Assembly: GCA_900018345.1 (NCBI GenBank)
Contig: FCNA01000023.1
Coordinates: forward strand, 1 to 47,779
Direction: 5' to 3'
Origin: Clostridiales bacterium CHKCI006
GTDB taxonomy: Bacteria > Bacillota_I > Bacilli_A > Erysipelotrichales > Coprobacillaceae
Length of the DNA: 47,779 nt
This document shows, one piece after another, positions 1 to 47,779 of the stretch. Made by a program: the position numbers and the translations under genes. A model generated the notes under the pieces. The model worked only from the letters and a program-made list of their open reading frames with translations, was not told where the DNA came from and ran no database searches. Each line of letters begins with the position of its first letter. Within the stretch, counting starts at the first letter, position 1.

Positions 1-111
1 ATTTATAACACTCCGATGCTTCGTGCCTTTGACATCTGGAGAATAAAAGCTCTCATAAATGGAAAGATAAGTACGAGACTGTTGTTTAGAAACCTTTAAA
101 AAGTAAGCCAT
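1..111 (-). CDS. IS1634/IS4-like transposase, N-terminal fragment (cut by window edge)
   Basis: The 37 codons reading leftward from ATG 111 encode a start of the form MAYFLKVSKQQ...YLSIYESFY, followed by a K-G-T-K-H-R-S stretch. This resembles the N-terminus of DDE transposases of the IS1634 group, which typically begin MAYFLK and have YLxIxESFY near residue 20. An AGGAGG ribosome binding site lies at 118-123, and a TGTTATAAT-type -10 lies further upstream on the same strand. The rest of the gene is beyond the window. The family assignment is from memory of the motif only. The matching situation at the other end suggests an assembly break at a repeated element. Confidence 0.75.
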   Translation of the reverse strand, partial: MAYFLKVSKQQSRTYLSIYESFYSPDVKGTKHRSVIN

Positions 112-141
112 AAGAGGACCTCCTAACATAACACCACTACA

Positions 142-155
142 CCATTATTATAACA
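142..155 (-). promoter_or_regulatory. Extended -10 promoter of the transposase
   Basis: On the minus strand the sequence reads TGTTATAATAATGG, with TATAAT at 147-152 preceded by TGT. It lies about 35 bases upstream of the transposase ATG. No convincing -35 is visible in the A/T-rich stretch upstream. Confidence 0.5.
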
Positions 156-186
156 TAAACAAATAAAAAAGTAAATAAAAATAAAC

Positions 187-209
187 AAAAAAAGTCGCTG
201 ATCAACGAC
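187..209 (-). terminator. Rho-independent terminator, minus strand
   Basis: On the minus strand GTCGTTGATCAGCGAC folds on itself (194-209) and is followed by seven T residues (187-193). It would stop transcripts arriving from the right just before the transposase promoter. The surrounding 112-404 interval holds no gene I can support: it contains this hairpin, the transposase promoter and A/T-rich DNA that may be the end of the insertion sequence. I could not identify terminal inverted repeats. Confidence 0.5.
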
Positions 210-404
210 ATAATTTCAATGGGTAATTCACTTCTTCTAAACTTTCATGGTGCAAACCTCTAAACACGGGTTTTCCTCTTGACAAGTTTTTCACCTTCTT
301 CTATCGGTGAATAGTAACAGTAAAGTTTCTTTGGTTTTGCTTGCTTTGGGACAAATCATGTGGTAAGATGATATCATCAGCTACATGTCTGAAATAACAT
401 CAAA

Positions 405-436
405 CAAAAAGGATTTCCGCGAAGAAATCCTTTTTT
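405..436. terminator. Bidirectional terminator after the M28 peptidase gene
   Basis: AAAAAGGATTTC and GAAATCCTTTTTT form a 12-pair stem (406-417 with 424-435) around a CGCGAA loop. Both strands have a T-run after the stem. The M28 peptidase stop codon (442-444, minus strand) is immediately upstream on the minus strand. Confidence 0.85.
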
Positions 437-441
437 CGTAT

Positions 442-1695
442 TTATTTTTCATCTTTGATGTCGAGATATTCGTGCACTTTCTTGACCATGTTGTCCGGCA
501 TCGTTCTTTCGACTGGGAAGACGGCGGTATTGACGATCTCTGAAGCAAAGGTGTTCACGAACGCGGCCGTGGCTTCTAGTGAATCTGCACTCAGATATTG
601 GATGACATCGTGTCGGCAATGAATGAAGGCGGCGCCCTGTGTACCAAAGCGACAGAAGCTGACAGCCGGAACACCGGCATTCGCAAATGGGGTCGAGTCA
701 CTGGAATAGATATCTTGTCTGGCATGTAATGAGAAGTTCTCGGCACAGGCGAGATACTCAATATAAGAAACCAGGCTTTCCGGACCGGTGATCATGGCGA
801 CATCTTTGCCAAGTGGTGCGCCTGCCACATCGACGTTGATCATTAAGCGTGTTTTTGCCACTTCTTCTGGATGTTTGGCGATGTAAGCCTTACTTCCTTC
901 AAGACCGACTTCTTCGCTGCCAAACCAGCAGAATTTGACGGTGCGACGTGGTGGATGCGCAACAAACTCACGCAGGATCTCCATGATGATGACTGAACCG
1001 GCGCCGTTATCGTAAACACCGGTGCTAAATGGTACCGAATCGTAATGGGCACCTAAAGTGATGATCGTCTTTGGATCCTCAGTACCAGGGATGGTGGCAT
1101 AGACGTTGTGACTTGTCAGTGTGACGTTTTCCTGTTCGATTTCTAAATAGACCTTATGAGCCTTTTTAACAACGAGTTCGAAAGCGTCCTCTACGAGCAT
1201 ATTCACGCCGGGCAGATTGCCGTATTTACGGAAGTTGGCACGTAATTTACGTGTATCCAGATCGCTGTCTTCTCTTTTGTCCAGCAGTGATCCCTGGTAA
1301 GTAATAAAGGCAATGGCTCCGCTTTCCAGCATTTTTTTATAGGTTGGTAAACGCAGGAAATTGTTCACTAAGACGATCTTACCTTTCATGTTGGCAAGAT
1401 CAACCGGGGTCAGCGCATCCTGCGCGTAATAGAGCTCGCCCTCCAGCTTTGCATTTGGACAGCATTTCCAGGCGGTTACTTCATAACTTTTTTCATAAGG
1501 CTCGCATACTTTTAAAATGGCACGATGGACAATCGCATCCTCGACCTCAAAAGGTTCACGTATGGCTTCGATTCCTAGACTTTGGATCTCGTCCATCAGT
1601 ATCTGACTGGCCTCTTTTTCCTGGTCCGATCCGCTCGTGCGAATAAAGCCGATTCGATCCAGTAATTCATAAGCTCTTTTTCCATTGATAGGCAT
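442..1695 (-). CDS. M28-family zinc aminopeptidase
   Basis: A 417-residue predicted metallo-aminopeptidase that would remove N-terminal residues from peptides using two zinc ions. Visible M28 features are HYDS (about residues 217-220), the second metal-binding Asp in the VYDNGAG segment (229), the catalytic Glu pair in GSEEVG (261-262), VDVAG (288) and HCRHD near 366. Residues about 95-190 precede the catalytic block and could be a protease-associated-type insert. There is no signal peptide or membrane segment, so it is probably cytoplasmic. The start is supported by AGGAG about 9 bases upstream. It is monocistronic, with its own terminator. The substrate cannot be read from the sequence. Confidence 0.88.
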   Translation of the reverse strand: MPINGKRAYELLDRIGFIRTSGSDQEKEASQILMDEIQSLGIEAIREPFEVEDAIVHRAILKVCEPYEKSYEVTAWKCCPNAKLEGELYYAQDALTPVDLANMKGKIVLVNNFLRLPTYKKMLESGAIAFITYQGSLLDKREDSDLDTRKLRANFRKYGNLPGVNMLVEDAFELVVKKAHKVYLEIEQENVTLTSHNVYATIPGTEDPKTIITLGAHYDSVPFSTGVYDNGAGSVIIMEILREFVAHPPRRTVKFCWFGSEEVGLEGSKAYIAKHPEEVAKTRLMINVDVAGAPLGKDVAMITGPESLVSYIEYLACAENFSLHARQDIYSSDSTPFANAGVPAVSFCRFGTQGAAFIHCRHDVIQYLSADSLEATAAFVNTFASEIVNTAVFPVERTMPDNMVKKVHEYLDIKDEK

Positions 1696-1935
1696 AACAT
1701 GATTCTCCTTTCTTCACTTAAGCCTATTATAGACCAATTGCTGTCTAAATGAAACCGCCTTCGTATAAAAAAGTAAGGGAAATTGGATGGTGGAGAAGGA
1801 TGTCTGATTAACTTTTAGGAAAAAAGAAAAAATGAATAAAACAAAGTTATATTTAAACAAATAGACATAGCATTTTTTTGACGATTAGTGTATAATGTCA
1901 CAAAGGTGGCGTGCACCAGAAAAAAAGAGTCAAGC

Positions 1936-1963
1936 TTGATTCATAGCGGAAATATGCTATAGT
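1936..1963 (+). promoter_or_regulatory. Promoter of the 131-residue protein gene
   Basis: TTGATT (1936-1941), a 16-base spacer and TGcTATAGT (extended -10, hexamer 1958-1963). The ATG at 1984 is only 20 bases away, so the leader would be very short. A second possible -10, TATAAT, lies at 1891-1896 but has no good -35. The interval 1696-1935 holds nothing else I can support. Confidence 0.45.
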
Positions 1964-1983
1964 ATGAGTAGGAGGAAACGAAA

Positions 1984-2379
1984 ATGAAAAGATATTATTA
2001 TAAGAAAGACGAGACCGAATTAGCTCGTTTAAAAAGTGACCTGTCATATTATGCCAAAGTGATGGGATTTAATTTTGTCAGTGACGAAAACAGTGATGGC
2101 TGGGCTTGTGAGATCCGTAAGGATAAGGAAGCACATAAGGCGGTCGTTGTTGTCATCCGTAATTCCTCTTCAAGATCCGTAACGATCGAGATGGGTGTTA
2201 TCAATTGGATCGACAAAGCTGTCCTATTGAATTCTTTCTTCCCTGAATTACTTTCTCATGTTGAAGAGGTTCCGGTAACTTTATTTGAGAGTAAAGAAAA
2301 AGACATTCGACATGACGTCAAAGTACTAACGAAAGTTCGTTTAGGTTCTTACTTTAATACCCGTCAGGAAGCTGAATAA
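1984..2379 (+). CDS. Unknown 131-residue protein
   Basis: I do not recognise this protein. It is soluble, rich in Lys, Glu and Asp at the start (MKRYYYKKDE), has a central beta-rich stretch (KAVVVVIRN, SVTIEMGVINWID) and no signal peptide or membrane segment. GGAGG at 1971-1975 sits 8 bases before the ATG, which supports real translation. It has its own promoter-like sequence and a terminator directly after the stop, so it is likely a single-gene unit. Function cannot be inferred from its neighbours. Confidence 0.75.
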   Translation: MKRYYYKKDETELARLKSDLSYYAKVMGFNFVSDENSDGWACEIRKDKEAHKAVVVVIRNSSSRSVTIEMGVINWIDKAVLLNSFFPELLSHVEEVPVTLFESKEKDIRHDVKVLTKVRLGSYFNTRQEAE

Positions 2380-2405
2380 AAAAGGTGGCACGCCATCTTT
2401 TTTTC
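2380..2405 (+). terminator. Terminator after the 131-residue protein gene
   Basis: AAAGGTGGC and GCCATCTTT pair around an AC-containing loop and are followed by a run of seven T residues. The hairpin starts at the stop codon. Confidence 0.8.
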
Positions 2406-2428
2406 ATACGAAAAGGAGTCGTGAAAGC

Positions 2429-2674
2429 ATGGAAACACTATTAGCAGAAGGCCGGGCGCTTTATGTCTATGAGCAAAGCGGTATGTACGACCAGCAGGAA
2501 ATGGCCGATACACCGCTGGATGGTGTCTGGTGTTCGATTTATGATATGTTGAAGATCTCAAAAAATGGGATCGCTGAACCATTTGACCAGGAAGACTGGG
2601 ATGAAGCGCTGGCTTATTTAAAAAAAGCGCAGCCTTACACCACCGGTTTTCAGGATTTTGTGATCGATTTGTAA
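2429..2674 (+). CDS. Unknown 81-residue acidic protein
   Basis: I do not recognise this small acidic protein. It contains DGVWCSIYDMLKISKNG and a C-terminal DWDEALAYLKKAQPY helix, with no membrane segment or metal motif. An AAGGAG ribosome binding site lies 12 bases before the ATG and a GNRA-loop terminator follows directly, so the gene looks real. It sits between two terminators. A promoter is not obvious in the 23 bases after the preceding hairpin, so some read-through from the upstream gene is possible. Confidence 0.7.
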   Translation: METLLAEGRALYVYEQSGMYDQQEMADTPLDGVWCSIYDMLKISKNGIAEPFDQEDWDEALAYLKKAQPYTTGFQDFVIDL

Positions 2675-2678
2675 AATG

Positions 2679-2696
2679 GCCCGAAAGGGCTTTTTT
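2679..2696 (+). terminator. GNRA-loop terminator
   Basis: GCCC-GAAA-GGGC (2679-2690) followed by six T residues. It ends the 81-residue protein gene and also shows that an ATG at 2676 cannot be the LysR start. Confidence 0.75.
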
Positions 2697-2711
2697 AGAG
2701 GAAGTGAAGGA

Positions 2712-3662
2712 ATGAATCTATATGCTTTACATTATTTTGTGACATTAGCTCATTTAGAACATTATACGCAAGCCTCTAAGGTTTTGGGAATCAGTCAACC
2801 TGCCTTAACGCATGCCATCAGAGGACTGGAAGATGAATTAGGCATTCGCCTTTTTGCAAGAGAGGGACGTAATGTGTCTTTGACAAGAGCCGGTGAGTTT
2901 TATTTGAAACAGGTGGAGGAAGGCCTGACGCTTTTGGAAAATGCTAATCAGGCAATACGGCGTTTAAGCCAGGGAGAAGGAGAGATCCGATTGGGCTTTC
3001 TGCGTGAATCAGGTGTTCGCTTTTTGCCTACGCTGATTCATGATTTTATTGCTTCGAAGCCAGACGCTAAGATTCATTTTGCCTTGGATAGTGATAGCGG
3101 GATGTCGACAGACCTTTTGGAAGGATTGCGTCAGGGACGTTATGACCTGATCTTCAGTTCGGCGCCTAGACAGGAGGAAGATCTGCTGTATGTTCCGGTC
3201 TATCGTCAGCCCCTTTATTTGGCTGTTCCCGCCCAGCACCCATTTGCTTGCGAACCTTCTATCCGGTTTTGTCAGCTGGTCCATGAGCCGATGATCCTGT
3301 TTTCGTCTAAGAGCGGATTACGCTATGAGATTGATCGACTGTTGGCACAGGCGAAAATGACCTTAGAGCACATTGTTTTTGAAATCAGTGAGGATGAGGT
3401 CATCGCCAGTTTTGTGGAAAAAGGCTTTGGATTCGCTATTCTTCCCGATATCCCGATCATTCATCAGTTGGACGTCAGCCTGGTGAGATTGGAAGAGCCT
3501 CAATGCTATCGAGAAATGCATATGATCATGAAAAAAAAGGCTGACCACTATCCGGTAGTTCAAGCCTTCTTTGACTTTGTCAGGCAGAATGTGTCCGCAC
3601 TAAACGATGATGGATATAGCGTTGAAACTGGAGATGGGATGAGAGCTGCCGCTGACAAATAG
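2712..3662 (+). CDS. LysR-family transcriptional regulator
   Basis: A predicted 316-residue LysR regulator. The first 60 residues are a typical winged helix-turn-helix (FVTLAHLEHYTQASKVLGISQ, then LEDELGIRLFAREGR and LTRAGE). An effector-binding domain of periplasmic-binding-protein type follows (GEIRLGFLRESG, RYDLIFSS). The ATG at 2712 was chosen because MNLYALHYF is the usual LysR start, GAGGAAG lies just upstream, and the upstream in-frame ATG (2676) lies inside a terminator. Its 3' end overlaps the convergent YczE-like gene by 83 bases, so the two may be functionally linked. The effector is unknown. Confidence 0.88.
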   Translation: MNLYALHYFVTLAHLEHYTQASKVLGISQPALTHAIRGLEDELGIRLFAREGRNVSLTRAGEFYLKQVEEGLTLLENANQAIRRLSQGEGEIRLGFLRESGVRFLPTLIHDFIASKPDAKIHFALDSDSGMSTDLLEGLRQGRYDLIFSSAPRQEEDLLYVPVYRQPLYLAVPAQHPFACEPSIRFCQLVHEPMILFSSKSGLRYEIDRLLAQAKMTLEHIVFEISEDEVIASFVEKGFGFAILPDIPIIHQLDVSLVRLEEPQCYREMHMIMKKKADHYPVVQAFFDFVRQNVSALNDDGYSVETGDGMRAAADK

Positions 3663-4257
3663 CGATGGCCTTTCCCATGGTCAGTGCGGTTATGATCGTT
3701 CCCAGCCCTAACCCCTGAATGTTGCCTAGACAAAGGGAAGTGCTCAAAAGCGTGATGGCCAGACAGATTAAGTCAAAGCTGATCTTGATGCTGGCATAGG
3801 GTTTATGAATGATCATAACCAGTTCCCGTGGAAAGAGATCAGTGGGGATGATCGGCATCAAACATTGATTGCTTAGCGCAATACCAATGCTCATTGCCAG
3901 ATAGCTGATCATGAAATAAATCAGATCATAGATGAGCCCTTTGGGAAGCTGACTGATCCAGATCTGATGAACATCCAGCATGACCCTAAAGCCTAGACCA
4001 ATAACAAAACTGAATAAATAAGCGAGAACAAAACGTTTTCTGAGAATCATCAGGATCAAAACAAGGCCCAATTGGAAAAAGTAGGTCCAGGTTCCAAGAC
4101 TGAAAAAAGGCAGAATCTGATTGAGAGCATAAGGTACACTGGAAATGGCTGAAATACCGGAGCCTGAATAGAGCATGAGATCGACAGCAAAGCTGTTAAG
4201 GATCATGATGATTACAAGTGTAGCTTCACTGTAAAGAACGGTTTTTTGTTTGGGCAT
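3580..4257 (-). CDS. YczE/YitT-like multi-pass membrane protein
   Basis: A predicted integral membrane protein of 225 residues with about five hydrophobic segments, including EATLVIIMILNSFAVDLML, TYFFQLGLVLILMIL, LAYLFSFVIGLGF, LIYFMISYLAMSIGIALS and FDLICLAITLLSTSLCLG. The layout (about 220 residues, short cytoplasmic loops, Gly-rich last helix) resembles the YczE/YitT family of unknown transport function. The ATG at 4257 has AAGGAG 7 bases upstream; the ATG at 4275 has no such site. It overlaps the LysR gene tail to tail. Regulation by that LysR protein is an inference from position only. Confidence 0.7.
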   Translation of the reverse strand: MPKQKTVLYSEATLVIIMILNSFAVDLMLYSGSGISAISSVPYALNQILPFFSLGTWTYFFQLGLVLILMILRKRFVLAYLFSFVIGLGFRVMLDVHQIWISQLPKGLIYDLIYFMISYLAMSIGIALSNQCLMPIIPTDLFPRELVMIIHKPYASIKISFDLICLAITLLSTSLCLGNIQGLGLGTIITALTMGKAIAICQRQLSSHLQFQRYIHHRLVRTHSA

Positions 4258-4311
4258 AGAAATCTCCTTTCTCAATTGATAACAACAGTATAACGCATTT
4301 TACTTTTAAAT

Positions 4312-4325
4312 AATAATGCATTATT
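4312..4325. promoter_or_regulatory. 14-base perfect palindrome in a divergent promoter region
   Basis: AATAATGCATTATT is fully symmetric and lies between the YczE-like gene (minus) and the GNAT gene (plus). It could be an operator for either promoter, but the A/T-rich context makes a chance occurrence possible. Confidence 0.35.
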
Positions 4326-4377
4326 TGTTTGGAACTATAAACATTATTAATGAAAGCGTTTTTGTTGATGATTTAAC

Positions 4378-4407
4378 TTGTCAGTTTAATGTCGAACATG
4401 CTATGAT
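4378..4407 (+). promoter_or_regulatory. Promoter of the GNAT gene
   Basis: TTGTCA (4378-4383), an 18-base spacer and the extended -10 TGcTATGAT (hexamer 4402-4407). The ATG is 28 bases further on. Confidence 0.6.
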
Positions 4408-4435
4408 AGGGTGAATTTTTAAAGGGGGTTAGACA

Positions 4436-5134
4436 ATGCAGGATAGAGTGAATGCATTATCTATGTTAAGAAAGGATATGGCCGGGAATGCCGATATGCT
4501 CTCAGCCATTATCGAAAATCGCGCCGATCTTTTATATGTCTCAGCAGACTGTGTTTTATTGCGCGAAAAAGGCAGCGAGCTGTTGCAACTAAAATGCGAG
4601 AAGGTCGAAGCGCTCGCGGCAGTTGCGAAGTATCTGGATCATGCCAAATGTGTTGTGGTTCACGATGAAGCGTGCCGGGAAGCCCTGCTTGCACAGGGGT
4701 TTCAGACAGATATGGGGGTATATCAGTGTTTTTATCCGGGGCATTCGATCGAAGTGGATGAAAATGCAGATATCCGTCGCTTAGATCAAAGCTATCTGGA
4801 TACGATCGTGGCACATTATCATCTGTCGAATGATCCGGCTTACATCGCAACGCTGATCGAAACGCAGGGCATTTATGGCCTGTTTGTGGAGAATGAGCTG
4901 GCCGGCTTTATTGGCAGTCATGATGACGGGTCGATGGGTCTGTTAGAGATCTTTGAACCTTATCGTCAGCGTGGTTACGCTTATCAGCTGGAGAGCTTTT
5001 TGATCAAACAGAAGCTTAGTGAACGAAAGGTGCCATACTGTCAGGTGATTGTCGGCAATGATGTCTCTTTAGCTTTACAAAAGAAACTCGGCATGGAAAT
5101 CTCCAGCAGCCGTGTCTACTGGTTGGATCGTTGA
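4436..5134 (+). CDS. GNAT-family N-acetyltransferase
   Basis: A 232-residue protein whose C-terminal half has the GNAT fold: YGLFVENELAGFIGSHDDGSMGLLEIF is the central strand pair, RQRGYA (about 177-182) is the acetyl-CoA pyrophosphate-binding loop, and VIVGNDVSLALQKKLGM is the final motif. The N-terminal 110 residues are a divergent GNAT-like or accessory domain, a layout seen in two-lobed FR47-like acetyltransferases. The acceptor substrate is unknown. The gene has its own promoter and a terminator that begins inside the coding sequence. AAGGGGG lies about 8 bases before the ATG. Confidence 0.82.
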   Translation: MQDRVNALSMLRKDMAGNADMLSAIIENRADLLYVSADCVLLREKGSELLQLKCEKVEALAAVAKYLDHAKCVVVHDEACREALLAQGFQTDMGVYQCFYPGHSIEVDENADIRRLDQSYLDTIVAHYHLSNDPAYIATLIETQGIYGLFVENELAGFIGSHDDGSMGLLEIFEPYRQRGYAYQLESFLIKQKLSERKVPYCQVIVGNDVSLALQKKLGMEISSSRVYWLDR

Positions 5135-5147
5135 TCCGGCCTTTTTT
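5121..5147 (+). terminator. Terminator overlapping the GNAT stop codon
   Basis: GGTTGGATC (5121-5129) pairs with GATCCGGCC (5133-5141), followed by six T residues. The TGA stop (5132-5134) lies at the loop edge. Confidence 0.8.
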
Positions 5148-5168
5148 GTATGCTTTCAAGCTGGCACG

Positions 5169-5177
5169 TGGTATAAT
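5169..5177 (+). promoter_or_regulatory. Extended -10 of the rmuC operon
   Basis: TGgTATAAT, with hexamer 5172-5177. No good -35 is seen, as in many promoters in this window. It drives three coupled genes. Confidence 0.55.
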
Positions 5178-5228
5178 AATAGACAAGGGGGAGATGGATT
5201 TGGTAAGTAGAAAGAAAGAGGCGCAAGC

Positions 5229-6332
5229 ATGGAGATAGCCATTTTCATGCTGGCAATCGTGAATGTCATCGGGCTCGTGTATCTGGTCAGTCTGCAAAAA
5301 AACGAGCAGTTGGCTTCACAGAAGCTGGTGAAAGCACAAATGGCTGAACTGGAAAAAAGAAACAGTGAGCAGATGATGCAGATCTGGCAGGGAACGATGG
5401 AACGTTTAGATCATCTTTCTCACAGTTTAAACGACGATTTTGACCGCCTGGCTGATTTAACGGAAAAAAGGCTGTTTCTGATCAATGAGAAGGTCAGTGC
5501 CCGGCTGGATTCGGGCTTTGAGAAAACCAGTGGGGCTTATCAGGAGATGCTAGAACGCATGGCACGCATCGACGAAGCGCAAAAGAAGCTGGAAGGACTG
5601 CAAAACGAGGTCGTTTCCTTGCAGAACATTCTGGGAGATAAGAAAACGCGCGGTATCTTTGGGGAAGTTCAGCTCAATCACCTGCTGGAAAATGTCTTCG
5701 GTAAAAATGACGGGATCTATCAGGTCCAGGCGAAACTGCCAAATGGGCTAGTTTGCGATGTGTTGTTAAAGGCACCGGAGCCTTTGGGCAAAATTGCCAT
5801 TGATTCAAAGTTTCCGCTGGAAAACTACCGTCGTATGGTCGATCGGACACTTTCTGATGCCCAAAGACAGACCGCCAGCAAGCAGTTTAAAGAAGATATC
5901 AAAAAACATATTCAGGACATCGCCGGTAAATACATTCTTCCGGGCTATACGTCCGATCAGGCCATCATGTTTATTCCGGCAGAGGCTGTCTATGCGGAAA
6001 TCTATGCTTATCATCAGGATCTGGTTGATTTCAGTCTCGCGAAGCATGTCTGGATCGTTTCCCCAACGACCTTGATGGCTACCTTGACAACACTGGAAGT
6101 TTTGGTCAAGGATCAGCAACGTTCAAAATATGCGGTGCAGATCCAGGATGAGCTGCAGCTGTTGGCTAAGGAATTTGAACGCTATCAGCAGCGCTGGACG
6201 AAATTAGTCAGAAACGTAGAAGGCATCTCAAAAGATGTTAAAGATGTCTCGATTACGGCCGATAAGATTACCCGGCGCTTTGAAGAGATATCGAATGCCA
6301 AACATTATGAGGCAGAAGAGGAGGTTTTCTGA
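5229..6332 (+). CDS. rmuC: RmuC-family protein (putative DNA recombination protein)
   Basis: A 367-residue RmuC homologue. An N-terminal hydrophobic segment (IAIFMLAIVNVIGLVYLV) could anchor it to the membrane. A long coiled coil (about 25-130) is followed by the RmuC domain, with NILGDKKTRGIFGEVQL, VCDVLL, IDSKFPLENYRR, YILPGYTSDQAIMFIPAEAVYAEIY and WIVSPTTLMATL. RmuC proteins are linked to limiting DNA inversions; the nuclease-like fold is predicted, not proven here. It is the first gene of an operon, with its stop overlapping the next ATG by one base. A GAGG site lies upstream of the chosen ATG. Confidence 0.9.
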   Translation: MEIAIFMLAIVNVIGLVYLVSLQKNEQLASQKLVKAQMAELEKRNSEQMMQIWQGTMERLDHLSHSLNDDFDRLADLTEKRLFLINEKVSARLDSGFEKTSGAYQEMLERMARIDEAQKKLEGLQNEVVSLQNILGDKKTRGIFGEVQLNHLLENVFGKNDGIYQVQAKLPNGLVCDVLLKAPEPLGKIAIDSKFPLENYRRMVDRTLSDAQRQTASKQFKEDIKKHIQDIAGKYILPGYTSDQAIMFIPAEAVYAEIYAYHQDLVDFSLAKHVWIVSPTTLMATLTTLEVLVKDQQRSKYAVQIQDELQLLAKEFERYQQRWTKLVRNVEGISKDVKDVSITADKITRRFEEISNAKHYEAEEEVF

Positions 6333-7369
6333 TGAATCCTTATTTAAAAACATATTTATTAAAATATCCCTGTCATGAACTCGTGGATGAGATCAAATTT
6401 CTTTATCACAGTGCGATGGGAGGCGGACATCTTGTCAGTGATGCACCAAAGAGCCTGGCGCGCATCGAGCAGGAGATCGATCCGCAGCGTGGTTATGAAA
6501 TTGTCAAAGAAGATGTCAATGACCGGCTTTGTCATGTTCATTTTGGGAACTTGAATCCGGTACAGGCACGCGTCCTCAACCGCCTTTTCATTGCCAGTGC
6601 CAAAATGACGCAGCCTGACCCGGATCGTCTAAAAGCCAGCCTGGAGGAATTGAAAAAAAGCAAAGGGCCGGAGGATCAAAAAGCGATCGATGCATATATC
6701 GCCAAGGGGATGCCGATGGTTTCTCATTCCGCGACATTTCGGGAACACTATCACCCGGCGTATCGACTCGTTCATAAAGTATGGATGCATTATTTTGATC
6801 TGTTTGAAGCCATCGAGGAGGCTTTGCTGACACAGCAGCGGACGATCATCGGAATCGATGGTTGCTGTGGTTCAGGCAAATCCACGCTGGCCGGCTATAT
6901 ACAGGACTTGTATGGGATCGAACCGATCGCAATGGATGATTTTTTCCTGCCGATTGCTAAAAGGACACCGGCACGTTTAGCGGAAGTGGGCGGCAATGTG
7001 GATTATGAACGGTTCGTACAGGAAGTTAAGCAGCCCTTGCAGGCAGGGTCGGAAGTCTGTTATCGTATCTTTGATTGCCATTTAGGCGCATTTAACGGCG
7101 AGCATCACCTACCTGAGCAAACGGTTTATGTGATTGAAGGTTCTTATTGTATGCATCCAATCATCAATGATCTTTATGATCTGCGCGTTGTCATGACGAT
7201 CCCACGTGAGGTTCAGCGTGAACGCATCCTAGCGCGTAATGGATTTGAAATGTTTCCGAAATTTGAAAAAGTTTGGATCCCGATGGAGGACCGCTATCTG
7301 GAAGCCTGCAATCTGATGGCTGAAGCAGATTTCATCTATGATAATTCTTGCGAGAAAGGAGAAGACTAA
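6332..7369 (+). CDS. Two-domain protein: novel N-terminal domain plus uridine-kinase-like P-loop kinase
   Basis: A 345-residue protein. The N-terminal 150 residues (LKTYLLKYPCHELVDEIKF, GGGHLVSD, VHFGNLNPVQARVLNRLF) match no fold I can name. Residues about 173-340 form a P-loop kinase of the uridine kinase/panK group: Walker A GIDGCCGSGKST (173-184), MDDFFLP, and VIEGSYCMHP before the LID-like arginines RERILARNG. It could phosphorylate a nucleoside or similar small molecule; the substrate is not evident. It is translationally coupled on both sides (one-base overlaps with rmuC and the metallo-hydrolase gene). Confidence 0.78.
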   Translation: MNPYLKTYLLKYPCHELVDEIKFLYHSAMGGGHLVSDAPKSLARIEQEIDPQRGYEIVKEDVNDRLCHVHFGNLNPVQARVLNRLFIASAKMTQPDPDRLKASLEELKKSKGPEDQKAIDAYIAKGMPMVSHSATFREHYHPAYRLVHKVWMHYFDLFEAIEEALLTQQRTIIGIDGCCGSGKSTLAGYIQDLYGIEPIAMDDFFLPIAKRTPARLAEVGGNVDYERFVQEVKQPLQAGSEVCYRIFDCHLGAFNGEHHLPEQTVYVIEGSYCMHPIINDLYDLRVVMTIPREVQRERILARNGFEMFPKFEKVWIPMEDRYLEACNLMAEADFIYDNSCEKGED

Positions 7370-7962
7370 TGACACAATTACTCTATCACGGACATGGCAG
7401 TCTGGCGCTGTCCACGAATAAGCAATGGGTCGTTGAAATCGACCCTTATGCCGGTAACGACTATCTGTGGGAAGCGAATCTGATTTTAGTTTCGCACCAT
7501 CATCACGATCATGATCGAGTGGATCTGGTCAAACATCAAAAAGACTGTCCCGTGATCGATCCGACAATCCTGCATCCCGACGGGAAGTATTTATCCATGG
7601 ACTTTGGCGAAGTGACCGTTCAGGCCGTTCCTGCCTGTAATGCTCACCATCCGCGTGACTTCGGGATGGGTTTTGTGTTAATGATGGATGGACTAAAGAT
7701 CTATCTTTCCGGTGACACCTCTTATGTAGAAGAAATGGCAAGGTTAAAGGAACTGCAGCTTGATTATGCTTTTCTATGCTGCGATGGGATCTACAACATG
7801 GATCTTTCAGAAGCCGCGAAGTGCCGCCAGATCATCGGTGCAAAGCATACCTTTGTTTATCATACTTCTCCTGAAAAGCTCTTTGCCAGTGAAAAAATTC
7901 CAGAATTCACGGCATCTGGTTTCGAATATGTATTGCCGGGAGAGGTTATAACACTAAAATAA
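7369..7962 (+). CDS. Metallo-beta-lactamase-fold hydrolase (UlaG/L-ascorbate-lactonase-like)
   Basis: A 197-residue metal-dependent hydrolase. The zinc-binding motif SHHHHDHDRVD is at about residues 42-52, a second set of ligands lies in NAHHPRDFGMGF, the bridging Asp is in LSGDTSY, and VYHTS is the distal His region. This short form resembles the YycJ/UlaG-like group of unknown substrate. The ATG at 7369 shares its A with the upstream TAA and has AAAGGAG 9 bases before it; an upstream in-frame ATG at 7348 has no comparable site. It is the last gene of the rmuC operon. Confidence 0.85.
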   Translation: MTQLLYHGHGSLALSTNKQWVVEIDPYAGNDYLWEANLILVSHHHHDHDRVDLVKHQKDCPVIDPTILHPDGKYLSMDFGEVTVQAVPACNAHHPRDFGMGFVLMMDGLKIYLSGDTSYVEEMARLKELQLDYAFLCCDGIYNMDLSEAAKCRQIIGAKHTFVYHTSPEKLFASEKIPEFTASGFEYVLPGEVITLK

Positions 7963-7973
7963 AGAAAAATATT

Positions 7974-8002
7974 TTGTGAAATATGAAAAAGTCTGGTAAA
8001 AT
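7974..8002 (+). promoter_or_regulatory. Promoter of the dipeptidase gene
   Basis: TTGTGA (7974-7979), a 17-base spacer and TGgTAAAAT (hexamer 7997-8002). The ATG follows 24 bases later with AGAAGGGGG before it. Confidence 0.65.
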
Positions 8003-8026
8003 CATAATCAGAAGGGGGTTTGAGAG

Positions 8027-9016
8027 ATGAAAGTCATTGATATGCATTGTGACACCATTGGTGGTTTATACATGCAGGACAAGAAGGGACAGGATCACCA
8101 GAACATCCTATCCAATCAGATGAATATTGATTTAGAAAAGATGGAAAAAGGCGATTACCTGGCACAGTGTTTTGCGATGTTTGTGCCCTTTAATGTGGAA
8201 AATCCATTTGAGACCTGTATGGAGATGATCGATCGTTTTTACCAGGAAATTGAAGCGCATCCGGACAAGATCGCATTAGCACGCAATGGCGAAGAGCTGG
8301 AACAAAATGCTGCTTCAGGCAGGATGTCAGCGATCCTGACCATTGAAGAGGGCGGTGTAACCAAAGGAAATCTTGCTTATTTGCGCGATTTCTATCGCCT
8401 GGGTGTCCGAATGATCACGCTGACCTGGAACTTTGAAAATGGTATCGGTTATCCTAACTTTGTGCGCAGTGAACATCCTGATTTTAAGAGTCCAAACACA
8501 AAAGACGGTCTGACACCATTTGGGATTGAGATGGTTAAGGAAATGAATCGCCTGGGCATTATCGTCGATGTTTCTCACTTATCGGATGCAGGTTTCTATG
8601 ATGTCCTCAAATATACCACAGGACCATTTGTGGCAAGTCATTCCAATGCGCGGGCGGTATGCAATCACTGCCGCAATTTAACGGATGATATGATTCGTGA
8701 ATTAGCGAAACGCGGCGGTGTGATGGGCATCAACTACGCAGCAGACTTCTTAAGAGAGGTTCCGGAAGGAGAAGAGAACTTCTCTTATATCGCAGATATG
8801 GTCAAACACATCAAACATATCGTAGAAGTCGGAGGCATCGATTGTGTGGGCTTAGGCTCTGACTTTGATGGCATTCCACAGAATCTGGAAATGAAAGATG
8901 CTTCCTACTTGCCACAGCTGGCTCAGGCTTTAGCTGCAGAAGGCTTTAGTGAAGCAGACATCGAGAAAATTTTCTATAAGAACGTTCTGCGCGTTTTCAA
9001 AGAAGTGACGCATTAG
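8027..9016 (+). CDS. M19 membrane-dipeptidase family protein
   Basis: A 329-residue zinc dipeptidase of the renal dipeptidase type. Visible motifs are the metal pair in DMHCDT (residues 5-10), the bridging Glu in LTIEEGG (about 106), VDVSHLSDAGF, SHSNARAVCNHCRNLTDD and VGLGSDFDGI near the C-terminus. It would cleave dipeptides, often with a broad or D-residue range. There is no signal peptide, so it is likely cytosolic in this organism. It is monocistronic, with a clear promoter and a terminator that contains its stop codon. With the M28, M14 and PepT enzymes it points to heavy peptide use. Confidence 0.92.
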   Translation: MKVIDMHCDTIGGLYMQDKKGQDHQNILSNQMNIDLEKMEKGDYLAQCFAMFVPFNVENPFETCMEMIDRFYQEIEAHPDKIALARNGEELEQNAASGRMSAILTIEEGGVTKGNLAYLRDFYRLGVRMITLTWNFENGIGYPNFVRSEHPDFKSPNTKDGLTPFGIEMVKEMNRLGIIVDVSHLSDAGFYDVLKYTTGPFVASHSNARAVCNHCRNLTDDMIRELAKRGGVMGINYAADFLREVPEGEENFSYIADMVKHIKHIVEVGGIDCVGLGSDFDGIPQNLEMKDASYLPQLAQALAAEGFSEADIEKIFYKNVLRVFKEVTH

Positions 9017-9029
9017 CGTCGCTTCTTTT
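9002..9029 (+). terminator. Terminator containing the dipeptidase stop
   Basis: GAAGTGACGC (9002-9011) pairs with GCGTCGCTTC (9016-9025), followed by four T residues. The TAG stop (9014-9016) is in the loop. Confidence 0.75.
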
Positions 9030-9030
9030 G

Positions 9031-9059
9031 TTGCAAGCCTACAAGGCTTGTGGTATGAT
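9031..9059 (+). promoter_or_regulatory. Promoter of the sdpR operon with a dyad operator in the spacer
   Basis: TTGCAA (9031-9036), a 17-base spacer and TGgTATGAT (hexamer 9054-9059). The spacer holds the inverted repeat CAAGCCT-ACA-AGGCTTG (9034-9050), well placed for repression by the ArsR-type regulator encoded downstream. Autoregulation is inferred from position and symmetry. Confidence 0.6.
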
Positions 9060-9082
9060 GTCAAAAAAGGAGGGTGAGCGAG

Positions 9083-9226
9083 ATGACATTGACTTTACTA
9101 GAAATGAAGCGATGGCATGCAATTGCTTGCCCTTTTTGTCAGATGCATCTTCCGGTCTTCTCCGTGATGACGACGGGGATCTCTGGGATGGCAGGAAGGG
9201 GCGAACTGCATGAACGATGTGTTTAA
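9083..9226 (+). CDS. Small 47-residue cysteine-containing protein upstream of sdpR
   Basis: A short gene of 48 codons including the stop, opening MTLTLLEMKRWHAIACPFCQ and ending GELHERCV. AGGAGG (9068-9073) is ideally spaced 9 bases before the ATG, and a good promoter precedes it. Its stop overlaps the sdpR start by 17 bases, so translation of the two is probably coupled. CPFC, the following MH and the C-terminal HERC suggest a small zinc-binding knuckle. I do not recognise a family. It is the first gene of the operon and has the strongest ribosome binding site, so it is unlikely to be a chance reading frame. Confidence 0.6.
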   Translation: MTLTLLEMKRWHAIACPFCQMHLPVFSVMTTGISGMAGRGELHERCV

Positions 9227-9539
9227 GGCTTTAAGCGATCCCACGCGCCGTAAGATATTGGAACTCTTGAAACAGCGCGAAATGAGCGCGGGCGAGATTG
9301 CTTCCTATTTTCAAATCTCCAAGCCTTCGATCTCACACCATTTAGCGATCCTTAAATCCTGTGAACTGGTGATCGATCAGCGCGAAGGCCAAAGTATTAT
9401 TTATCGTTTAAATATGACCGTTTTTCAGGAAGCCGTTAAATGGATCTTTGATTTTTGCCGGAAGGAGGAAGCTAGTCATGAAAGTGAAGATGCCGCGTTT
9501 GATTCTGATGTTGGCCCTTCTGATCCTACTCTTCGATAG
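9210..9539 (+). CDS. sdpR: ArsR/SmtB-type repressor, SdpR-like
   Basis: A 109-residue winged-helix repressor. MNDVFKALSDPTRRKILELL and SAGEIASYFQISKPSISHHLAILKSCELVIDQREGQSIIYRLN are the hallmark SdpR sequence. The C-terminal tail after FCRKEEAS is low in conservation and overlaps the sdpI gene by 62 bases in another frame. In Bacillus subtilis SdpR represses its own sdpRI operon and is held at the membrane by SdpI when toxin is present. The same logic is plausible here, but no sdpABC toxin genes lie in this window. GGAAGGGG lies before the ATG. Confidence 0.88.
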   Translation: MNDVFKALSDPTRRKILELLKQREMSAGEIASYFQISKPSISHHLAILKSCELVIDQREGQSIIYRLNMTVFQEAVKWIFDFCRKEEASHESEDAAFDSDVGPSDPTLR

Positions 9540-10116
9540 CGGGCTTTATTTCTTTATTTCCACCGATATTCCTGTGCATTGGAATTATGCCGGAAAGATC
9601 GATCAATATGCGCCCAAATGGGTCTTATTTGGACTGGGTATGCTGCCCTTGATCTTCTATTATCTGATTCCGTTCCTGCAAAAAATCGATCCGCATGCAC
9701 AAAAGATGAAAAGTGGCATGAAGACCTATTTATTGATGCGTGATCTGGTTGTCTTATTGTTGATAGCGATGAATCTGGTCACGATTGTTGTGATCATCAA
9801 TCAGAAGATTCCCGCAGGGGTGCTGATTCAGGTTGTGATCGGACTTTTTATGCTTGGACTGGGAAATTATATGCCGCGCCTTCCCCGTAATTATTTTGTT
9901 GGTTTTCGTACACCATGGGCTTTGTCCGACGAGCATACCTGGTATCGTACGCAGCGGATCGGTGGGATGGCTTTTGTAGCCAGCGGTTTTCTTTTGATTG
10001 CTGCGGGCTTGTTCAACCAGGGTTGGTTGAATGTGATCTGTTTTTTGGGAATGCTAGGGATGGTGTTTGGCTGCTGTGTCTATTCCTGGTATATCTTTGC
10101 TTCACATCATTCATAA
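9478..10116 (+). CDS. sdpI: SdpI-family membrane immunity/signalling protein
   Basis: A 212-residue membrane protein with about six hydrophobic helices. IPVHWNYAGKIDQYAPKW is the DUF1648-type motif and NYFVGFRTPWALSDEHTWYRTQRIGG is the SdpI signature loop. In B. subtilis SdpI protects against the SdpC toxin and signals to SdpR. The ATG at 9478 has GAAGGAGG 8 bases upstream; an in-frame ATG at 9448 has none. It overlaps the end of sdpR and is the last gene before a bidirectional terminator. It could also serve as a general membrane-stress immunity protein. Confidence 0.88.
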   Translation: MKVKMPRLILMLALLILLFDSGLYFFISTDIPVHWNYAGKIDQYAPKWVLFGLGMLPLIFYYLIPFLQKIDPHAQKMKSGMKTYLLMRDLVVLLLIAMNLVTIVVIINQKIPAGVLIQVVIGLFMLGLGNYMPRLPRNYFVGFRTPWALSDEHTWYRTQRIGGMAFVASGFLLIAAGLFNQGWLNVICFLGMLGMVFGCCVYSWYIFASHHS

Positions 10117-10130
10117 CTTCGGGAAATGAT

Positions 10131-10157
10131 AAAACCACCGTTTATGCGGTGGTTTTT
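10131..10157. terminator. Bidirectional terminator between sdpI and the radical SAM gene
   Basis: AAAACCACCG and CGGTGGTTTTT form a 10-pair stem. T-runs follow on both strands, and the stop of the minus-strand radical SAM gene (10142-10144) lies in the loop. Confidence 0.9.
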
Positions 10158-11785
10158 AAGTTAAGCGGGTAGCTTGTCAGCGTGCATTGATAGTTTTTAT
10201 AAATGGCAATGACATACCGGTCAGATAGCTTTTCGATGCGAGCATAGCGATAGAGCTCATCACGGTTAAGCTGGTAAGCTTCTCCCAGGGCTTCAATCAC
10301 GGCATGACGTTCGTCGTGGGAGAGAGTTGGTTCGTACCAGCGCTTCATCCGTGTTTTGCAGCTTGCCAGATAATCGATGATCAGAAGATCGTGGTAGCGC
10401 CTATTTGTATAGTCGTCTAAGATCTGATAGAGCAGCTCGGGCTGATAACCATGGAAGGGGTAGTGGTGGGTTTTGTAGTACGTGCCTAAATCATGAAAAA
10501 AGGCAAATGCGGAGGGAACCTCATCCATGATAGCGCTCATACTGTCTTTAAAGCGGCCGCTGTTCCAGTATTTTTCTAGCATCTCCTCAGCCAGATGGAC
10601 TTCCTGAATCTCGGCTTCACTGATCCAGTCATTTTGCTGCATTTCATAAGGTGCTTCAAACTGATAAGTGTAGCCGTAATCATCGGCCTGATTGCGAAGC
10701 CCCGTCCCGCGCAGCATTTTCAAGAAGCCAAGCTGCAGTTCTTTGGCACGAAAAGCAAAGACATCATCGAAAGATTGGGCAAAGCGATCATATGTCTCAT
10801 ATGGCAATCCGGCAATCAGATCCAGGTGCAGGTCACATTTTCCTCCCTCGCTCAGGGCTTTGATGACCTCGCTGAGGCGTTCAAAATTTTGAATGCGTTT
10901 GACGGCTCGGTTGGTGGGCTCATAGGTGGATTGAATGCCGATCTCAAAACGCAGCAATCCTTTAGGCGCCTTTTCATTGATAAAATCGATGATTTTTTGT
11001 GGGAAGACATCGGCGTTGATCTCAAACTGGAATTGCTGATGAGGACCGTGATGCTTAAAGATGTAATCCAGGACAAACAGGGCGTGATCCATCTTGGCGT
11101 TGAAGCTGCGATCAAGCACCTTGATGATCCTGGCCGGACTGGCAAAAATCAAGTCCAGCTGACTGGCCAGATAGTCATGCGAATAAAAGCGCATGCCTTT
11201 TTCCAGACTGGACAGACAATACTGGCACAAAAAAGGACAGCCTCGACTGGTTTCAAAATAAAGAATGCGATGGGCCAGCTTGTCTTCGTCCTGTTTGAGG
11301 ATATAAGGGGAAGGCAGGGTCTCAATGTAACTGAGCGGTGTTTGAGGGATCTCGGTGGCGATATGCCCCTGATAGCTTACGCCGGGAATCGCGATGGCTT
11401 CTTTCTTTTCGAGGGCTTCAAGCAGCATCTCAAAAGTGATCTCGCCCTCTCCACTGAGCACATAATCGATGTCAAAATGGGTAAGGAAGTGTTCTGGCTC
11501 ATAACTGACTTCCGGTCCACCCAGCATGATGATGATCTCCGGTTTGGCTTGTTTTAATTGCTGGCAGATATCTTTGATTGGCTCGACATTCCAAATATAA
11601 GTGGAGAAAGCCACCGCATCGACCTGCTGTGAAAGAATATCCTGAACGATGTCTTCGATTTTTTGTTTAATGGTATATTCTTTCAAAGCGACATCGTGCT
11701 TAGGATAGCTGGCAACATAAAGCAGACGAATAGCTAGTGCCGTATGAATGTATTTGGCATTGAGTGTGGTGATGAGTGTTTTCAT
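10142..11785 (-). CDS. B12-binding domain radical SAM protein (DUF4080-type)
   Basis: A 547-residue protein. Residues 1-130 form a cobalamin-binding-like domain (TLITTLNAKYIHTALAIRLL, IIIMLGGPEVSYEP, DYVLSGEGE). A radical SAM core follows, with C183, C187 and C190 in RGCPFLCQYC for the 4Fe-4S cluster. The C-terminal third carries the family tail. The reaction is unknown; such proteins are often methyltransferases or tRNA/small-molecule modifiers. The start at 11785 was chosen because AAGGAGG lies 6 bases before it on the minus strand and the family begins KTLITTLNAKYIHT; the frame stays open further upstream without a site. It diverges from comFA. Confidence 0.88.
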   Translation of the reverse strand: MKTLITTLNAKYIHTALAIRLLYVASYPKHDVALKEYTIKQKIEDIVQDILSQQVDAVAFSTYIWNVEPIKDICQQLKQAKPEIIIMLGGPEVSYEPEHFLTHFDIDYVLSGEGEITFEMLLEALEKKEAIAIPGVSYQGHIATEIPQTPLSYIETLPSPYILKQDEDKLAHRILYFETSRGCPFLCQYCLSSLEKGMRFYSHDYLASQLDLIFASPARIIKVLDRSFNAKMDHALFVLDYIFKHHGPHQQFQFEINADVFPQKIIDFINEKAPKGLLRFEIGIQSTYEPTNRAVKRIQNFERLSEVIKALSEGGKCDLHLDLIAGLPYETYDRFAQSFDDVFAFRAKELQLGFLKMLRGTGLRNQADDYGYTYQFEAPYEMQQNDWISEAEIQEVHLAEEMLEKYWNSGRFKDSMSAIMDEVPSAFAFFHDLGTYYKTHHYPFHGYQPELLYQILDDYTNRRYHDLLIIDYLASCKTRMKRWYEPTLSHDERHAVIEALGEAYQLNRDELYRYARIEKLSDRYVIAIYKNYQCTLTSYPLNLKTTA

Positions 11786-11872
11786 GATCATCCTCCTTTG
11801 CTTTTTATTATGCCACAAAAGTTTGCATTTGGAAATGGCCTGTCTTTTTAATGAAGGGAGGGAATGAAAGAA

Positions 11873-12988
11873 ATGCGCTGTCCACGTTGTCAGAGTGAAA
11901 ACGGGATTGTCCAGATCGGTCGCTTGGTCTATTGCCGGGATTGCATCAGCTTTGGTCGTCTGGAGATAGGATCTTATCAGCCCTTGCATCAAAGCGTCCA
12001 CTTTCAGGATGAGGTGGGGTATTGTTTAGGTTACGATTTATCCGAAGCACAAGATCACATCAGCAAAGGGATCGTGCAGGCCATCAGACAAAAGCAGCAT
12101 GTGATGATTCAGGCGGTTTGTGGAAGCGGCAAAACGGAACTGGTCTATGCGAGCATTCTGGAGAAGCTCAGTTGTCATCAGACGGTTTGTTTTGCCCTGC
12201 CGCGGCGCGATCTGGTCATAGAGATGACAGAACGTTTATCCAGGCAGTTTCACGGTGTCGAGCTTGTCAGTGTATATGGCGGACATCATGAGCAATGCTA
12301 TGCCCCGCTAGTCATCTGTACGACCCATCAGTTGTATCGTTACCCGGCCTTCTTTGATCTGCTGATCATAGACGAGGCGGATGCTTTTCCCTTCTATGGG
12401 CAAAAGCAGCTCATGGCAATCGCTGCGAATGCCTGCAAGGGGCAGCTGATTATCATGAGTGCCACCCTTGATCGTCCTGATCCAAAGACGGGTTTTGCAG
12501 TGTTTGAGCTGAATCGACGATATCATGGTCATCGCCTGGATGTCCCCCAGGTGCAAAAGTGGCTTTACTATTCCTTATGGCGCGATTTGCGTCTTTTTTT
12601 GCATCAGGGAAAACAGGCACTGATCTTTGTTCCGACCAAGGCCATCGGCAATCAGCTAGCCAGATATCTCAAATGGTGGGGCTTAAAGTGTGAACTTGTC
12701 CATTCCCAAAGTGCCCGGCGTGAAGCCATCATTGCCGCTTTTAAAGCGCGGCAGTTTTCTTTTTTGATCTGTACGACGCTCTTAGAAAGAGGCATGACCT
12801 TTGAAGATGTTCAGGTCATCGTATTTCAGGCTGATCATCCGGTCTTTGACACATCCACCTTGATACAAATTTGCGGACGTGTAGGACGCAAACCATTACA
12901 TCCGCATGGTAAGATCTATTTTTTGGCTCATCGAAAAACAAGGGAGATGAAAGGATGCATGACCCACATCCAACAAAAAAATGCCTGA
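11873..12988 (+). CDS. comFA: ComFA-like competence DNA helicase
   Basis: A 371-residue DEAD-box helicase, shorter than the roughly 460 residues of B. subtilis ComFA. An N-terminal zinc finger (CPRC, CRDC) precedes Walker A VCGSGKTE (about 84-91), IIDEADAFP (motif II), MSATLD (motif III) and the second lobe with LLERGMTF and QICGRVGRK (motif VI). ComFA is thought to help pull single-stranded DNA into the cell during transformation. The ATG at 11873 is preferred over 11864, which sits directly on GGGAGGG. It overlaps comFC by 34 bases. Full competence would need comE/comG genes, not in this window. Confidence 0.9.
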   Translation: MRCPRCQSENGIVQIGRLVYCRDCISFGRLEIGSYQPLHQSVHFQDEVGYCLGYDLSEAQDHISKGIVQAIRQKQHVMIQAVCGSGKTELVYASILEKLSCHQTVCFALPRRDLVIEMTERLSRQFHGVELVSVYGGHHEQCYAPLVICTTHQLYRYPAFFDLLIIDEADAFPFYGQKQLMAIAANACKGQLIIMSATLDRPDPKTGFAVFELNRRYHGHRLDVPQVQKWLYYSLWRDLRLFLHQGKQALIFVPTKAIGNQLARYLKWWGLKCELVHSQSARREAIIAAFKARQFSFLICTTLLERGMTFEDVQVIVFQADHPVFDTSTLIQICGRVGRKPLHPHGKIYFLAHRKTREMKGCMTHIQQKNA

Positions 12989-13614
12989 TATGTCGATCCT
13001 CCATCTATCAGGATGATTCGATCAGTTATTTTGTGGTCCGGGATACGGATGTGATCTGCGGCAAATGCCGACGCCTGTTGAAGCCTTATCCGTATCCTTG
13101 CCGGGGAGAAATCTTATATCTGTATGATGACTTTTTACGGAACTTGTTGTTTCAATTCAAGGGACAGGGGGATCTGGCGCTTGCACCGGTCTTTTTAAAC
13201 GGTCAGGTGGAACGACTGAAAAGGCGCTATCGACAAATGATCATTGTGCCCGCCCCCTCTGTTGAGAGTGAGAATCAACAGCGTGGCTTTGTCCATTTAG
13301 TGGAAATGTTTCGTTCACTTGACCTGCCCATTTATCCGGTCTTATATAAGAAATATCCGTATAAACAAGCGGCACAGAGCTGGCAGGGACGTCAGGCAGT
13401 ATGGGATGTGATCGGCATTCATGATGCCTGGCTGATTAAAGACAAACGGATCCTGTTGGTGGATGATGTGATGACCTCGGGGATGACGCTGAAGGCTTGT
13501 GAAGCGCGTTTACATCAGGCGGGAGCACGATCGGTTTCCCGGCTCGTGATCGCATCTGGCAGGAGAAAGACACGCTTTCATGGAAGATGGAAAAATATGC
13601 GAAAGGAAAGATAA
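12955..13614 (+). CDS. comFC: ComFC-like phosphoribosyltransferase-fold competence protein
   Basis: A 219-residue ComFC homologue. An N-terminal zinc ribbon (CLIC, CGKC) is followed by the amidophosphoribosyltransferase-like fold, with IIVPAPS and the PRPP-type loop ILLVDDVMTSGMTL (about 166-179). ComFC works with ComFA in DNA uptake. AGGGAG lies 8 bases before the ATG, inside the end of comFA. The cold-shock gene follows only 4 bases after the stop, so the three genes are probably one transcript. Confidence 0.92.
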   Translation: MHDPHPTKKCLICRSSIYQDDSISYFVVRDTDVICGKCRRLLKPYPYPCRGEILYLYDDFLRNLLFQFKGQGDLALAPVFLNGQVERLKRRYRQMIIVPAPSVESENQQRGFVHLVEMFRSLDLPIYPVLYKKYPYKQAAQSWQGRQAVWDVIGIHDAWLIKDKRILLVDDVMTSGMTLKACEARLHQAGARSVSRLVIASGRRKTRFHGRWKNMRKER

Positions 13615-13618
13615 GAAG

Positions 13619-13834
13619 ATGAAAAAAGGAATTATTAAGAAATACAATCCGGTGAAAGGATATGGTTTTATTCAAGCTGAAGAAGATATGAAAAAAGATA
13701 TTTTCTTTCATTGCACACAGCTTTGTGATACAGATGCCAGTCTGATCCGAGAAGGTCAGGAGGTCGAATTTGAGCTGGTGGAACATCAGCGCGGACCACA
13801 GGCACGTCATGTACGCAAGATTGGGAGTCGCTAA
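13619..13834 (+). CDS. Cold-shock-domain protein
   Basis: A 71-residue single-stranded nucleic-acid-binding protein with a cold-shock OB fold. KGYGFI (13-18) is the RNP1 core and DIFFH (27-31) the RNP2 core. The C-terminus GPQARHVRKIGS is typical of the last strand. The ATG at 13619 was chosen because the fold starts MKKGIIKKYNP; GAAAGGA lies about 12 bases upstream. It sits where many Firmicutes carry the hibernation factor hpf between comFC and secA. Its stop codon is in the loop of a strong terminator. Confidence 0.88.
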   Translation: MKKGIIKKYNPVKGYGFIQAEEDMKKDIFFHCTQLCDTDASLIREGQEVEFELVEHQRGPQARHVRKIGSR

Positions 13835-13850
13835 GCGACTCCTGATTTTT
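13824..13850 (+). terminator. Terminator containing the cold-shock gene stop
   Basis: GGAGTCGC (13824-13831), a TAA loop that is the stop codon itself, then GCGACTCC (13835-13842) and a T-rich tail. Confidence 0.85.
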
Positions 13851-13923
13851 AGGCTGAAAAAGGCAATTTCTTCAATTTTACATAAAAATGAAAGAAAAAC
13901 ATATTTATTCATTGCTTAAAAAA

Positions 13924-13932
13924 TGCTAAAAT
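13924..13932 (+). promoter_or_regulatory. Extended -10 of the secA operon
   Basis: TGcTAAAAT with hexamer 13927-13932, 34 bases before the secA ATG. The region 17 bases upstream is A/T-rich with no good -35. Confidence 0.5.
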
Positions 13933-13966
13933 AGGTCATGTATATGCAATGAAAGGAGTTGGAGTC

Positions 13967-16603
13967 ATGGCTAAAAGAACGCGTAAAGAAGCGATTAGAA
14001 AAGAGCTTAAGAAAAAAGAAGCTTTAGCCAGCCAAAAAGAAGCCGTCAAAGAAGAACCGGTCATTGCCCCTGAAGAGGAACTGCCGGAAATAGAGACTTT
14101 TGAAGATATTGATGACGAGATTGATACGAGTCAGACAGTCGAGTATCAGAAAGTAGAACAGAAACGTAAGATCAGTTTTTCCGAAAGAGTGAAGAAACTG
14201 TTCATGAAAGAAAATAAGGTCTTACATTCCCTTGAACAGCGAGCAGATCAGATTCTGGCGCTGGAAGGACAGATGCGTGAATTAAAGGATGAGGATTTCC
14301 CGGTGCGTACGCAAGCCTTTAAAGAGCAGCTGGAGAATGGTAAGACATTGGATGATATCCTGGTCGAAGCATTTGCCCTGGCCAGAGAAGCGGCAAGACG
14401 TGTGTTGGGTCTGCATGCTTTCAAGGTTCAGCTGATGGGTGGAATTGCCTTACATCAGGGTGACATTGCCGAGATGAAGACCGGTGAAGGAAAGACCTTG
14501 ACCTCGATCTTCCCCGCATACCTCAATGCCTTGACGGGCAAAGGGGTACACATCGTGACGGTCAATGATTACCTGGCTGGACGTGACGCGGTAGAGAATG
14601 GACGTGTTTTTAAATTTTTAGGGCTTAGCGTAGGATTAAACAAGCGTGAGTTATCTAAAGCGGATAAACGTGCCCAGCATGCCTGCGATATTACGTATAC
14701 GACAAACTCAGAACTTGGTTTTGATTATCTGCGTGACAACATGGTCAAACATTATGAAGATAAGGTCTTAAGACCGTTGAACTACGCGATCGTCGATGAG
14801 GTCGACTCGATCCTGATCGATGAATCCCGTACGCCGCTGATCATCTCAGGTGGTGAAAAGAATACCGCCTCTTTATATATTGCCGCTGACCAGTTCGTAA
14901 AACGCCTGAAGGAAGAGACGGATTATGAGATCGATATTCAGACCCGTTCGATTACCTTGACCGAACATGGTATCCAGGAGGCTGAAAAAGCCTTTAAGTT
15001 AAAGAACCTTTATGATATTGAAAATACCCCATTGGTTCACCATATCAACCAGGCCTTAAGAGCCAACTATATCATGACCCGTGATGTAGAATATGTGGTT
15101 TCCAGTCCAAATGGACAGCCTGATCAGGCTGAGATCCTGATCGTCGATCAGTTTACCGGCCGTCTGATGCCGGGACGTCAGTATTCCGATGGTCTGCACC
15201 AGGCCATTGAAGCCAAGGAAGGGGTCCGCATCAAACAGGAAACCGTGACTTTGGCGACGATCACTTATCAGAACTTCTTCCGTCTCTTTAATAAGCTGGC
15301 CGGTATGACCGGTACGGCAAAGACCGAAGAAGAGGAGTTCCGCACCATCTACAACATGCGTGTTATTGAGATCCCAACCAACCGACCTGTTATCCGTGAG
15401 GATGCACCGGATATCGTTTATTCAACGAAAAAGGCGAAATTTAATGCCTTATGTGATGAGGTAGAACGCCGCCATCGCTATGGTCAGCCAATTTTGATCG
15501 GTACGATTGCCGTTGAGACAAGTGAGCTGGTCAGTCGCATGCTGACAAGCCGAGGCATTCGCCACAATGTCCTAAATGCGAAGAACCATGCCCGCGAGGC
15601 CGAGATCATCATGAAGGCCGGTGTGCGCGGAGCGGTCACGATCGCAACGAACATGGCCGGTCGTGGTACCGACATTAAATTAGGTCCGGGTGTTGCTGAG
15701 CTGGGCGGATTGGCGGTCCTGGGTTCTGAAAGACACGAATCCCGCCGTATCGATAATCAGCTGCGTGGACGTTCCGGTCGTCAGGGAGACCCTGGTTATT
15801 CGCGTTTCTATGTATCGTTTGAAGATGATCTGATGCAGCGCTTTGGTTCTGAGAGAGTGAAATCCATGGCCGGAAAGCTGGAAGATACACCCATCGAGTT
15901 TAAATCTGTTTCTAAGGCAATTGAAACAGCGCAAAAGCGCGTCGAAGGTCAGAACTTCGATACCCGTAAACAATTACTGCAGTACGATGATGTCATGCGT
16001 CAGCAGCGCGAGATCATGTATGCCGAACGTGATACGATCATGACGGAGCCGGATCTTTCTGAGATCGTCAAAACGATGTTCCAGTTGGCCATTGAAAAGG
16101 CCGTGACTTCCTATACGAAACAGGAAGGCAAGGAGAATGTGATCGATGTCGAAGGTGTCATGGCTTATGTCGCAAAGAACTTCATGTTATTTGCAACCTT
16201 AAATGCGAAGAATCCAAGCCTTGTCGAGAAAGATCCTGAACGCCTCAAACAGGCCTTATTGGCGGTTGTCTTCGATCAGTATCGTTCCCGTTTCAGACAG
16301 GATATGACGCTTGAACAGCGGACCGAGTATGAAAAGAATATTCTCTTGAGTGTGATCGATTATGCCTGGATCAACCATATCGATGCCATGAGCAAGCTGC
16401 GTACCGGTATTTACTTACGTGCTTATGCACAAAAAGATCCGTTAGCAGAATATACGGAAGAAGGTTTCTACATGTTTGAAGCCATGAACCAGCAGATTGC
16501 TTTTGATGTATCCAGCCGTATCATTCGGATGGGACTGCGCGATTTAAATGAAAACGTTGAGGAAATCGTCGGTCATCGTAATCTGGATCTGGATTTCCGC
16601 TAA
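13967..16603 (+). CDS. secA: Preprotein translocase ATPase SecA, with N-terminal extension and no zinc tail
   Basis: An 878-residue SecA motor that drives protein export through SecYEG. The canonical body starts near residue 68 (KLFMKENKVLHSLEQRADQIL). It shows MKTGEGKTLTS (Walker A, about 170), IVDEVDSILIDESRTPLIISGG, TGRLMPGRQYSDGLHQAIEAKEG, GRGTDIKLG and LRGRSGRQGDPG. Before it lies a 68-residue extension, Lys/Arg-rich at 1-30 and Glu/Asp-rich at 31-55. The protein ends HRNLDLDFR without the usual C-terminal CxC...C zinc motif. The ATG at 13967 has AAAGGAG 9 bases upstream; ATG 13949 lies before that site. It overlaps prfB by one base. Confidence 0.96.
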   Translation: MAKRTRKEAIRKELKKKEALASQKEAVKEEPVIAPEEELPEIETFEDIDDEIDTSQTVEYQKVEQKRKISFSERVKKLFMKENKVLHSLEQRADQILALEGQMRELKDEDFPVRTQAFKEQLENGKTLDDILVEAFALAREAARRVLGLHAFKVQLMGGIALHQGDIAEMKTGEGKTLTSIFPAYLNALTGKGVHIVTVNDYLAGRDAVENGRVFKFLGLSVGLNKRELSKADKRAQHACDITYTTNSELGFDYLRDNMVKHYEDKVLRPLNYAIVDEVDSILIDESRTPLIISGGEKNTASLYIAADQFVKRLKEETDYEIDIQTRSITLTEHGIQEAEKAFKLKNLYDIENTPLVHHINQALRANYIMTRDVEYVVSSPNGQPDQAEILIVDQFTGRLMPGRQYSDGLHQAIEAKEGVRIKQETVTLATITYQNFFRLFNKLAGMTGTAKTEEEEFRTIYNMRVIEIPTNRPVIREDAPDIVYSTKKAKFNALCDEVERRHRYGQPILIGTIAVETSELVSRMLTSRGIRHNVLNAKNHAREAEIIMKAGVRGAVTIATNMAGRGTDIKLGPGVAELGGLAVLGSERHESRRIDNQLRGRSGRQGDPGYSRFYVSFEDDLMQRFGSERVKSMAGKLEDTPIEFKSVSKAIETAQKRVEGQNFDTRKQLLQYDDVMRQQREIMYAERDTIMTEPDLSEIVKTMFQLAIEKAVTSYTKQEGKENVIDVEGVMAYVAKNFMLFATLNAKNPSLVEKDPERLKQALLAVVFDQYRSRFRQDMTLEQRTEYEKNILLSVIDYAWINHIDAMSKLRTGIYLRAYAQKDPLAEYTEEGFYMFEAMNQQIAFDVSSRIIRMGLRDLNENVEEIVGHRNLDLDFR

Positions 16604-17724
16604 TGGAACTGTATGAAATCAGAAATGGGCTTGAACAAGCCCATTTAACCATTCAGGAATTTCACCGTTCTTTAGGGATCGAACAAAAAGAACGAGAGAT
16701 CGAACGCTTAACGAATTTAAGCATGCAGGAAGACTTCTGGCAGGATCCTCAACGGGCCAGAAGCATTCTGGATGAAATGAATGGAATGAAAAAGATCGTT
16801 GATGAATTGAAGGGACTGGATGTGGATATCCAGAATCTGCTGGAGACAGATGAACTGTTAAAGCAAGAGAATGATCCTGAATTAATGATGCTCTTTGAAG
16901 AGGATTATACAACCTTTATGCAAAGGCTCGACGCTTTTGAAAAATCGACCCTGTTTGCCGGCCCATATGATAAAAATAATACCATTGTGGAGATCCATCC
17001 TGGAGCAGGTGGGACAGAATCCCAGGACTGGGCGAATATGTTGTTTAGAATGTATACCCGCTATGCGGAACAGAGCGGTTTTAGCGTGGAAGTGCTGGAT
17101 TATTTAGATGGTGAAGAAGCAGGCATCAAGTCTGTGACCTTCCTGGTGAAAGGCTATAATGCTTACGGGCATTTTAAGTCCGAGCGCGGGGTGCACCGTC
17201 TGGTACGTATTTCCCCTTTTGATGCGAATAAACGTCGCCATACTTCTTTTGCTAGTGTCGATGTGATGCCTGAGTTTAACCAGGACATCGAGATTGAAGT
17301 CAGAAGTGAAGATCTGCGTATTGACACGTATCGTTCCAGCGGCGCCGGTGGACAGCACATCAATAAAACAGATTCCGCTGTTCGTATTACCCATCTGCCT
17401 ACCGGTATCGTTGTTTCCTGTCAATCCCAGCGCTCGCAGATCCAAAACCGTGAGCAGGCGATGATCATGCTGAAAAGCAAGCTTTATCAGCTGCAGTTGT
17501 CGAAGCAGCAGGAAGAAATGCAGGAGATTCGTGGGGAGCAGAAGGAAATTGCCTGGGGCTCCCAGATCCGTTCCTATGTCTTCTGTCCATATACCTTAGT
17601 CAAGGACAACCGGACAGGCTATGAACAAAGCAATGTGCAGGCCGTGATGGATGGCGATCTGGACGGCTTTGTTTATGCGTATTTAAAATCATTAGTCAAA
17701 CAGGAAACCTCATCAGACAATTAA
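16603..17724 (+). CDS. prfB: Peptide chain release factor 2
   Basis: RF2, 373 residues, releasing peptides at UGA and UAA stops. The stop-recognition tripeptide SPF is in LVRISPFDANKRRHTSF (about 204-206) and the catalytic GGQ is in SSGAGGQHINKTD (about 250). Unlike many bacterial prfB genes it reads in one frame: codons 20-27 encode FHRSLGIE with no in-frame UGA, so the autoregulatory frameshift is absent. The start overlaps the secA stop by one base; this secA-prfB order is conserved in Firmicutes. A terminator hairpin holds its stop codon. Confidence 0.96.
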   Translation: MELYEIRNGLEQAHLTIQEFHRSLGIEQKEREIERLTNLSMQEDFWQDPQRARSILDEMNGMKKIVDELKGLDVDIQNLLETDELLKQENDPELMMLFEEDYTTFMQRLDAFEKSTLFAGPYDKNNTIVEIHPGAGGTESQDWANMLFRMYTRYAEQSGFSVEVLDYLDGEEAGIKSVTFLVKGYNAYGHFKSERGVHRLVRISPFDANKRRHTSFASVDVMPEFNQDIEIEVRSEDLRIDTYRSSGAGGQHINKTDSAVRITHLPTGIVVSCQSQRSQIQNREQAMIMLKSKLYQLQLSKQQEEMQEIRGEQKEIAWGSQIRSYVFCPYTLVKDNRTGYEQSNVQAVMDGDLDGFVYAYLKSLVKQETSSDN

Positions 17725-17743
17725 GCTGATGAGGTCTTTTTTT
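17708..17743 (+). terminator. Terminator containing the prfB stop
   Basis: CCTCATCAG (17708-17716) pairs with CTGATGAGG (17726-17734), followed by TC and seven T residues. The TAA stop (17722-17724) is in the loop. Confidence 0.88.
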
Positions 17744-18380
17744 AGTCCTGATAACGAATACGGATCGGCATGCGTACGATCTGTCGGATCTTGATGCAGC
17801 GAGCCAGTAAGATGATGAGAAGGATGATGCCCGTTAGGCCAAGGAAGAGAAGCGGATCGGTACTGTCAAGATAAAGCAGATAATTCCAGTCGCCTACTTT
17901 TATGGCATCGTAAAGCTGGAAATTGTAGCAAAGTAAGAAGCTGAAAACAAGGATGACTAGACAGATGATAAGGCTCTCCCCTAGTAGCATCTTCTTTAAC
18001 TGTCGGCGTGTCATGCCTACACTCAATAGCTGATTCCATTGTTTGGTCGTTCGATCCATGTCGCGAAGTAAAAACTGGTAGACAAGCATGGCTATGATCA
18101 GGGCATATGCAATGAGTCTGAAGGAGAGCTGAATGTTTGTCTGCTGAATATTATAGGTGCTGTAGAGCTGCTCACGTGCCTGATCGATCAGCACCGCTTC
18201 AGGCTGATCATGAAGCGCATTGTAGAGGGTGTGGGTGACCGATGGATAATAGGATGGATCCTCCAAAAAACCGATATAAGTGGTCTGTTGGTAGGTAAGT
18301 TGAAGGGCATCCTGATAACGTGCAATAAAGGCGGGCGAAACAATGAGTGTATAGGATGCTGACTTATCGTTTTGATACAC
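17742..18380 (-). pseudogene. FtsX-like ABC permease, 5'-truncated remnant
   Basis: The reading frame encodes about 210 residues that match only the C-terminal half of an FtsX/MacB-like permease: an extracellular stretch, then three membrane segments (FRLIAYALIIAMLVYQFLL, SLIICLVILVFSFLLCY, LLFLGLTGIILLIILL) with the cytoplasmic loop QLLSVGMTRRQLKKMLLGES between the first two. The N-terminal membrane segment and most of the extracellular domain are missing, no ribosome binding site precedes the only possible start (GTG at 18380), and no ATPase gene is nearby. The 5' end runs antisense into the DAK-like gene, so a deletion or rearrangement joined the two near 18345-18360. Confidence 0.6.
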
Positions 18381-18607
18381 AGTTATTGATCGAGGGACAT
18401 GATTTAGACGAAGCCATCATCAGCGATTATATCACAAAGCATATCGAAGGGGATTGCCTGTTAGCGGTAGGCGATGATGAATTGATCAAGATTCATTTTC
18501 ATACCAATACGCCTTGGAAGGTATTGGAATATGCTGCCAGTCTGGGTGATATCTTTGATGTTGTCGTGGAAAACATGGAGCGTCAGGCAGCCGGTCAAAA
18601 AGGTTAA
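18356..18607 (+). CDS. Small DAK/FakA-C-terminal-like protein (possibly 5'-truncated)
   Basis: An 83-residue protein resembling short stand-alone proteins annotated as 'kinase to dihydroxyacetone kinase' and the C-terminal domain of FakA/YloV. The core motifs are YRFDTQLLIEG, GDCLLAVGDDELIKIHFHTN and VVVENMERQAAG. It has no kinase active site of its own. ATG 18356 is chosen from homology; GTG 18347 is in frame, and a TGA at 18344 closes the frame. No good ribosome binding site or promoter is seen, and the truncated permease abuts on the other strand, so the gene may have lost its 5' signals in a rearrangement. Confidence 0.6.
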   Translation: MLTYRFDTQLLIEGHDLDEAIISDYITKHIEGDCLLAVGDDELIKIHFHTNTPWKVLEYAASLGDIFDVVVENMERQAAGQKG

Positions 18608-18610
18608 AAG

Positions 18611-18659
18611 GAAAATCCCTATGAGGTCGTTAAGGCGTTCATTTCGACTTCATAGGGAT
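18611..18659 (-). terminator. Terminator of the GH25 gene, formed partly by its last codons
   Basis: ATCCCTATGAGGTCG (18615-18629) and CGACTTCATAGGGAT (18645-18659) form a 15-pair stem with one G-U pair. On the minus strand it is followed by TTTT. The stop codon (18619-18621) lies in the stem. Confidence 0.65.
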
Positions 18660-19401
18660 AATCTTTATATGCAATATTGACATCGACATTGCCACTGATG
18701 CCGTCGATGCGTCCTTTAGAGCTGTATTGCCACATGCCATATTCGCCCTGATATTGGTTGAGATCGGTATAACTGGCAATCCAGATTTCATAGTCTTCCA
18801 GCTGTTTTGTATCGAGCTTGGTTTCTAACCAATACTGATTGGCATAAAGCCCGGCTTCATAACCGGCTTCCTCCAGACGGGAAAGAAAAGTCAGCGCAAT
18901 GTCTGTGCGTTCCTGGGTGGTAAGACTGAGCTGCGCATCATCTTCCATATCATAATAGACAGGGTAATCCCACTCATATTGATCCAGGATGGAAATAAAG
19001 AGGTCCGCCTCCCAGTTAGCTTCTTCCACGCTCATGGCATGCGAATAATGGTAGGCACCGACATCCAGACCAGCAGCTTTGGCTCCCGCTAAATGCTCAG
19101 CCAGCCGACGGTCCTGATTTTCCGTAGACCAGCCGTAACTGGTACGGATGATGGCAAAGCTATAGCCTTGTTGGGCAACACGTTGCCAATCGATCGGTTT
19201 TTGCCAGACAGAGACATCGATTCCCTTGGCATAAGCCGTCAGATCGAGGTTTGTCTTAGGCAGGCTGCTGTCATTTAAACCACGCTGGCTTTGACCGATG
19301 CTGTAGATACCAAAGAGAAGCAGGAACATCAGACCGACAGCCGTGAGCTCCAGGGCTTTTTTAATTTTCTTTTTTAAGCGACGTCGTTTCTTTTTTGCCA
19401 T
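18619..19401 (-). CDS. Membrane-anchored GH25 lysozyme/muramidase
   Basis: A 260-residue protein with a very basic N-terminus (MAKKKRRRLKKKIKK), one membrane segment (about 18-37) and an extracellular GH25 domain. GIDVSVWQ, FAIIRTSYGW, VGAYHYSHA, YYDMEDD (catalytic acids), ANQYWLE and WQYSSKGRIDGISGNVDVNIAY are characteristic. It would cleave the MurNAc-GlcNAc bond of peptidoglycan while tethered to the membrane, so a role in wall remodelling is likely. The start at 19401 has AAGGAGG 8 bases upstream. It is monocistronic, on the opposite strand to the preceding small gene. Confidence 0.92.
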   Translation of the reverse strand: MAKKKRRRLKKKIKKALELTAVGLMFLLLFGIYSIGQSQRGLNDSSLPKTNLDLTAYAKGIDVSVWQKPIDWQRVAQQGYSFAIIRTSYGWSTENQDRRLAEHLAGAKAAGLDVGAYHYSHAMSVEEANWEADLFISILDQYEWDYPVYYDMEDDAQLSLTTQERTDIALTFLSRLEEAGYEAGLYANQYWLETKLDTKQLEDYEIWIASYTDLNQYQGEYGMWQYSSKGRIDGISGNVDVNIAYKDYPYEVEMNALTTS

Positions 19402-19465
19402 TTTTCGACCTCCTTTACTTAGTTCTATTATAAACAAATTAGCTGGAAATGGAAAATAATGTAAT

Positions 19466-19490
19466 CAAAAACTGCCTGATGATTAGGCAG
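19466..19490 (-). terminator. Terminator of the five-gene minus-strand operon
   Basis: On the minus strand CTGCCT pairs with AGGCAG (19485-19490 with 19472-19477) and five T residues follow. The stop codon of the YcxB-like gene (19483-19485) lies within the hairpin. Confidence 0.7.
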
Positions 19491-19977
19491 CTTGTACTTC
19501 CGCTTTGATTTTTTTGATTTGTTCCTTGGTCAGCAGATGGGCTGGGATAACCAAATGGCCGCCATCTAAATAATAGAGAACACAGGCACCGTTATAAAGT
19601 TTATAGACTTTGCCTCCCTTATAAGCCAGACGATGGTTTTGATCATTGAGACGTACGAGCGCACTGTTGCGATCAAAACGCACCTTGAAATGTCCTAGGG
19701 TGAACTCAGGATGTTTTTTCAGTGTTTTGCGCGTATCAAAATAGGTGATCCCATAAGCACAAAGCAGGCTGATAAAAAAGATGGGGAAAAAGGCCATGAT
19801 GATCCCCTCCAGTGCGCCAAGAAAGGCAATCTGATTACTAATGCTTGAAAATGCCGCCGTAAAAAGCAGCATAAAAGCCAAAACGATCAAATAGAGCTTG
19901 ATATAATACATGCCAACAACCTGTATATATGTTTTTCTAAACAGTTTTGGATCTAACTGATATTCAACTTGAATCAT
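19483..19977 (-). CDS. YcxB-like small membrane protein
   Basis: A 164-residue protein with two strong membrane segments (YYIKLYLIVLAFMLLFTAAF and GIIMAFFPIFFISLLCAYGIT) followed by a soluble domain containing HPEFTLGHFKVRFD and KGGKVYKLYNGACVLYYLDGGHLVIPAHLLT. This layout resembles YcxB-like proteins of unknown function. The ATG overlaps the kinase stop in an ATGA arrangement, with GGGAGGAA before it, so it is translationally coupled. It is the last gene of the minus-strand operon. Confidence 0.7.
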   Translation of the reverse strand: MIQVEYQLDPKLFRKTYIQVVGMYYIKLYLIVLAFMLLFTAAFSSISNQIAFLGALEGIIMAFFPIFFISLLCAYGITYFDTRKTLKKHPEFTLGHFKVRFDRNSALVRLNDQNHRLAYKGGKVYKLYNGACVLYYLDGGHLVIPAHLLTKEQIKKIKAEVQAA

Positions 19978-20879
19978 TTTTCTTCCTCCCATTGAATGTG
20001 TTGATATTGTGTGGTGGACAGTGTGCTGCCACGGGTCTGGACGATCGCTCGCGCATATTGATTGGCTCTGGCAATCGCTTTAGGCCAAGGCTGCTTGAGA
20101 TAGAGCTGACCCATCAACATGCCGATATGACCATCACCAGCACCAATGGTATCGACGGGATGATCGACAGGCGCTGTCTTAGCCCAATGTGTTTTGCCAT
20201 CATGAAAGCAGGCCCCATTTTTTCCCAACGTCACCACCACAGGTCGGCCTGTCTTCTGATAAAGCAAGGGCATCGCTATGGATAGATCGGTTGTTTGCGC
20301 TGCCCAGCAGGCTTCACTCTCATTGAGGTGCAGGATGGGAGACAGGGCATAGAGTCTCTCCAATCTGTCCCTTGGAATGTGGCTGATGCGAGGACCGGGT
20401 GCGAAAAAAAGCGGGGTGTCACCGGTTTGACTGAGATAGTCGATCAACAGGTCACCGCTATTTTCTTCGATTTCCAGGCCGGAGACATAAATGGCCGCAA
20501 AATGTTCCTTTTTGAGAGCGTCGAGATCTTCGACAGTATAGCGATATTCTGTTCCATGCTCGCTCATAAAGGTGCGTTCACCGTTTTTCTCGACCAGGCA
20601 ATAACAGCAGCCATTCTTTTGGTCGCGCAGGATCGGCGTAGGCAGTTGCTGTTGTTGAAAGGTATCGTAGACAAGCTTGCCATAAGGTCCAGTACCGATC
20701 GGACTGTAAAGCAAATAAGGCAGACCAAGCTGGCAGGCAGCCTGACTGGCATTATAAGCACAACCGCCGACTTGCCAGCTCGATTGGTGTACTGCCAGGT
20801 CTTCACCGGTTGTTGGCAGATGGTCGATATTGATAATGACATCTACGCATGTCGCGCCCAAAAAGAGAATTCGCTCCAT
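19974..20879 (-). CDS. PfkB/ribokinase-family carbohydrate kinase
   Basis: A 301-residue kinase with the family signatures: N-terminal LGATCVDVIINIDHLP, substrate-binding VGGCAYNASQAACQLGL, and the anion-hole/base motif DTIGAGDGHIGMLMG near 245-258, in which the catalytic Asp is the D of GAGD. It would phosphorylate a sugar or nucleoside with ATP; the substrate is not evident. GHIG replaces the more common AFxG after GAGD. AGGTGAG precedes the ATG. It lies between the patatin and YcxB-like genes in the same orientation and is coupled to the latter. Confidence 0.9.
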   Translation of the reverse strand: MERILFLGATCVDVIINIDHLPTTGEDLAVHQSSWQVGGCAYNASQAACQLGLPYLLYSPIGTGPYGKLVYDTFQQQQLPTPILRDQKNGCCYCLVEKNGERTFMSEHGTEYRYTVEDLDALKKEHFAAIYVSGLEIEENSGDLLIDYLSQTGDTPLFFAPGPRISHIPRDRLERLYALSPILHLNESEACWAAQTTDLSIAMPLLYQKTGRPVVVTLGKNGACFHDGKTHWAKTAPVDHPVDTIGAGDGHIGMLMGQLYLKQPWPKAIARANQYARAIVQTRGSTLSTTQYQHIQWEEEK

Positions 20880-20932
20880 TGTCTCACCTCACCTTTTTCC
20901 ATTCTATCATTTTTAGTGGCAAATGAAAAGAA

Positions 20933-21778
20933 TTAGTCGTCTTCTGTCAGCAGCTGCCTGATCTTATCCATTCTGGCCATGGCCAGATCATAGCCTTCCT
21001 GATAGCTGTTTTTTAAAGTGGCAAGATCACTTTCAAAGCTGTTTAAGGGATGGCTGGGTCTTAAGACAATCGCCTTTCCTTCTTCTTCCAGCCTGGCAAT
21101 CTGTGTCAGTGTGGCATTATAGCGCAAATGCCGGTCCAGCAGCTTCTGACTGAAGGCAGGATAGTGGTGTTTCATGATACGAGCCATGACCCGATTGCCT
21201 TTCTGTAGTTTTTTTTGATAGCCAAGAGGCTGGGTCAGGACAATGAGATGGCGACGGTTGCCGTCATCGATTGCTTTTTGAATCGGGATGGAATCCGCGA
21301 TCCCGCCATCATAATAGACCTTCCCTTCATAGTGACAGCTGGGAAAGACTCCGGGGATGGAACAGGTTGCCTGGCAGAGTGTGTTTTGGGCATCGATCTT
21401 CTTGCCATCAAGATACTCGGCCTCGCCTGTATGCAGATTCGTCACACCTACCCAAAATTGTCCTGGATATTGCTGGAAAGTCGTATAATCAAAGGGAATC
21501 AGTTCATTGGGAATCGTCTGGAAGACAAAGCGAATGCCAAAAGGCGAATGGTCAGTGACCATGTTGCGCATAGAAAGATAACGCGGATCATTGCGGTAGC
21601 GCATGAGGATCTCCAAATTGCGTCCTTTCTGACGGGAGGCATAGGAGAAACCATCCGTGATCCCAGCCGAAACACCGATGATGTAAGGCAGCATGATCTC
21701 TGCATCCAATAAGGCATCCATCACACCGCAGGAAAAAATAGGGCGGAAAGTACCGCCCTCAAGAACTAAACTAGTCAT
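20933..21778 (-). CDS. Patatin-like phospholipase (YjjU-type)
   Basis: A 281-residue patatin-fold hydrolase acting on acyl esters through a Ser-Asp dyad. LVLEGGTFRPIFSCGVMDALL is the oxyanion-hole region, GVSAG in IIGVSAGITDGFSYAS carries the nucleophile Ser, and YYDGGIADSIPI carries the Asp (DGG). The family resembles E. coli YjjU and related proteins. There is no signal peptide, so it is cytoplasmic or peripheral. AAGGAGA precedes the ATG, and the LytTR gene ends 14 bases upstream, indicating a shared transcript. Confidence 0.9.
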   Translation of the reverse strand: MTSLVLEGGTFRPIFSCGVMDALLDAEIMLPYIIGVSAGITDGFSYASRQKGRNLEILMRYRNDPRYLSMRNMVTDHSPFGIRFVFQTIPNELIPFDYTTFQQYPGQFWVGVTNLHTGEAEYLDGKKIDAQNTLCQATCSIPGVFPSCHYEGKVYYDGGIADSIPIQKAIDDGNRRHLIVLTQPLGYQKKLQKGNRVMARIMKHHYPAFSQKLLDRHLRYNATLTQIARLEEEGKAIVLRPSHPLNSFESDLATLKNSYQEGYDLAMARMDKIRQLLTEDD

Positions 21779-21792
21779 ATCATGTCTCCTTT

Positions 21793-22425
21793 CTAGAGAT
21801 CGATCACGGCAAGCGCCTGTTGATAGGCCCGCCCGATCGGCAGACGGGATCGATCCTGTAGGATCAGTTCTTCTAGGGTTCGATCCATAATAAAACGTTT
21901 ATTGACAAGGTAGGATTTATGACAGCGAATGAAGCCATCGTTTTTAAGCTTTTCGGTCAGCTGACTGATATTTTCACGCAGTGTATAAGTGCCTACCATG
22001 GTATGAATCGTTAAATAATGTCGATAGGATTCGATGTAAACGATACTTTGGATACGTAAACGGATCCGTGAACGTCCAGCTTTGATATCCAGCATCCGGA
22101 AATTTTCATCCAGATAATTTTGGAAGGTCTCCAGGCAACGCTGCCAGTCTGCTTCCAGCTCCTTTTCACGCAGATAGTAAAAAGGGCGCAGAGGCATCAG
22201 ATTAAAGATCGCCTGTTCGTTACCGATAAAGATCATGAGCGCCTGAGGATAGTCGTGGCGCAGCTGCAAAAGATCCAGTTTAGAAGCGACATCCAGGATC
22301 ATCAGAAAATAGTGGCTGGATTGAATTTCATGATCGATCTGAACCTCGAGTTCGTGAGCGGTCAAACATTGTTTTAAGTCGGGTTCAAGGCGGGAAGCGT
22401 GAGCAGTATGTATAAAGAGATTCAT
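21793..22425 (-). CDS. LytTR-domain transcriptional regulator with degenerate receiver
   Basis: A 210-residue protein. The C-terminal 100 residues are a LytTR DNA-binding domain (RIQSIVYIESYRHYLTIHT, YTLRENISQLTEKL, FIRCHKSYLVNKRFI). The N-terminal part resembles a shortened receiver: D45 in FLMILDVAS could be the phospho-acceptor, but the acidic pair at the start of a receiver is missing and the usual Thr/Lys positions are unclear. It may be phosphorylation-independent. No histidine kinase is adjacent; a membrane protein gene overlaps it by 4 bases upstream (ATGA), a layout seen for LytTR regulators controlled by a partner membrane protein. Confidence 0.85.
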   Translation of the reverse strand: MNLFIHTAHASRLEPDLKQCLTAHELEVQIDHEIQSSHYFLMILDVASKLDLLQLRHDYPQALMIFIGNEQAIFNLMPLRPFYYLREKELEADWQRCLETFQNYLDENFRMLDIKAGRSRIRLRIQSIVYIESYRHYLTIHTMVGTYTLRENISQLTEKLKNDGFIRCHKSYLVNKRFIMDRTLEELILQDRSRLPIGRAYQQALAVIDL

Positions 22426-23063
22426 TGGCGCATTCCTCGCTTTTCACGAAAACGCTGCTCTAAAGCCTGGCTGACAGAGATTTCGGGATCCTGTAAAAGT
22501 ACGAGCAGACCTTCCGGATCATCTAGACGAGCCCCTTTGGCTAAGATCTCTGTAAAGATATTCGCAATGGTTTTGTCATCTGCAATCAGACAGGCACCCT
22601 CAAATTGACCACCATCACAGAGATTCAAAGTAAAGTAAATGGGGAAAGCATAGAGTCCCAGGTAGCTATTGACCTGACGTGAGTATAACTTTAAGCCCGT
22701 GATCTTATCTAAAGGAATCTGAATGGTCGGCAATGGTGTGTGACGAAAAAAGAGACGTGAAATTAAAAAGAAGGTCTTATCCAAATAGGGAATCTGATCA
22801 TCCACATAATAAAAGTCCGTTTCACTGATCCCCCAATAAACATATTCGTCATAAAGGGTCGGAACGGCGAGCAGAAACACCAGAAATTCCAGCAAGATAA
22901 ACGTACACCAGCCTACAAAGGCGTTGTTGAGAAAGCGTGCCATCATCATGCTGGCAATCCCGCAAAAAAAGAAATGATAGGCAAAGAAGAGGATCGCCGT
23001 ACTTGCCGGATGATGATTTCCCAGGTAATATTTTAACTTTTTTTGTTTTTTCACATACTTCAC
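22422..23063 (-). CDS. Membrane protein with PH-like cytoplasmic domain, coupled to a LytTR regulator
   Basis: An unrecognised 213-residue protein. Two hydrophobic segments (STAILFFAYHFFFCGIASMMM and VGWCTFILLEFLVFLLAVPTL) are followed by a beta-rich region (YVYWGISETDFYYVDDQIPY, PLDKITGLKLYSRQ, FPIYFTLNLCDGG) that resembles membrane-bound PH-like domains, and a charged helical tail. It is the first gene of the five-gene operon and overlaps the LytTR gene by 4 bases. It may act as an inhibitor or sensor for that regulator, which is an inference from coupling only. Confidence 0.65.
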   Translation of the reverse strand: MKYVKKQKKLKYYLGNHHPASTAILFFAYHFFFCGIASMMMARFLNNAFVGWCTFILLEFLVFLLAVPTLYDEYVYWGISETDFYYVDDQIPYLDKTFFLISRLFFRHTPLPTIQIPLDKITGLKLYSRQVNSYLGLYAFPIYFTLNLCDGGQFEGACLIADDKTIANIFTEILAKGARLDDPEGLLVLLQDPEISVSQALEQRFREKRGMRQ

Positions 23064-23191
23064 CTGCCCTCTTTAGTATAGCGAAAAATGGTGAAAGATG
23101 CAAACCCAATTGTAGGCACTAACGAAAAAAAGACGGAATGATTTGCCTATTTAGGAAAAATGTTTTAAAATCATGGGTAGGAGGTGGTAAA

Positions 23192-24874
23192 GTGAAGACA
23201 ACGTTTACCTATGATGATTACTATACTTATGCAACGTTAGAAGAACATCTGCAGTTTTTTGCTTCAACTTATCCGCAGGTCTGTCAGCTTGAGAGCCTGC
23301 TGGTAACACCTAAAGGACGCCACGTGTATGCCGTCACGCTTTCCATTGGAGATCCAGCTGCCAAACCGGCATATTACATCGATGGTAATACCCATGCTGG
23401 GGAAGTCACCGGATCAATGGCTGCCATGCATACGATCGACTATTTACTGACGAATATGGATAGTGATCCTAAGATTCATGCTTTGCTTGAACGGGTGACC
23501 ATCTATGTGATTCCGCGTCTTTCACCGGATGGGGCTGAGCGATATCTGACCAGCGCTTACTCTTTGCGTTCGGTCGATCGTCCTTATCTCAGCAAGACAC
23601 AACAGCCGGGTTTATATGAAGAAGACATGGATCAGAATGGCATCATTGCGATGATGCGTGTTCCAAGCCCTTATGGTGCCTGGAAGAAAGATCCACACAA
23701 TGAAGCGGTCATGATCAAACGTGCCCCTGATGATTTGGAAGGAGAATTCTATCAGGTGTATGCCGAAGGTTGTGTGGAAGGCGAGGTCACGAATCCTTTG
23801 AAAGTCGCACCTGCTTTGTGGGGACTGGATTTTAATCGTAACTATCCATTTGGCTGGTATACGGAAAACCGTCAGCCGGGTGCCGGACCTTATCCACTCA
23901 GCAATCCGGAAAATAAGGCCGTTGTTGATTTTGTGCTCAGTCATCCCAATATCGGTGGGGTAGCAACCCATCATACTAACGGAGGCATTATCCTGTATCC
24001 ACCTGGAACGCAGTCTTCAAGCAAGGCATCCAAAAAGGATATGCGTTTCTTCCGTGAGATCGGTGCCATGGGAACTGAGGAAATGGGCTATGGCTGCATC
24101 AATATCTTTGATAGCTTCTTTACCGATCAGGAAGCCTATTCCAGCGGTGCTTTTGATGACTGGTGCTATCAGTCACAGGGAATTCCGGCTTACACGATCG
24201 AGCTTTGGGATCTGGAGGTGCGTTCTGGCTGCGGTTGTCCATGGCCGGTGCCTAAGGAACCGAAGACCACTGCACAAAAAGCCGAAGATTACGCACGCAT
24301 TCTTGCCTGGTGTCAGGAAAATGCCCCAGAGGCTATTTTGCCTTGGCGGCATTTCGATCATCCGCAGTTAGGGGATGTAGAGATTGGCGGCTTTGATTTT
24401 AAGATGACTTATCAGAATCCACCGCGTTCTTTCTTATGCCAGGAAGTCGAAAAAGCCACGCGCTTTACATTGCGTATGGCAGCAACGGTTCCGTGTCTGA
24501 AAATAACGAACCTGAAACAATATCAGGTGGGTGAGGATGTCTGGAAAATTGAACTCAGTCTGGCCAATACCAGCTATCTGCCAACCTATGTCAGCGATAT
24601 GCTGATGGAACTAAAGCTTCCACATGTTATCGAAGTGAAGCTAGAGACGGAAGCAGAGATTGTCATGGGTGAAAAGTGTCAGACCATCGAACGTCTGGAA
24701 GGCTATGGCTGCATTCCAACCGATTACAGTTATGGCGCTAAGATCCGTACGAATAATTATGAACCAATCGAAAAAACAATCAGTTGGGTCGTTAAGGCAC
24801 CATCAGGTACCTCTGTGTCGATTGCGATTGACAGTCCTAAAGCAGGACATCTGAAGACCGGCTGTACACTCTAA
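23192..24874 (+). CDS. M14-family zinc carboxypeptidase
   Basis: A 560-residue M14 enzyme. NTHAGEVTGSMA (about 66-77) carries the first zinc His and Glu, the third zinc ligand is in VATHHTNGG (about 259-260), and the proton-donor Glu is in YTIELWDLE (about 336). The last 150 residues form a C-terminal accessory beta domain. The start is taken as GTG 23192 because AGGAGG sits 7 bases upstream, while the open frame beyond it (to 23138) contains the likely -10 (TAAAAT). No signal peptide is visible, so it may act on imported peptides. Monocistronic, ended by a perfect palindromic terminator. Confidence 0.88.
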   Translation: MKTTFTYDDYYTYATLEEHLQFFASTYPQVCQLESLLVTPKGRHVYAVTLSIGDPAAKPAYYIDGNTHAGEVTGSMAAMHTIDYLLTNMDSDPKIHALLERVTIYVIPRLSPDGAERYLTSAYSLRSVDRPYLSKTQQPGLYEEDMDQNGIIAMMRVPSPYGAWKKDPHNEAVMIKRAPDDLEGEFYQVYAEGCVEGEVTNPLKVAPALWGLDFNRNYPFGWYTENRQPGAGPYPLSNPENKAVVDFVLSHPNIGGVATHHTNGGIILYPPGTQSSSKASKKDMRFFREIGAMGTEEMGYGCINIFDSFFTDQEAYSSGAFDDWCYQSQGIPAYTIELWDLEVRSGCGCPWPVPKEPKTTAQKAEDYARILAWCQENAPEAILPWRHFDHPQLGDVEIGGFDFKMTYQNPPRSFLCQEVEKATRFTLRMAATVPCLKITNLKQYQVGEDVWKIELSLANTSYLPTYVSDMLMELKLPHVIEVKLETEAEIVMGEKCQTIERLEGYGCIPTDYSYGAKIRTNNYEPIEKTISWVVKAPSGTSVSIAIDSPKAGHLKTGCTL

Positions 24875-24877
24875 GCA

Positions 24878-24901
24878 AAAAGGTAGGGATCCCTACCTTT
24901 T
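24878..24901. terminator. Perfect 24-base palindromic bidirectional terminator
   Basis: AAAAGGTAGGGA and TCCCTACCTTTT are exact inverted copies with no loop bases. It serves the M14 gene on plus and the SSB-like gene on minus. Confidence 0.85.
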
Positions 24902-25187
24902 AGCGTATATAGGGATCAAGCAGAGAAACTTTCTCAGCAATGATCTCCATGTTGGCGGCATGTTGTTCCAGCCGTCCTTTAATGGTCACTAAACTGCCTT
25001 GATGAGCCTGATTCATCAGCGTCTGACTGACACCGCGCCAGAGCTTGACTTCAAGAAAGTCAGAGTCATAACGTCCATCCCCATTTTTATAGCCTCGAAT
25101 CGTTTCCAAGGTAATGCTTTCGGGTGGCTTTTTGATGGTCAGTGGATCATCGACCAGGCGCCCGACCAGAATGACTTCATTGAGCAT
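24900..25187 (-). CDS. Short SSB-like OB-fold protein
   Basis: A 95-residue protein resembling the OB-fold of bacterial single-stranded DNA-binding proteins: MLNEVILVGRLVDDP, LEVKLWRGVSQTL and GSLVTIKGRLEQH match typical SSB strands, and the end AEKVSLLDP resembles the last OB strand. It lacks the Gly/Pro-rich linker and acidic DDIPF tip, so it probably does not recruit SSB partners. AAGGAGG sits before ATG 25187. It could be a competence-type SSB paralogue; no canonical ssb with rpsF/rpsR is in the window. Confidence 0.85.
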   Translation of the reverse strand: MLNEVILVGRLVDDPLTIKKPPESITLETIRGYKNGDGRYDSDFLEVKLWRGVSQTLMNQAHQGSLVTIKGRLEQHAANMEIIAEKVSLLDPYIR

Positions 25188-25288
25188 CTTCTTTCCCTCC
25201 TTTCTGGCTCCATTATAGCGGGAAAAAGAAGACTTTCCAAATCGCCAAAAAGACCGATGATGCAAAGGAAACCGACCGTTTTTGACAT

Positions 25289-25318
25289 CAAAAAAGCCAA
25301 TTTCGCCAGGCGAAATTG
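25289..25318 (-). terminator. Terminator of the NUDIX gene
   Basis: CAATTTCGCC and GGCGAAATTG form a 10-pair stem with a one-base loop on paper (a real loop would be larger). On the minus strand GGC and six T residues follow. Confidence 0.75.
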
Positions 25319-25324
25319 ACCAAT

Positions 25325-25786
25325 TTAATAAAAATGAATCTTTTTTTGGACCAGCTGATCATTCTCGTAGGTGAAGCAGGCCAATACCTTACGGTCCTGT
25401 TTGAACCAGTCAAAGAAATAACGATCCCCTTCCCACAGGTTCAATTGGGGAATCTTTTCGTCTGGGATCCATTCGAGCTGCCCTTCATCAACGCTGGGTT
25501 TAAAGGAACCGTGAAAACAGTCAGAGGTAAACAGGAACATGCCTTCATCCTCACCATTCACAATGCCCGGAAAAGTCACGAAACCAACAAAATTCAGCTT
25601 GTCAAGCACATAGCCGGTCTCCTCATAAACTTCGCGTGTGACACAGGTCTCAGGATCTTCACCGGGTTCAAATTTACCGCCCACACCGATCCATTTTCCT
25701 TCATTGATATCATTTTTCTTTTTAATGCGGTGCATAAAAAGGGTCTTGCCATCTTTTTGAAGATAGCAGATGGTTGTCATGATCAT
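25325..25786 (-). CDS. NUDIX hydrolase (8-oxo-dGTP diphosphatase-like)
   Basis: A 153-residue NUDIX protein. The box GGKFEPGEDPETCVTREVYE continuing to ETGY (about residues 36-59) fits Gx5Ex7REUxEExGU. The N-terminus TTICYLQKDGKTLFMHRIKKKND resembles MutT/YtkD-like enzymes that hydrolyse oxidised dGTP or other nucleoside diphosphate derivatives. It is cytoplasmic. The start at 25786 has AAGGAGG 5 bases upstream; ATG 25780 is less well spaced. The lipoprotein gene ends 14 bases upstream in the same direction, so it may be co-transcribed with the BlaI-controlled gene. Confidence 0.9.
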   Translation of the reverse strand: MIMTTICYLQKDGKTLFMHRIKKKNDINEGKWIGVGGKFEPGEDPETCVTREVYEETGYVLDKLNFVGFVTFPGIVNGEDEGMFLFTSDCFHGSFKPSVDEGQLEWIPDEKIPQLNLWEGDRYFFDWFKQDRKVLACFTYENDQLVQKKIHFY

Positions 25787-25800
25787 AGTAGCCTCCTTGT

Positions 25801-26868
25801 CTAGTAAGGCGGGAACTGATTGTTCGGACTATCGATGACTTCATTGGAGATATAGTGGAAACCGCCATCATCCTCAAGTGCGATCGTCAGACGATGCGTA
25901 AAGGCATAGTCATAACCAAATTCATTGCCCAAAGCATCGATGGTCAAAATCAGCGTGTGTTCATTTGGCTTTTCGACAGCTTGCACTTCCCCGGTCAAAA
26001 TAGGGGTAGCATAGTGACTTTTGATGCAGGAAGATGGACAATAAAGATATGTTTGGTCGCTAGGATCATAAGCATCCAGCTGGCGCAGCGTTGCCTGACT
26101 GACATCCAAATAAGTCTGAATCACGGATTCGAAGTCTGCAGCCGGAATATCGTAACTCAGTCTTGCTTTATCAGACTGCAGATCATCACTGATGATAAAG
26201 CGGGTCTGATATTTCATCTCGTAGAATTCATCATAGAAAGTCAGATAATCCAAGCTTGCCAGACTGGAAGCATTCCAGCTGGAGCTGAAAAGATTGTGGC
26301 ATTCATAACCCACGGGATAAATATAGGTCAGATCATAGCTATGCAGGGACTCGTCAAAAGGCGCGACACGATAATCATAGTAGCTATTGATCTCGTGAGC
26401 GGCAGCACTCCCCTCAAAGTAAGATTCAAAGACCAGGTATCCATGGCTGGTCAGTTGGAGAGAACGCCCTTCGGAGATCGTAAAACCGGCAATCGGATCC
26501 TCCTTACTTAAATCAATATAGGTATTATACAGCATTCCGTCCTGATACGCAAAGCAGAGCAAGGTCCCATCTTCATTGACCTGATAAAAATGGAATGGTT
26601 CTTGAATATCGAGCTTGTCACCATTGGTCATGGGGATGCGGGCATTGCTGTCGGCTGCAAAACAGCCTGCTTCACCTAATGCCGTGATCATCTCTTCTGT
26701 TGACAGGGTACTGTTCAACTGACTGAGCGCAAGCTCCTGAGTAATGGTATCATATAGTTCCTGGCTCATGCCTTCAGGCAAGTTCGAGGCAACGGGTGGT
26801 TGCTGGGTACAAGCCGTCGACAGACATAAAAGGCACAGGCATAAACCTATCATGATGAATCGTCGCAT
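25801..26868 (-). CDS. Predicted lipoprotein divergent from blaI, promoter carries a BlaI-type operator
   Basis: A 355-residue exported lipoprotein: the signal peptide MRRFIMIGLCLCLLCLSTAC ends in an LSTAC lipobox (lipidated Cys 20). The mature part is beta-rich with many Tyr and Asp residues (HFYQVNEDGTLLCFAYQDG, FIISDDLQ) and I do not recognise its fold or enzymatic motif. GAGGTG precedes the ATG. Its promoter overlaps a TTACATATGTAA dyad, so it is the likeliest direct target of the divergent BlaI repressor. In classical systems a beta-lactamase or PBP holds this place; neither the SxxK nor KTG motif is evident here. NUDIX may follow on the same transcript. Confidence 0.8.
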   Translation of the reverse strand: MRRFIMIGLCLCLLCLSTACTQQPPVASNLPEGMSQELYDTITQELALSQLNSTLSTEEMITALGEAGCFAADSNARIPMTNGDKLDIQEPFHFYQVNEDGTLLCFAYQDGMLYNTYIDLSKEDPIAGFTISEGRSLQLTSHGYLVFESYFEGSAAAHEINSYYDYRVAPFDESLHSYDLTYIYPVGYECHNLFSSSWNASSLASLDYLTFYDEFYEMKYQTRFIISDDLQSDKARLSYDIPAADFESVIQTYLDVSQATLRQLDAYDPSDQTYLYCPSSCIKSHYATPILTGEVQAVEKPNEHTLILTIDALGNEFGYDYAFTHRLTIALEDDGGFHYISNEVIDSPNNQFPPY

Positions 26869-26885
26869 GGTATCACCTCATCAAA

Positions 26886-26914
26886 AGTATTACATATGTA
26901 AGATTAAATGTCAA
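26886..26914 (-). promoter_or_regulatory. Promoter of the lipoprotein gene
   Basis: On the minus strand TTGACA (26914-26909), a 17-base spacer and AATACT (26891-26886). The perfect dyad at 26890-26901 overlaps the spacer and -10. Confidence 0.7.
26890..26901. promoter_or_regulatory. BlaI/MecI-type operator dyad
   Basis: TTACATATGTAA is a perfect palindrome containing the TACA...TGTA half-sites that are the hallmark of bla and mec operators in staphylococci and bacilli. It overlaps the lipoprotein promoter and lies 22 bases upstream of the blaI -35, so one repressor dimer could control both directions. Confidence 0.75.
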
Positions 26915-26923
26915 GCGCAAGCA

Positions 26924-26952
26924 TTGACGAAGCGAAAAAGGCATGTTATGCT
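26924..26952 (+). promoter_or_regulatory. Promoter of the blaI operon
   Basis: TTGACG (26924-26929), a 17-base spacer and TGtTATGCT (hexamer 26947-26952), 23 bases before the blaI ATG. Confidence 0.7.
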
Positions 26953-26975
26953 TGGACTAGAAGGGGGCTGTCAGA

Positions 26976-27359
26976 ATGGAAAACATACCTAAAATCAGTC
27001 AGGCTGAATATATAGTGATGGATGTGATCTGGGATGAGGGTCCGCTCAGTACACCTGAGATCGTCGCGCGACTCCAGGATTTTCATGATTGGAGTCCTAA
27101 GACCATTCATACCCTCTTAGTACGACTCGAAAAAAAAGGAGCGATTACGCATACGCGTCAATCCCGTACCTATGTCTATGCCGCTTGTCTGGATCGTAAA
27201 ACGTATCTAGATCAGCAAACGCATTCTTTTCTGGAGCGCTTTTATCATGGGAGGCTGCCAAAGCTGGTTAGTTATTTGGTCGATGAGAAAAAGTTGAGTC
27301 AGGAAGACATCGAAGCATTGAGTGAGCTGGTCGAAAAAGCGAAAGGACCGCAATCATGA
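26976..27359 (+). CDS. blaI: BlaI/MecI-family transcriptional repressor
   Basis: A 127-residue winged-helix repressor. ISQAEYIVMDVIWDEGPLSTPEIVARL and WSPKTIHTLLVRLEKKGAITH are the family DNA-binding sequence, and the C-terminal helices support dimers. In the classical pathway BlaR1 signalling leads to cleavage of an Asn-Phe bond in a stretch like LNFVEKEDLS. Here the aligned stretch is LVSYLVDEKKLS, so the usual Asn-Phe is replaced. Induction may use another bond or mechanism. GGGGG precedes the ATG, and the stop overlaps blaR1 by 4 bases. Confidence 0.92.
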   Translation: MENIPKISQAEYIVMDVIWDEGPLSTPEIVARLQDFHDWSPKTIHTLLVRLEKKGAITHTRQSRTYVYAACLDRKTYLDQQTHSFLERFYHGRLPKLVSYLVDEKKLSQEDIEALSELVEKAKGPQS

Positions 27360-28990
27360 TGACGCGTTTTCTATGGCTGAATCTTGGCGCCAGTTTATTT
27401 GGTGGCTCTTTACTATTGGTTCATCGGCTGACCCAGACCCAATTTTCCTGTCATTGGCGCTATCTGAGTTACTTTAGTATATGGTTTTTATTAGTCACGC
27501 TCTTTTTGCCTTTGGATCTGTTTCCAAGTCTGACTATTTCGTTACCTGTATCAGGGGAGGCAGGAATCCTATCTGCAGAGGCGGCCTTGTCTTCTTCAGG
27601 CACATATACTGCGGGTGGTTTCTCAGATCTTGCCGTCAATGGGGTCCGCTGGGATTGGCAGAGCCTCTATTGCCTGGGCCTGCTTGTCCGGTTGGGGCTG
27701 CTGATGGCAGATGGACTCATGCTCTGGCGAATGTATCGTCACTCCGTGCTGATTGAAAAAACGGAGAGAATTGAAATACGCCGTGTGGCCGGCCTCCGTT
27801 CACCCTGTTCTTTTGGCTGGCTCCATCCGGTGATCTTGTTGCCGGAGAAGTTCGCCTTAACTGCAGAAGAGCGCACGTGGGTCCTGGCGCATGAAAAAGC
27901 CCATCTGGACTTAAAGCATTGGCCTGTTAACCTGGGTGTCAGTTTGCTGGTAGCGATTTATTGGTGTAATCCGCTGATTGCTTATTTCTATCGGCGTTTT
28001 CGTTTAGAACAGGAAATGCAATGTGACCTTTTGGCGATGACAGGTCAGCCATCTGAAATCAAAGCGGCCTACGCGAGGCTGCTTGTGACTTTGGCGAGCC
28101 GGGGATCGCTGCATCTGGAAAGTCGTCTGTCGATACAGGGACGCCGCATGTATCAGCGTATCGAACAGTTGTTTGCTTCGCCTGCGCGTCACTCCGGTAA
28201 GGTGTGGCTCGTGTGTCTGGTAGGACTGGGATGCCTTCTGACACCGATCCAGGCCATCGGCCAAACTCCGGCATATCAAACGGATCTCGTGTTACAAGAA
28301 ATTGATCTGACAAACTATTTTGGGCAAAAACAGGGCTGTGCGGTTTTTTATGACAGTAGTCAGGATCAGTATTGGGTCTATCGCCGTGAGGCGGCTTTGC
28401 AACGCGTCTCGCCGAATTCAACCTACAAGATCTTTTTAGCTTTACATGCTTTAGAAGACGGTCATCTCGATCCGGAAGCCATGCTGGTTAATCAGGAGGA
28501 TCAGATCTATCCTTATGTGAGCTGGAATCAGCCTCAAAACCTTAACACAGCGATGCGCGATTCTGTCAACTGGTATTTCAGTCAGGCCGATGCCGTCTTC
28601 AGCCGCCAGCAAATCCAAGCTTTTTTGGAGAAGATCGGTTATGGCAATGCCAGCGTGGAGGGATCTTTAGCGTCTTATTGGCTGGAAGGAAGTCTGTTGA
28701 TCTCGCCTTTGGAGACCGTGCTGCTTTTACGTCAGTTTGATATGAACAGCTGGCATTTTCAAAGTGAACATATTGCTGCAGTTAAGGAGGCTATCCGTCT
28801 GGAGGCTTCATTATATGGAAAAACAGGATCAGGCATGGTCAATGGCCAACCGACCGGTGGCTGGTTCATCGGGTATCAGGAGCGCCCGGAAGGATCACTT
28901 TATTTTGCTGTCTATCTGGAGCATGCTTCCGGATCAGAGGCTTATGAACTGGCCCTGTCGATCTTAGAAAAGGAGGAAATCGTATCATGA
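27356..28990 (+). CDS. blaR1: BlaR1/MecR1-type beta-lactam sensor metalloprotease
   Basis: A 544-residue signal transducer. The N-terminal half has membrane segments and an M56 metalloprotease domain with HEKAH (about 178-182) in WVLAHEKAHLDLKHW. After another membrane segment (near 282-300) the C-terminal half is a penicillin-binding sensor: STYK (about 354-357, acylated Ser), YGN (about 424-426) and KTGSG (about 488). It would be acylated by a beta-lactam outside and activate protease inside. All three sensor motifs are intact. It overlaps blaI and the TPR gene by 4 bases each, so sensor and NTase module are made together. Confidence 0.93.
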   Translation: MMTRFLWLNLGASLFGGSLLLVHRLTQTQFSCHWRYLSYFSIWFLLVTLFLPLDLFPSLTISLPVSGEAGILSAEAALSSSGTYTAGGFSDLAVNGVRWDWQSLYCLGLLVRLGLLMADGLMLWRMYRHSVLIEKTERIEIRRVAGLRSPCSFGWLHPVILLPEKFALTAEERTWVLAHEKAHLDLKHWPVNLGVSLLVAIYWCNPLIAYFYRRFRLEQEMQCDLLAMTGQPSEIKAAYARLLVTLASRGSLHLESRLSIQGRRMYQRIEQLFASPARHSGKVWLVCLVGLGCLLTPIQAIGQTPAYQTDLVLQEIDLTNYFGQKQGCAVFYDSSQDQYWVYRREAALQRVSPNSTYKIFLALHALEDGHLDPEAMLVNQEDQIYPYVSWNQPQNLNTAMRDSVNWYFSQADAVFSRQQIQAFLEKIGYGNASVEGSLASYWLEGSLLISPLETVLLLRQFDMNSWHFQSEHIAAVKEAIRLEASLYGKTGSGMVNGQPTGGWFIGYQERPEGSLYFAVYLEHASGSEAYELALSILEKEEIVS

Positions 28991-30795
28991 ATTTAGAAGA
29001 ACAGCTGGCTTATCTGGACATGCTTTTTCAGTCGAAACGTCTGGATGAGATCGAGCCTTATTTATTAGATCGTATCCGTCAGTCGATCATGGTAGACGAT
29101 CTTTCAGCCACTTTGACCTGGTTGAATGAGATCATTGGATATTATCGCAGTATCTCCCATCATGAAGAAGCCCTGACCATGTCAAGGCAGGCCCTCAAGC
29201 TTATTTCCAGCATGAACCTGGTGGATACGATTGCGCATGCGACAACCCTGATCAATATTGCCACGGCTTATCGGGCCAGTGGAGATTATCAGACAGCCAA
29301 GCAAACTTACCAGCAGGCACTAGGCATTCTGGAAATCTATGCCGAGGAGCCGTTAGACAATCAGTTTGCTTCACTATATAATAATCTGGCTTTGACCTAT
29401 GAAAGCTTAGGCGAACCGGAAGCTGCGGTGACTCAATTGAAAAAAGCACTGGAACATTTGCGCCTTCTCGATCACACAGAATTAAATCAGGCCATCACCT
29501 ATACGAATCTGGCTTGTGCCTATTATCAGCTTCATCAGTATGATCAGTGCTTAAAAATGGTTGAAGAAGCCAGACGGCTCTATGTTTCATTAGAGGCCAC
29601 TGACGATAATCATTATGCGGCCTTATTGGCAGTACACGGACAAACGTTACAGGCGCTGGGACATTACAGCGAAGCTAAAGCGATTTATCTCGAAGCCCTG
29701 CAAAAGCAAAAGCAGGCTTATGGGCGCAATGCCGGTTATCTGGAGCTTTTGCATAATTTAAAGGCGGATCTGGAAAAGCTGCATGAGGACATTCAGGATC
29801 TGGATAAGGAGATTGCTGAGGTGGAAAGCCAGCTATCCAGACATGAAGTGAAAAAAGGACTGGATCTGGCGCAGGCTTATTTTGAAGATTTTGGGAAAGA
29901 GATGCTGGAAAAAGAATTTGCGGATATTCAAAACGAAGTGGCCGCCGGATTAGTCGGGATGGGTTCGGAATGTCTGGGAATGGATGATGGCATCAGTCAG
30001 GATCACGATTTTGGTCCTGGATTTTGTCTCTTTATTCCTCGCCGTTTAGGTATTGAAAATAAAAAGCGGCTGCAGGAGGCTTATGATCGTCTGCCCAAAA
30101 CGTATTTAGGTTACACACGCCAGACCTCAGCGATGGGCGAGGGACGTGTCGGTGTCTTTTTCATCGAGGACTTTTTCAAACAGTACACGGGTCATGAAAA
30201 AGGACCGCAGCAGGCGCAAGACTGGTTTGCCATCCCTGAAGGACTGCTGCTGACCTGTACGAATGGGCGTTTGTTCCGCGATCCTTCCGGACAGTTTAGT
30301 ACGATCTATCAGCGCTTGAAAAAGGGGTATCCAAAGGATGTTCGCTTGAAGAAGATGGCGGCAGTCCTGGCTAAGATGGCTCAGGCAGGACAGTATAATT
30401 ATCAGCGCTGTCTGATTCGGAAAGATCTTGAGGCTGCCTATTTAGCGAAGTATGAGTGGATCAAGCAAGGCATCCATCTCATCTACTTATTGAATCAGCA
30501 ATATCAGCCTTACTATAAATGGCAGATCAAAATGGCAGAGGGCTTTTCTAAAACCCAAACCATCCTTGATTTGCTTAAAGAACTCATCAGAACCCCAGTT
30601 CAGGAACTGCCTGATGATCCTAATCTGGCGCTGATCGACCAGATGGCTAGCGCCATCAAAGGCATCCTCGAAGCGGAATGGGATATCAAGATCGAGGGGA
30701 ATTATCTTGAGGATGCTGCTAGAGCTTTAGAGGATCGCATTGAGGATCCAAAGATCAAAAAGATGCATATCATGGAGGGAATAGAATATGATTGA
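28987..30795 (+). CDS. TPR protein with DUF4037-like nucleotidyltransferase domain
   Basis: A 602-residue cytoplasmic protein. Residues about 1-245 form TPR helical repeats (HATTLINIATAYRASGDYQTA, ASLYNNLALTYESLGEPEAA, ALLAVHGQTLQALGHYSEA); a short coiled coil spans 250-285. A nucleotidyltransferase-fold domain follows: GSECLG (about 327) and, 8 residues later, SQDHD with DxD (about 339-341) fit hG[GS]...DhD. DUF4037 proteins have this pattern. The substrate is unknown. It is coupled to blaR1 by a 4-base overlap, and its end overlaps the next gene by 8 bases, so it is an output of the BlaI circuit. Confidence 0.82.
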   Translation: MNLEEQLAYLDMLFQSKRLDEIEPYLLDRIRQSIMVDDLSATLTWLNEIIGYYRSISHHEEALTMSRQALKLISSMNLVDTIAHATTLINIATAYRASGDYQTAKQTYQQALGILEIYAEEPLDNQFASLYNNLALTYESLGEPEAAVTQLKKALEHLRLLDHTELNQAITYTNLACAYYQLHQYDQCLKMVEEARRLYVSLEATDDNHYAALLAVHGQTLQALGHYSEAKAIYLEALQKQKQAYGRNAGYLELLHNLKADLEKLHEDIQDLDKEIAEVESQLSRHEVKKGLDLAQAYFEDFGKEMLEKEFADIQNEVAAGLVGMGSECLGMDDGISQDHDFGPGFCLFIPRRLGIENKKRLQEAYDRLPKTYLGYTRQTSAMGEGRVGVFFIEDFFKQYTGHEKGPQQAQDWFAIPEGLLLTCTNGRLFRDPSGQFSTIYQRLKKGYPKDVRLKKMAAVLAKMAQAGQYNYQRCLIRKDLEAAYLAKYEWIKQGIHLIYLLNQQYQPYYKWQIKMAEGFSKTQTILDLLKELIRTPVQELPDDPNLALIDQMASAIKGILEAEWDIKIEGNYLEDAARALEDRIEDPKIKKMHIMEGIEYD

Positions 30796-31357
30796 TGAAA
30801 TTATTCAGCTTGAATGGGAGCAGTTTGACAAGGTTCAAAATGTCGGTGGAAGAGCCAATTGTCAGGACGATTTTAAGACATTTTATATCATGCGTCACAG
30901 TCAGTTTGCACTATGGAGCGCTGCGACCCTGGCTTCCTATAAACAGGATCTGGAAGAGGCCAATGCAATTGGACGTAATTTGATCACCGAAAAATATGCG
31001 CATATGATGGCTTCCACGGCACCTGAGGAATATGCCCAGATCAAAGACCGCCTGCCGATCCCTGATGAAAAGACCCAGGCGATCATCGAAGCTGTTGTAG
31101 CCATTGAAGTTGGCTGGATGGAGGATTTTTATGCGCGGCATCCTGAACTGAAGGATAAGGCAAGGTACATTCATCAAAGTGAGGATGATCTGGAACATAC
31201 CTCTTCTGAAACTTATTTACGCGGTGAGTTAATGACCTATTCCGGAACCACATTAGCAAGCTATGCCCGGGATGTGATTGACTATTATCATCGTGGTGAA
31301 AACATGATCGAAAAAACAGTGGAAAATGAACTGAAAGCCTATGGTTATCAGTTATAG
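30788..31357 (+). CDS. DUF4125-like helical protein, partner of the TPR-nucleotidyltransferase
   Basis: A 189-residue, mostly alpha-helical soluble protein matching DUF4125 as I remember it: MIDEIIQLEWEQFDKVQNVGGRANCQDD, FYIMRHSQFALWSA, TEKYAHMMASTAPEEYAQI and VAIEVGWMEDFYARHP. DUF4037 and DUF4125 genes commonly occur side by side or fused in Firmicutes. The paired layout recalls NTase-HEPN type modules, but I do not see a certain HEPN RNase motif. The start overlaps the upstream gene by 8 bases with GGAGG before it. A terminator nested in a large inverted repeat follows. Confidence 0.8.
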   Translation: MIDEIIQLEWEQFDKVQNVGGRANCQDDFKTFYIMRHSQFALWSAATLASYKQDLEEANAIGRNLITEKYAHMMASTAPEEYAQIKDRLPIPDEKTQAIIEAVVAIEVGWMEDFYARHPELKDKARYIHQSEDDLEHTSSETYLRGELMTYSGTTLASYARDVIDYYHRGENMIEKTVENELKAYGYQL

Positions 31358-31385
31358 CGTTTTTCCACAAAATATGAGATGACAT

Positions 31386-31472
31386 CAGACATTTATCCCC
31401 AAAATAGTGGAAAGCAAAACACCTGAAAAGGTTTTTTCCACCGTTTTGGGGATAATTATTGAAGAATGTCTG
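31386..31472. repeat. Large nested inverted repeat ending the blaI operon and entering the next promoter
   Basis: Three arm pairs are nested: CAGACATT / AATGTCTG (31386-31393, 31465-31472), TATCCCCAAAA / TTTTGGGGATA (31394-31404, 31444-31454) and GTGGAAA / TTTCCAC (31407-31413, 31435-31441). At the core ACCTgaaaAGGT plus six T residues (31421-31437) is a terminator. The right arm lies in the spacer of the next promoter. It could be a compound terminator, an attenuator or a small palindromic repeat element; no second copy was found in this window. Confidence 0.75.
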
Positions 31473-31487
31473 CCTTTCATATATAAT
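31459..31487 (+). promoter_or_regulatory. Promoter of the dockerin-glucosaminidase gene
   Basis: TTGAAG (31459-31464), a 17-base spacer and TATAAT (31482-31487). The outer right arm of the inverted repeat occupies the first 8 spacer bases. Confidence 0.65.
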
Positions 31488-31523
31488 ATATCATGACTAA
31501 TAATGTAAAAACGAGGTGAAATC

Positions 31524-33341
31524 ATGAAAGGCGCGTATAAAAAAGTTATTCTCATGTCAATATTAACTTTATGCTTATTGATTCCGCTCATCTATAGTCC
31601 TCGCATTGAAGCGATAGATGACGGAATTGGTGATATGATTACGGATTATTTTACAGTCATTGATGATGAGGGAAATACAGAGATTATTTATCTGAATGAA
31701 CTCCAGGGCGAACAGGAAATCGAAAAAGAAGTCAGAGCTCTGGAAGAAGCTACGGTAACGGATAGTGAACCGGAAACGACGGAGGAAAACACGGTGATGA
31801 TGGTTTCCAACGAGCAAAATCGGGGACTTACTTCCTATTCCCTGGCTTCCTCAGCACACATTCAGGCAGAACCCGTCACGACTAGAGCAGTGACCATGGG
31901 AATTGCATACATCACCACCAGTCGTTCCTATATTGAATATAAAGAGGTAGAGACGGGGAATACAGGCTATACAGCCGGTTCTTATGGTGTCGATGCTGCC
32001 TATTTAGGGTCTTATAATGGGAAGGCACGTATTAAGATCTCAGGTGTTGTCGCAGATGTGGATCCGGATGATGTGACGGTTGTTTCCTATGCTTCGGATA
32101 TGGATGTCAGCTACTATATTGTGTCCGATGGTTATCTTTTACATCGCTATTATTATGGTTCAACCCATGCTTTAGGTAGTACGCGTGTGGGCTTTGCTTC
32201 AGATGTGCCTTACTTAAGCGCAGAAACAAAGTATTATAGTTATGATGGTCATTACTTCTATACAAATTATGAGACCATGCTCAATGATTATCGCAATGAT
32301 ACCTATAGTCATGCCGTCAATGCGTCCAGTCCGCATTACAATTATTATCAATACTTATCTCATCGTAGTAAGACACAGCTAACAGGAAGTGATTTGAATC
32401 AGATTGTTTCAAATCAGCTGGGAAGCGGTTATTCAAGTTCAAAGCTTTATAATCTAGGGGATGTTTTTATCTCATCTCAAAATCAGTTTGGGGTTAACGC
32501 TCTTTTAGCTTTTGGTGTTGCTGTCAACGAAAGCAATTGGGGACGCAGTGCCATTGCTCAAAACAAAAACAATCTTTTTGGTCATGGGGCGGTTGATGAA
32601 GATCCTTATGCACAGGCTGGTGTCTACAGTTCACCAGAAGATAGTGTCAAGAGTCATGCTTATTCCTTCGTTTCAAAAGGATATCTGGATTCTGCGACAG
32701 ATGGCCGCTATCGCGGTGGACATTTAGGAGATAAACAGGGCGGTATGAATGTCAAGTATGCTTCTGATCCTTATTGGGGTGAAAAAGCAGCAGCTCGCAT
32801 TTATTATCTGTCCAGTGAACCGCTCGCTGAACATCGTGCGATGACGATCGGCATTTTAGGCGGTTCTCACCAGAATGTGAAATATTATGCTTCAGCGAGT
32901 TATAGTGCCAGCTATGTGACGGTCGTACGTCGGGCAGCAGTTGAAGATCTACCAGTCATTATTCTTGATACCGTTCAAGACAGTTCTGGAAATACCTGGT
33001 ATAAAGTACAGTCCGATGTCCCAATTATCAATGGTGCCGCTGATTGTTATGCCGATTACGATTATGACCGGGATGTAGCGTATATTCCGGCTAGTCTCGT
33101 TACCACTGTCATCAACGGGACAGGAAACAGTACGACACCATCCGATCCAACACAGTCTTATACCAAAGGGGATGTCAATGGAGACGGAAGAATTACACCG
33201 GCAGATTATGTAAAGGTGAAAAATTATATTATGGAGACATCGACATTGACCGGCGAGGCTCTAGAAGCCGCGGATATGAATGGCGATGGACAAGTGACAG
33301 CGGCTGATTATGTCAGAATTAAGAATATTATCATGAGTTAA
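31524..33341 (+). CDS. Secreted endo-beta-N-acetylglucosaminidase (GH73-like) with C-terminal dockerin
   Basis: A 605-residue exported wall hydrolase. A signal peptide (LMSILTLCLLIPLIYSPRIEA, cleavage near residue 30) precedes an acidic stretch and a region of unknown fold (120-260). The glucosaminidase domain covers about 270-430, with the catalytic Glu in GVAVNESNWGRSAIAQNKNN (about 335) and SHAYSFVSKGYL. After an SH3-like segment, residues 548-605 form a type I dockerin: two calcium loops GDVNGDGRITPADY and DMNGDGQVTAADY, each followed by a VK/VRIKN helix. Dockerins dock onto cohesins on another protein, so this enzyme is probably tethered to a surface partner. GAGG precedes the ATG. Confidence 0.88.
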   Translation: MKGAYKKVILMSILTLCLLIPLIYSPRIEAIDDGIGDMITDYFTVIDDEGNTEIIYLNELQGEQEIEKEVRALEEATVTDSEPETTEENTVMMVSNEQNRGLTSYSLASSAHIQAEPVTTRAVTMGIAYITTSRSYIEYKEVETGNTGYTAGSYGVDAAYLGSYNGKARIKISGVVADVDPDDVTVVSYASDMDVSYYIVSDGYLLHRYYYGSTHALGSTRVGFASDVPYLSAETKYYSYDGHYFYTNYETMLNDYRNDTYSHAVNASSPHYNYYQYLSHRSKTQLTGSDLNQIVSNQLGSGYSSSKLYNLGDVFISSQNQFGVNALLAFGVAVNESNWGRSAIAQNKNNLFGHGAVDEDPYAQAGVYSSPEDSVKSHAYSFVSKGYLDSATDGRYRGGHLGDKQGGMNVKYASDPYWGEKAAARIYYLSSEPLAEHRAMTIGILGGSHQNVKYYASASYSASYVTVVRRAAVEDLPVIILDTVQDSSGNTWYKVQSDVPIINGAADCYADYDYDRDVAYIPASLVTTVINGTGNSTTPSDPTQSYTKGDVNGDGRITPADYVKVKNYIMETSTLTGEALEAADMNGDGQVTAADYVRIKNIIMS

Positions 33342-33362
33342 AATTCAATGAGGTGTATAAAA

Positions 33363-35078
33363 ATGAGGAAAATAGTGAAGTACGTCCTGGTTCTTCTATT
33401 AGGAATCATGATGTTGACCCCCGTGAAAGTTGAAGCAGCCAGTTTATCCTTGAGTGCCAGTCGTTCAAGCGTTGAAGTGGGTGATACGGTTACTTTTACG
33501 GTTAGTGCCAGTAATGGTGCAGGCAGGATCGATCTGTCAGGCGCAGTCAATGATAGTGTCTTTTTAGATAACAGTTCTCAATCTTTCTCGGTGACAGCAA
33601 CCCAGGCTGGGACTTTGACAGTCACAGCATCGGGGGTACTGGCTGATTATGATACGGAGGCAGATCAAAGCTTTTCCCGTTCTGTGAGTGTAAAGGTCAA
33701 TTCTCCCAGTTCCGGTGGCGGCGGTAGCAGTTCTGGTTCTAGTGGGAATAATGGTTCTACTAGTAATGAAGAGACAACACCAGAAGAAACACCCGAAGAA
33801 GAAACGCCCAAGTCCACCGACAACACATTAAGTAGTTTATCTGTGGATAAAGGGACTTTAAGTCCAGCTTTCTCCAGTGATGTGACGGATTATACGGTTG
33901 ATCTCACGAATTCAGAAACAGAAATTACGATCAGTGCAACAGCTAATGACAGCAAGGCCAGTGTTTCAGGAACGGGACTACAGCCTTTGAAGATTGGTGC
34001 CAACAGTTTTGCTGTTGATGTGACCAGTGAGAGCGGCAGCCGCAGAAGTTATATAGTGAATGTGAATGTTTCTGAGACGCCAACGGTTTTCCTGGAAAAA
34101 GATGGAAACCAGATGGGGATTCTGAATAATTTGGAAGGTGTGGATATTCCTAAAGGCTTTACGGAAACAAAGGTGACCATCAATGGTCAGGAAGTAACGG
34201 CTTTAGTCAATGAAGAAGGAAGAGTAACGTTACTATATATGCAAAATGCCAATGGTGAAAAACAGTTTTTTATCTATGATCCTAACAGTTCTGACTACTC
34301 CATTTATAATCCGATTGCATTATGTGGTTTGGATCTGGCGGTCATTGATATTCCAGTAGATATGCAGGCCAAAGAGGGCATGACTTATGGTCAGGTTGAG
34401 GTAGATGGACAAACATTCTATGGATGGAAATTTGATGATACAGGTATGGAAAACTACACGCTGCTTTATTTAATGGATGGCAGCGGAACAGCGCATTACT
34501 ATATGCATGATTCAGTATTAGATAATCTGCAGATCTATGATAATTTAGCGCCGTTGACCGCGCAAAAATTAAATGACATGAGCTATGATCTGAAAGTCTA
34601 CACCTATTGTACTTATGGTTTTGGCGCAGCTGCAGGGATCCTGCTTCTATTGATGTTATTCTTCGCTTTCAAAAAGAAAAGACATTTGGCGGTTGCAGGA
34701 ACAGGCATGACTACTGAACCAGTCAAGATGGCAAAGCCAAAGAAAACAAAAAAGAAGAATAAAGAGGATGATCAAGACCAGATCGTGATGCCAGAGGAAA
34801 AGGATACGCAAGTCGATCCTGATTTGTTTGATGAAGTCAACAAGTCAGTCTCCGATCCTGAAGTACCGGCGGATAGTCATGTTGAAGAAGATTTCTTCTC
34901 AGCGATCCCAAATGATGCAGTGGCATTTATTGATCCATTAGAGCCGAAACCAAAAAAGAAAACACCAGAGGTGAAGGCGGACGTGAAAGAAGAAGAGGAT
35001 GAGTGGATCGATCATAAGATGGTTGAATCTGTTCTTTCCGATCTGTTAGATGGAAAGCAGGATGAAAAACGACAGTAA
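33363..35078 (+). CDS. Surface protein: Ig-like and cadherin-like domains, one membrane segment, long cytoplasmic tail
   Basis: A 571-residue protein. A signal peptide (KYVLVLLLGIMMLTPVKVEA) is followed by a beta-sandwich domain with VEVGDTVTFTVSASNGAG (about 25-110; Ig-like or half-cohesin-like), a Ser/Gly/Glu linker, a cadherin-like beta-sandwich domain (LSSLSVDKGTLSPAFSSDVT, about 155-235), another exported region, one membrane helix (about 418-437) and a tail of about 130 residues rich in Lys, Glu and Asp. The tail is unusually long for such surface proteins and ends DHKMVESVLSDLLDG. It follows the dockerin enzyme by 21 bases, so it may be its docking partner. GAGGTG precedes ATG 33363. 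Confidence 0.78.
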   Translation: MRKIVKYVLVLLLGIMMLTPVKVEAASLSLSASRSSVEVGDTVTFTVSASNGAGRIDLSGAVNDSVFLDNSSQSFSVTATQAGTLTVTASGVLADYDTEADQSFSRSVSVKVNSPSSGGGGSSSGSSGNNGSTSNEETTPEETPEEETPKSTDNTLSSLSVDKGTLSPAFSSDVTDYTVDLTNSETEITISATANDSKASVSGTGLQPLKIGANSFAVDVTSESGSRRSYIVNVNVSETPTVFLEKDGNQMGILNNLEGVDIPKGFTETKVTINGQEVTALVNEEGRVTLLYMQNANGEKQFFIYDPNSSDYSIYNPIALCGLDLAVIDIPVDMQAKEGMTYGQVEVDGQTFYGWKFDDTGMENYTLLYLMDGSGTAHYYMHDSVLDNLQIYDNLAPLTAQKLNDMSYDLKVYTYCTYGFGAAAGILLLLMLFFAFKKKRHLAVAGTGMTTEPVKMAKPKKTKKKNKEDDQDQIVMPEEKDTQVDPDLFDEVNKSVSDPEVPADSHVEEDFFSAIPNDAVAFIDPLEPKPKKKTPEVKADVKEEEDEWIDHKMVESVLSDLLDGKQDEKRQ

Positions 35079-35085
35079 GTTCTTC

Positions 35086-35117
35086 GTTCAGAGTGTAAAA
35101 ACTCTGAACTTTTTTTA
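35086..35117 (+). terminator. Terminator after the cadherin-like gene
   Basis: GTTCAGAGT (35086-35094) pairs with ACTCTGAAC (35101-35109), followed by eight T residues. Confidence 0.88.
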
Positions 35118-35129
35118 TTATTTTTTGAT

Positions 35130-35147
35130 TTTAATGTGGCTTTAATG
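35130..35147 (+). promoter_or_regulatory. Direct repeats, probable OmpR-family response-regulator site
   Basis: TTTAATG occurs at 35130-35136 and again at 35141-35147, an 11-base period typical of tandem binding by OmpR/PhoB-type regulators. It lies 58 bases before the PepSY gene, whose downstream neighbours encode such a regulator and its kinase. The control link is inferred. Confidence 0.55.
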
Positions 35148-35204
35148 TTGCAGTGGTAAGCTTAAAGTGGAAAAGGGAAAGAGAAAAATAAAGGAGGTGC
35201 CCTT

Positions 35205-36026
35205 ATGAAGACGAAAAAAAGAAAATCGAGATGGTTGATTGTGGCAGCCGTGATTGCGGTGCTAGGTATTGGCGGCGGTACTGTCTGGGGAATTTGGAGA
35301 GCGACGGAAGCAGCTGCTTATACGGTCACTAAAGAACAGGCATTGCAGGCAGCATATGCGCATGCCGGTGTGAATGAAAATGAGGTTGTGACGCAACGTG
35401 TCACGCGTGATCATGACGATGGGATCTATTGTTATGAGGTGGATTTCACAACAGACAGCCACCATTATGATTATGATATCAATGGGTCTGATGGCAGTGT
35501 GATCCATTCATCTTATCAGAGCTTGCCTGGATATAATGACCAGACGGCAGGCAGCAGTGAAGGCTCACTGAGTGAACAGGATGCCAAAACGATTGCTTTA
35601 GAAGATGCAGGTGTCAATGAAGCGGATACCAACTATCTGACTGTCAAACAGGAACAGGATGACGGTGTAACCTATTATGATGTGGAATTCTGTGTGAACG
35701 GAACGGCTTATGATTATGAAATCAGTGTGGCAACGGGACAGATCTTGAGCTGTGACCATGATCAGGAAGGTCATCATTATCAGCATCATCATGGTACAAA
35801 TCAAACTGTCAGCTCAGCAGAGGTGATGGACTATGAGACTGCCAAAGCACGTGTGCTGGCGCGCGTAGAAGGTGCCACGGATGCTTATTTGAAGATGGAA
35901 TTGGAACGGGAAAACGGACGCGATATCTATGAAGGGGAGCTCTATCATCAAGGAGCAGAATATGAATTTGAAATGGATGCGCTCACCGGTGATTTCATCA
36001 AATGGTCTGTAGACTATGAGGATTAA
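35205..36026 (+). CDS. Membrane-anchored protein with three PepSY domains
   Basis: A 273-residue exported or membrane-anchored protein. One hydrophobic segment (LIVAAVIAVLGIGGGTVWGIW, about 11-31) precedes three PepSY-like repeats (about 40-105, 118-180, 207-270), each with the pattern A...A...AGV...YEVDF...YDYDI...G.ILS. A His-rich stretch, CDHDQEGHHYQHHHG, lies between repeats two and three and could bind metal. PepSY domains often inhibit proteases or sense outside the cell. AAGGAGG precedes the ATG. It sits directly upstream of a response-regulator/kinase pair, a common arrangement in which it may be the regulon target or a sensor accessory. Confidence 0.85.
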   Translation: MKTKKRKSRWLIVAAVIAVLGIGGGTVWGIWRATEAAAYTVTKEQALQAAYAHAGVNENEVVTQRVTRDHDDGIYCYEVDFTTDSHHYDYDINGSDGSVIHSSYQSLPGYNDQTAGSSEGSLSEQDAKTIALEDAGVNEADTNYLTVKQEQDDGVTYYDVEFCVNGTAYDYEISVATGQILSCDHDQEGHHYQHHHGTNQTVSSAEVMDYETAKARVLARVEGATDAYLKMELERENGRDIYEGELYHQGAEYEFEMDALTGDFIKWSVDYED

Positions 36027-36048
36027 ATCCGCATATAGCGGATTTTTT
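36026..36048 (+). terminator. Terminator after the PepSY gene
   Basis: AATCCGC (36026-36032), an ATATA loop, then GCGGATT (36038-36044) and a T-run. Confidence 0.8.
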
Positions 36049-36058
36049 CTCTGTGTTG

Positions 36059-36067
36059 TGTTAGAAT
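36059..36067 (+). promoter_or_regulatory. Extended -10 of the two-component operon
   Basis: TGtTAGAAT, hexamer 36062-36067, 18 bases before the ATG. No -35 is evident. Confidence 0.45.
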
Positions 36068-36085
36068 AGAAGGAGAGGTGAGCTT

Positions 36086-36757
36086 ATGCGGATATTAGTA
36101 GCAGAGGATGAGCGCGATCTAAATGCGCTCGTCGTGAAACGGTTAAAGCAGGAAAAATATAGCGTGGATGCCTGCTATGATGGTGAAGCGGTTTTTGATT
36201 ATATGCGCAATGCGGAATATGATGTGTTGATCCTGGATATCATGATGCCCAAAATGGATGGCATCAGCGTGGTGAAGAAGCTTAGACAGAACAATCATAC
36301 AGTTCCCGTTCTCTTTCTGACGGCTCGCGATGCGATCGCCGATCGGGTGGCTGGTCTGGATGCGGGCGCAGATGATTATTTAGTTAAGCCGTTTGCTTTT
36401 GAAGAACTGTTGGCTCGTTTGCGTGTCTTGCTGCGAAAACCAGCCAGTACCGAAAGTACCGTGTTGCAGGTAGCCGATCTATGCATGCATTTAGACACAC
36501 AGAAGGTCTATCGTCAAAATAACGAAATTCAACTTTCCAGTAAAGAGTTTAACTTATTGAGGTATATGATGATGCATGCCGGGATCGTCTTAAGCAGAGA
36601 TAAGCTCGAACAGCATGTCTGGGATTACGGGTACACGGGCGGAAGCAATGTGATCGATGTTTACATCCGCTATCTACGTAAAAAAATAGATGATCGTTAT
36701 GAACCCAAATTGATTCATACCGTCAGGGGACAGGGTTATGTCCTGAGAGAGCCATGA
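36086..36757 (+). CDS. OmpR/PhoB-family response regulator
   Basis: A 223-residue response regulator. The receiver has the acidic pair EDE (7-9), phospho-acceptor D51 in VLILDIMMPKMDG, the conserved Thr in LFLTARD and Lys in VKPFAFEEL. A winged-helix DNA-binding domain follows (LSSKEFNLLRYMM, VIDVYIRYLRKKI, HTVRGQGYVL). It would bind tandem 11-base repeats; TTTAATG repeats lie before the PepSY gene. The stop overlaps the kinase start by 4 bases. GGAGAGG precedes the ATG. Confidence 0.95.
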   Translation: MRILVAEDERDLNALVVKRLKQEKYSVDACYDGEAVFDYMRNAEYDVLILDIMMPKMDGISVVKKLRQNNHTVPVLFLTARDAIADRVAGLDAGADDYLVKPFAFEELLARLRVLLRKPASTESTVLQVADLCMHLDTQKVYRQNNEIQLSSKEFNLLRYMMMHAGIVLSRDKLEQHVWDYGYTGGSNVIDVYIRYLRKKIDDRYEPKLIHTVRGQGYVLREP

Positions 36758-38103
36758 GAAGATTATCTTTAACGGTTCGCCTTGTCTTGCTGAATACCTG
36801 TCTCTCTACATTGATTACCTGTTTTGTACTGGGGCTGCTTTTTTCAATCAGTTCACGGGAAATACAGTTGAATGTCGAACAGCAGCTAGCCGATCGTGTG
36901 CAAAGTGCCGAAGACCTTGTCAGTTATCGGGAAGGACGTCTGGAATTTGACTCAGATCTCTTAGAAAGTGAGCATGGCATTTATCTGGCTGTTTATGATG
37001 AGGAGAGCGGGGAATTGCTTTATGGGCGTGTCCCTTACGGGTTTATTTATGATCTGGCTTTTGAAGCAGGTCAATTGCGCAGTGTGACAAGTCAGGATAT
37101 GCATTATCTGGTGATGGATGAAGGATTGAACCTCGGTGGTGGTGAAAATCTGGTGATTCGTGGTGTCACCTCATTGACGGCAGCGGAGGCTGATTTCCAG
37201 CGCTCTTTGCATTTAGCTTTGATCCTTTTCCCTTTTTTAGTTGGACTGACCGCTTTAGCCGGTTATTTATTAAGTCGACGGGCGCTGATGCCGGTGGCGC
37301 AGATCACAGAGACCGTAGAGTCCATTCAAAAAGATGGGGATCTGAGCCGGCGTGTTCATTTAGGTGATGGTAATGATGAAATTTACCGTCTGGCGGCTAC
37401 CTTTGATCATCTGTTGGAAACCATTGAGGCGGGAGTCAAACGGGAACAGCAGTTTACTAGCGATGTAGCCCATGAACTGCGTACCCCTTTAAGTGTTCTC
37501 TCCATTCAGTGTGATGAGTTAAGTCATCAGCCTGAATTGAGTGACGAGAGCCGTACACAGGTGGCTTTGCTGAGCCGGAAGATCGACGCTATGACAGAAA
37601 TGGTCAATCAGCTGCTGTTATTTTCACGTATTGATCAACAGCGAATGACTTTACATAAAGAACGCGTTGATATGAGTGAGCTCGTTGCGTTTTGTATCGA
37701 AGAAATGCAGGAACTGGCTGCATCTAAACAGATTGCCATCATTGATGAGATTGAAGAGGAATGTTATTGTGAGGCCGATGCAACACTGATGATCCGCTTA
37801 GTGATCAATCTAATAGAAAATGCGATTACTTATGGATATGTAAATGGTCATATCTGGGTAAAGCTTTATCGTCTGGATCATCGACTTTACCTAAAGATCC
37901 GTGATGATGGGATCGGCATCGCCAAAAAAGATCTTCCTCATATCTTTGAACGTTTTTATCGGGCAGATCCCTCCCGTCATGAGCAGCATAGTGGTCTAGG
38001 CTTGGCAATGGTTCAATGGATCGTTCAAGTCCACCAGGGTCAAATGGAAGTAAGCAGTGAACCGGAAAAGGGCAGCACCTTTATCTGTCAGTTCCCCTGC
38101 TAG
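36754..38103 (+). CDS. Sensor histidine kinase
   Basis: A 449-residue membrane kinase. Two membrane segments (about 9-32 and 152-172) flank an extracellular domain of about 120 residues. A HAMP-like linker (LMPVAQITETVESIQKDGDLSRRV) leads to the HisKA box SDVAHELRTPLSVLS (phospho-His about 240), then N-box NLIENAITYGY, G1 DDGIGIAKKD, F-box FERFYRADPSRH and G2 SGLGLAMV. It would phosphorylate the partner regulator on a signal that is not evident from the sequence. Coupled to the regulator by ATGA. Confidence 0.95.
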   Translation: MRRLSLTVRLVLLNTCLSTLITCFVLGLLFSISSREIQLNVEQQLADRVQSAEDLVSYREGRLEFDSDLLESEHGIYLAVYDEESGELLYGRVPYGFIYDLAFEAGQLRSVTSQDMHYLVMDEGLNLGGGENLVIRGVTSLTAAEADFQRSLHLALILFPFLVGLTALAGYLLSRRALMPVAQITETVESIQKDGDLSRRVHLGDGNDEIYRLAATFDHLLETIEAGVKREQQFTSDVAHELRTPLSVLSIQCDELSHQPELSDESRTQVALLSRKIDAMTEMVNQLLLFSRIDQQRMTLHKERVDMSELVAFCIEEMQELAASKQIAIIDEIEEECYCEADATLMIRLVINLIENAITYGYVNGHIWVKLYRLDHRLYLKIRDDGIGIAKKDLPHIFERFYRADPSRHEQHSGLGLAMVQWIVQVHQGQMEVSSEPEKGSTFICQFPC

Positions 38104-38206
38104 ATACCATCCATGACATAATGATATCTATAATTGGCTGAATTGACGAAAAAAACGAAATTTCTTGATTCCCTGCCATCATTCGACAAACTTCAACAGT
38201 CAGGCA

Positions 38207-38215
38207 TGCTATACT
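38207..38215 (+). promoter_or_regulatory. Extended -10 upstream of the degenerate kinase gene
   Basis: TGcTATACT, hexamer 38210-38215. The leader to the next ATG is about 60 bases and contains a small CAGG...CCTG pairing. No good -35. Confidence 0.5.
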
Positions 38216-38283
38216 AGAATCAGGAAGCAGGGAGCGACCTGTAACTTAGCATACAGACTACATAAAATATATGCGGAAAGAGT

Positions 38284-39051
38284 ATGGTGAGAGCGATGTC
38301 AGAAATTCTATTATGTAGTGAACCAGCCGTTTTATTTCAATCGACAGAAGAAGTGAACTTAAATCAGGCAAAACATTTCGAAAAGATCGTATTTCCTTAC
38401 GAAGGAGATTTTCAAAAAGGGTTAAAAGAGGATCAATGCACATTGGTCAGTGTTCTGGCCAAGGATGCGCTTGGACAATTCATTTTTAAATCCCTGGAAG
38501 AAAGTGGAATCAATTTAGCGCCATGTGGCCTGACCGGAAATGCTAAAAGCGCGATTTGGTTAGGAACAGCAAGCGAGAAACCGGTATTGCAGACAAGTCC
38601 GAGCGGTATCGATCAGCTGATGCCAAGTTTAGTAGATCGTTTAGATCTTTATCAGTATAATCATTTACATGTCTCAGGTAATCTGTTGGGACGTACACAA
38701 AGTCTTTATCAGAGCCTGCTTCATTTGATGGCACGAGCCAGTCGTTCGCGTTTACCTGTCAGTGTCGATCTGAGCAATCACGTTGATCACGACTATCTTA
38801 AAGGGTTGATCCATCGAGTGGATTGGTTTGTCGTCGATAACTTTGAGACGGCCAAGACTCTGCTGAAACTCGATGCCACACGTGTTATTGTACGTTCAGA
38901 TGAGATGGGAGCCTACGTTTATGAGAGTGGGAATGAGATCTATATTCCTGGTAAGAGTCAGGCAAGCCTGGCAGAATTTTCCGGTCTGTTGATTCATTAT
39001 TCTTTGCAGGATGGGCATTTACTGAAAGCTGTGCGACAGGCGATGGGTTAG
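38284..39051 (+). CDS. PfkB-like protein lacking the GAGD catalytic motif (probable pseudokinase)
   Basis: A 255-residue protein with the PfkB/2-keto-3-deoxygluconate-kinase outline: ISAIWLGTASEKP-like strand near 95, DLYQYNHLHVSGNLLGRTQS, VSVDLSNHVDHDYLKGLIHRVDWFVVDNFETAKTLL and VIVRSDEMGAYVYESG. The place of GAGD carries SLAEFSGLLIHYSLQDG, so the catalytic base Asp is absent; the N-terminal GG substrate motif is also missing. It may bind a sugar or partner without catalysis, or be decaying. ATG 38284 and ATG 38296 are both possible, each with a modest purine-rich site upstream. A terminator follows. Confidence 0.6.
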   Translation: MVRAMSEILLCSEPAVLFQSTEEVNLNQAKHFEKIVFPYEGDFQKGLKEDQCTLVSVLAKDALGQFIFKSLEESGINLAPCGLTGNAKSAIWLGTASEKPVLQTSPSGIDQLMPSLVDRLDLYQYNHLHVSGNLLGRTQSLYQSLLHLMARASRSRLPVSVDLSNHVDHDYLKGLIHRVDWFVVDNFETAKTLLKLDATRVIVRSDEMGAYVYESGNEIYIPGKSQASLAEFSGLLIHYSLQDGHLLKAVRQAMG

Positions 39052-39061
39052 GTGTGATTTA

Positions 39062-39096
39062 GGCAGTAAGGGGATTCCTTGCTGCCCTTTATTGTT
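39062..39096 (+). terminator. Terminator after the degenerate kinase gene
   Basis: GGCAG (39062-39066) and AAGG (39068-39071) pair with CCTT (39077-39080) and CTGCC (39082-39086), followed by a T-rich tail. Confidence 0.65.
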
Positions 39097-39120
39097 TCTT
39101 GGTTCAAAAAGGTCTATAAT
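39092..39120 (+). promoter_or_regulatory. Promoter of pepT
   Basis: TTGTTT (39092-39097), a 17-base spacer and TATAAT (39115-39120), 31 bases before the ATG. Confidence 0.6.
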
Positions 39121-39151
39121 GAAGACAGGATCGTAGGAAAGGGGAATATAT

Positions 39152-40375
39152 ATGGATCTAATTGAACGTTTTATCCGTTATGTGAAAGTGGATACCCAAT
39201 CTAGCCCGACTTCAACGACAGCTCCAAGTACGATGAAGCAGTTGGATCTGGCCCGCTTGCTTGTTTCTGATCTCAAGGATCTGGGTGTCGAGGATGTCGT
39301 ATTGACTGAACAGGGAATCGTTTATGCCTTTATTGAGGGGAATACAGATCAGTCCTGTCCACGTGTGGGACTGATTGCCCATATGGATACTTCACCGGAT
39401 ATGTCGGGAACGAATGTTAAACCACGTTTGATCAGTCATTATGATGGGGGAACGATCGTGTTGAATAGTGACCTCAATATTACCATGGATCCCAAGGATT
39501 TTCCATCCTTGGCAGGGGTAGTTGGTCATGATTTGATCGTGACAGATGGCACGACGTTGCTCGGTGCAGATGATAAGGCCGGTGTGGCGGAGATCATGGA
39601 TGCCATCAGTGAGATCATGCGTCATCCCGAATGGAAGCATGGGCCTATTTCGATTGCTTTCACACCTGATGAAGAAGTGGGCCGCGGAACAGAGAACTTC
39701 GATGTCAACTTCTTTAAAGCAGATTATGCCTACACCGTAGATGGTGGAGAAGTGAACTCGGTCGATTATGAAAACTTTAATGCAGCCAGTGCCAAGGTCT
39801 GTGTCCATGGCCTCAGTATCCATCCAGGCAGTGCCAAGCATAAAATGAAGAACAGTTTGCTTCTGGCGATGGAATTCCAGCAGCTATTGCCTGTTTTTGA
39901 TAATCCGGCTGTCACCGAAGGTTATGAAGGTTTCAATCATCTGACGACAATGAGTGGAGATTGTGAAAAAACGGAGATGAATTATATTATTCGTAATCAT
40001 GATCGCGAACAGCTGAACAAGCAGAAAGCGGATTTTGAGAATGCCCGTGATTTTATGAATCGCAAATACTGCGCAGGCACCATCGATTTAACGATTGAGG
40101 ATGCTTACAAGAATATGCGCAGCTATATTGAAGATCGCATGACGATCGTTGAGCAGGCCAAAGAAGCGATTGCTCAGTGCGGTCTCACACCTGTCAGCAC
40201 AGCCATCCGCGGTGGTACCGATGGAGCGAGCCTGACATACATGGGGCTGCCTTGTCCTAATCTTGGCACTGGTGGTCGACAATGCCATGGTAAGTTTGAA
40301 TATGCTTCGGTCCAGGAAATGCGCCAGATGAGTCAGATCCTGCAGTATTTGATGCAAAAAGCGGCAGAGGACTAA
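39152..40375 (+). CDS. pepT: Peptidase T (tripeptide aminopeptidase, M20B)
   Basis: A 407-residue dizinc aminopeptidase that removes the N-terminal residue of tripeptides in the cytoplasm. LIERFIRYVKVDTQSS is the PepT start, HMDTSPD (about 77-83) holds the first zinc ligand, LGADDKAGVAEIMDA the bridging Asp, FTPDEEVGRGTENFD the catalytic Glu, and YTVDGGEVNSVDYENFNA is family specific. CHGKFEYASVQ near the end holds the last zinc His. AAAGGGG precedes the ATG. Single gene with promoter and terminator. Confidence 0.97.
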   Translation: MDLIERFIRYVKVDTQSSPTSTTAPSTMKQLDLARLLVSDLKDLGVEDVVLTEQGIVYAFIEGNTDQSCPRVGLIAHMDTSPDMSGTNVKPRLISHYDGGTIVLNSDLNITMDPKDFPSLAGVVGHDLIVTDGTTLLGADDKAGVAEIMDAISEIMRHPEWKHGPISIAFTPDEEVGRGTENFDVNFFKADYAYTVDGGEVNSVDYENFNAASAKVCVHGLSIHPGSAKHKMKNSLLLAMEFQQLLPVFDNPAVTEGYEGFNHLTTMSGDCEKTEMNYIIRNHDREQLNKQKADFENARDFMNRKYCAGTIDLTIEDAYKNMRSYIEDRMTIVEQAKEAIAQCGLTPVSTAIRGGTDGASLTYMGLPCPNLGTGGRQCHGKFEYASVQEMRQMSQILQYLMQKAAED

Positions 40376-40420
40376 AAAATAGGACCGTAATGAAATAAAA
40401 GAGGGATACAGTCCATGCGT

Positions 40421-40452
40421 AAAGAGCCACAGGCCTAGCCGGTGGCTTTTTA
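40421..40452 (+). terminator. Terminator after pepT
   Basis: AGCCAC-a-GGC-cta-GCC-g-GTGGCT folds into a two-step stem followed by five T residues. Confidence 0.75.
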
Positions 40453-41103
40453 GTTTGCCCCGTCTTTCTAGCAGCACATCAATGGGCTCATGGTCTGCGG
40501 TAAGCACACGGTCGGGTGTACTTACAAATCTAAGTCCAAAAGATTGTACACTCTCAATGAGAAGGGATGGGTACGTTGACTGCCAATGGATGGGAATATT
40601 ATTTGTATTGGTAAAAACTGGAACGTCAGACCTTAAAGCGGATCAAGGATATTCAGTGTAATGGATTTGTTGGTAAAGGTCAATTAGATAGCGAAAACCG
40701 TCTTATCTTTACGAAAGACAAAGGAACAGTTGGCATGTATAGCTGTCGATTCCATGATGCTCACTTAAAGAGACTGTAACAAAATAAAAGCGTTGTAAAG
40801 TTCATGAAAAAAGGCAGTGCGGTCAAAGTGATCAAACTAGATCTGCCATTCACGCAATTTACAAGAATGGGACGGGCAAATGCAAAAATGGCATTTCTTA
40901 TCGTGTGCCTGGGATACCATTGAAGAAATGTCACAAGGATCAACTAAGGCCGGAAAAGGAAAATAAGCGAAAGCATTTCGTCAACGAAGCAAGTGAGGTA
41001 CATAAAAGACGTTTTTATGAGAAGGGTCATTGCGCTCAAAAACAGCGAAAACAACATCTTACCTAAAGATGTTGTTGTTATCTAAAAGCAGAAAAAGAAA
41101 AGA
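40453..41103. other. 650 bases of degraded non-coding DNA between pepT and malQ
   Basis: No intact gene is seen. Short open pieces without ribosome binding sites remain, for example a plus-strand piece ending at 40779 (GFVGKGQLDSENRLIFTKDK then MYSCRFHDAHLKRL) and another ending near 40965 (WHFLSCAWDTIEEMSQGST). They are interrupted by stops and frame changes, as expected for decayed genes, possibly of mobile origin, but I cannot name a family. A 10-base perfect inverted repeat (41051-41060 with 41066-41075, ACAACATCTT) lies near its right end. Confidence 0.5.
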
Positions 41104-41147
41104 GCTGAAACAAATCAACTCTTTCAAAAAAGTGATTTTGTTTCAGC
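41104..41147 (-). terminator. Terminator of malQ
   Basis: On the minus strand GCTGAAACAAAATCA and TGATTTGTTTCAGC pair (about 14 pairs with one bulge), followed by a T/C-rich run. Confidence 0.75.
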
Positions 41148-41152
41148 ATCTT

Positions 41153-42622
41153 TTAAATGCGTTCGTATTGTTTGATATAGGTCTCTAATTTTGCCAGTTG
41201 CTTTTCTAACGCGGTCATGTCAGATAGACGCCAGCACCAGTTGATATTGTTTAGGGTCCCCGGCGTATTGATCCGTGCTTCATTTTTCAAACAGAGAAGA
41301 TCCTGAACCGGGAAGATAACGGTATTTGCCTGGGTGGCCAGACAATAAGCAATCAGACGCCAATCAATCGTTGATTGGGTAAAACCATGCTCGCTCAAGT
41401 AGTTCCAGATGTCTCGCCGCTTCTGGAAAGGAAGCTCCAGATACCAGCCAAACAACGTCTCATTATCGTGTGTTCCTGTATAGAGAACAAGATTCTCCTT
41501 TTTCTCGATTGCCGCATTGTCTGTGGCAGGATCTAAATGGAATTGAATGACCTGCATCCCTGGAAAATCATAATGATCACGCAGTTCCAATACTTCATCC
41601 CGTAAATCGCCAAGGTCTTCGGCGATGATCTGCAGGTCTGGCAGAGCCTTTAGAACGGTGTCGAAGAAGTCGTAAGCAGGGCCTTCGATCCATTCGCCCT
41701 CAATGGCGGTTGGACAGGAGGCAGGAATCTTCCAGTAGGTATCAAATGCCCGGAAATGATCGATACGGACGATGTCAAAGAGGGTGGAGACATAGGCCAG
41801 TCGATCGATCCAGAACTGATAACCATTTTTTTGCATATGCTCCCAGTTGTAGATCGGATTGCCCCAACGCTGTCCGGTTGGACTGAAATAATCAGGGGGC
41901 ACACCGGCAATAAAGGTCGGTCTTCCTTGCTCATCTAAGAGGAATTCATCCTGGTTCATCCAGACATCCAAAGAATCGATACCCACATAAAAAGGTATAT
42001 CGCCTAAAATAGAAATCTTCTTGGCGTGGGCATAGTCCTTGAGTGATTGCCATTGGCTGGCAAACAGGAATTGCAAGAACATATGATAAGTAATTTCTTC
42101 ATCGTGTTGGGCAATCAGCTCAGGATCTCTTGTTTGCGGATAGTTTTGGTAGGGGGCCTCCCACTCAGACCAGGCACGCTGCTGATGAATAGCTTTAAAG
42201 GCAGCAAAGATGCCGTAATCTTTGACCCATGGTTGGCGCTTGACATAAGCCGCAAAAGCCTTTTGTTTTTCTTCGTCTTTTTTCATCGTCATAAAGGCTT
42301 CATGAAAATAAGGCGCTTTATAACGCGAGACGGCTTCGTAATCAACACTGCTGGATGGTTGTGGTTTTTCTGGTTTTTGGATATAGCCTTCCTGGTATAA
42401 ACGATCCAGACTGATCAGAAGCGGTTCGCCGGCTTTGGAACTAAACGGCTGATAAGGGGAATGACCGTAGCCAAGCGGATTAATGGGCAGGATCTGCCAG
42501 ATATAAATATGATGCAGCGCAAGCTGATCGATCCAATGACGCGCTTCATCGCCAAAATCACCGATTCCGTAAGGACCAGGCAAAGAAGGAATCGGTAAAA
42601 GGATTCCAGTACGTTTTGGCAC
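41153..42622 (-). CDS. malQ: 4-alpha-glucanotransferase (amylomaltase, GH77)
   Basis: A 489-residue GH77 enzyme that transfers alpha-1,4-glucan segments in maltodextrin and glycogen use. RTGILLPIPSLPGPYGIGDFG is the family start, then YGHSPYQPFSSKAGEPLLISL, ILGDIPFYVG, VDVWMNQ-like SLDVWMNQDEF, IVRIDHFRAFDTYWKIP with the nucleophile Asp, IIAEDLGDLRDEV with the acid/base Glu, and GTHDNETLFGWY. The start is GTG at 42622, with AAAGGAG 9 bases upstream; the nearby ATG is out of frame. A CcpA-like site overlaps its -10. It is monocistronic and diverges from the pseudouridine synthase gene. Confidence 0.96.
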   Translation of the reverse strand: MPKRTGILLPIPSLPGPYGIGDFGDEARHWIDQLALHHIYIWQILPINPLGYGHSPYQPFSSKAGEPLLISLDRLYQEGYIQKPEKPQPSSSVDYEAVSRYKAPYFHEAFMTMKKDEEKQKAFAAYVKRQPWVKDYGIFAAFKAIHQQRAWSEWEAPYQNYPQTRDPELIAQHDEEITYHMFLQFLFASQWQSLKDYAHAKKISILGDIPFYVGIDSLDVWMNQDEFLLDEQGRPTFIAGVPPDYFSPTGQRWGNPIYNWEHMQKNGYQFWIDRLAYVSTLFDIVRIDHFRAFDTYWKIPASCPTAIEGEWIEGPAYDFFDTVLKALPDLQIIAEDLGDLRDEVLELRDHYDFPGMQVIQFHLDPATDNAAIEKKENLVLYTGTHDNETLFGWYLELPFQKRRDIWNYLSEHGFTQSTIDWRLIAYCLATQANTVIFPVQDLLCLKNEARINTPGTLNNINWCWRLSDMTALEKQLAKLETYIKQYERI

Positions 42623-42660
42623 TTCACATCTCTCCTTTCAAAAACGTCAAATCTATTCAT

Positions 42661-42689
42661 ATTATAGCGCTTTCAAAATGTTTTGTATA
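42661..42689 (-). promoter_or_regulatory. malQ promoter overlapped by a cre-like catabolite site
   Basis: On the minus strand TATACA (42689-42684), a 17-base spacer and TATAAT (42666-42661). TGAAAGCGCTATAA (42675-42662) fits the CcpA consensus TGWAANCGNTNWCA at 11 of 12 defined positions and covers the -10, so carbon catabolite repression is likely. Confidence 0.6.
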
Positions 42690-42700
42690 GTTGAAAATCA

Positions 42701-42709
42701 TGTTATAAT
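42701..42709 (+). promoter_or_regulatory. Extended -10 of the pseudouridine synthase gene
   Basis: TGtTATAAT, hexamer 42704-42709. Transcription would start near 42716, which excludes ATG 42718 as the start codon. Confidence 0.55.
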
Positions 42710-42738
42710 AGGATGAGATGAAAAGAAATGAGGTTAAT

Positions 42739-43611
42739 ATGCATAAAAAAGAGTGGATCGTGAGAAAAAATATGGGCTTATTGGACTTCCTGGTACAGTA
42801 TTCCGGCTTACCTAAAAAAGAAATGATTCATTTCATCCGTACTGGCTGCTTATACTGTAATGGAGAAGTCTGTACCAATGTCAAAGCCCTGGTACAGACA
42901 GGGGATAAGCTGGTTTTAGCGCATCATTCCCGCCCCGCACTTCCTTTTGAGGTGCTTTACGAAGACCAGGAAATCATTGTGATTGATAAACCGGCCGGTC
43001 TCTTATCCATGGCGGATGCCAGAGAAAAAGAAAAGACGGCCTATCATCTTGTCGGTGACTATTTAAAAAAGCAGGATCGGCAGGCGCGTGTCTTCATCGT
43101 TCACCGGCTTGATCGGGATACTTCGGGCGTCCTTGTTTTGGCTAAAAATGAAAAGATAAAACGTCTTCTTCAGGAAAACTGGCAGACCATCGTGCGTAAA
43201 CGGGCTTATGTCGCAGTCGTGGAGGGGACTCCTAAGCCGCTGCAGGGAACCATCGACAATTATCTGAGTGAGACACGCACGCAGCTCGTTTACGCCAGCG
43301 CTAAAAAGACGCCGGGAAGCAAAAGAGCCATCACCCATTATCGTGTAAATACAACGCAAAAAGGGTATAGTATGGTTGAGGTGGCTTTAGATACAGGGCG
43401 CAAAAACCAGATTCGCGTCCATTTAGCCGGACTTGGCTGTCCGATTGTGGGGGACCGCAAGTACGGTGCGCGTTCTAACCCGCTGGGACGTTTAGGTCTT
43501 CACTGTGAAGAGGTGGCACTTGTCCACCCGGTCTCTGGTAAAATGATGGTCTTTCAGGCACAGCGCCCGGCTTGTTTTGAGACGCTCTTTTCGAGAAACG
43601 CGAAAAAATAA
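42739..43611 (+). CDS. RluA-family pseudouridine synthase
   Basis: A 290-residue enzyme that isomerises uridine in rRNA or tRNA. An S4-like N-terminal region (LLDFLVQYSGLPKKEMIHFIRTG) precedes the catalytic core: YEDQEIIVIDKPAGLLS, HRLDRDTSGVLVLAKN (catalytic Asp in RLDRDTSG), TGRKNQIRVHLAGLGCPIVGDRKYGA and LGLHCEEVALVHPVSG. It resembles RluC/RluD; which uridine it modifies is not readable. ATG 42739 has GAGG 6 bases upstream. Confidence 0.93.
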   Translation: MHKKEWIVRKNMGLLDFLVQYSGLPKKEMIHFIRTGCLYCNGEVCTNVKALVQTGDKLVLAHHSRPALPFEVLYEDQEIIVIDKPAGLLSMADAREKEKTAYHLVGDYLKKQDRQARVFIVHRLDRDTSGVLVLAKNEKIKRLLQENWQTIVRKRAYVAVVEGTPKPLQGTIDNYLSETRTQLVYASAKKTPGSKRAITHYRVNTTQKGYSMVEVALDTGRKNQIRVHLAGLGCPIVGDRKYGARSNPLGRLGLHCEEVALVHPVSGKMMVFQAQRPACFETLFSRNAKK

Positions 43612-43649
43612 AAAATCGCTGGTTTTTTAGGAAAGTTTAGGTGATTTGG

Positions 43650-43678
43650 TTGACGTTTTCCTTGAAAATCCTTAAAAT
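43650..43678 (+). promoter_or_regulatory. Promoter of the coiled-coil protein gene
   Basis: TTGACG (43650-43655), a 17-base spacer and TAAAAT (43673-43678). Confidence 0.7.
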
Positions 43679-43705
43679 AAAAACTATACAGGAAAGAGGA
43701 TGGAT

Positions 43706-45595
43706 ATGAATACGAGCTTATATTTTAAAAATTTAACCGATGAAGAAATTCTGCAAATATTAAATGTCATCAGTGTTCCCTGTTTAATGGAACCCCTTAA
43801 AAAACAGCCGCAGCGCTATTTAGGAAAGGGTCATAAGGGACAGTCTCTTTCAAGAGAAGCAGTGAATCATATTTATCTTAAATTCCTGAAAGCCAATGAC
43901 CTGGTTCTTTCTTTGTATCTCAGTGATTTAGTGGTAGATATCATTCACTTCTTTAAACTCAGTGACGGTTTTAAGCGCCTGTTGACAACAGATGATCCGG
44001 CTTATCCTGAGAAGCTGGCAAAGAAGATTCAAAAAAGACATTGTCCGATTACGGTCAATATGTTTATGCGCTTATTGGATGCACATTATCAGCCTGAGCC
44101 TGAACAGCCGTCTTATGATATTGAAATTGAGGAGATTGCACCAATCAAACAAGAGACAGTATCTGTCGATCAACCGGTCGTGCAAAAGACGGAGGACGAT
44201 CCAATCGATGAGAGCGTGATCGATGAATTCGAAAACAGTGACTTCTTTGATGTATTGCCTGAAGTAACGATAGGGGACGAACCGTCAGTTGCACCTGAAC
44301 CGGTTTCGTCAATGCCGATAACGGAACCTGAGACTGAAATAGAGGTGCCTGATCTGGATTTTATGGTTGAAGGGGAGATGCAGTCCACTGAAGCAAACCC
44401 GAAAGCTCTGTCGTTAGAAGCTACGCTTCCAGAAGCAGAAGCAGATAATGATAAGGATGAAACAACAGAGGATGTCATCAATGAGATGCCTAATTTGAAT
44501 GAAGCAGAGGAAGCGTCACTGCCTGAGATGGAAGCGGCCAATATAGCGCTCGATGTCGAACAGGATGGAGAAGAAGTGCCTGAACAGCCGGAATTCATTC
44601 AGGAGGAACCAATCGAGGAAGTTGACGCCATGTCCAGTCAGAAAAGTCAGTCAGAAACGCTCTCTGTTGAGAATGCCGAGATGACTGAGGTGTCGTCTGA
44701 AGAGCCTCATGGAGAAGAAGTGCCTGAACAGCCGGAATCCATTCAGGAGGAACCAATCGAGGAAGCTGACGTCATGTCCAGTCAGGAAAGTCAGTCAGAA
44801 ACGCTCTCTGTTGAGAATGCCGAAATGACTGAGGCGTCCTCTGAAGAACCTCAAGTGGTTTTTGAAGAAAAGAATGAAGATGCCTTGATCGAGGATGATC
44901 AGAAAATTGAACAACTGGAAAAAGAAATCTCCAGTCTGCAATATCAGATCATGAGCTTACAGATGGAAAATGAATCTTTGAAGGATGAGAATCGCGATCT
45001 GCTTTTCCAAGGCGAAGATGAAAGTGAAAAAGAATCTTTGCGTCAGGATATCCACAGCTTGGAAGAGGATAATGCCCATCTCAAAGAAGATATGGCCAAT
45101 CTGACCAGTCGTAATCAGGAATTAGAAAAGGAATTGGTGGATTATCAGACAGCTAAGGAAAATGAAAACCAGATGCGTCTGGAACTCAGAGATTATAAGA
45201 TCAAATATATCTCTTTGCAATCTGAATATGATCAGTTGCAGTATAAGTTGAAAAATGATAACAAACGTTTAAAAGAATTAGAAAATAAACAGCGAACGAT
45301 TCATGAAAGCAAGGAAGATTTGATGATGGCTTTACATGATCTGAACTGGTATAAAAAACAGTGGCATTTGCCCGGAGATGCGCCGATTCATCAGATTTGG
45401 GCCCATTTGAATAATGTCGAATCACAGAAACTGAAAGATCTGATGAAAAAATATGATCGCCTCGTCAAATCAGAAAAACAGGAGCAGGTCGAGGGCCTCA
45501 AGGAGATCCTGTTAGTGAAAGAAGCAATCTTGATTCTATTAAAGGCGAATCGTTCTGCCAAAAACAAAAATGAAAACACAGAGTCACCATTTTAG
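43706..45595 (+). CDS. Unknown acidic coiled-coil protein with internal duplication
   Basis: A 629-residue protein I do not recognise. Residues about 1-130 form a folded helical domain (LTDEEILQILNVISVPCLMEPL, SDLVVDIIHFFKLSDGFKRLL). Residues 135-390 are highly acidic and probably disordered (many Glu, Pro, Ser), including two adjacent 48-residue copies starting GEEVPEQPE. Residues about 395-545 are a long coiled coil (IEQLEKEISSLQYQIMSLQM), and the end carries LHDLNWYKKQWHLPGDAPIHQIW and a Lys-rich tail. No signal peptide or membrane segment. ATG 43706 is chosen for its spacing from GGAAAGAGG. It is a single-gene unit with promoter and terminator; a structural or scaffold role is only a guess. 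Confidence 0.8.
   Translation: MNTSLYFKNLTDEEILQILNVISVPCLMEPLKKQPQRYLGKGHKGQSLSREAVNHIYLKFLKANDLVLSLYLSDLVVDIIHFFKLSDGFKRLLTTDDPAYPEKLAKKIQKRHCPITVNMFMRLLDAHYQPEPEQPSYDIEIEEIAPIKQETVSVDQPVVQKTEDDPIDESVIDEFENSDFFDVLPEVTIGDEPSVAPEPVSSMPITEPETEIEVPDLDFMVEGEMQSTEANPKALSLEATLPEAEADNDKDETTEDVINEMPNLNEAEEASLPEMEAANIALDVEQDGEEVPEQPEFIQEEPIEEVDAMSSQKSQSETLSVENAEMTEVSSEEPHGEEVPEQPESIQEEPIEEADVMSSQESQSETLSVENAEMTEASSEEPQVVFEEKNEDALIEDDQKIEQLEKEISSLQYQIMSLQMENESLKDENRDLLFQGEDESEKESLRQDIHSLEEDNAHLKEDMANLTSRNQELEKELVDYQTAKENENQMRLELRDYKIKYISLQSEYDQLQYKLKNDNKRLKELENKQRTIHESKEDLMMALHDLNWYKKQWHLPGDAPIHQIWAHLNNVESQKLKDLMKKYDRLVKSEKQEQVEGLKEILLVKEAILILLKANRSAKNKNENTESPF
44567..44854 (+). repeat. Two tandem 144-base copies inside the coiled-coil protein gene
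   Basis: The first copy is 44567-44710 and the second 44711-44854, in frame and 48 codons each. Both encode GEEVPEQPE.IQEEPIEE followed by MSSQ.SQSETLSVENAEMTE, differing at only a few residues. This looks like a recent unequal-crossover duplication; copy number may vary between strains. Confidence 0.9.
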
Positions 45596-45607
45596 CTCTG
45601 TGTTTTT
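45573..45607 (+). terminator. Terminator containing the coiled-coil gene stop
   Basis: AAAACACAGAG (45573-45583) pairs with CTCTGTGTTTT (45596-45606) and further T residues follow. The TAG stop (45593-45595) is in the loop. Confidence 0.85.
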
Positions 45608-45732
45608 TTATGTTTAAAGATCAGGTTCAGACAGTATATTTTTAGGACTTCAAAAGCCTTTGGAATCATTTTCACTTTTATGATAAGATACCTTTCCAAA
45701 TTTGAAAAAAGACGCGCGCATCAAACGATTCA

Positions 45733-45741
45733 TGCTATGAT
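45733..45741 (+). promoter_or_regulatory. Extended -10 of the GH1 gene
   Basis: TGcTATGAT, hexamer 45736-45741, 23 bases before the ATG. No -35 is evident. Confidence 0.5.
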
Positions 45742-45743
45742 AG

Positions 45744-47228
<1,485 letters not shown>

Positions 47229-47248
47229 GGTGCGAAAGCACCTTTTTT
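47229..47248 (+). terminator. Terminator after the GH1 gene
   Basis: GGTGC-GAAA-GCACC (47229-47242) followed by six T residues, extended by AA/TT pairs at the base. Confidence 0.88.
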
Positions 47249-47249
47249 G

Positions 47250-47302
47250 TTAAGAAAGAGTTAAGAAAATCGAAATCTCTTGCATCCGGCCAGCGTTATG
47301 AT
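47250..47302 (+). promoter_or_regulatory. Orphan promoter with TTAAGAAA direct repeats
   Basis: TTAAGAAA occurs at 47250-47257 and 47261-47268, an 11-base period like PhoB/PhoP-type sites, about 29 bases upstream of TATGAT (47297-47302). This layout suits an activator-dependent promoter. No intact gene follows before the insertion sequence. Confidence 0.45.
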
Positions 47303-47386
47303 ACACTGAACTTGGTTATCTGATTCAGCCTTTTTTCTCTTCAATCTGATAAGTGAAAAGATGACTTGTGGAAAAGCACTTTGAAC

Positions 47387-47416
47387 TTGACAAAAATGCT
47401 GGGGGGGGGGTAAAAT
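47387..47416 (+). promoter_or_regulatory. Promoter with a ten-G tract in its spacer (candidate phase-variable promoter)
   Basis: TTGACA (47387-47392, perfect -35), an 18-base spacer containing ten consecutive G residues (47401-47410), and TAAAAT (47411-47416). Loss of one G would give the optimal 17-base spacer. No open reading frame of more than a few codons follows before the insertion sequence; the interval 47249-47631 holds no other gene I can support. Confidence 0.55.
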
Positions 47417-47468
47417 GTTGAATGTGGATAACATTTTATAACCGTGAGTAGTCTCGGAAACTCAGAAC

Positions 47469-47498
47469 AAAAAAAGCAGTCATCCTAGCCAAGGATGA
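47469..47498 (-). terminator. Possible terminator on the minus strand
   Basis: TCATCCT and AGGATGA pair around CTAGCCA-like loop bases (47480-47498) and on the minus strand seven T residues follow after a 5-base gap. It could end transcripts of the transposase gene. Confidence 0.4.
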
Positions 47499-47631
47499 TG
47501 AAAAAATGCTTAAACAGTCTAAAATCAGCGAAAGATGAAGTAGCTTTAGTAATCAGATACATAAAATCCAAAAAAAGTGCGCGCTGAAAACAACTAAGGA
47601 TATTCTTAATTTTTTTGAAGTGATGTTCTAT

Positions 47632-47778
47632 TTAGCCTTCTTGATTTGCTTGTTTATACCATGCATCAAGATGGATATTAATACATGCAAGCATTGTAAA
47701 GAATGAATATCTGGCAGTTGTGTGCGTATGCATGTACTCAACATTGTAATTGTTTAGGATACGGTTATTAACTCGTTC
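47632..47778 (-). CDS. DDE-type transposase, C-terminal fragment (cut by window edge)
   Basis: The last 48 codons and stop of a minus-strand gene that continues beyond the window. ERVNNRILNNY, then FFTMLACINIHLDAWYK, resembles the C-terminal end of DDE transposases, where a conserved Glu in an ERVNxR motif completes the catalytic triad. The family is not assigned. The reading frame differs from the fragment at the left end, so two different insertion sequence types may flank the window. Confidence 0.6.
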   Translation of the reverse strand, partial: ERVNNRILNNYNVEYMHTHTTARYSFFTMLACINIHLDAWYKQANQEG

Positions 47779-47779
47779 A

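Follow-up and report, generated by a model that had tools for sequence, protein, structure and literature searches.

The promoter and its surroundings

The window analyzed here is a single stretch of 47,779 nucleotides that makes up the entire contig C107 and ends inside an insertion sequence (IS). Toward this end, downstream of a GH1 6-phospho-beta-glucosidase gene, lies a promoter whose spacer contains ten consecutive G residues. The features of the region are as follows.

45756..47228, plus strand: GH1 6-phospho-beta-glucosidase gene, the upstream neighbour
47227-47244: terminator-like hairpin directly 3' of the GH1 gene
47387..47392, plus strand: -35 hexamer TTGACA, perfect (sequence and promoter scan)
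47393..47410, plus strand: spacer of 18 nt, aaaatgct followed by ten G (sequence)
47401..47410, plus strand: G10 homopolymer, the proposed slippage tract, adjoining the -10 box (sequence; geometry common to other genomes)
47411..47416, plus strand: -10 hexamer TAAAAT (sequence and promoter scan)
47411..47438, plus strand: inverted repeat TAAAATGTT-N10-AACATTTTA, perfect over 9 bp, lying over the -10 box and the expected start site
47440..47445, plus strand: one copy of the target-site duplication AACCGT, the other copy opening the flank on contig C114 (locus L143)
47446..47779, minus strand: right end of the IS, starting GAGTAGTCTCGGAAACTC and running beyond the contig end
47480..47498, minus strand: terminator-like hairpin at the IS end, on the transposase strand
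47632..47778, minus strand: last 48 codons of the IS transposase gene, putatively of DDE type

Direct reading of the sequence confirmed the initial annotation to the base: TTGACA and TAAAAT stand 18 bases apart with ten G inside, so that a mononucleotide tract of at least eight residues lies between recognisable -35 and -10 boxes. A promoter scan scored the pair as an 11/12 sigma-70-type match at 18-nt spacing, and loss of one G would, as had been pointed out, give the ideal spacer (18 nt with G10 becoming 17 nt with G9). No other run of at least six G or C occurs in the 47.8 kb of the window, and the claimed rarity of the tract extends to the whole 3.33-Mb genome, where it is one of two G10 runs, the second, on contig C42, having no -10 box behind it. 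Searching for the layout TTGACA-N4-10-G8-N0-5-TANNNT returned one match in the window versus none in 100 dinucleotide-preserving shuffles; the co-occurrence of G tract and promoter exceeds chance.

The hairpin directly 3' of the GH1 gene indicates that the G10 promoter opens a separate transcription unit. Near relatives of the GH1 protein include those of Holdemania, Solobacterium and an Erysipelotrichaceae MAG, names that point to Erysipelotrichales as the probable order of the window. The window had no match among plasmid records. Homologues of the intergenic region were sought in 60 relatives, none of them convincing over the promoter, and the short matches found around it were other poly-G promoters. 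Further upstream, the gene for a large acidic coiled-coil protein (43700-45595) holds two near-identical tandem copies of a ~130-bp segment at about 44572-44832.

The inverted repeat over the -10 box (1 match versus a mean of 0.02 in shuffles, with up to three mismatches allowed) suggests a candidate repressor operator at 47411-47438, through which a repressor might also act at the G10 promoter. A perfect DnaA box, TGTGGATAA (TTATCCACA, minus strand), lies inside the repeat at 47423-47431, and a near-perfect one is found upstream at 47367-47375. The DnaA box prompted consideration of an oriC or dnaA promoter, which was rejected: dnaA is located at C73:25302-26615, distant from the IS end on that contig.

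The insertion sequence and the reconstructed ABC-2 operon

The IS begins at 47446, 30 nt 3' of the -10 box. Contigs C107, C23, C12 and C73 have this right end in common, their sequences parting precisely at GAGTAGTCTCGG, position 47446 of the window. The 48-aa transposase tail has a full-length relative in Thermoanaerobacterium, itself a match to DDE_Tnp_1_6 below the curated cut-off, and through this relative left ends were located on three contigs of the genome (C114, C43 and C60), the interior of the element being missing from the assembly. With four right ends, three left ends and target duplications, this is a repeated insertion sequence with defined ends, putatively an IS1182-like DDE element. 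The duplications pair the right and left flanks as C107/C114 (AACCGT), C23/C43 (TGAAC) and C73/C60 (TAAGTAA), the last pairing restoring a response regulator gene followed by a membrane protein gene that is probably its sensor kinase. The G tract itself was considered as an IS component and rejected, as the IS copies start at 47446, 36 bases past the tract. Three of the four right ends (47446 and the copies on C12, C23 and C73) lie close behind a -10-like TATAAT or TTATAA, which looks like a preference for promoter regions.

Joining C107 and C114 at AACCGT gives TTGACA-18-TAAAAT and, after 48 nt containing AGAGGAGG, the ATG that starts a 298-aa ABC ATPase (DrrA/ABC_tran). The gene for a 408-aa ABC-2 permease overlaps that of the ATPase, and genes for a CsoR-like repressor and for a P1B metal ATPase come next. 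The adjacency of the two contigs is deduced from the 6-bp duplication and the coherent anatomy of the joined locus rather than from an assembled join. In this empty site, the ATG would stand 48 nt after the -10 box with a strong ribosome site, an arrangement now interrupted by the IS. The presence of AACCGT on both contigs points to a promoter that originally drove the ABC-2 ATPase/permease operon, and the position of the IS between promoter and ribosome site implies that the switch is now cut off from it.

In this reconstruction, the G10 promoter leads into an ABC-2 transporter operon and not into a surface-protein gene. A surface or host-interaction product is usual, though not obligatory, for promoters of the Neisseria porA type. 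The initial annotation had proposed identifying the downstream gene in relatives lacking the IS; the operon could be named, by way of the IS duplication on C107 and C114, while its relatives in G004, G005 and G019 (29-40% identity) have promoters without a G tract, that in G004 showing TTGACA with a plain spacer. In two other genomes, G041 and G254, an ABC ATPase likewise lies behind a G12 or G10 spacer.

Recurrence of the layout and the genes behind it

The layout is not confined to the window. The pattern scan found it in 23 of 315 genomes of the window's order (15 of 79 genera) and in 25 of 335 genomes of the same class outside the order, these 335 being part of a second sample of 392, which makes 48 carriers among the 650 genomes of order and class. 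The reversed-pattern control gave no match in either scan across the same 650 genomes. Geometry was compared over 81 distinct sites, comprising every site from the order and a share of the others. The spacer measured 17-20 nt in 70 of the 81, the tract adjoined the -10 box (0 nt) in 72, and 9 nt separated the -35 box from the tract in 52, so that the recurrent geometry is TTGACA, ~9 nt, G8-14 and the -10 box directly. Viral-contig matches to the identical pattern had spacers spread from 12 to 23, indicating that the tight 17-20 geometry is not imposed by the search pattern.

The converse comparison began with the tracts. In eight genomes selected for having layout matches, all 81 readable unique tracts of at least eight G were collected from both strands, and a tract was called in-spacer when it was spanned by a -35/-10 pair matching in 10 or more of 12 positions. 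This held for 39 of the 81, against a mean of 1.05 and a maximum of 4 with shuffled flanks (200 rounds) and 2 on the opposite (C) strand. The share by genome included 3/3 in G245, 4/6 in G039, 18/19 in G596 at the 9-of-12 level and 1/10 in the window's genome, the one being the window tract. Because the eight genomes were picked for matches, their in-spacer share cannot be read as an average for the class; picking by itself would hardly account for the strand asymmetry, and the reversed-pattern controls are free of such picking. A different arrangement was seen in G000 at C93:3158-3205 (L021, L145), where G8 stands behind a good sigma-A promoter and immediately ahead of an ATG; the tract thereby doubles as the ribosome site and may form a translational slippage switch.

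Secreted single-pass proteins, called by a simple and crude N-terminal rule, made up 44 of 74 distinct first ORFs behind the sites versus 23 of 123 control ORFs, which were other ORFs in the retrieved loci and of the same locus kind (p = 1e-8); 17 sites had no ORF satisfying the criteria. The excess persisted without G596 (31/61, p = 1e-5) and in the order alone (14/31, p = 0.004). Domain matches behind the sites included bacterial Ig-like, Listeria-Bacteroides repeat, VWA and LytR-CpsA-Psr domains as well as polysaccharide biosynthesis (Polysacc_synt_2), SIS, PTS IIC and ABC proteins. G596, a 1.0-Mb genome, carries 19 distinct G8-11 tracts (loci L258, L266, L274, L281 and L283-L297) that precede two signal-peptide protein families, MKKIVKK... 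and MKKIMMLATILVAGL..., and this set looks like a combinatorial surface-variation system. Several G596 contigs end at poly-G promoters. On a viral contig from another lineage (L219), TTGACATGATAC-G8-TATACT on the minus strand near 10314-10341 precedes an 889-aa protein resembling a YadA-type trimeric adhesin.

Tract length and interpretation of the promoter

At other loci of this layout, tract length appears to vary, although an assembly error in any single length is possible. Across sites, the tract ranges from 8 to 14 G. Two species that are 94% identical locally (L187 and L194) carry 11 and 10 G, with no difference in the adjoining ~45 bp on the upstream side and ~70 bp on the downstream side, and two viral contigs with 88% identity over 2.8 kb (L250 and L252) carry 9 and 15 G, their flanks otherwise agreeing fully over more than 70 bp before the tract and 80 bp after it; a search for further alleles of this viral-contig site returned just those two. 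Among the paralogous promoters of G596, whose flanks match, one family has 9 or 10 G and the other 9 to 11. A further pair of species (L190 and L191) both have G9 but within 3.5 kb of identical DNA, which makes the shared length uninformative on tract fixity.

Such tracts have precedents. The best-known promoters that switch by slippage are those of Gram-negative pathogens, treponemes and mycoplasmas. In Mycoplasma hyorhinis, a poly-A tract near the -10 box stands ahead of each member of the Vlp surface-lipoprotein family, an arrangement that resembles the G596 families rather than the window locus and uses poly-A where poly-G is found here. In the Bordetella fim promoters, a poly-C homopolymer alters the spacing and switches transcription; the spacing-changing homopolymer is shared with the present promoter, but the fim tract is poly-C upstream of the -10 box and the promoters are activator-dependent. 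Homopolymers of this kind have been surveyed (PMC1891110). A close likeness is to porA of Neisseria meningitidis, where the -35 and -10 boxes enclose a tract of about 9-11 G and expression is high at 11G, two-fold lower at 10G and much lower at 9G, a change of one G thus altering expression (PMC3639595). Whereas porA encodes a Gram-negative outer-membrane porin, the sigma-A promoter of the window is of Gram-positive type, has a perfect TTGACA and, by the reconstruction, belonged to an ABC-2 transporter operon. In Treponema pallidum, poly-G also occurs in promoters, those of tprE/G/J and of tp0126, the latter with the tract between -35 and -10 and best expressed at a total spacing of 17, the value predicted to be best here, and tprL tracts range from 7 to 11 G within one isolate (PMC7864442). 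These are spirochaete promoters of outer-membrane protein genes, and no sequence relationship is implied.

We consider it likely that the G10 promoter is a porA-type phase-variable sigma-A promoter that formerly belonged to the ABC-2 operon and has since been separated from it by the IS. DNA polymerase would slip in the G run and shift the distance between -35 and -10 by one base or more around 17 nt, and the change in spacing would turn transcription up or down. The ancestral promoter would have driven the operon of ATPase (298 aa) and permease (408 aa), and the IS would then have inserted between promoter and ribosome site, separating the switch from the operon. The candidacy for phase variation raised in the initial annotation gains support from the recurrence of the layout, the allele pairs with differing G number and the excess of secreted proteins downstream.

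A fixed structural element in the spacer (a protein site, or DNA that is stiff or A-form-like), setting promoter strength with no slippage switching involved, would equally lead one to expect the constant geometry, with the tract usually abutting the -10 box and TA following. We regard this as unlikely, since tract length differs between sites (8 to 14 G), is the sole nearby difference in the two allele pairs and varies among G596 paralogues with matching flanks (9 or 10 G, and 9 to 11), and since the secreted-protein enrichment fits phase variation. Much less credible still is chance or a sequencing or assembly artefact, for example two-colour poly-G miscalls. The site does lie ~370 bases from the contig end, and in short-read assemblies homopolymer lengths may be wrong by one or more. 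Yet promoter anatomy is present on both sides of the tract in the -35/-10 frame, neither the shuffles nor the reversed control over 650 genomes yielded the layout, and an artefact would not seek out promoter spacers, and those of just one strand.

A third alternative concerns the present state of the promoter and not its origin, and is compatible with the phase-variable reading. The promoter may be real and formerly phase-variable but now a relic, with nothing useful left behind it since the IS insertion and its tract drifting. The IS stands between promoter and ribosome site, the AACCGT flank lies on C114, and no promoter-like site facing outward toward the operon was found in the IS end, all of which favor a relic. 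Against this, neither promoter nor tract is damaged, and the insertion may have happened recently or be confined to a fraction of the population. We give the relic serious weight while leaning somewhat against it.

The single site in the window belongs to a known kind of promoter. The wider set is apparently undescribed as far as the open-access literature shows; no description of such a set in these lineages was found there. On a balance that tips slightly in its favor, we propose that in one class, made up of the window's order together with several related families, TTGACA-N9-Gn-TATAAT is a standard switch, deployed across the genome as phase-variable promoters of surface-protein, polysaccharide and transporter genes, and that in small genomes such as G596 the set covers two multigene secreted-protein families and allows combinatorial surface variation. 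Each listed site predicts a length-polymorphic tract, a point on which existing sequencing reads bear directly, and its state near 17-nt spacing would be the most active. If the proposal is true, members of a single clone would come to differ in surface and transport functions in many gut-type Gram-positive commensals.
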